Positions 1 to 36,828 of a stretch of DNA of 36,828 nucleotides are shown here, in pieces. Position numbers and translations under genes: made by a program. The stretch spans positions 1 through 36,828 of the forward strand of contig JABSOQ010000019.1 of NCBI GenBank assembly GCA_013216195.1, written 5' to 3'. Below the pieces are notes generated by a model, which had not been told where the DNA came from, searched no databases, and saw only the letters and a program-made list of their open reading frames with translations. Every line of letters begins with the position of its first letter. Positions within the stretch are counted from its first letter, which is position 1. Origin of the DNA: Bdellovibrionales bacterium (GTDB lineage Bacteria > Bdellovibrionota > Bdellovibrionia > Bdellovibrionales > UBA1609).

Positions 1-1
1 A

Positions 2-31
2 CAGGTTTTTCCGATAAGCCGTGTGGGATGA
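2..31 (+). CDS. possible 3' end of a preceding gene (partial)
   Basis: Frame 2 is open from the window edge and stops at TGA 29-31, overlapping the ATG of the next gene in an ATGA arrangement. Such 4-base overlaps are common between operon partners, so the exported-protein gene at 28 may be the second gene of an operon. Only nine codons are visible, so nothing can be said of the product and the reading could be chance. Confidence 0.2.
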   Translation, partial: QVFPISRVG

Positions 32-906
32 AGTATCTAGTTTTGAGTTTAGTTTTTCTTGGCGCAAAAGCACAGGCAGAGAACCTGTGTATGAGAGCCT
101 TTCAGAATAGGTTGCAAGCCGTTTGCGACTGCGAGTTTGCTGAAGAGCAAGGGCAAACAGTCGTGCGCATTGATCGAACAGCCGAGAGTGTTCAGGGCGA
201 ATGGGCATGGCTGTTCGAGTACAATCTTTATGCCTATGAATCAGGTTTGCCAATACTCACACCAACCCCAAACCTGCCGATCCACCCCAATCAGGAAGAG
301 CGGCAGAATTACCTCAATCTTCTGCAAAGTAAGCAGAGCTTGCCTGTCATGTTTGATCGACAGAGGCTACCTCTAGTTTCTTTGCGACTCGATCAGGTCT
401 CAAGAGATGGGCAACCCTTATATTTTGAGAGCGAATTGCAAAGGCCTCAGACCTCTTACATCTTAGATAACGAGGAAAGGCGACGTTGGGTGATTGCGGA
501 GTCTTATGATCTAAGAACTTTTGAAGGAGATGAGCCTGGTGAGGTGGTCACTCAGGTCGGGAGAAAACTTCGACGTTTTTTCTTTGATGTAGATTCAGCT
601 GGCCAATGCCAGTTGGCAGGCATGCAGGTGCTTTTCTTTAGGCGACCCGATTTTAATGAGCGCACGTCGTTTTCGGTTGATGAGTGTAGAGATCTAGTTA
701 GAGCCAGTGAATTTGGCCCAGGGTTCAATTATATCAACTCTACAGTAAATCGTGAGAACGTGCGCCTGCATCTCGAAGACTGCCGAGACCTTCTCAATGT
801 TCAAGCCCTGGCCGAAGAGCCAGAGGTGCCCTCGACTATAGGAGGGGCCGGAGGTGAGCCAAACGGTGGTGATGAGACGTTCGTTGAGCAAGGTCAGACC
901 CGTTAA
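28..906 (+). CDS. exported protein of unknown function
   Basis: The 292-residue product begins with a classical Sec signal peptide (MKYLVLSLVFLGAKAQA, cleavage near residue 17), so it should be periplasmic or outer-membrane associated. The mature part is soluble in character with no further membrane segment. It has scattered Cys residues, including an early Cys-x-Cys pair (VCDCEF), and its tail (about residues 268-292) is rich in Gly, Glu and Pro and probably disordered. I recognise no domain. The frame stays open to the window edge, but the ATG at 28 places the signal peptide correctly. The kinase gene follows 96 bases downstream on the same strand with no visible terminator between, so co-transcription is possible. 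Confidence 0.75.
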   Translation: MKYLVLSLVFLGAKAQAENLCMRAFQNRLQAVCDCEFAEEQGQTVVRIDRTAESVQGEWAWLFEYNLYAYESGLPILTPTPNLPIHPNQEERQNYLNLLQSKQSLPVMFDRQRLPLVSLRLDQVSRDGQPLYFESELQRPQTSYILDNEERRRWVIAESYDLRTFEGDEPGEVVTQVGRKLRRFFFDVDSAGQCQLAGMQVLFFRRPDFNERTSFSVDECRDLVRASEFGPGFNYINSTVNRENVRLHLEDCRDLLNVQALAEEPEVPSTIGGAGGEPNGGDETFVEQGQTR

Positions 907-1002
907 TTTTGCAGAGAGGCTATAGGTCAGCAGGACGATGTGAGAGGGGTCCTGATTGTTGGCTAAACTCACAGATTCATTGAATTTCTATAAGGCGAAA
1001 AG

Positions 1003-2970
1003 ATGAATAGGCCGATAACTCAAAGACGGGAGAAATTGAGTTTGGCGAAGCGTTTAGAAAAGGGTCAAAAGCTGGGTCCATACACGGTAAGTCGATTTAT
1101 CGGTCGCGGTGGTATGGGTGAAGTTTATGAAGCTTTTGAAGAGAGGCTAGCTCGGCGCGTGGCTCTGAAAGTGATCTCACCTAGAAAGGGCGAAGTTGAA
1201 GGCAAAATCGTAGATCGTTTTATGGCCGAGGCAAAATCGCTCGCCCAAGTTCATCATCAAAATGTCGTTTCTATTTTCGCAATCGATGAAGTTGAAGATC
1301 GAAAGTACATTGCCATGGAGTATATTGAGGGGCATCCAATCGATCAGCTCAGAAAGAGATTTGTGTTCGATGCCTTTGATGCCACCCATCTTTTGTTTCA
1401 GATGCTTGAAGGTTTAAAAGCACTTCACGACAAGAATATCATTCACCGCGATATTAAGCCGGGCAATATCATCTTGCAAAAAGATGGTAGGATGAAGTTC
1501 ATTGATTTCGGTTTAGCTAAGAGTCTTGAGAGCAATGATGACACCGAGGCCACAGGTGAGTTCTATGGAACACCTAGGTATCTGGCTCCTGAAGTGGCTG
1601 CGGGTAGTCCTTCTCACACTGGCTCAGATATCTTTTGTTTGGGCTTGGTCTTTTACGAACTATTTTCAGGAGAGCGCCTGATTGACCCCAAGGGGGAGTG
1701 GAACCCACTCACAGTCATCGGGTCATACGAAAATTTTAAATTCAAAACTACCGGAGCTAGCAAGAGGCTCATGGGGCCGAGGCTTTACAAAATCATTGTC
1801 GGCATGTTGCAGCCAAAGCCTCATAACCGTTACACAACTTGCGATGAAGTGCTCAAGCTCATAAAGCCGCTAGTAAGAGAATCAAGGCGGCCAGGTGACC
1901 CGTTCTTTGAAAAAGTTTGTGCTAACCATACCAACTTTAAAGCCATCTACAAGCATCTTAATGAAGACTTGCAGTACGACCCGTTCTCAACAAAAAGAAT
2001 TCTGACAATCACTTTAGGCTTCCCAGATGTACACCTCACAGCCTCTGATTCAGATGACACAGATGACCTGAGCTCGGGCGCTCAAGCGAACGATTACACT
2101 TTTGAAAAAGTGAAGATCGAAAGTGCACAAAAAAAGTTTGAGTCTTTTTATGAACCGAATGTGATAATTGAGACTGAAAATCTTAAGCAGGCTCCAGCAG
2201 CGCCGGCGGTGAGAATAACTGCAAAAGAGAGCGCACCAAAGATTCGTGCGACGTTCTTTAAAAAGTTTCTAATGGGAGCTATTGTAGTCATCGTTATGGC
2301 CGGGTTTTCGCAGACCAAGTGGGGCAAGGGGCTACTCGCCTCAAAGATAGGTCGGAAATTGGCATCAATGGGAGTGATGAGCCCAGTGGTCTCTTTGCCT
2401 ACAGAAGCTGGGCCTCAAGGAGTGATGGTCTGGACTGATGACAAAGGTGTGTTATCAGAGCAATTCGAATGGCCTCGAGATTTTCATGCCTCAGAGCTTG
2501 CAACTCTCGAACTGGCAAGAGACATGAACTTTCGCCGTATTGATCATGCGCAGCCGGTGTCGGGGGTAAGAACTCAAGGCTTTAGCGTTGAAAAGCCGGG
2601 GCATTATTTTTGGCGAGTTGTAGTTGGTGGCAGCCCAGTGTTTGGCCCCTTTCAAATCTGGGCCGACACGCCTGAAGCGCCTGTGTTGTTGTCACCCAAA
2701 GATGGGGCAGAGTACAGTGGGAGCCGACGGACCTCAGACACGCTCACGCACACCGTGAACTTTTACTGGAGAAAGAAGAGAGTCGCGAGAGACTATCAGT
2801 TTCAGGTCTCAGCCTCGCAGAATTTCTCTACCCAAGTGGTAAACAAGACAGTCTCTGGCTTACAGACTCACAAAGAAACGCTACCCGTTGGCAAATACTT
2901 TTGGCGCATGAAAGTGGTCTCAGATCAAGAAATGAACTGGGGTGAAGTGCGCTCATTTACCATTAGATGA
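1003..2970 (+). CDS. membrane-anchored Ser/Thr protein kinase with periplasmic beta-sandwich-like tail
   Basis: This is a Hanks-type (PknB-like) kinase of 655 residues. The kinase domain spans about 27-285: Gly-rich loop GRGGMGEVYEA (34-44), ATP-anchoring Lys56 in VALKVI, catalytic loop HRDIKPGN (148-155, Asp150 catalytic), DFG at 168-170 and APE at 195-197. All expected catalytic residues are present, so it should be active. A linker of about 130 residues leads to one transmembrane helix near 420-436. The remaining 220 residues should be periplasmic and are not PASTA repeats; two stretches end in the similar motifs GHYFWRV and GKYFWRM, suggesting two related fibronectin-like units often seen beside FecR domains. 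An AAGG ribosome site precedes the ATG. The last 18 bases overlap the convergent LysR-type gene. Confidence 0.93.
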   Translation: MNRPITQRREKLSLAKRLEKGQKLGPYTVSRFIGRGGMGEVYEAFEERLARRVALKVISPRKGEVEGKIVDRFMAEAKSLAQVHHQNVVSIFAIDEVEDRKYIAMEYIEGHPIDQLRKRFVFDAFDATHLLFQMLEGLKALHDKNIIHRDIKPGNIILQKDGRMKFIDFGLAKSLESNDDTEATGEFYGTPRYLAPEVAAGSPSHTGSDIFCLGLVFYELFSGERLIDPKGEWNPLTVIGSYENFKFKTTGASKRLMGPRLYKIIVGMLQPKPHNRYTTCDEVLKLIKPLVRESRRPGDPFFEKVCANHTNFKAIYKHLNEDLQYDPFSTKRILTITLGFPDVHLTASDSDDTDDLSSGAQANDYTFEKVKIESAQKKFESFYEPNVIIETENLKQAPAAPAVRITAKESAPKIRATFFKKFLMGAIVVIVMAGFSQTKWGKGLLASKIGRKLASMGVMSPVVSLPTEAGPQGVMVWTDDKGVLSEQFEWPRDFHASELATLELARDMNFRRIDHAQPVSGVRTQGFSVEKPGHYFWRVVVGGSPVFGPFQIWADTPEAPVLLSPKDGAEYSGSRRTSDTLTHTVNFYWRKKRVARDYQFQVSASQNFSTQVVNKTVSGLQTHKETLPVGKYFWRMKVVSDQEMNWGEVRSFTIR

Positions 2971-3897
2971 TCGCCTCGAAGTGTTCTCGAGCACTTCCTC
3001 TATTTCGACTCTCAACCTATCGAATAGATTTTTTTTCACTAGGTCGTTCTTGACCGTAAAATAAATTGGTCGTGAGACCTCTTGCCAATTTTCAACTTCG
3101 ATTTTTTTTACAGCACCTGAGTCGATGTAGGGTCTGGCAACAATTTCAGGTAAGAAGCCAATTTGTTGGCTTCTCTTTACGATCTCAATTGCTGAAATGG
3201 CTGTAGCCGTCTCATGACCTTTCAATCTCTTGTTGTAAGGCAGCGGGCAGCCGTCGTCACCGAATTGAACACCAGTCTCCGACCAGTACACGGGGTACAC
3301 GAAAGGGAAGTCAGCAAGGTCTGAAGCAGCTACCTGACCAGCAAGCACGTGGGAAGCGTTGGCATAAAGGTGCCATTGAGCCTTTCCGAGTTGCTGTGAG
3401 TACCACGTTTTAGGCCAGTCGAGATTTCCGATATGCAATGCGTACTCGAAACCTGACCTCAAGCCTGCCGATGTAAAAGTGTCTGGTGAGAGATCTAGAA
3501 TTCGGAAGCGATACTCTTGTTGAGTTTTCTCACCGAAAGAAGCGATCATTGGAGCCAGCACATAAGCAGATAGAAAAGAAGTCGTTGCGAAGCTAAGCAA
3601 GCTGGGGCTTCTCTCTTGCTGAAAGGAGTCTTGAAACTTGAGGTGTTGCTGGTACATCTTTTCGAAATGCGGCAGATACTGACCGGCTTCCGCTGACAGC
3701 TGAACACCTCGAGCCGACCTCTCGAGCAGACGCAGGTTGGTTTTTTGCTCTAGAGATTTAATCAACTTTGAAATTTGGCCGGGCATGATGCCAGTCTTGC
3801 GTGCCAATTCACGCATATTTTTAGTTCTGCAAAGCTCGACGAACAGCAAGATTTCTTTCATCTTTATGTCTGACTGTCGGTTGCTGTAGATATCCAT
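2953..3897 (-). CDS. LysR-type transcriptional regulator
   Basis: The product (314 residues from this start) has an N-terminal winged helix-turn-helix: about residues 12-70 contain ELARKTGIMPGQISKLIKSL followed by the wing and LLERSARGVQLSAEAG, the standard LysR pattern. The rest resembles the periplasmic-binding-type effector domain, although it is more divergent. I chose the ATG at 3897 because AAAGGGGG lies six bases before it; the GTG at 3927 and ATG at 3903 lack suitable spacing. The gene diverges from the His-rich exported protein gene, and the shared spacer holds a promoter-like TTGACA/CATAAA pair with an inverted-repeat arm between its boxes. Autoregulation and control of the neighbour are therefore the natural inference. 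The effector is unknown. Confidence 0.88.
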   Translation of the reverse strand: MDIYSNRQSDIKMKEILLFVELCRTKNMRELARKTGIMPGQISKLIKSLEQKTNLRLLERSARGVQLSAEAGQYLPHFEKMYQQHLKFQDSFQQERSPSLLSFATTSFLSAYVLAPMIASFGEKTQQEYRFRILDLSPDTFTSAGLRSGFEYALHIGNLDWPKTWYSQQLGKAQWHLYANASHVLAGQVAASDLADFPFVYPVYWSETGVQFGDDGCPLPYNKRLKGHETATAISAIEIVKRSQQIGFLPEIVARPYIDSGAVKKIEVENWQEVSRPIYFTVKNDLVKKNLFDRLRVEIEEVLENTSRRSSNGK

Positions 3898-3952
3898 AAG
3901 CATCCCCCTTTGCTTGCTGAGTCGCACACTCCGCTTACAAGCATCAGCCTAG

Positions 3953-4021
3953 TTTATGCTCAGCTCTCACAGCAATTGTCAAAATAGAAACAGGTGTTTC
4001 CAAAAAAACTATTGTGAGAGC
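3953..4021. promoter_or_regulatory. divergent control region with 9-bp inverted repeat and minus-strand promoter
   Basis: GCTCTCACA at 3963-3971 is repeated inverted as TGTGAGAGC at 4013-4021, the arm centres being 50 bp apart (about five helical turns). On the minus strand TTGACA (3977-3982) and CATAAA (3953-3958) are separated by 18 bases and form a plausible sigma-70 promoter for the LysR-type gene; the left arm lies in that spacer. The right arm ends 50 bases before the ATG of the His-rich protein gene. The spacing and position fit an operator bound by a tetrameric LysR regulator, but binding is inferred. Confidence 0.5.
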
Positions 4022-4070
4022 AGCTTTGTTTGGATATCACGAAAGAGAGGCATTTCTACAGGGGGGAAAT

Positions 4071-4436
4071 ATGAAAAGAAGAGAAGCATTAACAGGTTTG
4101 GGTGCGATGGCACTGGCGTTTATGGGTTCGAGTCTACTATCAAGCCAAGCTAAGGCTGAAACCGAAGAGTCGAGCCTAACTCTGACCAATGAGATTGGGA
4201 CCAATCATGGCCATAGCCTTGAGATGACCCCAGGTGACTTGATTGCCATATTGCGAGAATTAAACGGGCAAGAAGTAGTTGAAGTCGACATTCAAGGTTT
4301 CAGTCGCCACCCACACACAATATTTTTTACTGAAGCCGAAGTTCTTGAGGTTCTTAAAACCGGGCAGGTGAGCATGCTGTCTTCAAGAGACTTTGGCCAC
4401 ACTCATGAGGTCATTATCAATTTGGCTGTAGAGTAA
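4071..4436 (+). CDS. small His-rich exported protein, possible metal binder
   Basis: The 121-residue product starts with a twin-Arg-like signal (MKRREALTGLGAMALAF, signal end near AKA at residue 27), suggesting Tat or Sec export. The mature part of about 95 residues carries three His clusters: HGH, HPH and HTH, spread along a short all-beta-looking sequence. This reminds me of small exported HGH/HDH proteins of unknown function seen in myxobacteria and relatives; copper or other metal binding is a guess from the His pattern. The ATG at 4071 is chosen over an upstream ATG at 4014 because GGGGGG lies just before it and it starts the signal peptide. It is divergent from the LysR-type gene and probably its target. 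Confidence 0.8.
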   Translation: MKRREALTGLGAMALAFMGSSLLSSQAKAETEESSLTLTNEIGTNHGHSLEMTPGDLIAILRELNGQEVVEVDIQGFSRHPHTIFFTEAEVLEVLKTGQVSMLSSRDFGHTHEVIINLAVE

Positions 4437-4449
4437 GTTTTAAAAAGTT

Positions 4450-5343
4450 TCAGCTCAAGATCAGCAGGTCATTCACTTGTCCTGCTGATTGAAGTGCGAC
4501 TCGATTGAGTTCACTTGAGAAGTCTGAGGTCCAAAGAGCCAGTGCGCCATCAACGTCTTCGCGGTGGCGGTTTTTTCGGTCGAGCAATTCGCTGATGCCA
4601 ACCCAGACACCATTTTCAGATGCTGCAATACCTCTTACCCACTTGCCTGGCTCGCAGAGCATTTCGGTGGGTTGAGCGCGATAGACTGCTCCTTGGTGTG
4701 AGGCACTAACAACCCAGTCATCGCCCACTTTTTCAAAGTCATGAGTGTGCATCAACTCTTTCAAAGTCAAGATTTCTGCAACGGCATAGGCCTGGTTCAT
4801 TGGCTTATCGAAATCAAGTTTGCTCATACTTATAGAAAGTACTTGAGCATCTTGTTTGCCGCGATTGTTTAGCCCGATATAGAGCGTGCCCTTATCGACA
4901 GTGACAGCATTGATATGGTTGACATCTTCTCTCTCTGCTCCGACTTCAATTTGAGAAAGCACTTTGTTCGTTTTCATGTCGTAAACCGTCACCTGATTGT
5001 GGCCAGTGTCGGTTAAGAAACAAAGATCACCATCTATTGCGATTTGATGAACATCTGCCACCCCTTGAATTTTTGTAATGGGCCTAGGGTTTTGCCCCGA
5101 GTTGTCAAAGCGGTACAGCTGCACATCTTCGCTGTGTTTCGCAAACTGCTGGCGGCTGAAGTTCTCTCGAGAGGCCACAATGACCTGATTGTTCCAGCTT
5201 GCGATTCCAAAAAAGCCAAAGCCGCCTTTTTTGAAAAAAGGGATTCGTTTTTCTCTTTTCAGGCAGACTTGCGGGGCCTCCATGCCATCTGAGTAAAGGT
5301 ACACACCTTGGCTGGTGGTGATGAAGATCTTTTCAGGTTTCAT
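4450..5343 (-). CDS. cytoplasmic beta-propeller-like protein
   Basis: The 297-residue product lacks a signal peptide and consists of repeated short beta-strand blocks typical of a propeller (for example VYLYSDG, LYRFDNSG, TVYDMKTNKVL, LYIGLNNRG, GVWVGISELL). This gives perhaps six or seven blades of the NHL/WD-like class. Propellers of this type usually act as scaffolds or bind small ligands; no enzyme residues can be named. It lies 35 bases downstream of the FecR-domain gene on the same strand, with a GAGAGAGG ribosome site, so the two are likely co-transcribed. It converges on the His-rich protein gene with only a 13-base gap and no clear terminator. Confidence 0.75.
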   Translation of the reverse strand: MKPEKIFITTSQGVYLYSDGMEAPQVCLKREKRIPFFKKGGFGFFGIASWNNQVIVASRENFSRQQFAKHSEDVQLYRFDNSGQNPRPITKIQGVADVHQIAIDGDLCFLTDTGHNQVTVYDMKTNKVLSQIEVGAEREDVNHINAVTVDKGTLYIGLNNRGKQDAQVLSISMSKLDFDKPMNQAYAVAEILTLKELMHTHDFEKVGDDWVVSASHQGAVYRAQPTEMLCEPGKWVRGIAASENGVWVGISELLDRKNRHREDVDGALALWTSDFSSELNRVALQSAGQVNDLLILS

Positions 5344-5378
5344 AAAATGCCTCTCTCGGCTAGTGGCAGCTGCCTTTT

Positions 5379-6455
5379 TTACTCAGTTTTGAAGTACTTT
5401 TCGTAAACGTCTTTTCCGATTTGGTCAATCTCCTCTAGATTTGCTTTTTTGGGCTTTTTCGGCGCAGGTGCCTGTTTAAATAGCTTTGATACAACTTGAG
5501 TGTTTACAGCGTCCTCTGAGACATTTTTAGACTTTACAATTTCTTTATACAGATTGGGGTCTTCGGCCTTAATGTCGTCTAGTACAACTTTTAAAGATTT
5601 TTTTTGAAGTGTCTTGATCTCTTTTTGAGTTTCTTCATCTAACTCCTTAAATTCCTTCTTGTCGAGCTTCACATTCGAAGCAGCCTGCACGGTCAAAAGC
5701 TCGGCTTTGGTAGCTTCTGCGATTTCTATAGATCTGGGGCTCGAAGTTGTGGTTCCTTCAGTTGGCTTACCACCCTTTTGCATCGCTACAGGTTTGGTTT
5801 GCCCTGGCTCAGCTGCTGATCCATCATCGTTTTTTTGAGCAACTGGTGGCTCTGTCAATGTTGCCTTGTAGCCAGTCTTAATCACGGCTGGCTTCATTTG
5901 CTTTTTCTTGTCGCCGAGCTCAACGGCTCCTCGAAGCACTGTCAGGTCGGTGCCGACACCACCAGTGTAAGACATGTAGAAGTCAGTGCCCCTTACACCA
6001 GCGACCGCCCCCTTGGTTTTAACTCTCATTTGTTTTCGAGGCCCCTTTTTTGATACTAGAGCTCTGATCTTGCCATAGAACAAATCGAGTTCAGTGCCCG
6101 AAGCCTTCTTATCTTTTGTGGGCTTGGGCATAGCAACCGATGACCCGGGGGCCAGAATCACATGGTCACCATTCGAATACACCACTTTGGCTCTGCCATT
6201 TGTACCTGTTTGTAGAATGTAGCCGGGTCTCATGCGTAGTCCGATTCGAGCCTTTTGATAGGCGTACTTTGTGCCCTCATAAAGAACAAACTTTTTGCTG
6301 CTCTCCTTTTGGGCCAGTGACTTGGTGAGAACTTTCACATCTCCTTTGGAGATCACGATTGTGCCAACATACTTCTTGGCCTGTGCTGACAATGAGAGCA
6401 GCGCAAGCAAGACCAAAGTCGATGGAATGAAGAAGGTTCTGGAAAGCCGTTTCAT
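5379..6455 (-). CDS. FecR-domain exported protein
   Basis: The 358-residue product has a Sec signal peptide (cleavage after LSAQA, residue 26) and a FecR domain at about 70-180: the hallmarks are the turn LQTGTNGRAKVVYSNGD, APGSSV, and the strand pair ending VRGTDFYMSYTGGVGTDLTVLRGAVEL. The C-terminal half (about 190-358) is Lys/Glu-rich, helical and partly disordered. Classical FecR proteins are inner-membrane sensors that control an ECF sigma factor; this one is exported, has no internal membrane helix and no sigma-factor neighbour. It therefore belongs to the stand-alone FecR type common in Bdellovibrio-like bacteria, of unknown role. It is the first gene of a two-gene minus-strand operon with the propeller gene. 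Confidence 0.85.
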   Translation of the reverse strand: MKRLSRTFFIPSTLVLLALLSLSAQAKKYVGTIVISKGDVKVLTKSLAQKESSKKFVLYEGTKYAYQKARIGLRMRPGYILQTGTNGRAKVVYSNGDHVILAPGSSVAMPKPTKDKKASGTELDLFYGKIRALVSKKGPRKQMRVKTKGAVAGVRGTDFYMSYTGGVGTDLTVLRGAVELGDKKKQMKPAVIKTGYKATLTEPPVAQKNDDGSAAEPGQTKPVAMQKGGKPTEGTTTSSPRSIEIAEATKAELLTVQAASNVKLDKKEFKELDEETQKEIKTLQKKSLKVVLDDIKAEDPNLYKEIVKSKNVSEDAVNTQVVSKLFKQAPAPKKPKKANLEEIDQIGKDVYEKYFKTE

Positions 6456-6534
6456 ATCGGGAGCCCCTGTTTCATAATGGTGAATGAAAAAATAAACTCA
6501 ATTAGGTTAAAGATCTTTCTGAAGGGTGACAACT

Positions 6535-7275
6535 ATGACTCGATTACTTTGCGCGCTGCTTTTCTGTTTTACGGCTTGCTTTCAGGCTCACTCCGCAGAG
6601 GAAAACAATCTCAAGGTGCTAGACTACCCAGAACTGCACGTGACTCCTAGTGCCAGTCAAAGGCTGGAGAGGTTAGCAAAACGAGAGAGGGCCGATCGAT
6701 TGAAAAACCACTCTGCAATGTTCTTGTCGTCAATTGCGACGCTCGTGGCGACTTTTCAAGCTACAGATAGCCCTCAGGTTTCAGACGATCCTGATAATGT
6801 AGATCAAAACCAGATCTCAACACAGGTTGGGCTTGCCGTGGGCGGGGGGTGGCTGTTGACCAATCTACTGCTTGCGACAAGTTATAATCCCTATAGCAAA
6901 GGTTATGGCGAAATTAAAAAAATGAAGGCCGGCAGTCAAAGAGAGCGACTCGCAAAAGAGCGATTCGCCGAAGAGGCTCTATACAGGCCGGCGAAGCTTG
7001 GTACCCGGTTGTTGTGGTTCTCTGTGATTACCAATCTTGCAGCTTCGGCCTATATGATGGGTTATGCTAATGCTGATGCCAAATTGGCAGCTGGTGTTTC
7101 TGCTGCTGTCGCCTTAGGGCCAATCTTTTTTCCGTACAACTGGATAGAGAGTGCGAACCAGCATCGGCTCTACAAGAAAAAGATATACGGGCCAGTTGCT
7201 AGCCTCACCCTGCTAAGAGATGGCAGTCAGAATCAGCAGCCACAGGCAGGCTTAGGAGTAACTTACTCTTTCTGA
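6535..7275 (+). CDS. exported or membrane protein of unknown function
   Basis: The 246-residue product starts with a hydrophobic signal (MTRLLCALLFCFTACFQAHSAEE). Three further hydrophobic stretches follow, near HSAMFLSSIATLVATFQ, VGLAVGGGWLLTNLLLA and the Ala-rich VITNLAASAYMMGYANAD/AAVALGPIFF region. The C-terminus ends in an aromatic residue (GVTYSF), as outer-membrane proteins often do, but the hydrophobic helices argue for the inner membrane, so location is uncertain. I prefer the ATG at 6535 because GAAGGG lies eight bases upstream; an in-frame GTG at 6526 overlaps that site. The gene is divergent from the FecR gene and its last 13 bases overlap the convergent gene at 7263. Confidence 0.7.
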   Translation: MTRLLCALLFCFTACFQAHSAEENNLKVLDYPELHVTPSASQRLERLAKRERADRLKNHSAMFLSSIATLVATFQATDSPQVSDDPDNVDQNQISTQVGLAVGGGWLLTNLLLATSYNPYSKGYGEIKKMKAGSQRERLAKERFAEEALYRPAKLGTRLLWFSVITNLAASAYMMGYANADAKLAAGVSAAVALGPIFFPYNWIESANQHRLYKKKIYGPVASLTLLRDGSQNQQPQAGLGVTYSF

Positions 7276-8132
7276 TTGGCCGGAAGTCTTTCGGCATCTA
7301 TCTTATTCAGCTCTTGAGATGGCCGAGTGCCCTGGGCCATCTCAAAGGCAAAACTCAGCGAGCTCTTCACGGGCATAGAGAGCCCACTCTTTGAAAGACT
7401 GTACTTGAGAGAGGCCACATAATTGTTTGCCGCCTCGGGATGAATGCTGACAACATTTTTGGCAATGTCCAAGGCACCAGAGATCTGCAGATTGAGATCT
7501 TTTGTATTTCTCAGATACTCATAGGTTTCAATGAAAGCGTCTGCCACTGGAGCTTTGAAGTTTTCACCAGACTTTGCAACTTCAAGTGCTAGCTCGGCAC
7601 AAAGGGGTATCGACCCTCCAACCTTTTTGTCGTCGAGGCAGAACTTTACAAGCTTGTCATAGTCTTGTTTGGCCTTCTCAGGCTTACCGCTGTAATCAAC
7701 AGAAAGAGCTCTGGCTATCTTGAGCGAGTTGTTCATGTCGAGATCGAGCGCTTTTTCGCCGTAGGCATTGCGAAACACATCCATGAAGGTAGTAACATGA
7801 GAGTCTGATTTTTGAGACAGTTCTACAGCTGTTGAAATCGTGGTTCTTGCACCAGCCTCCACCTTTTTTAAAAGTTCATAAACCCGAACGTATCTTCCAG
7901 CAGCCCCTGTGCATCCTTTGGCAACCTGTTTAGCGATTTGCCTAGAGTGCTGCTCTCCCATTTCATAGAAATCTTGCTTCCTCATGTACTCGAGCGTAGT
8001 CACAAATTCTCTATGAGAATCACACCAGGGGACTTCTTTGTCTTTCGAGATAGTCTCATGAGCAAAGGCTCCAGCAGTGAGGAGTGTTAGAGATACAGCG
8101 ATCAGAAATGGGAGATATTTTAAAGTCTTCAT
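7263..8132 (-). CDS. exported helical protein of unknown function
   Basis: The 289-residue product has a Sec signal peptide (MKTLKYLPFLIAVSLTLLTAGAFA, cleavage near residue 24). The mature chain is almost entirely alpha-helical in character and rich in Lys, Ala and Ser, with stretches such as PEKAKQDYDKLVKFCLDDKK that suggest degenerate helical repeats of the TPR/SEL1 kind, though no repeat consensus can be proved. It should be periplasmic. It overlaps the convergent upstream gene by 13 bases. No function can be assigned. Confidence 0.72.
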   Translation of the reverse strand: MKTLKYLPFLIAVSLTLLTAGAFAHETISKDKEVPWCDSHREFVTTLEYMRKQDFYEMGEQHSRQIAKQVAKGCTGAAGRYVRVYELLKKVEAGARTTISTAVELSQKSDSHVTTFMDVFRNAYGEKALDLDMNNSLKIARALSVDYSGKPEKAKQDYDKLVKFCLDDKKVGGSIPLCAELALEVAKSGENFKAPVADAFIETYEYLRNTKDLNLQISGALDIAKNVVSIHPEAANNYVASLKYSLSKSGLSMPVKSSLSFAFEMAQGTRPSQELNKIDAERLPANQKE

Positions 8133-8161
8133 ACCTTAATTATAGGCAACTTCTCAGCCGG

Positions 8162-8305
8162 CACCTAGGTGAAGCAGTCAGTAATAGCCTGAGGTCGAAG
8201 CCTAGTTTTTAGAAGCTAGGTCTGAACATCTCAGCCGCTAGATCAAGGTCTAGTTGCCTGGAGGTTCAGTTAAAATATTGTCAGACCTAAGGGTAGTATT
8301 AATCA
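8162..8305 (+). promoter_or_regulatory. CTAG-rich upstream region of the ompA-type operon
   Basis: The spacer before the OmpA-type gene holds a perfect 10-bp palindrome CACCTAGGTG (8162-8171), an inverted pair CCTAG/CTAGG (8201-8205 and 8216-8220) and a second pair CTAGA/TCTAG (about 8238-8252), giving five CTAG tetramers in about 90 bases. A weak promoter-like TTGTCA (8278-8283) and TAATCA (8300-8305) with a 16-base spacer follow. The symmetry suggests regulator binding, but no known operator is recognised. Confidence 0.3.
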
Positions 8306-8338
8306 AGATCAACAGACCGACTGCAAAGGAGTTCAGCC

Positions 8339-9151
8339 ATGTCTGCGAAGCTCGTGATCACGATCTCAATGAGTACGTTTATGTTGGGCTGTGTGTCTTC
8401 GTCTAAATTTGAAAAAGTCGAAAGTGAGCTTCGCGCCTCACAGGGCCGTGAGTCGCAATTGCAAAAAGACATAGAAAAGTCTCAGTTACAAAAGCAAGAT
8501 CTTGAAACCCTAGTCGGGCAGTTGGAAAGAAAGCTTGGGAGGGCCTCAGACGATCAGGCCAGTTTGAAGGCCTCTATTGTACAGATGAAAGAAGCTCTAG
8601 CTGAGGCCACCCGTCGCAAGCTAGAGACTGAGAAAAGGATGAAGAATTACAAGCGTTTGGCAGATAAATTAAAATCTTTCACCGAGACAGGTCAGCTCAG
8701 TGTCAAAATTGTTGATGGCAGAATGGTTGTGGCTCTACCTGGTGATGTTCTTTTCTCTTCAGGCTCTTCCTCTCTGTCTTCTAAGGGTAAAGAAACAATA
8801 CGCAAGGTCGGAGGCGTGTTGAAGACTATCGATGAAAGAAAGTTTCAAGTGGAAGGGCACACCGATAACGTGCCCATCAAGACTTCTAAGTTTCCAAGTA
8901 ACTGGGAGCTAGCGGCCTCGCGTGCAACCAATGTTGTAAAAGAGATGGTCGACTCTGGCATGGCGAAAGAACGCATCAGCGCCGCCAGTTTCTCGTTTTT
9001 TAGGCCAGTAGCAAGTAATGACACCCCCGAGGGAAGAGAGCTGAACAGAAGAATCGAAATAGTTATCGTGCCAGACATGTCTGCATTGCCTGGGTACGAA
9101 GAGTTGCAGAAACTCAGTGATGATCAAAACCAAAAGGCTGAAGGAGAATAA
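8339..9151 (+). CDS. OmpA-family outer-membrane lipoprotein
   Basis: The 270-residue product has a lipoprotein signal ending MLGC (Cys18), then a coiled coil from about 22 to 115 and a C-terminal OmpA/MotB peptidoglycan-binding domain (about 125-250). Diagnostic motifs are DVLFSSGSSSLSSKG, VEGHTDNVPI, SNWELAASRA and the terminal NDTPEGRELNRRIEIVI. The usual G-x-G-E-x-R-P segment reads FSFFRP here. By family knowledge it tethers the outer membrane to peptidoglycan or acts as a spacer across the periplasm. AAGGAG eight bases before the ATG is a good ribosome site. The beta-barrel gene begins two bases after the stop, so the two form an operon and may form one complex. Confidence 0.93.
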   Translation: MSAKLVITISMSTFMLGCVSSSKFEKVESELRASQGRESQLQKDIEKSQLQKQDLETLVGQLERKLGRASDDQASLKASIVQMKEALAEATRRKLETEKRMKNYKRLADKLKSFTETGQLSVKIVDGRMVVALPGDVLFSSGSSSLSSKGKETIRKVGGVLKTIDERKFQVEGHTDNVPIKTSKFPSNWELAASRATNVVKEMVDSGMAKERISAASFSFFRPVASNDTPEGRELNRRIEIVIVPDMSALPGYEELQKLSDDQNQKAEGE

Positions 9152-9153
9152 TT

Positions 9154-9735
9154 ATGAAAAAAGCACTAACAGGTTTTTTAGCATTAGTTGTGATTTCAGT
9201 AGCAGGATTCACCGGCTCTGAAGCGACAGCTCAAACAGTGGTGTTCTCACCATCGTTCTTTTACCAAACCTACAAGGATGATTTTGAGAGCGAAGGCGGC
9301 ACTACTATTGATAGTGAGGTCGGAGAGACCTTCTATGATATTAAGCTCGGGGTTTTGCTTTCGAATAACGTTTATGTCGGCGCCATCTACTCACAGATGA
9401 GCCGAAATTTTGCTAGCTCAGATGTAGAGAGAACGCGCACATCTTATGGGGCCTCTGTAGGGTATATGCAACCCCAGGGTTGGTACGTCGTTGGTCACTA
9501 CTACATTTCGTCTGAGTATGAGTTTAGTGACACATTGACGTTTGGCGGAGGTTCCGGATTTCAATTCGACTTTGGTTACCTTTTTGATCTTGGGAGCAAT
9601 TTTCAAATTGGGCCGCAGATCTCTTATAAGACATTTTCTTATACCGAGCTTGATAACAATGGCACAGATGAAGACCTAGACACAGGAAGTTCGTCAGACC
9701 TTTTGCCGATGGTGACTCTAGCGGTGAAGTTCTAA
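9154..9735 (+). CDS. outer-membrane beta-barrel protein
   Basis: The 193-residue product has a Sec signal peptide (cleavage after ATAQ, near residue 27). The mature part of about 165 residues is made of alternating aromatic/hydrophobic strands (FSPSFFYQTY, FYDIKLGVLL, VYVGAIYS, SYGASVGYM, WYVVGHYYIS, GFQFDFGYLF, FQIGPQISYKTF), ending TLAVKF with a terminal Phe. Length and strand number fit a small eight-stranded OmpA/OmpW-like barrel. It follows the OmpA-type lipoprotein gene by two bases and is closed by a strong terminator, so it is the last gene of that operon. Its ligand or partner is unknown; pairing with the lipoprotein is an inference. Confidence 0.85.
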   Translation: MKKALTGFLALVVISVAGFTGSEATAQTVVFSPSFFYQTYKDDFESEGGTTIDSEVGETFYDIKLGVLLSNNVYVGAIYSQMSRNFASSDVERTRTSYGASVGYMQPQGWYVVGHYYISSEYEFSDTLTFGGGSGFQFDFGYLFDLGSNFQIGPQISYKTFSYTELDNNGTDEDLDTGSSSDLLPMVTLAVKF

Positions 9736-9764
9736 AAAAAATTAATTTGATGGTAGTAAGAAAT

Positions 9765-9793
9765 AAAAAACCAGCCAATTTGGCTGGTTTTTT
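9765..9793. terminator. bidirectional intrinsic terminator
   Basis: CCAGCCA (9771-9777) and TGGCTGG (9781-9787) form a perfect 7-bp stem with a 3-base loop, flanked by six A on the left and six T on the right. It can end the OmpA/barrel operon on the plus strand and the symporter gene on the minus strand. Confidence 0.92.
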
Positions 9794-9835
9794 GTTTTGT
9801 ACGAAGGTGGCGAGTGTTGCCACACTATTTTGAGA

Positions 9836-11170
9836 TCACTCGTGGGTCAGTAGGTTGCCTTCGAGATCAATCTTCTCAACCCGTGCGAGGTAAAGGGCTG
9901 CGGTGGAGTCGCCGGTAACATTCACAACTGTGCGACCCATGTCGAGCAGTCTGTCGACTCCTAGAACTAGGGCAATACCTTCGGGTGGAATACCTAAAGA
10001 CGCCATGGCTGACATTAAAATAGGTATCGAGCCGCCGGGTACGCCTGCCACTCCGATAGATGTCAAAAGAACCAAAATCACCAAAGTGACTTGCCCCATT
10101 AGGTCAATCGGTACACCGAATACCTGGGCGACAAATAGCGCAGCGACGACTTCGAAAAGTGCGGTGCCGTCCATGTTCACAGTCATGCCCAGAGGGATGC
10201 TAAAAGTGGTGATGGATTCGGGCACGCCAAAGCGTTTCTCAAGAGTCCTCATTGTCGTGGGCATGGTGGCGCTGCTTGATGAGGTTGAAAAGGCGGTGGC
10301 AACTATGGGCAAAATACGTTTGTAGAACTCTACAACAGGTAAGCGAATCACATACTTTACGATCAAAGAGTAGGTTAGGAAGAATTGAGTCAAATAGCCT
10401 AGAACAACCACCACGATATATAGAGCCACGCTTTTCATAACTTCTAGGCCAAATGAAGATGCGGCATTTACCATCAAGGCGGCTACAGCGTACGGCGCGA
10501 GATGCATGATCCAGCCCACGATGCGTATGGAGGCTTCGGAGACAGCGGATAGCATGGAGAGCACCGTTTGGGTGCCTTCTTTGTTGTCATTCATCAGCAA
10601 TGCGATACCGAATAAGAATGAAATAAAGATGACAGCCAACATATTGGTCTTCGCCCAAGAGTCGATAATATTTTTCGGGATCACTTTGGTGACGATGCCG
10701 GGCCAAAGAGACTCTTTGACTTTCTTGCTGCTTTCTTCGATCGAGGCGATCTGATCTTTCATAGACTCGATGGCCTTCTCGCGGGTTTCGACTGAAATGC
10801 CAGTGCCAGGCTGTACCGTGTTGATGAAGGCTTGACCAATTAGAACAGCTGCTAGTGTTGTGACGATATAAAATAACCCCAGTCGGGTACCAAGTCTGCC
10901 GAGATGTTCAACGGTTCCAAGGTTTGCAACACCGACAATCAATGAACTGAGCACTAGGGGCACAACGATCATAATCAAACTTTGCAGAAATGCGGTACCA
11001 ATAGGGCCAGTGACATTCTTTAGGATCCAAGCCACCCAAGGTGCATCTGGAAACTGTATGTTGAATACGAGTCCAATTATGGCACCGATAATCAGGCCAA
11101 TCAAAATGCGGGTGCTGACCTGCTTTTCCTCTTTGTCAGGATTCGATTCGTTTTCATTGATTTCAGACAT
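9836..11170 (-). CDS. Na+/H+-coupled dicarboxylate or acidic amino acid symporter (DAACS family)
   Basis: This inner-membrane transporter belongs to the GltP/GltPh family. It has eight or so transmembrane segments and both re-entrant hairpins: the Ser-rich HP1 tip TSSSSATMPTTM, the cation motif NMDGT in GMTVNMDGTALFE, the HP2 tip GVPGGSIP, and the last helix DMGRTVVNVTGD. The Arg in DMGRT corresponds to the residue that binds the side-chain carboxylate in GltPh, so glutamate, aspartate or C4-dicarboxylates are likely substrates. From the ATG at 11170 it is 444 residues, normal for the family. The alternative ATG at 11221 adds 17 residues before a charged tail, has no ribosome site and would abut the crcB start, so I prefer 11170. 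Uptake of acidic amino acids would suit a protein-degrading lifestyle. Confidence 0.93.
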   Translation of the reverse strand: MSEINENESNPDKEEKQVSTRILIGLIIGAIIGLVFNIQFPDAPWVAWILKNVTGPIGTAFLQSLIMIVVPLVLSSLIVGVANLGTVEHLGRLGTRLGLFYIVTTLAAVLIGQAFINTVQPGTGISVETREKAIESMKDQIASIEESSKKVKESLWPGIVTKVIPKNIIDSWAKTNMLAVIFISFLFGIALLMNDNKEGTQTVLSMLSAVSEASIRIVGWIMHLAPYAVAALMVNAASSFGLEVMKSVALYIVVVVLGYLTQFFLTYSLIVKYVIRLPVVEFYKRILPIVATAFSTSSSSATMPTTMRTLEKRFGVPESITTFSIPLGMTVNMDGTALFEVVAALFVAQVFGVPIDLMGQVTLVILVLLTSIGVAGVPGGSIPILMSAMASLGIPPEGIALVLGVDRLLDMGRTVVNVTGDSTAALYLARVEKIDLEGNLLTHE

Positions 11171-11221
11171 CCCGGGATCATAGGATGGAGCTGAACATGC
11201 GACAATGAAAAATCTAGACAT

Positions 11222-11617
11222 GTGACAGGGCAGGTTGAACGCGTGAAAAGTTTCTATCCGTTTTTACTAGTTTTCTTGGGAGGTGGAATCGGTGCTACCT
11301 GCTGGTACGCAGTCGACTTGATTCCGTTTGGAAGCTCGTTTCCGTATGGCACTCTTTTGGTGAATGTCTTGGGCTCTTTGTGCTTGGGCTTGGTTTTTTC
11401 GCTGACCAAAGCCGATGCCTCGAACCCCTTGCCTGTGCTGTTTTTTGGGGTAGGTGTTTTTGGAGGATTTACGACTTTCTCTGGTTATGCCCTTCACTCA
11501 ATAAAACTGCTAGAGCAGTCTCAGCACATAGGACTTTTGCTTAATATCGGGGCGAGTAATGTTTTGGCTATAGCGGCCTGCGCCCTAGGTGTGCTTATCG
11601 GCCGCTCTCTGGCTTAA
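11222..11617 (+). CDS. crcB: CrcB/Fluc fluoride channel
   Basis: The 131-residue, four-helix membrane protein carries the Fluc signatures GGGIGATCWY near the start, PYGTLLVNVLGSL (with the pore Asn) and GGFTTFSGYA, which holds the Thr/Phe/Ser residues of the fluoride path and sodium site. The family forms dual-topology dimers that export fluoride. One oddity is Trp where most homologues have Arg in the first motif (GA-x-x-R-Y). The start is the GTG at 11222; a GTG at 11243 is an alternative that places the first helix closer to the N-terminus. I see no fluoride riboswitch upstream. The gene is divergent from the symporter with a spacer of about 50-70 bases. Confidence 0.9.
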   Translation: MTGQVERVKSFYPFLLVFLGGGIGATCWYAVDLIPFGSSFPYGTLLVNVLGSLCLGLVFSLTKADASNPLPVLFFGVGVFGGFTTFSGYALHSIKLLEQSQHIGLLLNIGASNVLAIAACALGVLIGRSLA

Positions 11618-11972
11618 ATTTTTGCAGTAATTTCATTGGCTTACGTTGCTAGTGTCGAGCCTTCGAACATCCGAATCTTTTTTTCAACCCATGTTATGAG
11701 CTAAGTGTCTTGAAATATTGGAAAATTTTTGATATCACCATCCTTGCGCAACGCACTTAGAAGCGGCTCTGGCCCTTTCCGACTCGTTAGAGGTGCTGGA
11801 TGTTTATTTTCACCCTGCATCGAGTCAAATTGAAGTGATGAGAGCGACTCGTGTTATGAAGTGTCGCAATTGTTTTTCAAATTTCTAAATGTTAAAGCGT
11901 GATTTTGGTTTTGGATGATTCAACCAAGCGAAATGGGGTGCTTGGTAGTGGGAGTCGACTGAGGAGGTCTGT
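11618..11972 (+). other. 355-base spacer without a recognisable gene
   Basis: No gene or terminator is visible between crcB and the next gene. A stop-free stretch in one frame ends at TAA 11886-11888, but it has no convincing start. A strong ribosome site GAGGAGGT (11961-11968) lies at the right end, serving the GTG at 11973. The length of the spacer suggests that the promoter and perhaps a long leader of the downstream gene are here, yet no clear -35/-10 pair stands out. Confidence 0.5.
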
Positions 11973-12422
11973 GTGCTGAACCCGGGTGATGAAATAAACA
12001 AAGAGACAAACCAACAGCAACAAAATGCTTTTGGTATGGTTGAAGGTGTTGATGAAGATTTGGCGATTCTCGATCAGATCGACAACATTCTGAGTCTTGA
12101 AGAAAGCCAGTACCCGCAGTTCACTCTCGCAAAAAACAAAGCACGTTTTTTGAGAATGTTAACTTGGTACAAGAATAAAGAAGAGTGGCTAGAAGTGGCT
12201 CCGTTGAGTGGCGTCAGTAAGTTGTTTAAGCAACAGACAAAAGAGCTCGAAGGCATTCGTTCGAACAAACTTGATTACGAGATGGAGCTTGAAACAGGTA
12301 CTTTAACTCCTAGTCAGAGATCTTACAGAAAAGATGAATTGAAGATGTGTAAAGTGCACGAGAAAATGGCTGTTCAGTTGATTTCAAAGATGCAGGTCAA
12401 AATCAAATCTGGTCGCAGATAG
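11973..12422 (+). CDS. small cytoplasmic protein of unknown function
   Basis: The 149-residue product is hydrophilic and mainly helical, with no signal peptide or membrane segment. Its N-terminal 20 residues are polar and Gln/Asn-rich (NKETNQQQQN). An acidic stretch (GVDEDLAILDQIDNILSLEE) is followed by a basic, Lys-rich C-terminal half ending VKIKSGRR. The start is GTG at 11973, fixed by the GAGGAGGT ribosome site five bases upstream. A strong terminator follows within 25 bases, so it is a single-gene unit with a long leader. I recognise no family; the acidic/basic split could suit a nucleic-acid or protein-binding adaptor, but this is speculation. Confidence 0.75.
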   Translation: MLNPGDEINKETNQQQQNAFGMVEGVDEDLAILDQIDNILSLEESQYPQFTLAKNKARFLRMLTWYKNKEEWLEVAPLSGVSKLFKQQTKELEGIRSNKLDYEMELETGTLTPSQRSYRKDELKMCKVHEKMAVQLISKMQVKIKSGRR

Positions 12423-12443
12423 ATTCGGCCACATTCTTAAAAT

Positions 12444-12476
12444 AAAAAACCAGGCTCGAAGGCCTGGTTTTTTTTA
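12444..12476. terminator. bidirectional intrinsic terminator
   Basis: AACCAGGC (12448-12455) pairs perfectly with GCCTGGTT (12462-12469) around a 6-base loop, with an A-run before and at least eight T after. It ends the gene at 11973 on the plus strand and could also stop minus-strand transcripts from the gene at 12631. Confidence 0.92.
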
Positions 12477-12630
12477 TTTCGAATACATTTGCGGCTCTAC
12501 CAGCCATAGCAATTGAAATAGCGTCTCTAATGCTCAAGGTAGAGCGCAAAGCCTACCTGTTTCAGCGAGACTCTTCTGATGAAGATGCTGTTCGCCGAAC
12601 AATTGCCAAGATTCTTCGTTTAAGCTGCTA

Positions 12631-13797
12631 TTAGTTCGTAACAACAGCCTGATTTATCAAATCTACCTTTGTTTTTACTTTTTGAAGGGTGTAGCCGATA
12701 TTTATCGTCATGATTTGATTAAGTAAGTTTCCAATTGGGTTGTAAAGATAGTCGGTAAATGACATTTCTCTTCGGGAGCCACATCCTTCGTTGTTGAGCA
12801 CGCACTTGTCTGAGCTCCCTTTCCTAAGATGGGCGTAATAGTCGTTAAGTGTTGCCGACTTCACAAGAAAAGGTGACATAGCAAGACCTGTTATCGACTT
12901 CAACGTGCGCTTAAGAAAACTTTGTTTCGTCGCTTGGTTTTCTTCTAGTGAAGAGACCATCAAAGCGGTGACAGGGTCATCGGCAACTAGGTCTAGTGAG
13001 CTTGCGACAACTCGAAACTCGACCGACAGGGTGTGATCTCGAATTTGATTGAAGTCGACTGATATGTTGGCTTGTGAGCTGTCTTTAAGGAGCCCGAGTT
13101 TCTTGATCCGCTCTTGGTGGTCACGTAGAAAGGTTTGTGAATCATCGATTATGTTAACTGCAATGACTGAAAACAGCAGGCTATTTGGTAGCTTGATTGA
13201 AGCGGCGTAAAAGTCTCTTTGCTCAAGCAAGATCTCAAGAGCTTTCTGTTCATTGCCACTAGCCCACAGCTGGTCAATTCTAAAGAATCTCTGTTTTGCC
13301 AAATTGAAAAGAGTTATTGCTGGAAAGGCCAGTGCATCCATGTTGAAAGGCACATCAATGCCGATACCCGGGTAAGCCAATAGCTCACTGTATCTCTTTA
13401 CGGAGAGTTGCCCCTCTGGGCTTTGGAGCTTCTCCTTCAGCTCTTGTAACTCTTCTTCTTTGCACTCAGAGGGGAGACGACAGTAAACCTTAAGATCAAG
13501 TTTGCTAGCTCCTTCGCTTGCAGATCTTCTCAAGTTGTTGGCCTGTTCACTCGAATTGCCAATGGCCTCGTACACTGTTTGACCAAGTTCTAGTGGCGAA
13601 GAATCTTGCGGTGATCCGATGCCAAGCGTGTATTTGTAGGCTTCAACCTGGGCGGGCGTTGGGCTTGAAAGTTCTCTTTCAAGCATATCTTTGGCTGCTG
13701 GGTCGAGCGCTGGGGCCCAAAGGTTGGCAAGAATTAACGCCAAGGAGAATACCAGCATGCCACAGCCAACGAAAACAAATGCTTTTTTTATCATCAA
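12631..13797 (-). CDS. membrane-anchored periplasmic protein of unknown function
   Basis: The 388-residue product starts with one long hydrophobic segment (about residues 5-28, KAFVFVGCGMLVFSLALILA), a signal anchor or signal peptide. The rest is a soluble, helical periplasmic domain; it has a few Cys residues including a CRLPSEC pair near 107-113 and KCVLNNEGC near 335-343, which could form disulphides. Two Met codons open the gene; GAAAGG lies a suitable distance upstream. No domain is recognised. It stands alone: 154 bases from the terminator downstream and 171 bases from the next gene upstream, which shares its orientation. Confidence 0.72.
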   Translation of the reverse strand: MMIKKAFVFVGCGMLVFSLALILANLWAPALDPAAKDMLERELSSPTPAQVEAYKYTLGIGSPQDSSPLELGQTVYEAIGNSSEQANNLRRSASEGASKLDLKVYCRLPSECKEEELQELKEKLQSPEGQLSVKRYSELLAYPGIGIDVPFNMDALAFPAITLFNLAKQRFFRIDQLWASGNEQKALEILLEQRDFYAASIKLPNSLLFSVIAVNIIDDSQTFLRDHQERIKKLGLLKDSSQANISVDFNQIRDHTLSVEFRVVASSLDLVADDPVTALMVSSLEENQATKQSFLKRTLKSITGLAMSPFLVKSATLNDYYAHLRKGSSDKCVLNNEGCGSRREMSFTDYLYNPIGNLLNQIMTINIGYTLQKVKTKVDLINQAVVTN

Positions 13798-13968
13798 AAG
13801 GGCCTTTCAAGGCTTTGAGTAAAAACCAATCTAACTCTACAACTTGCAATAACTAGACTTTTACGAGTTTTGAATTGAATGACAGTACAAAATCAAGATT
13901 GCCTTGGTAATGCTGAAATTTTAGTGGCTTACAGTTAAGTTTGCAGGCTAAGGCGAATTAAAACTCTC

Positions 13969-14697
13969 TCATTTTGACAGCTCAACTTCGCAGCTGTCTG
14001 AACTGTGAGCGTCTGAAAAAACTATTAGAGACTCACTCCAGCCGGCTTCATTAACCAATTGCTCAATAGCCACGAGGTCTTCATTATTTATGATTTCATC
14101 ATCTGGGTAGGCCATTTGCCAACGGATGCGATTCAGCCTCTCAATTGGCAGATGCCGAGAAACAAGATCGAGAAGCGCAACTGACTGCAATGGTTTCTGA
14201 GATGACTCGAGCTGCTCTAGAGTTTGCTGCTGCTGTTCTGCCAGCTCTTCTAGAAAAGCGAGCCGCGATTGTTCAAGCTGCCGCATGCGTACGAGTTGCC
14301 TTCTGGCTACGTCTAGCCTTTCAATTTGGTCTAGGCTTATATTTTCAATTTCTGTGTAGTTCATGACAATGTTGTAGTGCCGATCAATAAGATCGATTCG
14401 ATCTGCAGGGTGGATAAGGCAGAACACTTCGTCGACCGTGCAGGCAGAGGCCTCACTCGATATCGACCTAATCCAGCCCCAGGGGATGCTTGCCGGGGGA
14501 GCTATGTTAGTCGCTGAGCCTAAAGCCGCAGTCGTCGGGGGTGAGTTCGCGAAAGAAGGCATGCCTGTCACGGCAGCTGTGGCTGTAGCGGCAAATAGCC
14601 CAAGAACTGGACGCCTGGTTAGATCTGTGGCCTCTGCGTGTGGAGAAATAACCGTCACTACTAATATATAGAGTGTGAGCTCAAGCCAAAACTTCAT
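13969..14697 (-). CDS. exported protein of unknown function
   Basis: The 242-residue product has a Sec signal peptide (MKFWLELTLYILVVTVISPHAEA, cleavage near residue 23), followed by an Ala/Pro/Thr-rich segment of about 45 residues that is probably flexible. A helical region then runs from about 100 to 190 with heptad-like spacing (for example LEELAEQQQQTLEQLESSQ), suggesting a coiled coil. Four Cys residues occur (two in ACTVDEVFC, one near the C-terminus). No family is recognised and no clear ribosome site precedes the ATG. It is divergent from the Fis-type regulator. Confidence 0.65.
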   Translation of the reverse strand: MKFWLELTLYILVVTVISPHAEATDLTRRPVLGLFAATATAAVTGMPSFANSPPTTAALGSATNIAPPASIPWGWIRSISSEASACTVDEVFCLIHPADRIDLIDRHYNIVMNYTEIENISLDQIERLDVARRQLVRMRQLEQSRLAFLEELAEQQQQTLEQLESSQKPLQSVALLDLVSRHLPIERLNRIRWQMAYPDDEIINNEDLVAIEQLVNEAGWSESLIVFSDAHSSDSCEVELSK

Positions 14698-14884
14698 GGC
14701 AAAGATTAGAGCAATACAAATGCCAAATTAGGAATACTGTTTAACGAGCCCTCAGGTGAGTTAGCTCGAAAGGTTTAATCTGTTTAAGGGTCTGAACCTT
14801 TTTTCCTACCAAATGGCTCTTCTCAAATCTGGCCAATTGTTGCCTCATTTTATTTCACTAGTAATATCAGGCTGTTATCTCATT

Positions 14885-14913
14885 TTGGGAAAAATAGGCA
14901 ATTTTTTCCTAAT
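14885..14913 (+). promoter_or_regulatory. possible promoter with inverted repeat before the Fis-type gene
   Basis: TTGGGA (14885-14890) and CCTAAT (14908-14913) are separated by 17 bases and could be a weak sigma-70 promoter. Within it, GGAAAAA (14888-14894) and TTTTTCC (14903-14909) form an inverted repeat with an AT-rich core, the kind of site that Fis-type regulators prefer. Autoregulation is possible; both readings are tentative. The gene's ribosome site GGAGG sits at about 14980. Confidence 0.3.
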
Positions 14914-14990
14914 CATCTCAGTATGGGGCGCCGATACATTTAATGTGGGTCAAGTTTGATGAATAACGGAACCATTTTTGGAGGTATTTA

Positions 14991-15425
14991 ATGGCACGTT
15001 CAACTGTAATCTTGGTAAGTGATGACCACGCCGAGATCGAAAAAGTACGCAATTTTTCTCAGGGGCATGGGCTCGCACTTAAAGTGTTTTCTAACACTGA
15101 GTGGGCGAGAGGCATGAACGATCCTGAGTTCCGCAAAAACGTGGGTGGCGATGTTCCATCTTTGACAGTGGGCACTGCGCCTGTTGATCAGGGTGCGAAG
15201 ATTCTTCCATTTCCAGGTACAAGTCAGCCTTCTCGAGGTGCTTCAGCCAAAGTTCGCACAATCAACGAGCTAGAAAGCATTGCTATCGAGAATGCAATTC
15301 ACGAGTACAACGGTAATTTGACTGAAGCAGCAAAAGCTTTGGGCATTGGCCGTGCAACTCTTTACAGAAAAGTGAAGCAATACAACATTGATCCTTCACA
15401 GGCTCGCAAAAAGCGCGCTGCTTAA
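14991..15425 (+). CDS. Fis-type helix-turn-helix regulator
   Basis: The 144-residue product ends in a Fis/NtrC-type DNA-binding domain (about 87-131): ELESIAIENAIHEYNGN is followed by LTEAAKALGIGRATLYRKVK, the classic HTH_8 sequence with the recognition helix IGRATLYRKVKQY. The N-terminal half (1-60) begins STVILVSDD like a receiver domain but is far too short and lacks a convincing phosphorylation site, so it may be a receiver remnant. A linker with ILPFPG joins the halves. There is no AAA+ domain, so it acts without being a sigma-54 activator by itself. A clear GGAGG ribosome site precedes the ATG, and an intrinsic terminator follows 30 bases after the stop. Confidence 0.9.
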   Translation: MARSTVILVSDDHAEIEKVRNFSQGHGLALKVFSNTEWARGMNDPEFRKNVGGDVPSLTVGTAPVDQGAKILPFPGTSQPSRGASAKVRTINELESIAIENAIHEYNGNLTEAAKALGIGRATLYRKVKQYNIDPSQARKKRAA

Positions 15426-15454
15426 TCTGAAATTTTGAAAGTTATAGATTGAGG

Positions 15455-15483
15455 AAGGGCTCCTTTCAGGGGCCCTTTTTTTT
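15455..15483 (+). terminator. intrinsic terminator after the Fis-type gene, abutting the next start codon
   Basis: AAGGGCTCC (15455-15463) pairs with GGGGCCCTT (15469-15477), one G-U pair, around a 5-base loop, and runs into eight T. The next gene's ATG is at 15488, only four bases after the T-tract, so the hairpin also covers the place where that gene's ribosome site should be. Confidence 0.88.
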
Positions 15484-15487
15484 GACA

Positions 15488-16729
15488 ATGAAACTTCTTG
15501 GAATCTACTTCGTATCGATTGTCTCTTTTGGTCTCCTCTGTTGGAGTCTGGTAGTGTCGTCTGTCTATGGCGATGCAATCTCTATGGTCTGTAAGACTGT
15601 CTCTGCACGAATATTCGAGAAACCTGATGGGCTTACTAAATGGTCTAAAGAGTGCTTGTCGCTCAGTGATCAAGTGTCAGCCTTTCGGCACAAATCGCAC
15701 GTTGTGAATCTATTGGCAGAAAAACTTGATGAGTTGCAAATGAGTCATCTGGGCATTTACGTTCCGAGTGAGACAAGGCAACTCTGGACGGGTGAATCAC
15801 GAGACACGGGTCTGCGAGGTCGATTTATTGAGACTCAATTTGTGATTTCAGAGGTCTTGAAAGGATCTTCGGCTGAGCAGCAGGGCGTAAAAGTGGGAGA
15901 CAGTTTGGCCACAATTAATGGCAAGAGCGTGATCTCCCAGTGGCAGGGGCAAAAGGCACGAGGAGAGTTCGTCTTTCTAAGGGGAGACAACTTGCTCACT
16001 TTTCAGATTGAACCTGAAAAAATGCAAATCGATGAAGCGCCAACACTTGAAAGTGTTGATAGAGGTGTTGGCAGACTTCGAATCTCGAGCTTTAGAAAAG
16101 AGCTTTGGGATAAACTGGCGTGGTCAACTTTGGCAAAGGAGGGCTTTGCAAAATATCAATCATTGATCGTCGATATTAGAGGCAACCCGGGTGGCAGTTT
16201 TGTCGCCATGCTGAGAGCACTTTCTCCGTTTTTCTGTGAACCTCAAAGTATCGGCCATGTCATCAAACCACGAGATCTCGCCTCTCACGCATCAAGAGTT
16301 AGAAGACTGCCCGATGATCCGAGTGATGCTCTGCAAATTGAGATTTTCTCAGAGAACTCAATAGTGAATCTAGAAACCTATGAGGACTATGGGTGTTTTA
16401 GGGGGCGGGTTGTAGTTTTGATAGATCAAGAGACGGCTTCGGTGGCAGAAATATTTGCTGAAGCGATTAAACATCGTAAAAAATCTAAAGTCATAGGAGC
16501 TGTGTCTTCCGGGGATGTCTTGTTGGGTGTCTGGTATGATTTGTCGATTCTGGGAAGGGATCATTCTTTCTCGGTACCTGAGGCTCTTTATCAAAATCCA
16601 GAGGGAGAAACTCTAGAAAGGGTTGGCGTCAGCCCTGACTTTGAGGTTGAATATAAGTTAGAAGAAGCTTTGTTGGGCAGAGACAGTTTCGTCCTAGAGG
16701 CTGTGTCGTCATTACGGGGAGACAACTGA
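15488..16729 (+). CDS. S41-family (CtpA-like) protease homologue with altered active site
   Basis: The 413-residue product has a Sec signal peptide (about 1-28), a PDZ domain at about 85-175 (LKGSSAEQQGVKVGDSLATI is the ligand-groove region) and an S41 catalytic domain (about 185-390) with LIVDIRGNPGGS and the nucleophile motif DQETASVAEIFAEAI, Ser318. In C-terminal processing proteases such as E. coli Prc the general base Lys lies exactly 25 residues after the Ser in an F-G-K-G context; here position 343 is Asp (SSGDV). It may be inactive or use other residues. An in-frame TTG at 15449 would put the terminator inside the gene; the ATG at 15488 starts the signal peptide. The stop is directly followed by the ATG of the DUF805 gene: an operon. 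Confidence 0.85.
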   Translation: MKLLGIYFVSIVSFGLLCWSLVVSSVYGDAISMVCKTVSARIFEKPDGLTKWSKECLSLSDQVSAFRHKSHVVNLLAEKLDELQMSHLGIYVPSETRQLWTGESRDTGLRGRFIETQFVISEVLKGSSAEQQGVKVGDSLATINGKSVISQWQGQKARGEFVFLRGDNLLTFQIEPEKMQIDEAPTLESVDRGVGRLRISSFRKELWDKLAWSTLAKEGFAKYQSLIVDIRGNPGGSFVAMLRALSPFFCEPQSIGHVIKPRDLASHASRVRRLPDDPSDALQIEIFSENSIVNLETYEDYGCFRGRVVVLIDQETASVAEIFAEAIKHRKKSKVIGAVSSGDVLLGVWYDLSILGRDHSFSVPEALYQNPEGETLERVGVSPDFEVEYKLEEALLGRDSFVLEAVSSLRGDN

Positions 16730-17659
16730 ATGTTCATCAAGACAACGGGCAGAGTGAATCGGTTAGGTTTCTGGGACAAAAGCTACGGAGCGGCTGTTAT
16801 CTTGCTTATGATGGTAACTGGTCTACTGATTTTTATCAGTCAAGATGCGTGGGCTGCTGGTCTAATTCTAATTGCAACTTTTCTTTATTTTTTGCATACG
16901 GTTGGTGTTGCGATTCGCCGTTTGCACGATTTAGGGCATCCTGGGTATTTTGTTATTGCCTATTTTGTTCCTGGTATTAATGCTTTGATGCTCTTGTATT
17001 TGATGTTTTGGCCAGGTCAGCCCCAGAAGAATACTTATGGAGAACCTGATCAAGACAGATCTTTGGCTGGTGTACTAGTCGCACTTGCCATCTCATTGGC
17101 TTTTGTCGGAGCCACTTCTTACTATGCTGTGACCAATCAAGAAAAGACACAGGCTGAGCTTCAAACTCGCTTAAAAAAGATTGAAAAGCTTCAGCAGAAG
17201 GTGATTAATCCTGAGGCAGCTAATTCTGATGAGGAAGCTGAGCGTATAGATGACCCTGACGGAGCAAATGCTAAGCGCGCTCAGACCACAGCAGAAAACC
17301 AGATCGAGTCTTTGAGAAAGCAGGGCAGATGGACCGCAGGAGAGTTCTTCTTCAATAAGAAAGGAGACATGATCATGCTTATACGACATGAGCTTGAGCG
17401 CTTCCGAGAGCTCTGCGGACGCTTGCCGAGCGCGACTCAAGAAGGCATCTATGTACTCAACGTTGGCAAGAAAGCCAAGCTGTGCCCAAAGTGGACTGGG
17501 CGTGTGCCTCGGATGTCTCCTGAAGACTTTGGCTTTAGAATCTACTTTACCAAACTCTCAGAAACACACGTAGCTCTCTACACCTACGGCATGGACAACA
17601 AACGAGGGGGAGAGGGGCCCGATCAAGACTGGCGAATGGACATTCAAGAGATACAGTAA
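16730..17659 (+). CDS. DUF805 membrane protein fused to a GspG pseudopilin-like domain
   Basis: The 309-residue product has an N-terminal DUF805 region (about 1-135) with GRVNRLGFWDKSY, several membrane helices and the family motif IRRLHDLGHPGYF at 62-74. A coiled coil (about 138-160) and an acidic linker lead to a C-terminal domain of about 100 residues. That domain resembles the periplasmic part of the type II secretion pseudopilin GspG: a helix ending LERFRELCGRLPSATQEG, then PEDFGFRIYF, then YGMDNKRGGEGPDQDW (286-301), which matches the GspG calcium loop (G-A-D-G-x-x-G-G-E-G-x-D-A-D). No prepilin peptidase site precedes it. The ATG directly follows the S41 gene's stop, with a GGGGAGA ribosome site inside that gene. 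Confidence 0.82.
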   Translation: MFIKTTGRVNRLGFWDKSYGAAVILLMMVTGLLIFISQDAWAAGLILIATFLYFLHTVGVAIRRLHDLGHPGYFVIAYFVPGINALMLLYLMFWPGQPQKNTYGEPDQDRSLAGVLVALAISLAFVGATSYYAVTNQEKTQAELQTRLKKIEKLQQKVINPEAANSDEEAERIDDPDGANAKRAQTTAENQIESLRKQGRWTAGEFFFNKKGDMIMLIRHELERFRELCGRLPSATQEGIYVLNVGKKAKLCPKWTGRVPRMSPEDFGFRIYFTKLSETHVALYTYGMDNKRGGEGPDQDWRMDIQEIQ

Positions 17660-17670
17660 AGCTAGTGTAG

Positions 17671-18756
17671 CTATCTCGTGGTTTGTTTGCCACAACTGTA
17701 AGAAGCTCGTTTGAAATCGTCAGCCAAAATAGACTGTTTTTTAAGTCTCAGATCAGTTGCAGAAATTAAAATGACTTCTTTGTGAGCTTGATTGAGTTTG
17801 CAAGCTGACACCAAGTGCTTCAAAGCGATCTTGTAGTTGTTTTCTTCATAGAGAGACTTGCCCAGCCCAAGTTGAGAACGGTCTTGGTTTGGATTGGCTT
17901 TCACTGCGGCCTGAAAGTAGCGAGTCGATACAGGAAAATTGCCCTTGTCAAAGTAGTACTTGCCTGTGGCCCATTGTGCGATCTCAGCCATTGGAAACTT
18001 TTTCGCTGCTAAGCGAATGATTTTGCCACCCTTTGCATCATCACCTTTTTCGATATGAGCTTGGCCGAGGTAAATATAATTGTCAGCAAAGTTGCGAGAC
18101 TTCGCTATCGCCTTTTTGCACATTTCAATGGTTTGATTGAGGTACCCATCAATAGAGTAGAGTCGGCATTGGTCGTTCAGCAATTCAGGCCTGGCGCCAA
18201 ACTGGGCCACCATTTGAGTTAGCAGTTGCCGGGCTTCGTAGTTTAAATTGGTGCCAACAAAGTAATTGAGCAAGCTGTCATAAGCGGGCTTATATTTGGG
18301 CTTTAACTTTATGGCCTCTCGAAAAGCGATAACTAAGCTTGTCTCAATCTCTTTTCTTTTGTTTTCATCTTTGGTTTCATCTAGCCACTTCAATAAACCA
18401 TGACCAAGCACAAAGTGGCTTTCGTAGTTGTCTTTATCTCGATCATTCAGGATTCGCAAAATACGAACCTCGTTTTCGACGTCATTCATATTTCCATAGG
18501 CGTTGGCGAGGTCTAGATAACCAGGCACAGAGAGCTGATCTGTATAGGGGTTGAGAAGTTCAATGACCTTCTTGTTTTGACCTGTGTTTAAGGCTCTTCG
18601 GGCCTGGGCTTCTCTTTTGCTAGTAGATTTTGTGGCAACCGGTGAGCTCGGTCTGTCATTAAGCTCAGCATCTTCCTGGGCTGAAGATGCCTGGTGGATA
18701 ATCAGAGCGAGTAGGCTTGCGAGGAAAATTCTGAAGAATCTAAATGAAGTTGCCAT
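17671..18756 (-). CDS. exported TPR-repeat protein
   Basis: The 361-residue product has a signal peptide (about 1-25, ending ASSAQ) and then tandem tetratricopeptide repeats from about 50 to 345; clear examples are SVPGYLDLANAYGNMND, NYIYLGQAHIEKGDDAKGG and SRYFQAAVKANP-like segments with the usual Ala/Gly/Tyr/Pro spacing. TPR arrays mediate protein-protein contacts; the signal peptide puts this one in the periplasm. It is 31 bases downstream of the Gly-rich exported protein gene on the same strand and probably shares its transcript. It converges on the DUF805 gene with an 11-base gap. No catalytic domain is present. Confidence 0.85.
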   Translation of the reverse strand: MATSFRFFRIFLASLLALIIHQASSAQEDAELNDRPSSPVATKSTSKREAQARRALNTGQNKKVIELLNPYTDQLSVPGYLDLANAYGNMNDVENEVRILRILNDRDKDNYESHFVLGHGLLKWLDETKDENKRKEIETSLVIAFREAIKLKPKYKPAYDSLLNYFVGTNLNYEARQLLTQMVAQFGARPELLNDQCRLYSIDGYLNQTIEMCKKAIAKSRNFADNYIYLGQAHIEKGDDAKGGKIIRLAAKKFPMAEIAQWATGKYYFDKGNFPVSTRYFQAAVKANPNQDRSQLGLGKSLYEENNYKIALKHLVSACKLNQAHKEVILISATDLRLKKQSILADDFKRASYSCGKQTTR

Positions 18757-18787
18757 GTCCCAAGTTTCCTACGTCTTGATAAACAGA

Positions 18788-19720
18788 TCAAGACTTGTTC
18801 TTTTTCTTGTTCTCTCGAACAGCAGGTGAAGGAGCCATCTTAACATCTGCTTTTGACTTCAACTTGTCGTCAAGCTGAATGAAGTCTTCATTTCCGCTTG
18901 AGAAAACCGAGTCAGAGGATCTTTCAATGTTTTGGGCTCGTGGAGTCACTTGACTATTGATGTAGTAGCTGTAGGCAGAACCATCAGAGCCACCATAGCC
19001 ACCGCCCGGTTGAGATGGACCTGCGACTCCGCCTCCGCCATTTGGTCCGCCTGAAGAGGCTGGGCCTCGATCAGTTGCTTGTTGACCACCACCAGTGGTC
19101 CCCCCACCATCACCGCTGAAGTGTCTTGGTCCACTGCGGTCTCCACCGTTAACTTGTCCGCCAGCGATTTCAAGGCCTGCGTCTTCTGTGGGAGTGATCA
19201 TTATGTCATCAAGGTAGTGATCAAACTGTGAAGCCACCATGTTTGGGAACCGCTTTGTCTCGCCACCCGACCTGCAAACCAAGGCCACAGCAGTTGCGGT
19301 GTTGTTGATTTGTGTGCGACATTCTGCACGAGGGTTGGCTTGAGCATACTTGATTACTGCAGCGACTTCTTTTCTGCGGTAGTTCCAGACGATGGCAGAA
19401 TCTTGCTTTTTCATATCGTAGTACATTTGTTTGTGTTCAGCATCCATACCGTCTGTCAGACCAGGTACCCAAACTGTGTACTGGTCATCATCTCGGCCTC
19501 TATTCTCGTAGTGGCGAAAGCCAACATCTGGTGGGTTTTTTCTCCAGCGATAGGGTACAGACATATTGTCGACAATTCTTCGAGGCGTCTGAGTTGTGTC
19601 GTTGTCATTATCGTTATCATTAAATGCTTGTGATGGCTGATTGAAGGCAAGAAGCGCAACAATTGCAACGATCTGCATGGCGAAGATAATCCAACGTGAC
19701 TTGATGTTCTTTACTGTCAT
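18788..19720 (-). CDS. exported protein with Gly-rich low-complexity region
   Basis: The 310-residue product has an N-terminal hydrophobic segment (about 11-32) that works as a signal peptide or anchor. A repeat of Asp-Asn follows (NDNDNDNDTTQ). A soluble domain (about 55-175) contains two Cys residues (AECRTQINN and VCRSGG) that may form a disulphide. Residues about 195-265 are Gly/Ser/Pro-rich (GGGTTGGGQQ, SGGPNGGGG) and likely disordered. The C-terminus is Lys-rich. A strong GGAGGGGG ribosome site precedes the ATG; it is part of the palindrome CCTCCGGAGG. It is the first gene of a two-gene operon with the TPR gene. I do not recognise a family. Confidence 0.75.
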   Translation of the reverse strand: MTVKNIKSRWIIFAMQIVAIVALLAFNQPSQAFNDNDNDNDTTQTPRRIVDNMSVPYRWRKNPPDVGFRHYENRGRDDDQYTVWVPGLTDGMDAEHKQMYYDMKKQDSAIVWNYRRKEVAAVIKYAQANPRAECRTQINNTATAVALVCRSGGETKRFPNMVASQFDHYLDDIMITPTEDAGLEIAGGQVNGGDRSGPRHFSGDGGGTTGGGQQATDRGPASSGGPNGGGGVAGPSQPGGGYGGSDGSAYSYYINSQVTPRAQNIERSSDSVFSSGNEDFIQLDDKLKSKADVKMAPSPAVRENKKKNKS

Positions 19721-20041
19721 TTTTCCCCCTCCGGAGGTCTAGATCAGAATGAAACAGTTAAACCCGGTTCTTATTTCTGACGATAAAACTCTTGAGATAA
19801 CACTTATATCTAGAGCAATTGCGAGGCCAGCTGAGGGCGTGTTCAGCAAGTTAGAGGTCTCAAGCCTTGTACAGGTGTTAATGAAAACTACAGCTCAGAT
19901 CGTTTCAGTTTGAGATGGGCCAAGTCTGACATTTTTTGTTAGCCACCTGTAACTGCAGTTTTCGCTCAGCTCAAAATCACAGTGTTCTGAGCAGGAACAC
20001 TCCTAGCACTAGTGATAGGGCAGAACGCAAAGGAGCGGGAT
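19721..20041. other. 321-base divergent spacer, no gene seen
   Basis: This spacer separates the divergent Gly-rich protein gene (minus) and the three-gene RDD/rhomboid operon (plus), so it must hold promoters for both. A 10-bp palindrome CCTCCGGAGG (19728-19737) coincides with the minus-strand ribosome site, and AAGGAG near 20030-20034 serves the plus-strand ATG at 20042. I found no convincing -35/-10 pair, terminator or RNA gene. Confidence 0.45.
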
Positions 20042-20719
20042 ATGTCAAACAAGCAAGAAGAACGAAAAGAAGGTGAAGTGATCGAGTTTCCAAAAGCCAA
20101 GGTGGTAAGACACCCCAAGCTTGAAGAGCCCGAGCAGAAAGCAACTTTCTTTGGAACCCCTAAACAGAAATATATGATGTCTTTAGGGTCGGCTTTGCTG
20201 GTGGCAGTAATGTTCAATGTAGTGGGCGTTGATGGCCTGTTTCAGAAACAAGTTAAAAAGACTGAAGTTGGTCGATTTCTAGCGAGTGAAGAGAAGCGAG
20301 ACGACGGCTACGAAAACAAGTTGGCAAAAAAGTTGAGCCAAAGCAAGGGCAGACAACCAGCTAGCATAGGCTACGAGCCATCTAAGATTGAAGACTTTCA
20401 GTATGGCTTCTTAGGTAGCAAATATAAAGTGAGCTTTTTTCAAGACAAAGTGCAAGAGGTCTCTTTTCAAGAAGGTTCTGGTGATCAGAAGCCTGAGTAT
20501 GTGACTGACCGAAAAGACTTTATGATGAAAAGAAAGGCCCTTTGGCCAGTCGAGTTTAGCTCTGTCATTACAAAATCGAAGCAAGCTAACGGGGACCGAG
20601 TTTTCGAAACTTACTCGTTGCTAGCAGACGACCAAAGTCAAGTTGGCTCAGTTGAATTTGAGCTGGACAGCTACGGTAGGCTTTACAACATGAAGCTTGC
20701 AAAGACAGTCCAGAACTGA
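20042..20719 (+). CDS. single-pass membrane protein of unknown function
   Basis: The 225-residue product has a charged cytoplasmic N-terminus (about 1-43, with VIEFPKAKVVRHPK), one transmembrane helix near 46-65 (MMSLGSALLVAVMFNVVGV) and a periplasmic domain of about 155 residues with an alpha/beta pattern and a run of beta strands near the end (EFELDSYGRLYNMKL). The ATG at 20042 is chosen because AAGGAG lies seven bases before it; an in-frame ATG at 20012 has no such site. It is the first gene of an apparent operon: 53 bases to the RDD gene and then the rhomboid gene. A type II single-pass protein like this could be a rhomboid substrate, which is speculation. Confidence 0.72.
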   Translation: MSNKQEERKEGEVIEFPKAKVVRHPKLEEPEQKATFFGTPKQKYMMSLGSALLVAVMFNVVGVDGLFQKQVKKTEVGRFLASEEKRDDGYENKLAKKLSQSKGRQPASIGYEPSKIEDFQYGFLGSKYKVSFFQDKVQEVSFQEGSGDQKPEYVTDRKDFMMKRKALWPVEFSSVITKSKQANGDRVFETYSLLADDQSQVGSVEFELDSYGRLYNMKLAKTVQN

Positions 20720-20772
20720 ATTCTAGACGAATTCTAACTTATTAATCATCTCTGAAATACCGATAAATCTTC

Positions 20773-22755
20773 ATGGTTTATCGGGATGTTACAAGATCAA
20801 ATCATAGCGATGATCCCCGCAAAGACGGTGGGGCAAAGCTGTCTAACCTGGCAGCGCCAGGCGATCGTTTAGCAGCAGCTATAATCGACATTAGCGTCAT
20901 TCTTGCTCCCTTAGTACTACTCGTAAGTTCACCTTTTCAGCTTCTGTTTGTAAGATCATTGCTCTTGAATCAAGAAGTCGAGTTCTTACTCTCGGTAACA
21001 GCCATTGCGACAGTGGTGTTGATTCTTACTGTCTCTTACATGACTATGATGAACAGCTTGGTCGGAGGTACGCTCGGCAAGTTGGTCTTCGGTTTGCGAG
21101 TTCTGGGTATTTGGGATCAAAAAAAACTGAGTGTTCCAGCGGCATTTTTTCGCTCCCTGACCTGGTTGTTGAGTCTGGCTTTTGCCCTGTTGCCGTTTTT
21201 AGCAGTTTTGTCAGATAACAAGAGGCGACCCTGGCATGATCGAATCGCCGACTCGATAGTGGTTTCAGTCAACAAGGCTAACTTTGGCTCACCAAACGTT
21301 TTTGAGAAAATGTTTGTTCAGTCTGTGCTGGGTAGTGTTGCTGCCTTAGTTTTGGTCTCATCTATGGCAATCGGCCCAACTGTTTGGAATGGAATTCTTG
21401 ATTCGGGTTTGTTACCTTTCGGCGATTCGAAATTTGCCAGCTATTGCGACGAAGTCGACTATGCAATGGATGAGTGGCCTAGGGTTGAGACTGTTTCAGA
21501 AGAGAAAAGACTCAATATTGTTCTCACGCTTTTTGCGGCAGGCGAGGTTTCGAAATCTTGTCTCGAAAAAGAAGCTCAAAAGTTTATAGACGTGAAATCG
21601 TCTGAAAACGCAACGGCCTATTTGGCACAAGCCTTTGTTCACTCTGAAAACCCTGAGCTATCAAATCAATACCTTAGTAAGGTTTGCGATCTTTCTCCAG
21701 AGTCTTCGAGTTGCACAATGAGCAAAGTTGTTGAAGATTGGTCCGACTCAAAATGGAGCTCTGTAGAGGCTCATTTCGCTAGTTTCGTCGAACATACTCC
21801 TCTTCACATTTCAGTTTGGGCTCTTCGGCATTTTATAGAGCGTAGAGAGTTTGCAAAAGCAGAAGACTTTTTGAACAAGCTTGCTAGCCAGCCTTCACTT
21901 GCAAACTTTCTGGCCCAGCAAAGAGTAAGAATTCTAGCTGGAACAGGGCGAGACCGCGAATTGAATGCCGTCGCTGTCACAGCGATCGAAAGCTTGTCTT
22001 CTGAAGGTCGGCTGCGAGTAGCCGAAAAAATGTGTGATTTCCACAGCAAGGCTGATTCTTGCGCGGGTACAAAGTCGCAGCCTTGCCAACTTTTGAAAAA
22101 AGAGTCTCTTGGCGATCACTCGATTCTCGTCTCTGCCGGTACTGCCATACAGGTCGCTAGGGTCATAGCTTGTGAAGACGATGAAGAAGATTACAAGAAA
22201 TTACTCGCCCTCCTGCCGATGCAGGAGAGTCATGATTATGCTGTGGCTGTTAAGGCCAAGCTAGAGGGCCGAGTGAATGAGGCGAGAGGTGAGTTCGAGC
22301 GGCTTGCTAGGTTGCCAGATGTTTCTTCGAAGATGCGAAAGCAAGTTGAGGTCGAGTTGCTGTTACTGCTGGAGTCTGCGGACGAGCTGTACGCCTCTGT
22401 TGAAGATTGGCGTCAAGAGGAACCAGATCTAGATTGGGGTGTTCGCGGCGAAGCTCTTTTAGAGAACGCAACGCGAAGTGGAGATTACGATCAAGCAATG
22501 AAGATTGCGGAATTATTAATAGACGAGCGTTTCCGAAAGACTTCAATATTAAGACCCTATGTCTACAGTTTGCTGCAGTCAAAAAAGATGAAAGAGGCGC
22601 AAACCTTGCTGCAGTCAGAGTGGGGTGTGGCACAGCTGGTTGATGCAGGCAAATCTCCCAGGCGTGGGCTGGCAAGTGAACTGCCGGGCCAGTCAGATTT
22701 AGACACTCATATGGAGAAGCTAATGAAACATTACCGTTCAGGAGTGGCATTGTGA
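20773..22755 (+). CDS. RDD-domain membrane protein with long helical-repeat domain
   Basis: The 660-residue product starts with an RDD domain (about 28-170): APGDRLAAAIIDISVILAPL carries the first Arg and Asp, a conserved GGTLGKLVFGLRV turn follows, and RRPWHDRIADSIVV holds the last Asp. Four hydrophobic segments lie in residues 30-220. The remaining 430 residues are soluble and helical with degenerate TPR-like units (NATAYLAQAFVHSENPELSNQYL; REFAKAEDFLNKLASQPSL) and several Cys. Family knowledge gives RDD proteins only vague transport or membrane-scaffold roles. The stop overlaps the rhomboid start as GTGA, so translation is coupled. No clear ribosome site precedes the ATG at 20773. Confidence 0.85.
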   Translation: MVYRDVTRSNHSDDPRKDGGAKLSNLAAPGDRLAAAIIDISVILAPLVLLVSSPFQLLFVRSLLLNQEVEFLLSVTAIATVVLILTVSYMTMMNSLVGGTLGKLVFGLRVLGIWDQKKLSVPAAFFRSLTWLLSLAFALLPFLAVLSDNKRRPWHDRIADSIVVSVNKANFGSPNVFEKMFVQSVLGSVAALVLVSSMAIGPTVWNGILDSGLLPFGDSKFASYCDEVDYAMDEWPRVETVSEEKRLNIVLTLFAAGEVSKSCLEKEAQKFIDVKSSENATAYLAQAFVHSENPELSNQYLSKVCDLSPESSSCTMSKVVEDWSDSKWSSVEAHFASFVEHTPLHISVWALRHFIERREFAKAEDFLNKLASQPSLANFLAQQRVRILAGTGRDRELNAVAVTAIESLSSEGRLRVAEKMCDFHSKADSCAGTKSQPCQLLKKESLGDHSILVSAGTAIQVARVIACEDDEEDYKKLLALLPMQESHDYAVAVKAKLEGRVNEARGEFERLARLPDVSSKMRKQVEVELLLLLESADELYASVEDWRQEEPDLDWGVRGEALLENATRSGDYDQAMKIAELLIDERFRKTSILRPYVYSLLQSKKMKEAQTLLQSEWGVAQLVDAGKSPRRGLASELPGQSDLDTHMEKLMKHYRSGVAL

Positions 22756-23765
22756 TCATTCCTTACCTGAAAGGTATCATTGGCTTTAGGTTGGCTCCTG
22801 TCACATGGTGTCTGGTTTTTCTAAACGCGCTAGTGATGGTGATGACCATGCAAACTAACGAGTTGGCTCAACAAAACCTAGAGAAGCAATTCGATGATGA
22901 GTTTTACGTGAGTACTCAAGGTCGGCTCTATGCACAGTTCATAAAGGCACATCCTGAAGACTATTCTGGGTTTATGTCGAAACTTGCTGATATGGCTAAG
23001 CAAGGTAGTGAAGAGAAAGTGACTTTACTTGGAAGCTTAGCGATTCGTAATACCAAGTTTATGAACGAGGCGGCCAGTTATTCTTTTAAGGGTGATCAGA
23101 TTGCAATTCAGTACTGGAGAGAAAAGCTTATAGGAATCAAAAAGGTTCAGCAAATTCATCCGAGCTACGCTCTGGGTTTGAGCTCGCAGAACTTCTCAAT
23201 TAAGCAAATGTTCTCTTATATATTTGTACACAGTGGTCTTGTACATTTCGCAGGCAACATGCTATTTCTCATTATTTTCGGGGGTATGGTCGAGCCAGTT
23301 ATCGGAGGGCTAGCTACCTTGCTAGTGTTTTTAGTTTCTGGAGTTGTAGCGGCACTTGGTTTTACCGTGATGACGGGTGAAACGGCAGCTCCTTTGGTGG
23401 GTGCCAGCGGAGCCGTCAGCGGAATGATGGCGTTGATGTGCTGCATTTACCGTAACTACCCTGTGCGTTTTGTGTATTGGTTGTTTTTACCTTTCAAGAC
23501 CTATTCTGGTTTTGTATTTCTGCCAGCTTGGGTGATTCTGGGTATGTGGTTGGCTTCAGATGTAGCGGGTTGGTTAGGTACTCTTAGTGAAATTGGGGGT
23601 GTAGCATACTCGGCCCACCTCGGGGGAGAACTAGCTGGCGTATTTGTCGGCCTTGGCATTTACATGCTACGATTCAACAGCAGAGAGAGCTTGTTTCCGA
23701 GAGAAGAGGTTCGCCCGAGAGTAGGTGAAATACAGAGCTTTCACGAATACCGCCCCTCAGCCTAG
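22752..23765 (+). CDS. rhomboid-family intramembrane serine protease
   Basis: The 337-residue product has the rhomboid core: HSGLVHFAGNMLFLIIFGGMVE (His160, His165, Asn169) in the second core helix, GASGAVSGMMA with nucleophile Ser219, and YSAHLGGELAG with catalytic His289. It should have six or seven membrane helices. A roughly 100-residue insertion or extramembrane region (about 35-145) separates the first helix from the core, unusual in length and predicted helical. It should cleave membrane proteins within or near their transmembrane helix. The start is GTG at 22752, overlapping the RDD gene's TGA by four bases, so the two are made together; the RDD or single-pass protein may be its partner or substrate. 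Confidence 0.93.
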   Translation: MIIPYLKGIIGFRLAPVTWCLVFLNALVMVMTMQTNELAQQNLEKQFDDEFYVSTQGRLYAQFIKAHPEDYSGFMSKLADMAKQGSEEKVTLLGSLAIRNTKFMNEAASYSFKGDQIAIQYWREKLIGIKKVQQIHPSYALGLSSQNFSIKQMFSYIFVHSGLVHFAGNMLFLIIFGGMVEPVIGGLATLLVFLVSGVVAALGFTVMTGETAAPLVGASGAVSGMMALMCCIYRNYPVRFVYWLFLPFKTYSGFVFLPAWVILGMWLASDVAGWLGTLSEIGGVAYSAHLGGELAGVFVGLGIYMLRFNSRESLFPREEVRPRVGEIQSFHEYRPSA

Positions 23766-23814
23766 TCTAACCTCTAACCTCTAACCTCTAACCTCTAACC
23801 TCTAACTTCTAACT
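23766..23814. repeat. 7-bp tandem repeat (TCTAACC/TCTAACT), seven copies
   Basis: Five perfect copies of TCTAACC (23766-23800) are followed by two of TCTAACT (23801-23814). The array begins directly after the rhomboid stop codon and runs through the last codons and stop of the minus-strand TPR gene, which reads it as Lys-Leu-Glu-Val-Arg-Gly-stop. Because seven is not a multiple of three, slippage would shift the frame of that gene's tail, although a stop is met again within a few units. Confidence 0.95.
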
Positions 23815-24226
23815 TCTTGGCTATTGCTAGAAACTCAGGTTCGTCTTCAAAGAGATCTTCAGCTATTTGGAGGGCCTCCACAAGATAAGGTCTGGCCTTT
23901 ACCTCATCTCCGAGTTGCACTAAGCAGGTTCCAATACGAAAGGTAATAAAAGGGTTATTGCCATGTTCATGTTTTTTTGCCAGCTCGAAATAATCAAGTG
24001 ACTGTTTCCATTCTTCTCCAACCCAATAGGCTTCACCAATTGAGGCGCAAAACCAGCTAGCAGCCTCCCATTGCCAACGAGGCTGGGGTAAGATTTCAAG
24101 GGCTTTTTGCCATACGACAATGGCTTTTTGCCACTCGTCTTGCTCGTCAAGAAGTGTGTTGCCTGGCTCGGCCAATTCATCGATTTGCTTTTGAATGTTT
24201 AGAGGAAGTTCTGCCAACTCTGCCAC
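23795..24226 (-). CDS. small cytoplasmic TPR protein
   Basis: The 143-residue product has no signal peptide and contains about three tetratricopeptide-like repeats: EWQKAIVVWQKALEILPQP, then ASIGEAYWVGEEWKQSLDYFELAKKH and RIGTCLVQLGDEVKARPYLVEAL. Similar small TPR proteins beginning LPLNIQKQIDELAE are widespread and are usually annotated only as TPR proteins; some lie beside toxin genes as possible immunity factors, but no toxin gene is present here. The last six codons and the stop lie within a 7-bp tandem repeat. It converges on the rhomboid gene with a 29-base gap and is divergent from the serpin gene. Confidence 0.82.
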   Translation of the reverse strand: MAELAELPLNIQKQIDELAEPGNTLLDEQDEWQKAIVVWQKALEILPQPRWQWEAASWFCASIGEAYWVGEEWKQSLDYFELAKKHEHGNNPFITFRIGTCLVQLGDEVKARPYLVEALQIAEDLFEDEPEFLAIAKKLEVRG

Positions 24227-24400
24227 TCCGGTTCTCTGTTGATCTTCAAAAATTTAATTTTGCCTCATGAGTTACTGAGTGAGTAGGTGAACTCGAGAAA
24301 GGTCTAGCTCTCATGGGCGTCCGGTTCAATTCGGGCTTTGAATTGCTGAGCTCTCAACTGCGGGCGTGACACCGTCTGAAAAATTATCAATGATTTGGAC

Positions 24401-25732
24401 ATGAAAAAACAGATCCTAGTAATCCTATTATTGGCAGCATCGGTTGGGTGCCTGAATCAAAACAGCGAGACTTCTTCTGGCGGAAAAGCAAAGGTTAAAG
24501 GAGCCCAGTTTAACCCTGAGTTTGTTCAGGCCATGAACAGGTTCAAAGAGGCTAATAGTAAGGTGAAGTTTGACGATGAACTTTACTCAAATACTTACAA
24601 AAATGAGAACACCGCTTTTGCTCGCAAACTGCTTTCTGTTTTGCCAGATGAGTCGAAGAATCGGGTCATTTCGCCGTTGTCTTACGAATTGGCCTTACGG
24701 CTTTTGCAGCAAGGCGCTGTAGTTCCATCTCGGCAGGCACTGGTGAAGGCTTTTAACTTAAAAGCAGTACAAGAAAGCCTTGAGGGGCTAGAGCGAGAGC
24801 TTGCGAACTTGGTAGGGGCGGTAACTGATCCCGGTGCGATTTCAGGTGAGAGTGTGGCTGACTTTAGCGTTGGGTTCGGGATGGCAATGACTGATAAGTA
24901 CAAGTTGAACCCCAAGGTTGTTCCAGAAATCGAATCAAAACTTGGTGCTATGCTGAAAACTTACGATTTCGTGAACGACTCTGCACAAGCAGTTAAAGAG
25001 ATCAACGACTGGGTGTCTGAGCAAACTCAGCAAAAGGTGAAAGATCTTTTGAGTCAGATTCCAGAAGACTCACTGATGGTACTTTTGAACACAATTTATT
25101 TGAAGGTCGCTTGGTCTACGCACTTCAAAGAAGAGTTTAATGAGAAAATGGATTTCACCACCGACAGTGGTGTTGTGAAAAAGATGACGGCAATGAAGAG
25201 GCAAGGTAAATACAATTACCGTGATGACAAAGATTTTGAGATGGTTGAAATTCAGCTAGATAACCGAGATCTCAGTTTCATGGCTTTTAGACCGAAAGGT
25301 AATCTGAAGCAGTTCAAAAAACGTTTCCAGTCATCTACGCTGGAGAAGCTTTTACCAGTTACGTATTACAGAAAAGTAGACCTGGCCTTTCCGAAGTTTA
25401 AGGTGAGCTCAGATATAGATTTAACAGATACATTAAAGCCCTTAGGTCTTGGGCTTCTTGTTGAAGATTCGAATTACGATTTATCTCAATTCTTCACCAA
25501 AAAACATAACATTGTAGTAGGCAAAGTGAAACAGGGTACTTTCTTTGCACTAAATGAAAAAGGCATTGAGGCAGCTGCGGCAACAGCCATTGTGATGAAG
25601 GCTGGAGCCGGGTTAGATCCAAACGAGCCCATCAAACTTGTTTTTGATAAGCCGTTTTTGTTTGTAGTTTACTCTAAAACTGCAGGTTCAATATTGTTCT
25701 TAGGCGAAGTGCACGATCCCAAGTGGCTATAG
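24401..25732 (+). CDS. lipoprotein serpin (serine/cysteine protease inhibitor)
   Basis: The 443-residue product has a lipoprotein signal ending SVGC (Cys18) and a serpin fold from about 65: SPLSYELALRLLQQGA, LNTIYLKVAWSTHF, then the hinge EKGIEAAAATA and the closing KPFLFVVYSKTAGSILFLGEV. The hinge Gly at P15, Ile at P14 and Ala at P12-P9 fit an inhibitory serpin, although P14 is usually Thr or Ser. From the hinge Gly to the F-D-K-P-F motif there are 26 residues against 21 in alpha-1-antitrypsin, so the bait loop is longer; candidate P1 residues lie in VMKAGAG. The target protease is unknown. Its last six bases overlap the convergent cytochrome gene. No strong ribosome site is visible. Confidence 0.93.
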   Translation: MKKQILVILLLAASVGCLNQNSETSSGGKAKVKGAQFNPEFVQAMNRFKEANSKVKFDDELYSNTYKNENTAFARKLLSVLPDESKNRVISPLSYELALRLLQQGAVVPSRQALVKAFNLKAVQESLEGLERELANLVGAVTDPGAISGESVADFSVGFGMAMTDKYKLNPKVVPEIESKLGAMLKTYDFVNDSAQAVKEINDWVSEQTQQKVKDLLSQIPEDSLMVLLNTIYLKVAWSTHFKEEFNEKMDFTTDSGVVKKMTAMKRQGKYNYRDDKDFEMVEIQLDNRDLSFMAFRPKGNLKQFKKRFQSSTLEKLLPVTYYRKVDLAFPKFKVSSDIDLTDTLKPLGLGLLVEDSNYDLSQFFTKKHNIVVGKVKQGTFFALNEKGIEAAAATAIVMKAGAGLDPNEPIKLVFDKPFLFVVYSKTAGSILFLGEVHDPKWL

Positions 25733-26719
25733 ACCACTTGGTCTGCCTCGTCTGATCCATTCTTCAATAACCAATAGTTCTTCTTGGCTAACCGGCTCTA
25801 GAGGAATTCTTGCCCATTCAGCTGGCATCGGATCTAAGAAGTCTTGCTCTTCTCTGGCTATAATTGCTCCAATGAAAGGGCTATTAAAAGGGTCAGCCAT
25901 ATCAAACAGATCTTCGGCTTGTTCTTCAAAGGCCTCATAGGTTGAAATGTCAATGGGGCCTCGTCGGTTGTTCTGCGAATGGCACATCACACACCTTGGG
26001 CCGAAGATGTTCTCTTGAAGAGAGATCCATGTGGGCTCAAGTGGTAATGGCTCTACGTCTTCAGCTGGAGTGTCTGCGAATTCAGGTGCTCCGGCATTTA
26101 CCCAAACCTCAAGCAGAGCCTTTTCGACATCTTTCATCTCAGCAATTTGATTGTTGCGTGGGCTAAGTGGCATCTGGCCGCTTTTTACAAAGCTCAAGAT
26201 GCGATCAGCATTGTTTTTAACATATCGGTAGGTTCGAAATTGAGTGTGACAGGTGTTGCACCGCTTTTCTAAAACTTCATTGCTCACCATTTCAAAGCTT
26301 ATCGGAGTCGTAATGGGCTCAACAGGATCGTCTTCACCATCGCCTGGCTCATCGGGCTCATTGATTTCTGGCGTGCCGTCGTTGATCCATTTTTGTAGTA
26401 TCGCAAGATCGCCTCTTGAGGCTCTCTTGCTGCCCCCTTGAGGCATAAAGCCAACCTCTCCCGGTTGTCGACTCATGCGCTCTAAGATCTTCTCAGCATT
26501 CGCACTGGCGACCGAAAATGATCGGTAACTGCTATGGCACCTCGTGCAATCGTACTTCTCAAGAACCTGAGATTGAATGTTTTGAAAGTCGACTTTGCCA
26601 CTCACAGGGCTATCGAAGCCATCGTTACTCGGAGTGATTTTACTGTGGTTGGAGTCACCACAGCCAACTGCGCTTAATACAAAAAGTAAAAAAAATGCGG
26701 TCTTCAATGAGTGTGTCAA
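25727..26719 (-). CDS. lipoprotein with three CXXCH haem motifs (multihaem c-type cytochrome-like)
   Basis: The 330-residue product has a lipoprotein signal ending AVGC (Cys20) and three CXXCH motifs spaced about 95-100 residues apart: CTRCH, CNTCH and CVMCH. The first two lie in internally repeated units (each with a VLEKxxCxxCH start, MP-Q/L near the sixth ligand position and a W-x-N/ND-G-x-P-E ending), so the protein seems to be three tandem cytochrome c modules. Acidic linkers (EPDEPGDGEDDPVEP) separate the modules. It should be exported, lipidated and carry covalent haem, acting in periplasmic electron transfer. It is 98 bases downstream of putA on the same strand. Confidence 0.88.
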   Translation of the reverse strand: MTHSLKTAFFLLFVLSAVGCGDSNHSKITPSNDGFDSPVSGKVDFQNIQSQVLEKYDCTRCHSSYRSFSVASANAEKILERMSRQPGEVGFMPQGGSKRASRGDLAILQKWINDGTPEINEPDEPGDGEDDPVEPITTPISFEMVSNEVLEKRCNTCHTQFRTYRYVKNNADRILSFVKSGQMPLSPRNNQIAEMKDVEKALLEVWVNAGAPEFADTPAEDVEPLPLEPTWISLQENIFGPRCVMCHSQNNRRGPIDISTYEAFEEQAEDLFDMADPFNSPFIGAIIAREEQDFLDPMPAEWARIPLEPVSQEELLVIEEWIRRGRPSGL

Positions 26720-26765
26720 CTTCGGCCCCCTCCATCAGCTGTTCACACTCAACATTGTATTCAAA

Positions 26766-26780
26766 ACTCAAAATTTGAGT
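26766..26780 (-). terminator. weak hairpin between putA and the cytochrome gene
   Basis: ACTCAAA and TTTGAGT form a 7-bp inverted repeat around a single central base, followed on the minus strand by four T. It is AT-rich with an almost absent loop, so it would at best weaken read-through from putA into the cytochrome gene. Confidence 0.3.
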
Positions 26781-26817
26781 AGTTAGAAACTCCTATGGGT
26801 GAAATAGGGCTCTGCTA

Positions 26818-29800
26818 TCAATCATCGTCTTCAGAAGGCGGTGCAAAACCCCGTCTCATTGTGTTTTCGGTTACGACCTTGGCCTCAAGAAATTGCTGTA
26901 AGTACTCAGGACCACCGGTTTTTTGACCGACACCAGACATTTTAAAGCCACCAAAAGGGTGTCTCTCGACAATCGCGCCAGTGTTTCCTCTATTGATATA
27001 CAAGTTTCCAACTTGAAACTCAGACTTAACAGTTTCAATATTGGCAGGGCTTCGAGAGAACAGGCCGCCTGTCAAAGCGTAGCGAGTGCCATTGGCCACT
27101 TCGAGGGCTTCGCTGAGGTCTTTAACCTTGATAACCGATAAAACGGGGCCAAAGATCTCCTCTTGAGCTAGCTCAGAGGTCGGATCGACATCTACGAATA
27201 TAGTTGGTCCTACAAAAGAGCCTGACTCAGGCGCAGCGGCTTGAAATGCCATTTTGCTCGATTGTTTTGCTCTATCAATAAAGCCATTGATTCTGTCTGC
27301 TGCCTCTTGATCGACAACTGGGCCCACATATGTTTCTGGCAAATTCGATTTGCCCACATGAAGACTTTTCGCCGATTCAATGAGCCGGTTCACAAAACGG
27401 TCATAGATGCCTTCTAATACAATAGCTCTAGAGCAAGCGGAACACTTCTGACCTTGAAAGCCAAATGCTGAATAAATAACTCCATCTACGGCTTCGTCGA
27501 GATCTGCATCGCTATCGATGATCACTGCATTTTTGCCACCGAGTTCGAGCACAGTTTTCTTGATTCTGGCTTGGCCGGGCTTGAACTGTGAAGCCTTTTG
27601 CAGAATCTGTAGGCCCACATCTTGGCTACCCGTAAAAGACACAATGTCGACATCAATATGACTAGTGAGAGTTTCTCCGACGACTTCACCGCGACCTGGC
27701 AGAAAGTGCAACACATCAGACGGAACGCCTGCTTCGCGCAGGATCTCATACAGTTTATAGGCAATCAAAGAGCTTTGCTCAGCAGGCTTCATTACCACAG
27801 TGTTGCCGGCAACCAGGCAAGATGTGGTCATGCCTGCAAGAATAGCCAGTGGAAAGTTCCAGGGTGCAATCACAGCTGCAACACCAACAGAACAATACTG
27901 ATACAGGCTGAGTTCGCCTGGAGCATGGCCTGTTCGAAATGGTTGATCCAATTTTCTCATCTCTTTAGCGTAGAAACGGCAAAAGTCGATCGCTTCGATA
28001 ATGTCACCATCTGCTTCAGCCCAGGTCTTGCCGACCTCAAGAATTTCGATAGCCGACAATTCAAAGCGTCGCTCTGCCATAATGTCGGCAGCCTTATCGA
28101 GTATCTGTGCTCTTTGATCGGCAGGTGTGTTCGACCACTTTTTGAAAGCCAATTTTGCAGACTCAACTGCTGCGTTGGCCTGTTCGGCACTTGCGTAGCT
28201 GACTTTAGCCACGACCTGATCCGATTGCGACGGATTGACCCGCTCGACGATCTCAGTGCTGTTTGAAGTCTTACCATTCACGGCTACGGGCACAGGTAAC
28301 GGCCCGGCAGAAGATATGGCATCGAGTGCAGCTTGCATCTTTTCTCTAGCTTCGGTTTTTGCAAAGTCTAGAGGCTCATGATTGTAGAACAGGCCTGGTT
28401 TTTTTATGAAAGCTGCAGAAGTGGTTTTTAGGCCCTTCGCAGGATCTGCCAGAAGCTTTTCATTGCTCGTGCCGTCAGCAAATTTGTTTTTAAGCCATCC
28501 CTCATTCGAAGTGTTTTCGAGAAGCCTTCTAACGAGGTAGGCCATACCAGGTATCATTTCACCAACTGTTGCATACTCACGTACGCGGTAGCCTTGGTTG
28601 ATCACACTCTTTTTGATGGGGTCTGCCATACCGTAGAGCATTTGAAGTTCAATCGCTTTTTTCGGAAGCTTCTTGTTTTCAGCGTAGACTAAAGCAGCCG
28701 CAATGGATCTCACATTATGAGAGCCTAGAGCCAGTTTAATGTGAGGGTAGCCATCAATGAGTTTCTGTGCGCAAATTTCAAAATTGGCATCCGACTCAGC
28801 CTTGTTTGTGTAAACAGGGATTTCCCAGCCTTTTTGTTTGGCATGGATGACTTCGAAATCCCAGTACGCCCCTTTTACGAGGCGAATAGTGATCGGGCAT
28901 TGTCTGGCTTTGGCAAAACTGACGAGGCTGTCGACATCTTTAGAGCTATCACGAAGGTAGGCTTGAATCACGATACCGAAGTGCGGGTAGTCTTTAAAAT
29001 CTGGCTCAATCAAGAGCTCTTTGAAGGTTTCGATTGTGAAGTCTTTGTGAGCGAACTGCTCCATATCAATGTTGATGAAGACGTTCTTTTCTATGGCTTT
29101 GCTAAGTATCGGGCGAAGTCGTTGTTTGACTTGCTGCTTTGAGTGCTCCCAGGCTTGTTCGTGAATTTGGGAGTAAAGGCTCGTGATTTTCACTGATACG
29201 TTTACTCTTGGAATTTTGCCATTTTCATCCTCATCAATCAGAGGGTTATGTGGCCATGATTCCGAATCAGCCGCCAGCCACTCGATCATTTCTTGGTAGC
29301 GCTCTTGATACTCAAGTGCTTCTGCTTCAGACAAAGTGGCTTCACCAAGAAGGTCGATTGTGAAGCAAAGGTTGTTCTTACGAGCTTTTTTCAAAGAGGG
29401 TAGGGCATCTTGAGGTGACTCGCCTGTGATAAACATCTTTGCCATTTGGGTGACGTTCTTCTTAACGGCTCCGGCTAGCAAGCCTGGGGCAAGCGAGCCA
29501 AGCCCGACACCGTAGTTGAATACAGAGGGCAAATCATCGCCACCTTCGGCGAAGTACTCTTTTAAGTGTCTGGCGACTTCAGAGCCAGAGTGAAGGTAGG
29601 GGAGCACGTCTACGAAGCGAAACAGTTGTGTTTTGAACTCTTCGTTTTGCATAGACGAATCCATGATACGGCCGTACCACCAGTCTTTGTTAAACATGCT
29701 TTTGTCGTCGGCTTTCATTCCTTGAAGAATAGTTTCTCCGGTGGCGTAAACCTGTGATTCGAAATCTAGTGAGCTCACTTGGTTTTGCCCAGAGTCTGAT

Positions 29801-29859
29801 GTTGAAGCCGGAGTTGAAGTGGCCTTCTTTTTTGAGCGCCCGAACTTTAGCATTTCCAT
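26818..29859 (-). CDS. putA: bifunctional proline dehydrogenase / L-glutamate-gamma-semialdehyde dehydrogenase
   Basis: The 1013-residue product oxidises proline to glutamate in two steps. The N-terminal half (about 60-480) is an FAD-binding proline dehydrogenase barrel with VNIDMEQ-like [19 protein letters not shown] near 325, SHNVRS and GMADPIK. The C-terminal half (about 530-990) is the aldehyde dehydrogenase: [30 protein letters not shown], the nucleophile Cys806 in GQKCSACS and [10 protein letters not shown]. There is no ribbon-helix-helix repressor domain at the N-terminus, so it is a bifunctional enzyme and not an autoregulating one. ATG codons at 29859 and 29853 are both preceded by AGGGGTAGG. 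Electrons go to quinone; a haem lipoprotein gene lies downstream. Confidence 0.95.
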
Positions 29860-30028
29860 TACCTACCCCTGTGAATGTTGCGGCCCAGTATGTATAAGGT
29901 CTAGGTCTGGTTCAAGGGCAAAAATTTCGAGTTAAGGGTCTGTCACACGGAGAAAAGATTATCTGCTGTAGAGCTTGATTTGGTGTTTTCACCATTTTGC
30001 AGATCACAGGAGTTCAAAAAATTAGGCG

Positions 30029-30057
30029 TTGTCTTAGAGGTCTAAATAGATCATATT
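30029..30057 (+). promoter_or_regulatory. possible promoter of the response-regulator gene
   Basis: TTGTCT (30029-30034) and CATATT (30052-30057) are separated by exactly 17 bases, 31 bases before the ATG at 30089. A GAGAGG ribosome site lies just before that ATG. The fit to the consensus is moderate, and no operator is recognised. Confidence 0.35.
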
Positions 30058-30088
30058 TATACCACTATGTAGAGTACGAGAGGTCTTT

Positions 30089-30769
30089 ATGGCAAAAATC
30101 TTAGTGATTGATGACGATCAAGCGATCTGTGAAGCGCTAAAAGATGCCCTTGTGACTGAAGGCTTTGAGTGTGATTTCCGCCTGTCGGGCCTCGAGTATC
30201 GACAAGCAATGGCAGATTACCGGCCAGACCTTCTTCTGCTTGATTACAGGCTGCCTGGGCAGACAGGCGAAGAGGTCATTCGAGGATTGAAATCCATAGA
30301 AGACTTTAGAAGCACTCCTGTGATCATGTTGACAGGCGTAGATGACGAAGACCAAAAAGTGCGATTGCTAGAGCTCGGAGCCGACGATTACATTACTAAG
30401 CCCTATTCTTCTAAGGAGCTTGCAGCTCGAATTAGAGCGGTTTTAAGGCGATCAGAGTCTACAGAAACAGACGATTCAGTTCTTGAAGCCTCTGGTATCG
30501 CAATCGACACTATGACTCACAGGGCAACCGTAGACGGTGATGAGTTAACGCTAACACTCACTGAGTTTCGAATCCTAACTGAGTTGGTGCGATCTGGTGG
30601 CAAAGTTCTTTCTCGAGATGAGTTGAGAAGCACAGCACTAGGTAATTTAAATGTGACAGATAGAACGATAGACGTGCATATGGCAGCAGTTCGAAAGAAG
30701 CTAAAGACCAAGTCAAAGCACATCCAAACTGTTCGAGGTATTGGTTACAGGTTCACCGAGCCTGTTTGA
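30089..30769 (+). CDS. OmpR/PhoB-family response regulator (orphan)
   Basis: The 226-residue product has an N-terminal receiver domain (1-118) with the acidic pair in VIDDDQ (Asp8-10), phosphoacceptor Asp52 in LLLLDYRLPG, Thr82 and Lys104 in ITKPYSS. The C-terminal winged helix (about 135-225) ends with the recognition helix and wing TDRTIDVHMAAVRKKLKTK and QTVRGIGYRF, typical of OmpR/PhoB. It should be a phosphorylation-dependent transcription factor. No histidine kinase gene is adjacent, so its partner lies elsewhere. It is divergent from putA across 229 bases and is followed by a clear terminator, so it is a single-gene unit. Confidence 0.95.
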   Translation: MAKILVIDDDQAICEALKDALVTEGFECDFRLSGLEYRQAMADYRPDLLLLDYRLPGQTGEEVIRGLKSIEDFRSTPVIMLTGVDDEDQKVRLLELGADDYITKPYSSKELAARIRAVLRRSESTETDDSVLEASGIAIDTMTHRATVDGDELTLTLTEFRILTELVRSGGKVLSRDELRSTALGNLNVTDRTIDVHMAAVRKKLKTKSKHIQTVRGIGYRFTEPV

Positions 30770-30808
30770 GGTTTTCAAGTCTTTTCCAAAAGAAGAATTC
30801 GATAAACT

Positions 30809-30832
30809 AGAGCGCCGCGTGCGCTCTTTTTT
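30809..30832 (+). terminator. intrinsic terminator after the response regulator
   Basis: AGAGCGC (30809-30815) pairs perfectly with GCGCTCT (30821-30827) around CGCGT, followed by six T. It lies 40 bases after the stop of the response-regulator gene. Confidence 0.88.
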
Positions 30833-31397
30833 ATTGCCAAAGCACGGTGTCTAAAACACCTGCTTATAGTTAATATAGCTGATGATCTCTATAAGTATCT
30901 AAAATAACTAAAGAAAAATGGTATCGTTTTGTCACTGCAGTTGAAAAGTGGCTCCACCCTTCTTTGGTCCAGATCGTTTTAAAGGCCCAAAGGCCAGACA
31001 TTTTGGCCCCAAAATTTTGGCCCGAAGCTTGTAATAAGGCTTAAGTGTCATCTGACCAGCTCTTTACCACGATCGTGGGGACCTGATGAGCTACCGACCT
31101 ATCTAAACGACCTATCAAACTGGAGGAGGAGCAAAAAGCTCCCACCCCTCCAGCCTGTCCGCTTCAAGCCAGGGCCTCGTGTTGGGGCTCTTGACAGTTT
31201 GCAGGTATGCTCAGCCTGTAATTTACAGTGATTGCATAGGTTTACAGAGAATATGTCTACACCTTAGTGAAGGCATTTTTTTGCCTGTGTGGCCGTAAAT
31301 TGGCACACACTTTCTGACTGTTTTTAAGTGATTTCAATGATTTGCGACTTACTCTTAGTGTCTAAAGTCTGGTCTCATTTTTGTATTGTTAATAAGC
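30833..31397. other. 565-base gene-free, structured spacer; candidate small RNA or control region
   Basis: No protein gene is visible between the terminator and the metalloprotease start. The stretch is rich in symmetry: the perfect palindromes CCAAAATTTTGG (31009-31020) and CCACGATCGTGG (31067-31078), a 9-bp direct repeat CGACCTATC (31095-31103, 31108-31116), and a strong two-part hairpin in which CTGGAGG (31120-31126) pairs with CCTCCAG (31147-31153) and GGAGC (31128-31132) with GCTCC (31138-31142) around AAAAA. TTGACA occurs at 31191-31196 without a good -10. I checked by eye for tRNA, SRP RNA, tmRNA, 6S, RNase P, TPP and c-di-GMP-I patterns and saw none. Confidence 0.4.
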
Positions 31398-32075
31398 ATG
31401 AGGACTAAGAGTCGTGGAAATCTAGTCTTAATGTTTTTGGTGACAGTTGCTGGGGCAATTCTCACACAGGCTTGCTCACGCCATCTCAACCCAGAAAAGC
31501 CCTGCGGCTTCGTCCAAAGCAGCGAGCTTCAGAGGGTCTCTTGGAAAGAGAACTTTCCCGTTCGATACATGATTCACAACAGTGTGCCCAACGAGGCCTA
31601 TGGAGCCATAAGAGCTGCTATGGAGCACTGGAATATTCAATTGAACAAAGAAGTGTTCAAAATCGAAATCTATGGCGTAGGCGGGGTTAATGAGCCCAGG
31701 CAGGACAACGTCAATGTCATTTACTGGATGAATCAGTGGGAAGCCGATAGAGCTTCTGAGCAGGCCAGAACAACCATATACTGGACAGGTTCGCGGATTT
31801 ACGAGGCCGACATCAGAGTCAATGCCGCTTTCCCTTATCACTTCCCAGAAGACGACCTGCTTACACCTCAGGGTGACGTTGATCAAAGCTCAATCGTGGG
31901 CGTCGATTTTAAAAGTTTAATGATTCATGAGCTTGGGCATGCGTTAGGGTTGGCTCACAGAGAAGAGGTCGAAAGCGTAATGCAGACGACACTCGCCTCG
32001 GGGATTGACAGAAGGCAGCTATCAAAAGCTGATGTTGACTCGGTCAAATGCGAATACGAGCAGTACAGAAACTAA
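31398..32075 (+). CDS. exported matrixin-type zinc metalloprotease
   Basis: The 225-residue product has a hydrophobic N-terminal signal (about 9-25), possibly a lipoprotein signal at Cys26 though the preceding LTQA is not a typical lipobox. The zinc site HELGHALGLAH (177-187: His177, Glu178, His181, His187) is the metzincin pattern HExxHxxGxxH, and VESVMQTTL nearby supplies the Met-turn. The small catalytic domain without propeptide or C-terminal domains fits bacterial peptidase M10A-like (matrixin) proteins. It should be an extracytoplasmic endopeptidase. I use the ATG at 31398; a TTG at 31386 is also in frame. No good ribosome site is seen. Confidence 0.9.
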   Translation: MRTKSRGNLVLMFLVTVAGAILTQACSRHLNPEKPCGFVQSSELQRVSWKENFPVRYMIHNSVPNEAYGAIRAAMEHWNIQLNKEVFKIEIYGVGGVNEPRQDNVNVIYWMNQWEADRASEQARTTIYWTGSRIYEADIRVNAAFPYHFPEDDLLTPQGDVDQSSIVGVDFKSLMIHELGHALGLAHREEVESVMQTTLASGIDRRQLSKADVDSVKCEYEQYRN

Positions 32076-32240
32076 GAGCAGGTAAAAGTTCCAAAGTGGA
32101 ACCACAGTGCGGAAAAAAATAGGCTTGTAAGGTAATTTAAGTTTTAGAACAGAGGTTTGTCTAGTTAGACTTTAAGCACATCAAGGGTTGGTTTTTTTTC
32201 AATCAAGCTTTGGTTTTACGACTCACCAACGGGAGTAGGA

Positions 32241-32471
32241 ATGATCCAGAAGCAAGCACATTCAATGAAAACTGTAATAGCGCTGAACAACGCGAGTTTT
32301 GTTGAGCAGGCTGTGAAGGTTTTTCCAGAAGTGCCTGGTGGTCAGTCTCACCCTGCGAGCTCGGTAGATCCTATTGGGCAACTTAAAGCGAACATCAAAA
32401 CGCTTCACGATCTCACCTCTGAGTTGTCTTTTATGGTGAAAGAGATCGGCACGCTCACAAAAAAATCGTAG
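32241..32471 (+). CDS. small protein of unknown function
   Basis: The 76-residue product is soluble, with a Val/Phe/Pro-rich first half (FVEQAVKVFPEVPGG) and a helical C-terminal part (IGQLKANIKTLHDLTSELSFMVKEIGTL) that looks like a short coiled coil. A good ribosome site, GGGAGTAGGA, lies just before the ATG, which makes this a credible gene despite its size. An 8-bp inverted repeat GCCTCAAC/GTTGAGGC (32471-32478, 32510-32517) follows the stop with a long loop. No family is recognised. Confidence 0.65.
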   Translation: MIQKQAHSMKTVIALNNASFVEQAVKVFPEVPGGQSHPASSVDPIGQLKANIKTLHDLTSELSFMVKEIGTLTKKS

Positions 32472-32702
32472 CCTCAACACTAAGACTAAACAAAAATTAA
32501 AGAGCTGAGGTTGAGGCAAGGCTGATTTCTAAGATCGTCTGTGATCAGCATCGCTTGTTATCATTTTGGCTTGGTTTTTTTGATATCAAATTGATAAGCA
32601 GATGTTTGAGATCAGTGATGCTTGGCAAGGTATTAGCCTTGTTTTGACAGGTGCTTCAGTTATTGTTGATTAGGTTCAAGAGGGAGGGGTTGTACGAGTG
32701 GA

Positions 32703-32861
32703 ATGCCAGCGAGCCAGTTTAATATGTGGAGAGCCGTGATCTCGCTCATGGATTCTGATGAGGTGAGGCATCCAGAAGAGCTGAAGCATCTTCGCAACTA
32801 CCTAAAAAAGCTTCCTGCTACCGATGAGCAGATCGAGATTCTTACGAATGATCTCTCTTAG
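32703..32861 (+). CDS. 52-residue protein coupled to the next gene
   Basis: An open frame from ATG 32703 to TAG 32859-32861 encodes 52 residues, beginning MPASQFNMWRAVISLMD and ending EQIEILTNDLS. The sequence is helical and charged (HPEELKHLRNYLKKLP) and looks like real protein. A purine-rich AGGGAGGGG (32681-32689) lies 13 bases upstream, a little far for a ribosome site. The next gene starts three bases after the stop without a ribosome site of its own, which argues that both are translated together. Function unknown. Confidence 0.55.
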   Translation: MPASQFNMWRAVISLMDSDEVRHPEELKHLRNYLKKLPATDEQIEILTNDLS

Positions 32862-32864
32862 CCA

Positions 32865-33167
32865 ATGCCATTTTCAGATGCCTTTGAGCTCATTGAAGGT
32901 CTTAAGTTTCGCTCGCAACTGATTTATCACGCTAGACTCTTGTTCTGGAGTGATGGTGATTTTGCTGCGCAGGAGAAACACATCTTACAGAAGCAACAGG
33001 ATCATGTCAGGGGGGCTGTCGACGTTCATGCAGCTGTGCAAGAGGTCGAAACCGTCACGATAAATTTTCACAAGAGAATGCGTGAAGAAAAAGCTGCTGA
33101 GGAGGCAAAAAAGTCGAGCCTCGAGAGGTTTCTAGACGCAATTCTTTTTTGGGATACCAATAGATAG
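32865..33167 (+). CDS. small helical protein of unknown function
   Basis: The 100-residue product is helical and charged, with no signal peptide: FELIEGLKFRSQLIYHARLLFWSDGDF is followed by a Gln/His-rich coiled region (EKHILQKQQDHVRGAVDVH) and a Lys/Glu-rich segment (RMREEKAAEEAKKSS). No ribosome site precedes the ATG, but the upstream 52-residue gene stops three bases before it, indicating translational coupling. The two proteins may form a complex. I recognise no family. Confidence 0.65.
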   Translation: MPFSDAFELIEGLKFRSQLIYHARLLFWSDGDFAAQEKHILQKQQDHVRGAVDVHAAVQEVETVTINFHKRMREEKAAEEAKKSSLERFLDAILFWDTNR

Positions 33168-33186
33168 TTATGAATAAAAAGAGGTG

Positions 33187-33212
33187 ACCCGGTTCTGGGC
33201 CACTGAACGGGT
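33187..33212 (-). terminator. possible terminator after the lipoprotein gene
   Basis: ACCCGTTC and GAACCGGGT (minus strand) pair with one bulged base around a 9-base loop, and five T follow about six bases later on the minus strand (33176-33181). It could end the lipoprotein gene at 33218; the gap before the T-run weakens the case. Confidence 0.3.
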
Positions 33213-33217
33213 AGAGG

Positions 33218-33763
33218 TCATAAACCTGACGAGCCAACACCTGTGCAAGAGATAGTGCCAGCTGATGTTGACAGCGTTAGGCCTCCAAAAGCCTCGAGTT
33301 CGTCGATGAGGTCAGACAAATCTTCTCGAAACTCAGAATAAGTGGAGTTTTTCAGTCGAACTTGATCTTCAGATAAGCCGTTAGATGATGAGCCTCCTGT
33401 TGTTGTTTGAACAGAAAGAGCTTCAATGTTGGTGGTTGGCAGAATGTCTGTGTCGACGCATAGAGTGCCAGAATCAAGTCTGTTGGTGATATCTGCAACT
33501 GTGCCGGCAGAGATTACTGTACAAGTTTGACTTGGCGAGCTGTAGGTTAGGCTGTTTGAAGAGGTTTCGATAGTTATCGCAGTTGTCTGACCGAGATGAA
33601 TCACAGCTAATTCGGCGCTGGTAATTGAGCCAACTATATCTGTGCAAACGAACTTGGCGCTGGCTGATTCATTCGAATTGTTTTTCGAAGTGCCGCCGCT
33701 TGGTGCACAAGCTGCAAGTGTAGAAATGAACAGAATAAGAATAGAAAATTGAATTGGTTTCAT
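33218..33763 (-). CDS. lipoprotein of unknown function
   Basis: The 181-residue product has a clear lipoprotein signal (MKPIQFSILILFISTLAAC, Cys19), then an Asn/Ser-rich linker. The remainder is Ser/Thr-rich, beta-like and low in charge, with Cys residues in KFVCTD, QTCTVI, GTLCVD and GTISCTG that could form two disulphides. A Ser/Gly tract (TTGGSSSNGL) lies near the middle. A GGGGGAG ribosome site precedes the ATG. It stands alone between plus-strand genes. Surface location is plausible, but no family is recognised. Confidence 0.75.
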   Translation of the reverse strand: MKPIQFSILILFISTLAACAPSGGTSKNNSNESASAKFVCTDIVGSITSAELAVIHLGQTTAITIETSSNSLTYSSPSQTCTVISAGTVADITNRLDSGTLCVDTDILPTTNIEALSVQTTTGGSSSNGLSEDQVRLKNSTYSEFREDLSDLIDELEAFGGLTLSTSAGTISCTGVGSSGL

Positions 33764-34006
33764 TGACTCCCCCTAGATTGGCCCTATGTAACTCCAGTGC
33801 AACTTTGAGACCAACTCGAACTCTATCTACCGCAGGTCCAACAGTTCATGAGGGTTACAGTTGTTGTATAGTCATTTTGTAGTTAGGGGCATCTCAGATT
33901 GGTACAGCCTGCATTTGGTTTTCATTCAGGGGAGTGTGTTCAATTGTGGGTCGACAACTTTGAAACCTGTTGATACCTTGCTCAGTCTTTCGTTTAGGAG
34001 ACTGAG

Positions 34007-34519
34007 ATGTTTGATCTTCCGTTACATCCGATTGCTGTGCACTTGCCAATAGCTTTGGGTATCTTAATACCTTTTGTAGCCTTAATGCTCTCAGTGTTGA
34101 TTTTGAAGTTTGAGGTGAAACCCATTGCCTGGGTAGTGGTGGTAGCGTTATGCGTAGTTTATTTTGGCTCAGCAAAGTTTGCAGAAGAGCAGGGTGAAGA
34201 AGATGAGCATAAGGTCGAGAAGCTTGTCGGTCACGATGCTCTAGAGGAGCATGAAGAAGCGGGAGAACAGGTGCCTTTGGTTGCTCTTGTACTGCTTGGG
34301 TTTGCGATTGCTCCACTAGCGCTTAGGCGGCAAAAGTGGTTGATGTTTGTTTTCGTTTTGGCCAGTTTGGGTGGGGTGTACCCTTTGTATCAGGCCGGTC
34401 ATAGCGGGGGAGAGTTGGTCTATAAGCACGGAGCAGCAGATGCTCATTTGAAATCTGTTTCGGGGCAGGCGGAGACTGTTCATAGCTCTGAAGAGCGCGA
34501 TCATGACCATGATGATTGA
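34007..34519 (+). CDS. DUF2231-like inner-membrane protein
   Basis: The 170-residue product has the DUF2231 start LPLHPIAVHLPIALGILIPF, in which the two His residues of the H-P-x-x-V-H-x-P motif could bind haem or metal, and about four membrane helices. The loop between helices 2 and 3 is strongly acidic and His-containing (EEQGEEDEHKVEK, EEHEEAGEQ), and the C-terminus ends in His/Asp pairs (ERDHDHDD) that may bind metal ions. AGGAG lies about six bases before the ATG. It stands alone on the plus strand and converges on the coiled-coil/Hsp20 gene. Its function is unknown. Confidence 0.8.
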   Translation: MFDLPLHPIAVHLPIALGILIPFVALMLSVLILKFEVKPIAWVVVVALCVVYFGSAKFAEEQGEEDEHKVEKLVGHDALEEHEEAGEQVPLVALVLLGFAIAPLALRRQKWLMFVFVLASLGGVYPLYQAGHSGGELVYKHGAADAHLKSVSGQAETVHSSEERDHDHDD

Positions 34520-34569
34520 TGCTGTTGAGTCTGTATTGATCTTTGGGGCGGCCAAACAGAGCTAGCTGT

Positions 34570-36141
34570 TTAAACTGGTGTATTGTCTTTAGCCCAGCCG
34601 ATTTTGGGAATGGTGATAGTCATCTCACCATTTTCGTATTTCTTGACGATTGCTTTTTCATTTACGGGCTGTTTCAGGCCGAATTCTTCGCGAAATGATT
34701 GGTATGAGTTTGTTTCAAGCAGGTGGCCATCCTCACGAACTTGATCTTCATACTGCCGCTGACCACTGACGACTATCTTGTCTTTTTGCACTCGAACATG
34801 GATGTTTTCTTTTTCAGCCTCGGGAATCTTGGTTTTGATGACGTAGGCGCGTTCACCGTCTTGAAATTGAGACGGCACGTTCTTCATTCGGTAAAATGGG
34901 TCGTCGTTTTTATTGTTGTACTTGCCCACAGTTTGCATCACTTCTTTTTTCTCTTTATTCAGGCTGCGGGTGAGGAGATCTCTTTGGTAGTCGAGTGTTC
35001 TTTCGTTGAGCTTTGCGTTTTTATTGTAGGTTTGCTGAAAATTCTCAGTTTGATTGCTCAGAATTTTTTGATGGTCAGCTTTCATTTTTTGTTGTTGCTG
35101 AGTGTGCAAGGTTTGAAGTTCAGTTCGCTCTTTTTCATGCTGCGCTTTGACTTGGTTCAGCTCGTCCTCGTAATTGGTTTTGCTCTTATTGAGCAGTCGA
35201 AGCTGTTCTTTTTCTTGAAGCCCTAACTTCTTGTCGCCCATCTTGTGCGAGCGTTGAATTTCTTTGCGATAGCCTTCATTAGTTTTGTCGAGCTGCTGTT
35301 GGCCTGAGTCTCGAGCCATTTTGTTTTTTTGCGTGTAATCTTGTTTTATGAAATCGAGTTCGAGCTCACGATCTCGAATCTCCTCTTGTTTTGCTTGTAG
35401 AGTCTGATCTTGAAGGCTCTGTAGGCTGTTTTCTGCTTCTTTGCGTTGCAAGACCAAGTTCTCTTGATACTTTGTTCTATGATAGTCGATTCTATCTTGG
35501 CCTCGTTTTTTGACCTCATTGTACTCGCGTGTTTGCCTTTCGACTAATTGGTCTCTTTCACGCTCCTGCTTGGATCGCAAGCGGGTCATTCTATCTTGCC
35601 CTTCCTGGAGCACTTCGTTTCGCTTGTCTTGAGCCTTGGTGTATGTTTTTTGTATGCCTTCGTTCGTCTCTTTTTCGATTTCTCTTCTGCGATCAGCTTG
35701 CTTTTGTTGAAACTCGCGGGTTGCATTTGCCTCTTGTTGCATAGCTCGAGTTTTACGAGCTCTCACATCCGTTAATAGATCGTTGAGGCTCTCTTCACGG
35801 TTTTTGATTGATCGTTTCAGGCCCCGGGTTTGATTCTCATGGGCTGCCCTCAGAGTTTCGAGACGTTGTTTGTGAACCCTTTGTTTGTAATCAATTTGTT
35901 CGTCAAGTTTTCGGTCAAGCTCATTAGCTTGTTGATCTGCTCGTTTTTGAATGTGGTTCACGGCGGCATCGCCTTGCTTTTGAATCGTAGCTTTTTGCTC
36001 GGCGTACTGTTTCTTGAGTTGTGCGATTTGTCGCTGATTGCTTTTTATGACCTGCTGTCGCTGCTCTTTGTTGCGCTCTGAGATCTTGCGCATTTCAATT
36101 CGATGAGCTTGTTCAGCACTGGGACCAATTCCATCGGCCAT
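34570..36141 (-). CDS. long coiled-coil protein with C-terminal Hsp20 (alpha-crystallin) domain
   Basis: From the ATG at 36141 the product is 523 residues. About 1-400 is one continuous, Gln/Lys/Arg/Glu-rich coiled coil with no Pro or Gly breaks to speak of and frequent repeats of the type Q-x-R/K-x-E. Residues about 420-523 are an alpha-crystallin domain: YVIKTKIPEAEKENIHVRVQ, then VSGQRQYED, the FREEFGLKQPVNE strand and the closing KKYENGEMTITIPK. Small heat-shock proteins are normally 140-200 residues with a short N-terminal arm. An in-frame TTG at 36252 would add 37 residues of unlike composition; the ATG is preferred. No signal peptide: cytoplasmic. Confidence 0.88.
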   Translation of the reverse strand: MADGIGPSAEQAHRIEMRKISERNKEQRQQVIKSNQRQIAQLKKQYAEQKATIQKQGDAAVNHIQKRADQQANELDRKLDEQIDYKQRVHKQRLETLRAAHENQTRGLKRSIKNREESLNDLLTDVRARKTRAMQQEANATREFQQKQADRRREIEKETNEGIQKTYTKAQDKRNEVLQEGQDRMTRLRSKQERERDQLVERQTREYNEVKKRGQDRIDYHRTKYQENLVLQRKEAENSLQSLQDQTLQAKQEEIRDRELELDFIKQDYTQKNKMARDSGQQQLDKTNEGYRKEIQRSHKMGDKKLGLQEKEQLRLLNKSKTNYEDELNQVKAQHEKERTELQTLHTQQQQKMKADHQKILSNQTENFQQTYNKNAKLNERTLDYQRDLLTRSLNKEKKEVMQTVGKYNNKNDDPFYRMKNVPSQFQDGERAYVIKTKIPEAEKENIHVRVQKDKIVVSGQRQYEDQVREDGHLLETNSYQSFREEFGLKQPVNEKAIVKKYENGEMTITIPKIGWAKDNTPV

Positions 36142-36278
36142 AACAGGGGCATCCTTTCCCGTGAAAGCAGCTAGTTGCAACAGTTTGCTGCCAATCTCTA
36201 TTGTAGAGCGAATTGAATTTGATGACCTTCTGCTTGGCAGAAAATAGACCAAGGCCGTGAGATTCTAGAGCTTGTGTC

Positions 36279-36578
36279 TTAGCTTTCGTCTGGCTGTGGA
36301 AAGATAGACTCTTGTGGGGGCCGTCGAGACTGTTCTTTGCTGCAGATGGGTTTGTGGCCACCGGTATTGCCCCAACACATCCATGAGTCTAGGTACTGTA
36401 TCGTCTCACCAGGGTTGAGGTGGTAGTAGTCGACGTATTGAATGTGGTCGAGTGTTGAGAGGATGGCTTTTTCTGTTCCAGCTTCTTCATTAATTATCGC
36501 AAGCTTGTAAGCCCGGTACTTGGCCTCGGCTGTGAAGCTTAGGCTGAGAAAAATTGTGATGGCGACCATTTTGCTCAT
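36279..36578 (-). CDS. small exported protein of unknown function
   Basis: The 99-residue product has a Sec signal peptide (MSKMVAITIFLSLSFTAEA, cleavage near residue 19). The mature 80 residues are mixed, with paired Cys (WMCWGNTGGHKPIC) that could form a disulphide, Tyr-rich strands (YRAYKLAI, VDYYHLNPG) and a polar, Pro-rich tail. It lies 137 bases upstream of the coiled-coil/Hsp20 start codon on the same strand and might share its promoter. I recognise no family. Confidence 0.7.
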   Translation of the reverse strand: MSKMVAITIFLSLSFTAEAKYRAYKLAIINEEAGTEKAILSTLDHIQYVDYYHLNPGETIQYLDSWMCWGNTGGHKPICSKEQSRRPPQESIFPQPDES

Positions 36579-36710
36579 AAGACTCTATCGGTAGAAGACT
36601 CTGAAAAGACAAGTGGTCCGGCTTCAGAGCAAACCGTGATGACCTTGGTCTAGAAAGAGAAGAGCACTCATGCGGTTGCCAGTCTGCACTCAGTTCTCTA
36701 GCATGAGGGT

Positions 36711-36828
36711 ATGACGAAGTGGTATGTCTTGATACTCAGTGTGTTTTTAAGTTCACTGGCTGGGGGCCAGACTGTTTTGAAAACAGCCTCAGGTTTTGAG
36801 CTTGAAGTCTCAGGTATGATTGATCTGT
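36711..36828 (+). CDS. exported protein, partial, possibly an outer-membrane porin
   Basis: The frame starting with ATG at 36711 is open to the window edge and begins with a signal peptide (MTKWYVLILSVFLSSLAGG). The mature start (QTVLKTASGFELEVSGMIDL) resembles the first strand of porin-like barrels (x-V-S-G-x-I-D-x-Y). Only 39 codons are present, and the GAGGG before the ATG is very close, so both start and family are tentative. Confidence 0.55.
   Translation, partial: MTKWYVLILSVFLSSLAGGQTVLKTASGFELEVSGMIDL

Follow-up and report, generated by a model that had tools for sequence, protein, structure and literature searches.

The locus and its fusion gene

The window, meaning the whole stretch of 36,828 nucleotides that was analysed, contains an intact open reading frame with an ATG start and no internal stops, whose 309-residue product joins a DUF805 membrane module to a GspG-like C-terminal domain, hereafter called the head (Table 1). 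Between the two lie a further transmembrane helix (TM4) and a charged helical stalk. The gene follows an S41-family peptidase gene, and its ATG at 16730 adjoins the S41 stop codon TGA (16727-16729) with no gap. A convergent TPR gene lies on the other side. No type II secretion (T2SS) genes were recognised among the open reading frames examined in the window.

Table 1. Coordinates of the fusion gene, its parts and its neighbours in the window.
Feature	Coordinates	Strand	Basis
DUF805-TM4-stalk-GspG-like protein, 309 aa	16730..17659	+	ORF list, Pfam
DUF805 membrane module, residues 3-105	16736..17044	+	Pfam E=1.9e-17, AlphaFold2 model
Fourth transmembrane helix, residues ~112-134, one helix on to residue 159	17063..17131	+	hydropathy, AlphaFold2 helix 113-159
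Charged helical stalk/linker, residues 135-200	17132..17329	+	sequence and model
GspG-like (T2SSG) domain, residues ~213-305	17366..17644	+	Pfam, local HMMs and 20,000 shuffles, AlphaFold2 and Foldseek
Cys229, one of the protein's only two cysteines; invariant in the aligned GspG/GspG-like set	17414..17416	+	alignment
Cys252 in the CPKW motif, presumed to form a disulphide with Cys229	17483..17485	+	alignment
Calcium-type loop GMDNKRGGEGPDQD, Asp289 and Asp300 at conserved Asp columns	17588..17629	+	alignment, ligand positions PMC3396595
Shine-Dalgarno-like GGGGAG within the 3' end of the S41 gene, 8 nt 5' of the ATG	16716..16721	+	sequence
S41-family peptidase gene, immediately 5' of the fusion gene; may in fact start at ATG 15488	15449..16729	+	Pfam, alignment
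Fis-type regulator gene, conserved neighbour upstream of the S41 gene	14991..15425	+	Pfam, relatives
Convergent TPR gene; directly after the S41 gene in five relatives without the fusion gene	17671..18756	-	Pfam, relatives

Homology of the C-terminal domain to GspG

The DUF805 profile (Pfam PF05656) was matched over its full length (profile positions 2-111 of 111) at 64.1 bits, against a cut-off of 25.7. For the head, the T2SSG profile (PF08334) gave a borderline match to residues 215-300 (E=5e-4, 20.5 bits against a cut-off of 21) that rose above the cut-off in a six-frame search (21.5 bits), and the NCBIfam GspG equivalog (TIGR01710) gave 17 bits, far under its cut-off of 88.85. Two local HMMs were built with the window protein left out: 11 true GspGs from related genomes went into the first, and 11 GspG-like sequences without a prepilin motif into the second. 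The head scored 31 bits with the former and 45 bits with the latter, compared with 11.6 and 11.2 bits, respectively, for the best of 20,000 shuffles, which rules out chance similarity to GspG and places the match well above background. An earlier note, made from the sequence alone, had described the protein as DUF805 fused to a GspG-like domain, and this domain call is correct, and stronger than Pfam by itself would suggest.

In the alignment, RELCGRLPSATQEG, CPKW, PEDFGF and YGMDNKRGGEGPDQDW follow one another in the GspG order within a domain of about residues 205-305, and the GspG features that had been picked out by eye fall in the correct places. Cys229, the proline of RLPS, Cys252 and Trp255 occupy invariant or nearly invariant columns, and the invariant Cys-Pro-Cys-Trp pattern is retained. 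The proposed match of the last loop to the GspG calcium loop also held, both in length and in the two aspartates that it has in common with the EpsG-type loop. Calcium in the GspG structure 3G20 has two side-chain ligands, the aspartates at motif positions 3 and 11 (PMC3396595). Because the 3G20 loop is shorter than that of EpsG, Asp289 and Asp300 were equated with these ligands through conserved alignment columns, and they are the predicted calcium-ligand aspartates of the last loop. In pairwise comparison the closest sequence was a protein from another genome (L048; 33% over 86 residues, E=6e-9), followed by a signal-peptide protein of the same genome as the window and then by that genome's own GspG (28%, E=8e-5). 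The C-terminal domain of the window protein and the globular domain of GspG are homologous. A phmmer search of the head against PDB chains gave no sequence match up to E=10, and the link to the PDB therefore rests on comparison of folds.

Predicted fold of the head

The DUF805 part and the head were modelled separately; a joint MAFFT alignment had placed GspG heads on the DUF805 part. The AlphaFold2 model of the head, built from 19 sequences, had a pLDDT of 81 and consisted of one long helix (13-39) and strands at 81-85, 90-95 and 111-116, numbered from residue 191. Searched with Foldseek against the PDB, its seven best matches were all GspG structures (EpsG of V. cholerae and V. vulnificus, XcpT of P. 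aeruginosa), with probabilities of 0.90-1.00 and TM scores of about 0.5, and the eighth was unrelated (probability 0.12). Structure prediction thus ranked GspG first, as the earlier note had expected, with E-values of only 0.007-0.09 and none below 0.001. Because the alignment given to AlphaFold2 included true GspGs, the model is no independent test of the homology.

Absence of pilin features

A T2SSG Pfam match alone does not make a protein a pseudopilin. Filament subunits are defined by a class III signal peptide, which is cleaved after a glycine and carries glutamate at position 5 (PMC4471445). The true GspGs in our set have the corresponding G-F/M-T-L-x-E prepilin motif (one of them, L095, lacked it by pattern, yet shows GMTLFEI on inspection). 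No such motif was found anywhere N-terminal of the head in the window protein. Its head is joined to no hydrophobic pilin helix, and about 65 residues of polar stalk lie between it and the last transmembrane segment. As had been claimed, the protein lacks the pilin helix and the prepilin peptidase site, and by the model and motif search DUF805, one transmembrane helix and a helical stalk take their place. Since the prepilin motif is absent, the window protein cannot be a normal filament subunit; true GspG membership is ruled out for want of a prepilin site, and to judge by its sequence the protein is not a pseudopilin in the functional sense. We defined a non-pilin GspG-like class as proteins that lack a prepilin motif and that the non-pilin HMM scores above the pilin HMM; the window protein belongs to it on both counts (45 vs 31 bits).

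In common with GspG, PulG, XcpT and EpsG (PF08334, TIGR01710), the head has the end of the head helix, the Cys-x-x-x-Pro pattern, a SLGxDGxxGG-type calcium loop and the predicted fold, and with the GspGs of related genomes it also has Cys-Pro-x-Trp. Unlike GspG, the protein has no class III signal peptide, no Glu5 and no adjacent hydrophobic helix, and is anchored instead by DUF805 and TM4.

The genome's own GspG gene lies on another contig (C253), beside GspF- and GspH-like genes. With GspG homology and T2SS genes in the same genome, the protein could be a T2SS modulator, its fixed head docking to pseudopilus subunits or to the assembly platform so as to cap or check growth of the filament. 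We regard this as very unlikely: the hydrophobic helix and Glu5 through which pilins assemble are missing, the fusion gene lies outside the T2SS cluster, and no GspG is nearly as diverged as the head.

Membrane anchor and topology

The DUF805 module is complete, with its GRxxR, RRLHD and NxYG motifs. Most DUF805 proteins (PF05656) end after the module, whereas the window protein adds TM4, the stalk and the GspG-like head. YhaH and YhaI of E. coli are DUF805 membrane proteins. In the AlphaFold2 model of residues 1-165 (pLDDT 85) helices were predicted at 11-20/22-36, 40-67, 72-79, 83-93 and 113-159, the last of them continuous and joining TM4 to the stalk. The DUF805 model had no match in the PDB.

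Hydropathy gave four hydrophobic segments, and the distribution of charges placed the N-terminus and the RRLHD loop inside; charge counts around TM4 were indifferent. The side on which the head lies depends on the third DUF805 segment: should it cross the membrane, the head is cytoplasmic, and should it be re-entrant, the head is periplasmic. The periplasmic location that the earlier note had assigned runs counter to a plain count, by which four segments and an inside N-terminus lead back to the cytoplasm, and it stands only with a re-entrant third segment, as the model and the short family members suggest. On the first reading, DUF805 would make three full crossings and TM4 the fourth, and the cysteine pair and calcium loop would be relics. 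Such a cytoplasmic head agrees with the four segments and with the positive N-terminus and second loop, and is the less likely topology, though one to be taken seriously. Against it, the third segment is split at Pro81-Gly82 in the AlphaFold2 model, leaving two helices 8 and 11 residues long, the segment has only 16-17 residues in four family members (L052, L053, L074, L077), and both cysteines and both loop aspartates are retained in an otherwise highly diverged domain. Given a re-entrant third segment, for which the Pro81-Gly82 break, the short versions and the retained cysteines speak, the head is likely periplasmic.

Two other DUF805 proteins (L054 970-1860 and L060 1489-2400) follow the same plan of DUF805, a transmembrane helix and a soluble domain with other cargo; their C-termini differ, and Pfam names only DUF805 in them.

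Distribution of the fusion and of non-pilin heads

No orthologue of the fusion was found in 141 genomes of the order, where only weaker GspG or GspG-like matches appeared, or in a search of the genome contigs. There was no DUF805-GspG fusion on plasmids, the matches being confined to the DUF805-TM4 part. DUF805 was found in 35 of the 369 genomes of the phylum. All open reading frames in the loci fetched from these, which took in all but a few weak DUF805 matches, were scored for a GspG-like head. The search for other DUF805 proteins with the same C-terminus, which the earlier note had put forward, came back empty in these loci: the window protein alone had a GspG-like head. The titles and abstracts of the few DUF805 papers surveyed hold nothing on a DUF805-GspG architecture. 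The DUF805-GspG fusion is a new variant.

GspG-like heads without a prepilin motif are more widespread. Besides the window protein, at least 11 such proteins occur in 7 genomes among the matches listed: L040 (G101), L041-L043 (G102), three in tandem in L044 (G140), L045 (G137), L046 (G057), L048 (G007) and L049 (the window's own genome). Among the same matches, their anchors are mostly a single transmembrane helix, otherwise three such helices or a signal peptide. Like the window protein, these proteins (L040-L046, L048, L049) combine the invariant Cys/Pro/Cys/Trp head with another anchor or a signal peptide in place of a prepilin motif. They differ in that, among the matches listed, only L048 and the window protein are multi-pass, and DUF805 occurs in the window protein alone. 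The latter is thus one lineage-specific case among the few GspG-like heads with non-pilin anchors that recur in the phylum. In our view this wider set is a more interesting result than the fusion itself. On the tree the non-pilin label requires 4 changes, though the class may have a single origin. The branch of the window head is very long, at 6.25 changes per site, and its placement is therefore unsure.

Several of the other proteins have features of their own. In the 278-residue L048 protein (1410-2246) three transmembrane helices precede a GspG-like head, which is followed by a long acidic tail; it is a separate instance of a multi-pass anchor for such a head, and DUF805 has no part in it. 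The L049 gene (1747-2025) encodes a signal peptide and a GspG-like head behind the gene of a LamG-like protein, and its frame ends early near the contig end. The window's own genome also encodes a protein of 195 residues (L050 1605-2192; G000:C135:17200-17499) with a T2SSG match above the cut-off (26.4 bits); it has one transmembrane helix by eye, neither prepilin motif nor cysteine pair, and is perhaps a further non-pilin case. Five large proteins (L032-L036; 291 to more than 820 residues) carry a prepilin motif, a T2SSG-type domain and long C-terminal parts, and resemble modular pilins.

The two halves of the fusion gene differ in GC3 (DUF805 part, 0.40; head, 0.59). This contrast was the largest among the window genes tested and suggests the joining of two genes; it is no proof, because one long ordinary gene came close (0.267 vs 0.276). 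Together with the single occurrence in 369 genomes and the long branch, the contrast would fit a neutral or decaying accident, either a recent fusion of DUF805 with a GspG-like fragment or a join made during assembly, with no maintained function. That explanation seems unlikely in view of the intact frame of 309 codons, the good ribosome-binding site, the retention of key head residues, and the recurrence of the DUF805-then-transmembrane-then-soluble-domain plan in L054 and L060.

The S41 peptidase neighbourhood

The genes for the Fis-type regulator, the S41 peptidase and the TPR protein form a conserved block in four relatives (G023, G026, G006, G035), and in a fifth (G008) the block is conserved from the S41 gene on. 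The fusion gene is absent from all five, where the S41 gene is directly followed by the TPR gene, so that the simplest reading is an insertion in the window's lineage. A conserved operon with the S41 gene is ruled out by these relatives. Translational coupling to a protease-like gene, as the earlier note had it, would be allowed by the TGA/ATG adjacency, but it is not a conserved arrangement.

Two minus-strand genes for secreted proteins (12631-14697) lie between a gene for a protein of 149 aa (11973) and the Fis-type gene; since these two flanking genes are adjacent in relatives, the pair looks like a second lineage-specific insertion. In the S41 peptidase, Ser318 and His87 (numbered from 15488) are invariant among orthologues. 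Inspection of the alignment by eye shows SSGD/TAGD instead of lysine at the usual S41A position, so the active site is perhaps of the Ser-His type. A scan of the genome contigs with the S41 protein found one distant locus.

In L044 (1594-4501) the three tandem non-pilin GspG-like genes overlap an S9 prolyl oligopeptidase gene at its end, and a convergent S8 subtilase gene lies beyond. This arrangement is a second hint of an association of such heads with peptidases. The head might serve the adjacent S41 peptidase specifically, as an adaptor or tether in the inner membrane by which the periplasmic protease is positioned or regulated. Translational coupling would then keep synthesis of the two in step, as the directly abutting TGA and ATG and the Shine-Dalgarno-like site inside the S41 gene would permit. 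We consider a dedicated role of this kind improbable, insofar as the S41 orthologues in the five relatives do without the fusion gene and no peptidase can be recognised next to most of the other non-pilin GspG-like genes.

Discussion

The window protein probably sits in the inner membrane and re-uses, as a fixed interaction module of the envelope, a GspG-type pseudopilin head that has left the filament. DUF805 and one further helix would anchor it in the inner membrane, and the helical stalk would hold the head away from the membrane. The head, if periplasmic, would fold with bound calcium and a disulphide. It might conceivably bind a periplasmic partner there. One candidate is the S41 peptidase, whose translation immediately precedes its own; the other is the pseudopilus built by the cell's T2SS, into which the window protein could not itself be incorporated. 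The roles of sensor and of cap or decoy that the earlier note suggested are conjectural.

The type IV pilin fold is known almost exclusively from filament subunits that prepilin peptidase has processed. If the proposed role is correct, a pseudopilin head that retains the calcium-loop residues and is fixed to a multi-pass anchor would be a stand-alone envelope module, and the dozen or so relatives without a prepilin motif offer a set in which such a role can be tested. A broader proposal, which we hold to be highly doubtful, is that the phylum has repeatedly evolved non-polymerising, membrane-fixed GspG heads as regulators of, or docking sites for, the T2SS or its peptidase substrates, the window protein being the multi-pass DUF805 version.

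GspG domains with extra domains outside the standard bacterial setting have been described in the mitochondrial GspG of jakobids and heteroloboseans (PMC8134430). The mitochondrial protein retains the polar anchor, transmembrane segment and Glu5 needed for maturation (PMC8134430), and the window protein does not.
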